From: Jimgerdemannia flammicorona
Lineage: Eukaryota; Mucoromycota; Endogonomycetes; Endogonales; Endogonaceae
Direction of reading: 5' to 3'
NCBI GenBank assembly: GCA_003990745.1
Contig: RBNI01003096.1
Location: forward strand, 1 to 16,684
Length of the DNA stretch: 16,684 bases
The notes under the pieces are model-generated. The model did not search any database. It was not told where the DNA came from and worked only from the letters and a program-made list of their open reading frames with translations. Positions 1 through 16,684 of the stretch are shown in pieces (the stretch's first letter is position 1; every line of letters starts with the position of its first letter). The position numbers were made by a program, and so were the translations under genes.

Positions 1-389
1 CCCTACCCCTTTCTGATGAAAGACCACTTTGTCTAACACCATCGCCACCCTCCCACTACTCTGCTCACAGATCTTTACCACCAGACTGTGATGTCAGCCC
101 CCCTGAGGACCCCAACCCACCCACTATCCAGTCAGCAGATCCCCCAACAGCTCCTCCCACCTTAACACCTTCTCTCGCAGCCCCAACTACTGCTCCTCCT
201 CAAAAACAAAAAGCCAATGACCTGCCATTCCCACCCATACTGCTAGTACCCACTCTACAGTGAGCTAACTATTACCTACCCCACCCACAAGCTGAGATCT
301 CAAGTCCTCCCAGCGACCCCCCTCCCCCACCAGCCTATGCCTCACACCTAGTCTATTCCCTATAGTAGCCCAAAATTCCCCCAAAACCT

Positions 390-465
390 CACACTCTCCC
401 AGCCAATGTTCTGACATCTGTACAAAGCCCCCAGCTTACCCAATATTGTAACACTCCTCACAGTC
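390..465 (-). pseudogene. C-terminal zinc-binding motif (zf-RVT-like) of LINE ORF2
   Basis: Reading on in the ORF2 frame past the thumb region (GGLRLVDFPKRLHCL, AWWLKRAME) gives HIGHLVDGGQFDCEEC, then EHWLGEC. This is C-x2-C followed by H-x4-C, the arrangement of the zinc-binding region found after the RT in many eukaryotic LINEs (zf-RVT). A TAA at 436-438 lies between the two halves. The motif supports the claim that the frame is genuine out to the left part of the window although no long open stretch remains there. The role in LINEs is probably nucleic-acid binding during target priming. Confidence 0.7.
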
Positions 466-1249
466 AAATTGTCCACCATCCACCAAATGCCCTATATGGA
501 AATTCAGCATAACATTCCTTCACAATATTCTCCACCATACCACCCAGAACTTGTGGGGAAGCCACCTCCATACCTCAGCACTCCAGGACCAGATACCAGC
601 CCAGTCCCACTCCTCACCGATCCCTGATGCCTGCCAGCCACTCAGCCAAAGGTCCTGGCCAGGCCCCTGCTGATACTCTACTCCTTTCCCAATATCGAAC
701 ATAGCAAGTGGAGCACCCCCCAGGAGCAATCTATCCCAACACCACATATTAGGCCCCCACACCTCCTCCCCCTCATTGCCTTGCCAGCGCAGGCCAATTC
801 GGTGTACTCTGTCAGCCACACCCTACCAAAAGCCCTTAAACCGCAGCCACCTAGTGCCATTCAGCCCCACCAAAGAGAGCAGATCCCCAGAGGACCCTTG
901 AGGGGATGTTCGCATCTCCCATACCTTCTTCAACAGAGGTACCCAACCACCACCCTGCAGTTCCATAGCTCTCTTCAACCACCAGGCTCACAAGCAGTGC
1001 AGCCTCTTAGGAAAGTCCACCAGTCTAAGACCCCCCCTTACTACTGGCCTTGCAAGAGTATCCCAACTGACCTGGGACCTCCTCCCTGCCCAGATCTAAT
1101 CCCTAGCCACCTTCATCAGCTTCTTCACCATCTATGCTGAGAAGTCGAGGTTATATGCCACATACCATAGCTTGGGGAACCAATATACATTCAGGATTGA
1201 CACCCGCCCAGCTAGAGAGATATGGCGGCCTCCCCACCCTTGAAGGACC

Positions 1250-2230
1250 TCCCCCCAAATGTTCACCCTGCTCTCCCACCACCCTCTTGGCAGGACAGAG
1301 CCATATATAGAGAGGAAGATGCCTAGATAATGCACCACCTCACTAGCAGGGACAATTGTTCCAATGACATCTCTGTCCACTAGTCCATTCCCTAGCACCA
1401 TTGTCTCACACTTATGCCAGTTGAGCTTCGCCCCTGAGTGGGCCTCATACCATTCCACAGTCTCCTGAAGTACCTCCATATCTGCTACAGACCCAAGTCC
1501 AACCACTATATCATCAGCAAAGGCCCCCACCTTCCACCCTATACTATATATAGATAGCCCTGCCACCTTCTGGTGAATCCTATCCATCAATGGCTCCAGC
1601 AAAAGGGCATAAAGAATAGGGGACAGAGGGTCCTCCTGAGGAACTCCTCTTTCCAAGGAAAATACCCTCCCATGGTGACCATTACATGTCAGAGCTGCCC
1701 TACTGCTCTCTAGCAGACCTAACATAGAGGCCTTAAATCTTGGGGGGACCTCAATATGGTCCAATACCCTACCCAGCCACACTCACCATACATGGTCGTA
1801 GGCCTTCTCCTGGTCCAAAAAGACCAAACTTCCATCCAAGCCACAAGCCCAGACCCCCTCAATAATGCCATGAACCCACGCAGTCCCATCTCTTATAAGT
1901 CTGCCCCCAACAAAGCCCCACTGCTTCTCCCCCAGCACCTGTTGGGCAACTTTCTGCAGTCTTACAACAATCACCTTAGTCACCATCTTCCTATCCATGT
2001 CCAGAAGCATGATCAGCCTCCAGTTCTTCCAGTCTTCCCTCCTCCCCTTGTCTTTGTACAATAAGGCCATCAGCCCAAGATCCTGCTCTCCAATCCACTC
2101 ACCTCTCTGAAGAATATGGTCACAGAGAGCAGCCATCTCACTCAACACTCCACAGACATTTACCATCTTCTTTCAGAAGTCCCACGGCAGTCCATCCTCC
2201 CCTGGTGCCATCCCAAGTTTAGTTGCTGCC
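1250..2230 (-). pseudogene. Reverse transcriptase domain of LINE ORF2
   Basis: The LINE RT motif blocks are present in order: KLGMAPGEDGLPWDF; LLYKDKGRREDWKNWRLI; ...QWGFVGGRLIRDGTAWV; LVFLDQEKAYDHVW; GVPQEDPLSPILYALLLEPL (family pattern GVRQGCPLSPLLF); the catalytic box FADD at 1521-1510; then GAKLNWHKCETMVLG and HYLGIFLS. The NWR-I-LL-D-K block and GAKLN block point to an L1/Tx1-like enzyme. Stops at 2173 and 1783 break the domain; the second falls in the AYDHV-W region where a Trp or similar codon is expected. The active-site Asp pair is intact. Confidence 0.93.
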
Positions 2231-2939
2231 AGGACACTTTGGATCTCCTCTCCCTGCACTGGTAAGATCAGGTCACCCAGTCTAGCTACTTGTGGAGGCC
2301 TCCACTCTTCAAGTGTGTTCACAATTTCTGCTTCATCAACACCCCCTTCTTCCTCACTCCACAAGCCCTGCCATCTCTCCTTCAACTTTCCTAAGATTTG
2401 TTGCATACTGTGTAGCATTTTCCCATCAGCATCCAGAACCCCATCCCACCAATGTCATACTCTCCTAGCTTTGAGAAGTCTTGATAAGTACCTAGAAGGC
2501 TGCTCACCCTCCTCAAGCCCCTGCCATCGTAGCCTTGCAGCCATGTCCCACATATAAGTCTCCTCCTCTTCCCTCAACACCTGTGGTAGTTCCACTATCT
2601 CCAATTTTGCCCTCTTGATCCTCCAATCCTCCACCCCAACAATAGTGAGCAAATCCACTCAATCCATTTGTAGCCTCCTCAGCCTGCTGGAAGCACACCT
2701 CATGTGTCTCCTCCTCTGCCTCCCGGCCTCTCTACCAGCCCCTCCCTAATAAACTCTCGCAGCCTCTTTCAATCTCAACCAGCGGACATCCACCAGCAAA
2801 CCCTCACACCTCCAATTAAAAACCTTTGCCTGAATGTCCTCCACCCACAATTCCCACAACCCCTTCTCAGCCAGCAGGAAGGAGTTAAGATGTCAATGTC
2901 TGGGTCCATCTCTACTCCCCCCAAACTGCCCATGCCCCA

Positions 2940-3610
2940 AAAGTCCCCAGTGATCAGACCATGGGCACCACTCCACTTCCAATGCCCTCCAAACATCTGA
3001 ATCCCAATACTCCACTGTCAGAATCCAGTCAATCCTCGTGCCCAAGCCATTCACCCAATGCGTATAGACCCTGGCATCCCCTCACCTAGTTCTACCCATA
3101 TCCCCCAAGAAGCTCAATGTCTTCACCTCCTCCCATGTGTCCAGACCTCCACTTCTACCCCCAGCACTCCTCCCTCCATTAGTCCTGTCCAGACACAGAT
3201 CCCTAACCATATTAAAGTCCCCACCAAGCACATCAACCCCTTCTTCCAAGAGAATACCCTCCTCTAGCAGCCTCCTAATCCATGCAGTCCTCTCACCCCT
3301 ATCCACAGGACAGTAGCAAGAGCCCACCTTCACTGATTCCCACCCTGGCTGATGCCAATCTCCCCAGACCAAGTAATCCCCCCAGCTCCTGATTCCCCCC
3401 AAGTCATCTCTACCCTTTCTCACCAAAATCACTACCTTTCCAAACCAAGCAGCAGTCCCACCCCATTCCCTAGTCCATTCTATACAATCATCCTCATCTC
3501 TACATCGAACATCCTGTAGTAAAAAGAGATCAGCCTCCAATTCCTTGAGTCAAGTAAAAATGTTCCTCTGCCACCCAGCGCCCCTTAACCCATTCACATT
3601 CAATGAGAAA
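2940..3610 (-). pseudogene. APE-type endonuclease domain of LINE ORF2
   Basis: Motifs appear in the order expected for the AP-endonuclease-like fold: SLNVNGLR near the start (Asn of motif I), LFLLQDVR (LQ-E/D motif), GGDFNM at about 3222-3207 (the Asp-Asn pair of the GDFN motif), RIDWIL at about 3036-3020, and SDHWG at about 2958-2944 (the catalytic Asp-His pair). This domain makes the first-strand nick that primes reverse transcription. In-frame stops at 3550-3552, 3082-3084 and 2893-2895 break it, so it cannot be made as one protein. The key acidic and His residues themselves are still present. Confidence 0.9.
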
Positions 3611-3661
3611 ATGTTAGTTGTACTGTTCATAAGGAATAATGTTATATCGTAGTCCTATCCT

Positions 3662-5047
3662 CTACAAGTCCACATTCCACTCCTCCTGTACCACATCCAA
3701 GTCATGTTCAGTAGCTAGTTCCTTCTCCCCTGCTTCCTGTGCCATCAATGCTCTCAGAAGTTCTACCATTGCCCCATCTTCATGCTCCTCAAATTCCTTA
3801 TGGTACTCTAGACAGGTCTCCTGCCAGAGCTGCAAACCATGATGCTCTGTCCAGCAGTAGGCCACTCGCTCACCAGCAACCACCCCCAGCTCTGCCTTCC
3901 TCACCTCATCCACCTCATACCCCTCCTCCTTCAGGAAAATACCCAGAATCTCCACCTTCAATGCCTCCACCATACCATCACCATGTAAAATCTGTGCCCA
4001 ATGCTCCTCAGACATTGCCCGCAGGTCCACTTCTCCCAAAGCATCTGCTGCAAGATTATCTATCACCTTGCGCATCCACAACAAGTTCCCCACCTCCTTT
4101 CCTCCTGGAGTCTCTGGCTGCCCAGCATCCAGTATCGTAGTATCAGTACTGACACTAGCAGCCTCATCCCACTCTTTCTCAGGAATATCCACCAGCTCGT
4201 CCTCCCCAACCGCCACCACCTGACCCCCTTGCCCCACATCAGGGACCCCAAAGCACACCTGCTGGGCCCCCTGCATCTGTGTATCCTCCGTTGTCCCTCT
4301 CTTCCCATCTGGGCCCCTCCTGATAAGTGGGGGGGGGGGTGGCATCCAACTCCGGCTCCCACACTTCGAAGGTACCATCAGCAAATGGGTCCTTGTCCAG
4401 CTTCCCCCCAGCCCTTGCCTCCTTCGCCTCTACCTCCTCTCCTCCTTTACTAGCCCAGACACTGGTCTATGCACCTCCAGACTCCTCAGTTCCCACTGAT
4501 GTTTTCTTCACCCCTCCTGTCATACTCGCCAACAACTCCCTCTGCCTCTTGCATCCCTGGGCTCACTCCCACTGCTTCTTATCTATGTGGACATGCTTTC
4601 TGCCCACAACCTCCAGATGTGTCGACTCCTCATACAGTCTCCAGGCCTTCACCCTCCTCTCCACAGCACCACTCAACTCCTCTAACACCTCCAACAAGTC
4701 CTCCTCCTCCTCTTCACTCCCTTTCACCCTTGACACCTTGCAGACAATGGCCCCCCACATCAGTACCAAGGGCCAGTCACTTGCCTTCCCCATGGCCTCC
4801 TTTTCTGCCAGCCGAATCCTTACATCAACATTGCCCATCCTGATTGTAGTCCCCTCCCACACCTGAAAGCTGATGTCCACCATGTCGCTAAACTCAATCA
4901 TCACCTCCTCCACCCTCTTTCTAGTCTCCTCCTTAGTCACCATGGGCACCTCCTTCACCAGAAGCTGCACCACCCTGGGGTTCCATTGTAAGCACCACAC
5001 CATGGGGATCACCACCTCCCCAATCATGACTCCAGTCTTCAGTGTCT
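3662..5047 (-). pseudogene. LINE ORF1, central and C-terminal part
   Basis: Continuation of ORF1, starting at the Glu-Thr-Leu-Lys codons next to the insertion. The segment at roughly 4960-4730 (EETRKRVEEVMIEF... then TIRMGNVDVRIRLAEKEA and LMWGAIVCKV) has the look of the conserved core of fungal LINE ORF1 proteins, probably an RNA-binding fold; this rests on remembered family pattern, not a search. An acidic, probably coiled segment follows (GSEEEEEDLLEVLEEL). In-frame stops are a TGA at 4563-4565 and a TAG at 4467-4469. At a run of 11 C (plus strand G, 4329-4339) the open frame changes by one base; from there a 240-codon acidic C-terminal region stays open to the TAG at 3662-3664. Whole ORF1, with the insertion removed, would be about 680 codons. 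No CCHC zinc knuckle was found. Confidence 0.8.
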
Positions 5048-5052
5048 CATCC
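5048..5052. repeat. Target site duplication, left copy (catcc)
   Basis: Five bases next to the TGTAA start of the left LTR. They match the five bases after the right LTR except for the last base (C here, T there). Five bp is the usual duplication for Ty3/Gypsy integrases. The one difference is a C/T transition, like the other damage in this window. Confidence 0.85.
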
Positions 5053-5070
5053 TGTAAGCACACAACCTCC

Positions 5071-5215
5071 AAGCCACAGAAATCACATGTCACCCTCTTA
5101 ACAAGCCACAGAAATCACACACAACCTCTGAACAAATCTGGAAATCACCTGTGCAATCATGAAGCTGAGTCAAACAGAAGTCACAGTGCACAAAGCTGAG
5201 TCAATACAAAGTCAC
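5071..5215 (+). promoter_or_regulatory. Short direct repeats with two TGAGTCA sites, start of left U3
   Basis: Two perfect copies of AAGCCACAGAAATCACA (5071-5087 and 5103-5119), followed by two imperfect copies of a longer unit containing AAGCTGAGTCAA and AAGTCACAG, 31 bp apart. TGAGTCA occurs at 5166-5172 and 5197-5203. This heptamer is the binding site of Gcn4/Cpc1/AP-1-type bZIP factors. In the right LTR the first is TAAGTCA (13754-13760) and the second is intact (13785-13791). They lie 60-100 bp upstream of a TATA-like box, a sensible enhancer position for the LTR reading frame. Confidence 0.5.
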
Positions 5216-5264
5216 AGAACACAAGGTTCACACAAACGGAATCTTACCAATCAAGAACAGATGC

Positions 5265-5271
5265 ATATATA
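5265..5271 (+). promoter_or_regulatory. Upstream TATA-like box, left LTR
   Basis: ATATATA within GCATATATACTGAGC, 70 bp before the ATG at 5341. It is conserved at the same position in the right LTR (13853-13859). Proposed as the promoter of the LTR reading frame; AT-rich strings of this length can occur by chance, so the call rests on its position after the paired TGAGTCA sites. Confidence 0.45.
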
Positions 5272-5340
5272 CTGAGCCCTGAGATGCATCGAAACAGAGA
5301 ACCAAAACAAATAACAACCACAACTTCTAAACACACAAAT

Positions 5341-6437
5341 ATGACCACCGAGATCTACAACCGCATTCGCGCTGACATTTGGAATGCCATTGTCAACCAA
5401 GCCACACCCCCTCTACCCTCATGAATATCCATAGCCTCGCACCCCTCTACTTTATGGAAGCCCGATGGAACACCCTGAATATGCTTAACGAGGCCCACTA
5501 GATCAGACAAATCTCAAGCTACTACCAGATCGGCCGCCTCCTAGAAGACATGGTCGAACACTACCACAATACAGACATTACCCAGATGTCTCAATGCCAG
5601 AAGCTCATCGCCCGCAAACATCGAGAACTCTTCTATGAGTACAGTACCTTTATTCCCTGCCTCTGAGTTACTACCAGCGAAATGGTTACTACCCTGTCCT
5701 ATGGCCAAATCGATGACATGATACAAGAACTCAACTACAAGTATCTCAAGTACGTTCAGACTACTGACAGAACCTTCCCGCACTCCAATGACCACATCCT
5801 GCAAATGCCCCAAGTTGGATACGCTATAAAGGACATCTATGATATAATCAACTTTGACGAAGACGAAGCAGAAGACAATGATCCCTCTGATGCTGACATG
5901 ACCTCAAGCCAAGGATCTCTACCAACCCTGATCACACTGCCAACCTTGCTGATGAACTTACAATAGTTCATAACCACATACGAGACTTATTGGGACAATG
6001 ATCACTAGCATGAATACCAACCTGCATTTACCCCTGATTACTTCAACTACAATGAAGAGACCAGAGAACACAACCTGTACCTTCAGACAACCCTCGAGAT
6101 CAAACCAACAACTCCACCACCTGAGTACGAGTGACATGAACCACAGCCGCCAGCTTACTATAACCCTGTGACTCATAGTACTGTAATCTATAGAAGGTAC
6201 ACAGACAATGAATCCGATGAAAGTGAAAACAATGCACCACTTCTTTGCCCACCAACACCTTATCCAGCATATGAGACAGATGATGCTATCCTGTGGGATG
6301 GAGATGAAGTTCCAATGTATTATTACCTTAGCCAACAAGGAGAAGTAATCCGCAAACCTCTCTTCCTAGATGACTACTTCATCAGAGATGATGTCATCGA
6401 TGGTGATATCATCAAAGACTATCCAGACAGTGCCTAA
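5341..6437 (+). pseudogene. LTR-embedded reading frame, left copy (unknown protein)
   Basis: Ancestral frame of about 365 codons from ATG 5341 (MTTEIYNRIRADIWN...) to TAA 6435-6437, lying wholly in U3. I do not recognise it. The first ~105 residues look helical; an acidic stretch (NFDEDEAEDNDPSD) lies near residue 170; the C-terminal third is rich in Tyr, Pro and Asp (PPTPYPAYETDD, YYYLSQQGEV, DDYFIRDD). No signal peptide, membrane segment or known motif is evident. This copy has a one-base deletion in a C run (about 5413-5427) and stops at 5499, 5664, 5964, 6006 and 6132. At four of these the right LTR has CGG, CAG, TGG or CGA; only the TGA at 5664 is shared. An ATG at 5682 could start a second frame after the shared stop. 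A TATA-like box lies about 75 bp upstream of ATG 5341. Confidence 0.65.
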
Positions 6438-6486
6438 ACCTATAAATAGCTTAGCAGTCATAGTATAGTTAGATTAGCTTTGTATG

Positions 6487-6570
6487 ACATGACTGTGAAC
6501 TGACTCAGCAGTCAGATGATCTCTTGACATGTCAGATCATACTTATACTACATGACTGTATTCTGACTCA
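6487..6570 (+). promoter_or_regulatory. Paired TGACTCA enhancer-like repeat, left LTR
   Basis: A ~25-bp unit, ACATGACTGT-nnn-CTGACTCAGCA, occurs twice, 63 bp apart (from 6487 and from 6550). TGACTCA, the bZIP (Gcn4/Cpc1/AP-1) site, is at 6501-6507 and 6564-6570. Between them lies an inverted repeat (ATGATCT 6516-6522 and AGATCAT 6534-6540) enclosing the palindrome TGACATGTCA (6525-6534). The block ends about 57 bp before the TATA box at 6627. Both TGACTCA copies are intact in the right LTR at 15090-15096 and 15153-15159. Confidence 0.55.
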
Positions 6571-6626
6571 GCAAAGTACTTAGTGCTACATCCATATCTA
6601 GCCTAGTCCAGATAGCCCCTCACTAG

Positions 6627-6634
6627 TATAAATA
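6627..6634 (+). promoter_or_regulatory. Main TATA box (TATAAATA), left LTR
   Basis: TATAAATA followed by a C-rich stretch, identical in the right LTR (15216-15223). About 120 bp later comes AATAAA. A promoter followed closely by a poly(A) signal is the standard U3-R arrangement, so the genomic RNA should start near 6655-6665. This puts about 1.6 kb of U3 upstream. Confidence 0.7.
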
Positions 6635-6751
6635 CCCCCTCCCCCAGACCTCAGAATCTCAGACCTGAACAATCCGAACACAACTCCTGAGCACTTCCCC
6701 ACAATATTCCTTTACACAAATACTCCTAGTATAGCAATATCATGAATAGCA

Positions 6752-6757
6752 AATAAA
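6752..6757 (+). terminator. AATAAA poly(A) signal, left LTR
   Basis: AATAAA within AGCAAATAAACC, about 120 bp after the main TATA box, conserved in the right LTR. It marks the R region; the copy in the left LTR would normally be bypassed. Confidence 0.5.
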
Positions 6758-7118
6758 CCTATTTAATAACCCACAAACCACTCTTAAGTAAATCCGCTCC
6801 CCGTTAGGTCCCACTCCTAACCCTGTCACGAAATTTCCTAATTGGGTATTGTCTGCAGTGATATGCCAATTCAACTAAGCTGGTCTTAGTTTCTCGAACT
6901 TCCTGAAATACGGAAAATCCTAAACATCCAGAACTAGTCCAAAAAAGGACTTTGGTTGAGATGTCAACCAGATCTTGAAATCAATAAGCGTAGAGGACAT
7001 ACTCCATACGAAATTGATCTTGACCATAAGAAAACGGTCTTCCAGAATATCCTGAACATCTAGAAAACCCTTCCAGAACTATGTAACAGTTACCCTAAAA
7101 AGCAACCCTCTTACAACT

Positions 7119-7130
7119 TGGTAGCAGTGG
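7119..7130 (+). other. Primer binding site, initiator-tRNA-Met-like
   Basis: TGGTAGCAGTGG begins three bases after the left LTR. The first nine bases (TGGTAGCAG) equal the complement of the 3' end of many eukaryotic initiator tRNA-Met genes. The position right after the LTR is the one expected for the minus-strand primer. Confirmation needs the host tRNA set. Confidence 0.75.
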
Positions 7131-7132
7131 TT

Positions 7133-8077
7133 TACAATTCAATTCTGCTTCAAGACGCTTCCTCACCCTGCTACAAACCCTTCTGTGAATTTCTACAAGT
7201 TGGTATAAAGCCCAACCTCTGACCTGGAATTTATTGTGAACCATCTGACAATCTGGAGAGAATTGAACCTGACGTATAAGGACAATTTGACCTCCACACT
7301 TGCAACAAGTGGGATAAACTTCATTCAAAGAAAGAAGTACTCCGATTAAATCAGCAAATAGGCGAATACCTATTCACCGAACTCCTTGCACTATACCCAG
7401 TAAGTCAAGATGAAGAAGGTCTTATAGAAGCCTTCTTTACTCTTCTCAATAAGAGTTTTGTCAGCTCCACAAACCTGAGTGACCTAGGACAACTAGCAGC
7501 AGTCTTTCTAGCCTTAGTTCCTCATGAAGCCCAAGCCTCTGTAGCCAAGTGGCTCAACTCTACTGACTTCCACTGAACCAGAACCAAGACTGCATTATAC
7601 TACCAATTCCAGAACAGTAAGGCCTGCCATATTCTTAAGGAAGAAGCAAGAGAAACCCTCCATCAACTACCTGATCCCAAACCTGAAGCAGGCCCTGCTA
7701 CAGCCCTACCTGAATCCGAAACTAATACCGAACCAGAACTTGACTTTGAATTAAGTCCATCTGAAATCAGATATATAACTGATTCTGTCTACTTTGATGC
7801 TGAGCAAACCCAAGTACACGGAGACCAAATCCAAGAGGAGGAGGAGTATCTCAGTGAATTCGATTCCAGATACACCACTGAAGGAGATGTACCTCCATCA
7901 GGACAGAATACACCTACACAGCAACAGACAGCCATCTATCAAGCCCTTACTCTAGACCCACAACTATTACTCCAGCAACTTACACAGACTCAAAGAACCC
8001 CATCACACTCTGCACCAGTACCTCAAGTAGTACCAGGAACACCACTACCAGTAGTTCAACTGCCTCTAGTAAACAAC
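7133..8077 (+). pseudogene. N-terminal extension of Gag, unrecognised
   Basis: About 315 codons in the gag-pol frame before the first in-frame ATG. Stops are few (7220 TGA, 7277 TAA, 7574 TGA). Readable parts include a helical stretch with Leu and acidic residues (LTELLALYP-like, EGLIEAFFTLLNKSF, GQLAAVFLALVPHEA), then an acidic, Pro/Gln-rich linker (EPELDFELSPSE, IQEEEEYLSEF, QQQTAIYQ, and a Pro/Val run before the ATG). I do not recognise a known domain. It may be an extended matrix-like part of Gag or a separate accessory protein read without an obvious start codon. There is no membrane segment. Confidence 0.55.
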
Positions 8078-8960
8078 ATGGCAAACCAACAGATTCTAGA
8101 CCTTACAGCCCAGGTAGCCATAATGGCAGCAACCATTACTGCCTTAGCTGAACAGACCCGACCTATAAAAAATCTGAGTCTACCTACCTTCAATGGTACT
8201 GCACAAGAAGTTGAAAGCTTCATTAGTATAGTTGACACCAACTTCAAAGCCAATCAATGGACCAATGAATGAGTCGCTAACCATGTTCTGACAAACAATT
8301 AAGACTACACTCTGGAACAACACTTTGATACCACTACAGCCTATGTCCATCAAGTTGTTATATTCTTCCAAGAACCTGCTGAAGAATGGTAGTGAACCCT
8401 TCCCGAAAAACCCCTCACATGGGACACCTGATCTGCAGTAGTTGCTCAGAATATAGCAAATAATGCCCCAGGATATGTAGACCATCCTGCAGCCCCTGGA
8501 CTTAAACAACTCATGATTGCTCAATATCACAGTGAAACTATGATCGCTGAATCTCGAGTAAAACTCTGCAACCTCAAATTTGATGTACATGGCAAGGAGG
8601 AATTCGAAACCTTCTGTACAAAACTTGAGTCACTCCTGAACACTGTTGGCCTAGGATATATTGCCAATGATAAAGCATGAAATAGTACAAGAGCAGATCA
8701 TTTATTCGATGCCCTGCCTGAATGGCTTACTAGAAAAATCCGAGAACAAGGATGCCCAGTTGGTTGTGACCACCAACAATGGTGCCTTGCAAGGATCAAG
8801 ACTATGATCAAGCAGATCCTAACAGCTGGACCTATTCTGCCTCGAAGACAATTCAACAACAAGGAAAAGACTTGGACCAAGAAAGAAGAACCCAAGTATG
8901 AAGCCTCCTGAGCTCCCTCATCATCCACTCCATCGACACCCAGAAATCATGAACCCACCC
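8078..8960 (+). pseudogene. Gag capsid-like region
   Basis: Starts at a real ATG (MANQQILDLTAQVA, a likely short coiled coil) and then gives LSLPTFNGTAQEVESFISIVD, the pattern of the start of Ty3/Gypsy Gag (P-F-G-...-FL/I). Later blocks fit Gag as well: KFDVHGKEEFETFCTKLESLL and DALPEWLTRKI. The region ends in a basic linker (PRRQFNNKEKTWTKK). Gag forms the particle that packages the RNA. In-frame stops are at 8270, 8300, 8390, 8393, 8429, 8678 and 8909, the densest cluster in the element. Confidence 0.8.
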
Positions 8961-9019
8961 AGCCGAGTACCTTCAAGAAACTCACTAAAGGCAAAAGGAA
9001 TGAACTTAGAAGAAGCGGA

Positions 9020-9070
9020 GCATACTTCTATTGCCAAAAGACAGGACACATGGCCAGTACCTACCCTAAC
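9020..9070 (+). pseudogene. Nucleocapsid CCHC zinc knuckle, both outer Cys lost
   Basis: Reads AYFYCQKTGHMASTYPN. The family pattern is C-x2-C-x4-H-x4-C; here the first and last Cys positions are Tyr (TAC at 9023-9025 and 9062-9064), each one G-to-A step from TGC. The inner Cys (9032-9034) and His (9047-9049) remain. The knuckle binds packaged RNA in working elements; this copy could not hold zinc normally. It is in frame with both Gag and the dUTPase that follows. Confidence 0.88.
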
Positions 9071-9142
9071 CGAAAACTCTGAACAGCAACACGAGCAACT
9101 GTTATCACTCTGCACCACCTCAACAATCTGATAACCAGAATA

Positions 9143-9551
9143 CTAGACTTTGTCAAGTTAAGACAAACTGCTAAGACCCCAAGCAAAGGAAGTCAAAAAG
9201 CAGCAGGATATGATCTGTATACAGCCGAAGAAGCTACAGTCTCTAACTGAGAAGTCAAACAAGTCTATACAGGAATCAGCATCCAAATCCCTGAAGGACA
9301 TGTTGGAAGAATATGCTGTCGCAGTAGCCTAGCATTGAAAGGACTCTCAATAGAAGGAGGAGTCATTGACGAAGATTACACAGATGAAATTATTGTCCTC
9401 ATCTGAAACCACAGTTGGACACCCTTCAAGATCCCTATAGGCTTCTGTATCGCTCAGATCCTATTCGAAAAAATCGAGTCAAACCTGACAGTCAAGGAAG
9501 TCCCTGAACTACTGCCCACCATCCGAGGATCCAAAGGATTTGGTTCATCAA
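9143..9551 (+). pseudogene. dUTPase domain (dUTP diphosphatase) inside the polyprotein
   Basis: All five motifs of trimeric dUTPases occur in order and spacing: motif 1 AAGYDLYT (9203 on), motif 2 GRICCRSSLALKG (9305 on), motif 3 GVIDEDYTDEI (9359 on, catalytic Asp at 9368-9370, Tyr at 9377-9379), motif 4 GFCIAQILF (about 9440), motif 5 RGSKGFGSS (about 9524-9550). Length is about 136 residues, normal for the family. The enzyme hydrolyses dUTP to dUMP and pyrophosphate and so limits uracil in new DNA; in some retroviruses it helps copying in cells with high dUTP. Two TGA stops (9248, 9404) inactivate it. Position between nucleocapsid and protease is as in betaretroviruses. dUTPase-bearing fungal Metaviridae have, to my knowledge, been reported from Phanerochaete. 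Confidence 0.94.
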
Positions 9552-9569
9552 ACAAGGCCCCAGTCCAAC

Positions 9570-9796
9570 CTACTGTGAACAAAGAAGAACAATTCTATAA
9601 GAAAATCGAAGATGGATATGTACCAAGTGGCTGATGTCCCCATGGCATTGGAATGTACTCTTCCCAAATGATTGATAATTGCTTCTCTTGTGTCAACAAA
9701 CTGGCTCAAAGAAGAACCAATAGAAGGAAAGCTCCTACAAATGAAATCACCACCATTGGATCAGACAAACTGCTTACACTTAAAGCTTTTATCAAC
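9570..9796 (+). pseudogene. Linker between dUTPase and protease with a Cys/His cluster
   Basis: In-frame segment with the pattern C-x-H-x12-C-x2-C: Cys 9635-9637, His 9641-9643, Cys 9680-9682, Cys 9689-9691, followed by a basic patch (QRRTNRRK). This could be a second zinc-binding nucleic-acid module, but I know no named family with this spacing. A TGA lies just before the first Cys (9632) and another before the protease (9797). One decayed copy cannot show whether the cluster is conserved. Confidence 0.45.
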
Positions 9797-9799
9797 TGA

Positions 9800-10150
9800 G
9801 CACCTGTCAAGATCATGATAGACAGTAGTGTCTCAGACAACTTCATCAATGAAGAAACAGCCAACAGACTCAAGGTCTTCACCTCTCCAGTGCAACAAAC
9901 TCAAGCAGTTGCTACAGCTGATGGAACCTCACATATCATTAGCAAGGAAGTCTGCAATCTACCCTTCCGAATTGGTGACTACCAAGTACATGTTACCCTT
10001 CAAATTGTACCACTCCCTGATAACAAAATAATCCTTAGAACTCCATGGTTGAAACAAGAGAACCCCATGATCGATTGGGTAAACCATTCTCTGACCATCA
10101 AGAAAGGATGCCACAACTTCAAACTGCAAGGTGAAAAGGACTCACTCAAC
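9800..10150 (+). pseudogene. Aspartic protease domain of Pol
   Basis: Retropepsin-like pattern: VKIMIDSSVSDNFIN with the catalytic Asp at 9821-9823, a flap-like segment after it, then KIILRTPWLKQENPMIDW, which matches the I-LG-PWL-NP-IDW block of Ty3/Gypsy proteases. The active-site triad is DSS instead of the usual DSG/DTG, and ILGTPWL has become ILRTPWL; both are single G-to-A steps from Gly codons. The protease cuts the polyprotein into its working parts. The open stretch runs on to the TGA at 10370. Confidence 0.88.
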
Positions 10151-10369
10151 TCTAGTGACCCTGGACCAAAGATCACCCACATCAACAAGCTACAACTCAA
10201 GAGATTAGCCAAGAAATGCCCTCTCTTTGCTATCTCCATCCATCCATCCAAAGGAGAACCTGAGAACTCTGAAGAAGACTTTTCCAAAGTTGATAGCCAT
10301 GTCAGACCACTACTCCAGAAATTTCGAGACATATTTCCGAAGAAACTCCTGAAAGGCCTACCTCCCAAA

Positions 10370-11330
10370 TGAGCAGTAGACCATGCCATCAAGACTATTC
10401 CAGATGCCAAGCCTGCCTTTAAGTCAATCTACCACATGTCTCTGAGAGAAATCGATGTACTCAAAAAAGAAATTGACAAACTCCTGGAACAAGGATTCAT
10501 CAGACCCAGTTTATCACCCTATGGTACACCAGTCCTCTTTGTTGTCAAGAAAGGAGAAGACCTGTGAATGTGCATTGATTACCATGACCTCAATGAACAG
10601 ACTATTAAGAACTATTGCCCACTACCCAGAATCGATGAAATATTCGATAGGCTTACCAACCCACAATTCATGAGCTCCTTTGACCTGCAAAATGGTTACT
10701 GGCAAATTGCCATGAAAGAAGAAGACATCTATAAGACAGCCTTCTGAACCCGCTATGGACATTTTGAATTCCTGGTTATGCCCATTGGCTTAACTAATGC
10801 TCCTGCAACCTTCTAGACATTGATGAATACCATTCTGCATCCATACCTGGACAAATTCATTATTGTCTATATTGATGACATTCTAGTCTTCAGCAAAACC
10901 CTAGAGGAACATCTTGAACACCTGGAGCTAGTACTACTGAAACTCTGAGAAAACTGACTCTTTGCAAAACTCAGCAAGTGAGAATTCCTTCTGAAAGAAA
11001 TTCAGTTCCTTGGATACATAGTTACACCAAATGGAATCAAAGTAGACCCCAGCAAAATCTCCACAATCAAAGACTGGCCCAGACCCAAGAAGCTGAAAGA
11101 CCTCCAGTCATTCCTAGGATTAGCAAACTATTATAGATGATTTGTTGCCAACTTCGCTAAAATCGCCACTGCCTTTACCCAAATGACCAAGTACAGTAAG
11201 AAAGAAGAACAACCCTGGACTATGAAACAAGAGAAAGACTTCAACAATCTTGTAAATTGGGGACCTGAACAAGATACTGCCTTCCAAGCACTGAAGGATG
11301 CTTTGATAACCACTCCAGTACTTCAAGTGG
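10370..11330 (+). pseudogene. Reverse transcriptase domain of Pol
   Basis: Clear Ty3/Gypsy RT: AVDHAIKTIPDAKP, GFIRPSLSPYGTPVLFVVKK, MCIDYHDLNEQTIKN, PLPRIDEIFDRL, SSFDLQNGYWQIAM, TRYGHFEFLVMPIGLTNAPATF, the catalytic box YIDD at 10868-10879, and FLGYIVTPNGIKVDPSKI, then the connection FLGLANYYR. Stops at 10370, 10565, 10745, 10814, 10946, 10955, 10979 and 11138 fall mostly at expected Arg or Gln positions (for example F-Gln-LM-N at 10814, CAG to TAG). The two active-site Asp residues are intact. Confidence 0.96.
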
Positions 11331-11700
11331 CAAATTCTGCCCTACTATATGAAGTTACCACTGATGCCTCTGATCTAGCTCTTGGAGCAGTACTCATGTA
11401 AGAAGGACACCCTGTGGCCTATCACTCCTGTAAGTTCAGTGATGCTGAAATCAACTATGCAACTCACGAGAAGGAAATGTTAGCCATTGTAGACACCCTG
11501 ATCAAATGGCAACCATACCTAGAAGGAGCACACTTCACCGTATTGACTGACCACAAGTCATTAGTCAATATCAAGACCCAGACTACCCTTTCTCGAAAGC
11601 AAGCCAGATGGATGAAAGTCCTCACTAATTTTGACTATGAAATCCAGTACCGCCCTGGCAAAGAAAACATTGTTGCTGATGCAATCTCTAGACCACCCAT
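11330..11700 (+). pseudogene. RNase H domain of Pol
   Basis: Catalytic pattern TTDASDLALGAVL (Asp at 11363-11365), NYATHEKEMLAIV (Glu) and TVLTDHKSL (Asp), followed by RWMKVLTNFDYEIQYRPGKENIVADAISR, the usual end of Ty3/Gypsy RNase H. It degrades the RNA strand of the hybrid during copying. One in-frame stop (TAA 11399-11401) breaks it; otherwise this is among the best preserved parts of the element. Confidence 0.94.
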
Positions 11701-11879
11701 TGAAGAAGTTATCCAAACTCTCACCCTGGTTACAAACTCCATCATGGAACAAATTATTACAGTATGTGCTGATGATAAGGAAGCTCAAGCACTCTGAGAA
11801 ATCCTGAACAGTGATGATGCTGAAAAGCATACCTGGTATAACCAATACCAACTTAGGGACAATACTATCTACTACAAGG

Positions 11880-12960
11880 ACAGATTGTATGTTCCAAACA
11901 ACCGAGACCTCCGAAAGACTATCCTATTCAAATGTCATGATGCCCCTACAGCTGGTCACTTAGGATTTGATAAATGCTATGAAGTCATCTCTCGAAACTT
12001 CTATTGGCCCCGAATGGCAGATCAACTCAAGACCTACATCACTTCCTGTGATGCCTGCCAACAGAACAAGTCCTCAACACTAGCAAAACCTGGCCTACTC
12101 CACCCTATTCCAGTACCATCCACAAATTGGGAACAAGTCTCTATAGACTTCATTGTACAACTACTCTAATCCAAGAATGGAAAAGATGCAATTGTTGTCT
12201 TTGTGGACTATCTCAGCAAACAAGCTCACTTTGTACCAACCACCATCACTGCAACAGCACCAGATATAGCCACACTCTTATTTGACAACATCTTCCACTA
12301 TCATGGTCTCCCTAAGATTATTGTTAGTGACTGAGACCCGAAATTCACCAGCCATTTTTGGAAAGCCCTCCATGTGCACCTTGGAACAAAACTTGCACTA
12401 TCCACAGCCTTTCACCTCGAAACTAATGGCCAAACTGAAAGAATGAACCGAACTCTGGAATAAATGCTAAGGAACTATGTTTCCTACAGACAAGATGATT
12501 GGCACAAACACCTCACTGCAGTTGAGTTTGCCTATAACAACAGCAAGCAAGCCTCTCTTGGAATGACCCCATTCTTCGCCAATACTGGACAAAACCCAAA
12601 CACCCCTCTGACACTCATCCGAACCATTGAAGAACCCTCCACAGTCGAAGCTGTTGAAGAATTCTTACTCCGAATGTGTAATCTAAGCCAGATCGTAATT
12701 GAGAATTTATCACGAGCTCAAGAACAACAGTCACAGTATGTTAACCAACATTACTGAGAAGAAACCTTCAATATTGGAGAAAAGGTCCTATTAGACATCC
12801 AAGGATACCGAGTTGACAACCTCAAGCACAGACCATTTACAAAGCTGAACAGCAAGTTCATTGGACCATTTGAAGTCATTTCACAAGTCTCCCCAACCTT
12901 CTACAAATTGGCGCTACCAGATACCATTAAGATTCACCCAGTCTTCAATGTCTAATGTCT
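11880..12960 (+). pseudogene. Integrase domain of Pol
   Basis: The N-terminal zinc site is HHCC: His 11936-11938 and 11957-11959, Cys 12047-12049 and 12056-12058. The catalytic core is a textbook D,D-35-E: Asp 12146-12148 (SIDF), Asp 12329-12331 (IIVSD), Glu 12437-12439 (NGQTERMN), with 60 and 35 residues between. The C-terminal part has the GPF/Y module (FIGPFEVISQV, YKLALPDTIKIHPVFNV). Stops are at 12167, 12332, 12461, 12755 and 12953. Integrase inserts the DNA copy; the 5-bp duplication fits it. Confidence 0.95.
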
Positions 12961-13045
12961 CAAATGATACAATGACAATGATGATGAACTATTCCTGAAC
13001 CGAACTACAAAACCACCTGCACCTGTCATTATCAATGACCAGGAA

Positions 13046-13200
13046 GAATATGAAGTTGAACAAATCCTCAACAAACATAGCCACAAGAACCACCCTGAGT
13101 ACCTCATCAAATAGAAAGGTTATCCGATCCATGATGCAACATGGGAACCCAAGACCAATCTCCAGAATGCTACCAACTTAGTTCAGAAATATGATTCCTT
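13046..13200 (+). pseudogene. Chromodomain at the end of integrase
   Basis: Reads EYEVEQILNKH..., then PEYLIK-stop-KGYPIHDATWEPKTNL, the chromodomain pattern. In working chromodomains an aromatic cage (Tyr, Trp, Tyr/Trp) holds methylated histone H3; here the Trp before KGY is TAG (13112-13114), one G-to-A step from TGG. The Tyr at 13049 and Trp at 13142 remain. In chromoviruses this domain steers insertion to heterochromatin, which fits insertion of this element into an older repeat. The frame ends at TGA 13208-13210. Confidence 0.92.
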
Positions 13201-13210
13201 GAACAACTGA

Positions 13211-13640
13211 ACACTGAATACTCCTGCACCTATCAGTACACAATATATATTATCCTCTTGAACATTATAATTATCACGAACCTAATCAAGAACTCAGCAA
13301 GACAGAACAAAAGAATACCGACCTTCTGGAAAAATAGCAAAACTGAAAGCAAGCCTATTCTCCCTGTACCACTGGTGGGAAACAAGGCATAGACATTTAA
13401 GAAGATTCCTTAGAGGAAATTCTCCAGCAGTGAATGACATCAGAATCACTTCCAGCACACGGCATTGAACACATGACCCTGTAACATGTAAATCCAATAC
13501 GTTAGGCGACTGTACTACGAGCATGCCACTTTCTGAAAAAATGGACTTTACTGGACTTTTGACCTCCCAAACAGTGTAATAACACTAGAACAAAATTAGA
13601 AGGCCCCGACGAGGACATCGAAAGCTAAGAAGGGGAGAGT
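13211..13640 (+). other. Untranslated stretch between pol and the right LTR
   Basis: About 430 bp with no frame longer than a few dozen codons that I can support. It carries scattered stops in the pol frame soon after 13210, some AT-rich DNA, and ends in the purine tract. The short GAAGGCCCCGACGAGGACAT just before the tract is noticeably more GC/CpG-rich than its surroundings, a CpG-bearing island that escaped decay; I see no clear function. Confidence 0.6.
13627..13639 (+). other. Polypurine tract
   Basis: AAGAAGGGGAGAG, thirteen purines, separated by one T from the TGTAAG start of the right LTR. This is the plus-strand primer position in LTR retrotransposons and independently fixes the LTR boundary. 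Confidence 0.85.
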
Positions 13641-13852
13641 TGTAAGCGTATAACCTCCAAGCCACAGAAATCACACATCACCCTCTTAACAAGCTACAGA
13701 AATCACATGCAACCTCTGAACAAATCTGGAAATCACCTGTACAATCATGAAGCTAAGTCAAACAGAAGTCACAGTGTACAAAGCTGAGTCAATACGAAGT
13801 CACAGAACACAAGGTTCACACAAATGGAATCTTACCAATCAAGAACAGATGC

Positions 13853-13859
13853 ATATATA
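13853..13859 (+). promoter_or_regulatory. Upstream TATA-like box, right LTR
   Basis: ATATATA, 70 bp before the ATG at 13929, matching the left LTR copy. In this LTR it would allow the frame to be read independently of the full-length RNA. Confidence 0.45.
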
Positions 13860-13928
13860 CTGAGCTCTGAGATATGTCGAAACAGAGAACCAAAACAAAT
13901 AACAACCACAACTTCCAAACATACAAAC

Positions 13929-15026
13929 ATGACCACCGAGATCTACAACCGCATCTGTGCTGACATTTGGAATGCTATTGTCAACCGAGCCACACCCTCT
14001 CTGCCCCTCATGAATATCCATAGCCTCGCACCCCTCTACTTCGTGGAAGCCCGATAGAACACTCTGACCATGCTTAATGAGGCCCACCGGATCAGACAAA
14101 TCTCAAGCTACTACCAGATCAGCTGCCTTCTAGAAGACATGGTCAAACACCACCATGATACAGACATTACTCAGATGTCTCAACACTAGAAGCTTATCGC
14201 CCACAAATACCAAGAACTCTTCTACGAGTATAGCACCTTTATTCCCCACCTCTGAGTTACTACTAGCAAAATAGTTGCTACCCTGTCCTATGGCCAAATC
14301 AACGACATGATATAAGAACTCAACCACAAGTATCTTGAGTATGTTCAGACTACCAACAGAACCTTCCTGCACCCTGATGACCATATCCTGCAAATGCCCC
14401 AAGTTGGATATGCCATGAAGGATATCTATGATATAATTAACTTTGATGAAGATGAAGCAGAAGACAATGATCCCTCTGACACTGATATGACCTCAAGCCA
14501 AGGATCTCTACCAACTCTGATCATACTGCCAACCTTGCCGATGAACTTACAACAGTTCATAACCACATACAAGACTTATTGAGACAATGATCACTGGCAT
14601 GAATACCAACCTACATTTACCTCCGATTATTTCAACTACAACGAAGAGACCAGAGAACACAACCTGTACCTTCAGACAACTCTCGAAATCGAACCAACAA
14701 CTCCATCACCTGAGTACGAGCGACATGAACCACAGCCATCAGCTTACTACAACCCTATGACTCATAGTGCTGTAACCTATAGAAGGTATACAGACAATGA
14801 ATCCAATGAAAGCAAAAATGATGTACCACTTCTTCACCCACCAACACCTTATCCAGCATATGAGACAGATGATGCTATCCTGTAGGATGGAGATGAAGTT
14901 CCAATGTATTATTACCTCAGCCAACAAGGAGAAGTAATCTGCAAACCTCTCTTCCTAGATGACTACTTCATCAGAGATGATATCATCAATGGTGATGTCA
15001 TCGAAGACTATCCAGACAGTGCCTAA
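13929..15026 (+). pseudogene. LTR-embedded reading frame, right copy (unknown protein)
   Basis: Same frame as at 5341-6437; here 1,098 bp, exactly 366 codons including the TAA at 15024-15026, with no indel. Stops at 14055, 14187, 14253, 14313, 14580 and 14883. At 14055, 14187, 14313, 14580 and 14883 the left LTR has TGG, CAG, CAA, TGG and TGG, so these are G-to-A or C-to-T damage. The TGA at 14253 is shared and either predates insertion or arose at the same site in both copies. The frame lies about 720 bp after the end of gag-pol, so on genomic RNA it would be a 3'-most frame, the position of accessory genes in some retroviruses (for example sag in the U3 of mouse mammary tumour virus). That is a comparison of position only; no similarity is claimed. 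Confidence 0.65.
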
Positions 15027-15215
15027 ACCTATAAATAGCTTAGCAGTCATAGTATAGTTAGATTAGCTTTGTACAACATGACTGTGAACTGACTCAGCAG
15101 TCAGATGATCTCTTGACATGTCAGATCACACTTATACTACATGACTGCATTCTGACTCAGCAAAGCACTTAGTGCTACATCCATATCTAGCCTAGTCCAG
15201 ATAGCCCCTCACTAG

Positions 15216-15223
15216 TATAAATA
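15216..15223 (+). promoter_or_regulatory. TATA box (TATAAATA), right LTR
   Basis: Copy of the left LTR promoter. In the 3' LTR it could drive read-out transcription into the flanking LINE, antisense to ORF1. Confidence 0.6.
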
Positions 15224-15340
15224 CCCCCTCCCCCAGACCTCAGAATCTCAGACCTAAACAATCTGAACACAACTCCTGAGCACTTCCTCACAATATCCCT
15301 TCACATAAATACTTCTAGTATAGCAATATCATGAATAGCA

Positions 15341-15346
15341 AATAAA
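15341..15346 (+). terminator. AATAAA poly(A) signal, right LTR
   Basis: Same signal in the 3' LTR, where the genomic RNA and any transcript of the LTR reading frame would end. Confidence 0.55.
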
Positions 15347-15704
15347 CCTATTTAATAACCCACAAACTACTCTTAAGTAAATCTGCTCCCCATTAGGTCC
15401 CACTCCTAACCCCATTACGAAATTTCCTAATTGGGTATTGTCTGCAGCGATACGCCAATTCAACTAAGCTGGTCTTAGTTTCTCAAACTTCCTGAAATAC
15501 GGAAAATCCTGAACATCCAGAACTAGTCCGAAAAAGGACTTTGGTTGAGACATCAACCCGATCTTGAAATCAATAAGCATAGAGGATATACTCCATACAA
15601 AATTGATCTTGACCATAAGAAAACGGTCTTTCAGAATATCCAGAACTTCCAGAAAACCCTTCCAGAACTACGTAATGGTTACTCTAAAAAGCAACCCTCT
15701 TACA

Positions 15705-15709
15705 CATCT
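15705..15709. repeat. Target site duplication, right copy (catct)
   Basis: Five bases after the TTACA end of the right LTR. Counting the duplication once restores the LINE ORF1 frame across the gap; the C/T difference would fall at the third position of a Leu codon on the minus strand and would be silent. Confidence 0.85.
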
Positions 15710-16353
15710 AGTGGGCCGACTTCCTCAAAGCCCACCTCAACCCCCTCCAGACCCTTCAAAAACTTCACCGAAGCCGCCCCAGCCACCTGCTTCGACACAA
15801 GCCCCAGAACCATCCTTGTCGTCATCACCAAGCCCCAGAAGTACAAGGTCACCACAAACTCCAAGATCAACTTCTTGAGTAATGGTGCCACTGCCAGTCC
15901 CATCATACCATCTGCCAGGTCCCCCTTCTGCATCAGGATCCTCTGCCCCACCTGGCCATCAGCTGTCACATCTCTTTTTTTTTTCTGATTAGCTATCATG
16001 CTACCATCAGCAGTCTTGCCACTACCCCCAGCAGTCCCTCTACTTCCCCCACCTCTCACTAGTGAAGGCCCAGCTCCCCCAGCATCCTCAGCCTTCTGCT
16101 TCCCCTTCCCTCCTGTCTGATCTCTGTAGGCTCTTATCGGCCAGCCCCCAGTCCTCAGTGTATCTGCAAAGCTCCTCCCCTGCCGCTCTCCAGCCCCTCC
16201 ACCAGTGCCACCTCCACTACCTGAGCTGCCCAGTCCACTCGAGGCACCAAAAGACCCCATTCCCAGCCCATGCCCCCTTCCAACATGCTGCCAGTTGAAG
16301 GCCCTAGGTCCACCTGACCTAGTATGTGTGTCAGCTTGCTTGCTGCTTGACAT
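15705..16353 (-). pseudogene. LINE ORF1, N-terminal part, interrupted by the LTR element
   Basis: This is the N-terminal part (about 216 codons) of the LINE nucleic-acid-binding protein, which in characterised LINEs coats the element RNA. I chose the ATG at 16353 (MSSSKQADTHTR...) because the only upstream extension begins at a non-ATG codon. The first ~130 residues are low complexity and rich in Gly and Ser, probably disordered, with a basic patch (NQKKKRDV) encoded over a 10-T run (15975-15984 on the plus strand). No stop codon occurs in this part. Reading is broken at 15705 by the LTR element. A run of apparent residues past that point comes from LTR DNA and is not part of the protein. The continuation lies at 5047-3662. 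Confidence 0.8.
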
Positions 16354-16684
16354 CCTCTTAGTATCTTTCTTCAATAAACGACTTGAAAGTGTATTGTGAA
16401 AGTTTGTATAATGCAAATTGTAGTGGAGAAAGATGATGAGTAATTCTACCTCTCCTTAGTTACTCTATATTAGTCTATATATTTAATAAATAAATTTGCT
16501 ATCTAACTACTACTCTCTCTATCTAGCTTTGAGTTAGAAGTCACTATCTGACTTATAATACTAGTATCTTAGGTGAGTACTGCTATCATACTCAGCCTTA
16601 CCCCAAAGGACTACTAGATATAATCTCAGTATCTTAAGTACTTCTGTAATACTATATCTGGTCTACTTTTTTTTTTTTTTTTAT
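16354..16684. other. AT-rich non-coding stretch upstream of LINE ORF1, ending in a T run
   Basis: No supportable gene. It would include the LINE 5' UTR next to 16353. Two imperfect direct copies of a motif around CAGTATCTTAAGTACT lie at about 16562-16592 and 16627-16653. The last 18 bases hold a run of 16 T (16667-16682), which on the minus strand is a poly(A), as found at the 3' end of a LINE or SINE lying further right in the same orientation. Confidence 0.5.

What the first reader, a model, noticed from the sequence alone, without database searches (positions are those of the whole stretch)
5341..6437. A ~365-codon ancestral reading frame inside each LTR
Seen: both LTRs carry the same frame from an ATG to a TAA between the LTR start and the main TATA box. 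The right copy is exactly 366 codons with no indel. Nine stops found in only one copy are TGG, CAG, CAA, CGA or CGG in the other; only one TGA is shared. Known: LTR-encoded proteins are rare (sag of mouse mammary tumour virus is in U3). Inference: this chromovirus lineage carries an accessory gene in U3, duplicated with every insertion. I recognise no domain; the protein has an acidic centre and a Tyr/Pro/Asp-rich end. A regulator, a captured host gene or an env-like replacement cannot be told apart.
Basis: partly seen in the sequence, partly recalled or inferred. Interest (0 to 1): 0.88.

Follow-up and report, generated by a model that had tools for sequence, protein, structure and literature searches.

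The report
Accessory gene inside retrotransposon terminal repeats
Each long terminal repeat of an abundant fungal-type mobile element carries a gene for a 365-residue protein that selection has preserved, an unusual place for a gene, and what the protein does could not be determined here.

Summary
Both LTRs (5053-7115, 13641-15704) carry one frame. The right copy is 366 codons with no indel. The left has a 1-base deletion near 5415. Nine stops occur in one copy only; one TGA (codon 109) is shared. Most family copies read a sense codon at these places. 116 of 118 stops in 61 copies are deamination-type.

A real gene is strongly supported. 17 natural loci have no internal stop. Shared transversions in 87 copies are N22:S28 (omega-like 0.14, p 5e-11), against 1.24-1.27 in the 3' LTR. 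Shared transitions are constrained like the element's own RNase H (0.39 vs 0.35). Indels avoid the frame. A relative on an ENA contig shows 65% identity and 82% positives over 251 positions, with in-frame gaps only and the same end. A conserved TATA-like box lies upstream of the ATG, apart from the main TATA box.

New here: a non-autonomous subfamily lost this gene together with RT-RNase H-integrase, yet kept the main TATA, gag and protease. That suits a protein acting in trans.

No match above cut-off in Pfam, NCBIfam, PHROGs or PDB sequences. The protein is acidic without membrane-type segment, so env- or sag-like function is unlikely. A regulator role is inference.

The parts
5053..7115 (+). 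5' LTR (2063 bp, TG...CA)
   Evidence: junction to internal region also seen in other copies
13641..15704 (+). 3' LTR (2064 bp)
5048..5052 (+). left target-site duplication CATCC
   Evidence: sequence
15705..15709 (+). right target-site duplication CATCT (one C/T difference)
   Evidence: sequence
5341..6437 (+). U3 accessory frame, left copy: 1-base deletion near 5415; stops at codons 54, 109, 209, 223, 265 in the right copy's register
13929..15026 (+). U3 accessory frame, right copy: 366 codons; stops at codons 43, 87, 109, 129, 218, 319
13835..13839 (+). CCAAT motif upstream of the accessory gene (left copy 5247-5251)
   Evidence: commonest base in 98-100% of copies at these columns; role inferred
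13853..13860 (+). TATA-like box of the accessory gene, ATATATAC (left copy 5265-5272)
   Evidence: intact in at least 83 of 86 copies (sum of the listed forms; one of the 86 is not listed); role inferred
15216..15223 (+). main TATA box TATAAATA, taken as promoter of the gag-pol RNA (left copy 6627-6634)
   Evidence: intact in 85 of 86 copies; also in 6 of 6 examined LTRs that lack the frame; role inferred
15341..15346 (+). AATAAA, candidate poly(A) signal (left copy 6752-6757)
   Evidence: sequence; role inferred
7577..9082 (+). gag region (pieces), zinc-knuckle-like match below cut-off at 8912-9082
   Evidence: gag assignment by position and by eye
9170..9550 (+). dUTPase domain, N-terminal to protease, in three open pieces
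   Evidence: PF00692, E 9e-12 and 2.2e-6 on two pieces, 0.0045 below cut-off on the third
9800..10372 (+). open piece with aspartyl protease
   Evidence: PF08284, E 3e-7
11402..11797 (+). open piece with RNase H, used as positive control
   Evidence: PF17917, E 2.8e-25
11798..12169 (+). open piece with integrase zinc-binding part
   Evidence: PF17921, E 3.7e-22
13049..13195 (+). chromodomain, cut by an in-frame stop
   Evidence: PF00385 on both sides, E 0.011 (below cut-off) and 7.4e-7

Best explanation
The LTR of this fungal-type Ty3/gypsy chromovirus contains a true accessory gene in U3. It has promoter-like elements of its own (CCAAT motif, TATA-like box ending 68 bases before the ATG) and codes for an acidic 365-residue protein without membrane-type segment. 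Because it lies in U3 it is copied into both LTRs at every insertion and stays behind in solo LTRs. A transcript from the 3' LTR copy could end at the poly(A) signal downstream, so no splicing is needed. Shown: the frame, its constraint, the conserved upstream box, the relative, and its absence from a non-autonomous subfamily. Inferred: it is transcribed from its own box; the protein acts in trans for the family. Best single guess at the step, about 0.35: a regulator of the element's own expression or silencing, because the C-terminal half is acidic and rich in Tyr, Trp, Phe and Pro, as in many activation domains (recalled, not tested).
For: Natural open copies: 17 of 61 examined have no internal stop, 16 of them ending in TAA; the set was partly chosen for openness. 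Shared transversions N22:S28, omega-like 0.14, p 5e-11; single-copy ones N54:S20, 0.49. 3' LTR controls 1.24-1.27. RNase H control for shared transitions 0.35 (N12:S18), this frame median 0.39 at equal sample size. Indels: 3 distinct in the frame against 92 elsewhere in the LTR, 61 copies; in 27 copies picked by R-U5 alone, 6 against 33. Relative P0001: 65% identity, 82% positives, two 2-residue gaps, same C-terminal end; unconstrained simulation gives 74-75% positives and 3.5-5.1 stops. TATA-like box intact in at least 83 of 86, ATG in 85 of 87, TAA in 86 of 88. Four visible members of the frame-less subfamily lost RT-RNase H-integrase too; the main TATA is kept in 6 of 6 of its LTRs examined.
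Against: No transcript or protein data were available. No domain match above cut-off in any library used. Only 1 of 28 full frames in the R-U5-picked sample is open and 4 are frameshifted, so most copies are dead now. The frame-less subfamily could also mean that the protein is dispensable. One of three frames of the 288-base 5' LTR stretch also gave a low ratio (0.28, p 0.003, 24 variants), and one antisense frame of the ORF gave 0.34. Copies were not corrected for kinship, so p-values are optimistic. No structure could be predicted.
Confidence: 0.85

Rival explanations
1. The protein is a Gag-related or assembly factor: it joins the particle or recruits ubiquitin ligase through PPxY-type motifs in its tail.
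For: Family copies shown carry PPEY and PPAY or near forms in the tail (by eye); gag and protease are what the non-autonomous subfamily keeps.
Against: The relative P0001 has neither PPxY motif. Profile comparison with one gag piece gives 0.2% probability.
Confidence: 0.15
2. The gene counters host silencing (methylation or repeat-linked mutation) rather than activating transcription.
For: The family is abundant (thousands of unscored first-look LTR candidates) in a genome where its LTRs differ mostly by C-to-T type changes at CpG and CpA.
Against: No family match above cut-off in the libraries used; abundance has many causes.
Confidence: 0.2
3. Captured host gene carried as cargo, with a cellular rather than an element-serving function.
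For: No relative in the family libraries used.
Against: The 150 scored own-genome hits are at 84-100% identity, i.e. family copies; no host homologue seen, though lower ranks were not shown. Constraint like that on RNase H suggests service to the element.
Confidence: 0.15
4. Env-like or superantigen-like surface protein.
For: Same place as sag of mouse mammary tumour virus (recalled).
Against: Highest 19-residue mean hydropathy 1.32 in six sequences, no membrane-type segment, 0-3 Cys.
Confidence: 0.03
5. Chance open frame, or a frame kept open by base composition only.
For: The strand is C-rich and G-poor; two antisense pieces are also long.
Against: Codon-level constraint in 87 copies with in-LTR controls and P0001.
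Confidence: 0.02

Closest known systems
sag of mouse mammary tumour virus (recalled)
   Same: Protein encoded in U3 of the LTR, so present twice per provirus.
   Different: Sag is a membrane glycoprotein of a vertebrate retrovirus; this protein is acidic with no membrane-type segment, in a fungal-type chromovirus.
dUTPase-bearing fungal LTR elements: PosPlaTy3 of Postia placenta and an element of Tuber melanosporum (passages of PMC2864245; the name Tmt1 comes from a reference in PMC5408684)
   Same: Fungal Ty3/gypsy elements with a dUTPase domain; in PosPlaTy3-3 it is at the N-terminus of Pol, as here.
   Different: The passages seen mention no gene inside the LTR. The Tmt1 paper was not read, so whether it is the same family could not be checked.
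Retrosat2, RIRE3 and RIRE8 ORF0 of grasses (passages of PMC3485330)
   Same: Long-LTR elements with an extra fast-evolving gene of unknown function.
   Different: ORF0 is described as a frame upstream of the gag-pol frame; the passages do not place it inside the LTR.
crapaud of Podospora anserina (passages of PMC10787394)
   Same: Fungal element with chromodomain whose variants differ mainly in U3, upstream of the TATA box; subject to RIP.
   Different: Its variable U3 is under 200 bp, and the passages seen mention only gag and pol frames.
LTR elements of bdelloid rotifers (passages of PMC5408684)
   Same: Extra genes plus dUTPase.
   Different: Extra ORF3 is additional to gag and pol and not described as lying in the LTR in the passages seen; no chromodomain.

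Membership tests
Ty3/gypsy chromovirus | chromodomain at the C-terminal end of integrase | tested here: met
   PF00385 on two pieces around a stop, one above cut-off (E 7.4e-7), one below (0.011)
Ty3/gypsy chromovirus | protease, RNase H, integrase in that order | tested here: met
   PF08284, PF17917, PF17921; the RT core itself was not scanned, and the rve piece scored below cut-off
Ty3/gypsy chromovirus | TG...CA LTRs with short target-site duplication | tested here: met
   TG/CA ends, CATCC/CATCT with one difference
U3-encoded gene of the MMTV sag kind | coding frame wholly inside U3, upstream of the main TATA | tested here: met
   transcript starts themselves not measured
U3-encoded gene of the MMTV sag kind | membrane glycoprotein | tested here: not met
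   no hydrophobic segment
env-like gene | transmembrane segment, downstream of pol as separate gene | tested here: not met
   location in U3
dUTPase-bearing LTR retroelements | dUTPase domain in gag-pol | tested here: met
   PF00692 on three pieces, two above cut-off
transcriptional regulator | known DNA-binding or activation domain | tested here: not met
   no Pfam match above cut-off; acidic aromatic tail is only suggestive

The most novel reading that the evidence does not exclude
A chromovirus lineage has turned its U3 into a self-contained expression unit for a trans-acting regulator, so that every insertion, solo LTRs included, can stay a working regulatory gene, and a satellite subfamily without the gene and without RT-integrase lives off that supply.
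Probability: 0.3. Interest if true: 0.88.

Novelty: new variant of a known kind. Interest (0 to 1): 0.74.

Why it matters
Genes inside LTRs are rare (recalled, as in the finding). Here is one under constraint like that on RNase H, with a family large enough for population-level tests and a natural gene-less subfamily for comparison. It makes testable whether retrotransposons can carry regulators in U3, what a solo LTR contributes after the element is gone, and how satellite elements depend on a partner. No paper describing such a gene in a fungal element turned up in my searches, which cover open-licence papers only and of which I saw listings, and passages of six papers.

Tried and rejected
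Homology: Pfam, NCBIfam, PHROGs, PDB sequences, IMG/VR (26, nothing), three protein searches (21, 43, 77: only P0001 and P0002). P0002 is an 88% identical 128-residue piece from a 1180-base JGI contig, probably the same family. It ends before codon 129, which is a stop in 6 of 59 other copies, so I do not count it as independent evidence. Weak HepT (E 0.028) and two NCBIfam hits (E 0.16 and 0.22) are below cut-offs and rejected. Gag origin: hhalign probability 0.2% against one gag piece. A PPxY role was considered, but P0001 lacks the motifs. The bacterial-type promoter scan found 8 sites against 5.6 expected and says nothing here. The host could not be named: the rRNA search did not complete. 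Dating by LTR divergence was dropped, because nearly all differences are transitions; 4 or 5 of 161 are transversions, depending on the alignment, against medians of 15 and 18 from the right and left LTR to 59 other copies.

Full report
What is there. The window is contig C3096 of a 134.8-Mb assembly of 7754 contigs. It holds one LTR element: LTRs 5053-7115 and 13641-15704, 92.15% identical, with TG...CA ends and a CATCC/CATCT target duplication. Inside are a gag region, dUTPase, protease, RNase H, integrase and chromodomain pieces. It sits inside a non-LTR element on the minus strand. The type of element points to a fungus (inference); the host could not be named.

The finding. The right LTR frame 13929-15026 is 366 codons. 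The left, 5341-6437, lacks one base near 5415. In 61 copies 116 of 118 in-frame stops are C-to-T or G-to-A type. LTR differences are nearly all transitions, at CpG most often per site, then CpA. So the stops are best read as post-insertion decay.

Family. The own genome gave 3219, 2780, 3265, 1295 and 916 first-look candidates for frame DNA, frame C-terminus, R-U5, gag and RNase H. These are unscored candidates; only 40, or 150, were scored. In one search, 19 of 150 scored places lie in an open frame of 381 residues or more, 17 of them with no stop in the match. Those 17 were fetched, with 42 others picked by DNA similarity to the left frame or by a long open frame. Of these 59 loci and both window LTRs, 17 loci have no internal stop over 366 codons and 16 of these end in TAA. 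This set is not blind. An ORF-blind set was therefore picked by R-U5 similarity: 37 of 39 other hits were fetched. 28 have the full frame span, of which 1 is open and 4 are frameshifted; 8 have another LTR type; 1 is cut by the contig end. One of the 28 (L066) repeats L030.

Constraint. Variants were sorted by the number of copies that share them, since shared ones mostly arose in replicating elements and single ones after insertion. In 87 copies, transversions seen in two or more copies are N22:S28 against a neutral expectation of 84.6% N: omega-like 0.14, p 5e-11. Single-copy transversions are N54:S20, 0.49. Transitions in 10 or more copies are N84:S101, 0.42 against all transitions and 0.50 against CpA/CpG-type ones; single ones N77:S52, 0.75 and 0.89; single against 10-or-more, Fisher p 0.016. 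Copies were not corrected for kinship, so the p-values are optimistic. Controls in the same LTRs for shared transversions: 3' LTR 1.27, 1.24, 1.27 in three frames; shifted frames of the ORF 0.81 and 3.53; antisense frames 1.65, 0.34, 2.95; the 5' LTR 0.28, 0.87, 1.23. The 0.34 antisense frame has its third positions opposite those of the sense frame, which I take as its cause; the 0.28 (24 variants) is unexplained. RNase H in 21 copies gave 0.35 (N12:S18) for transitions seen three or more times; it had only 2 shared transversions, both synonymous. 50 random subsamples of 21 copies of this frame gave a median of 0.39, range 0.30-0.46.

Indels. In 61 copies 3 distinct indels fall in the 1098-base frame and 92 in the other 966 bases. 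In 27 blind copies it is 6 against 33. The first set was mostly found with the frame as query, so it is biased; the second is not selected for intact frames.

Relatives. P0001, 247 residues from a 998-base ENA contig, matches residues 115-365 at 65% identity and 82% positives with two 2-residue gaps and the same end. It matches the 150 scored own-genome copies at 65-70%, so it appears to stand outside this genome's family. Unconstrained simulation to about the same identity gives 74-75% positives (highest of 1200 runs 81.7%) and 3.5-5.1 stops on average, none in 0.25-2% of runs. Its DNA could not be fetched.

Own promoter. Upstream of the ATG lie a CCAAT motif and ATATATAC, the latter ending 68 bases before the ATG and intact in at least 83 of 86 copies. 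ATG is present in 85 of 87 and TAA in 86 of 88 copies. The main TATAAATA, 190 bases after the stop codon, is separate. Transcription from the first box is inferred.

A gene-less subfamily. Eight blind copies have another LTR, about 1485 bases where complete: the first 25 (by eye) and last about 735 bases are shared, the middle is unrelated. Six examined have no conserved frame (5-14 stops common to all six in each frame) and no ATATATA, but keep the main TATA; an ACCAATC occurs at another place. Six longer stretches were fetched. Four (L098, L099, L101, L103) show an internal part from gag through protease that then lacks RT, RNase H and integrase; L102 shows such an LTR only; L100 is of the gene-bearing type. 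The shared part includes a relic of about the last 18-20 codons, so I infer that the gene was lost rather than not yet gained. The loss beside the loss of pol fits a trans-acting product. It also fits a dispensable one, but the constraint speaks against dispensability in the autonomous lineage.

Protein. Acidic, pI 4.05-4.35, no 19-residue segment above mean hydropathy 1.32, 0-3 Cys in six sequences. By eye: helix-like N-terminal half, acidic linker near 165-195, then a Tyr/Pro/Asp-rich part. No domain was found.

Reading. That this is a gene is close to settled from sequence (0.95 by my judgement). That it acts in trans is likely (about 0.7). That it is a regulator is a guess (about 0.35), with assembly factor, anti-silencing factor and captured host gene as rivals.

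Literature. Seen as passages only: PMC2864245, PMC10787394, PMC3485330, PMC5408684, PMC4165359, PMC10974842. None of these passages describes a gene inside an LTR of a fungal element. [quoted passage not shown] MMTV sag is recalled, as in the finding.

Noticed in passing
L098, L099, L101, L103; compare window 7116-10341, 12990-13092, 13578-13640: A non-autonomous subfamily with gag, dUTPase and protease regions but no RT, RNase H or integrase, and an LTR of about 1485 bases with a replaced U3.
   Followed up: partly
window 9170-9550: A dUTPase domain lies between gag and protease; passages of PMC2864245 report such domains in some fungal LTR elements.
   Followed up: partly
window 1-5047 and 15710-16684, minus strand; L003, L008, L100, L101: The element is nested in a non-LTR element with RT and endonuclease-like pieces; 4 of 13 loci compared also show LTRs near or inside a relative of it, at other positions. 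L008 looks like a solo LTR in it.
   Followed up: partly
window 5053-5340: One frame of the 5' LTR stretch, in phase with the gene, shows a low N/S ratio for shared transversions (0.28, 24 variants); open frames of 412 residues listed extend 46-47 codons upstream of the ATG.
   Followed up: no
window 5053-5230 and 13641-13815: Short imperfect repeats near the LTR start, where indels are frequent.
   Followed up: no
window 7280-7576: A long frame upstream of the recognisable gag start, perhaps an N-terminal gag extension, with no domain above cut-off.
   Followed up: no
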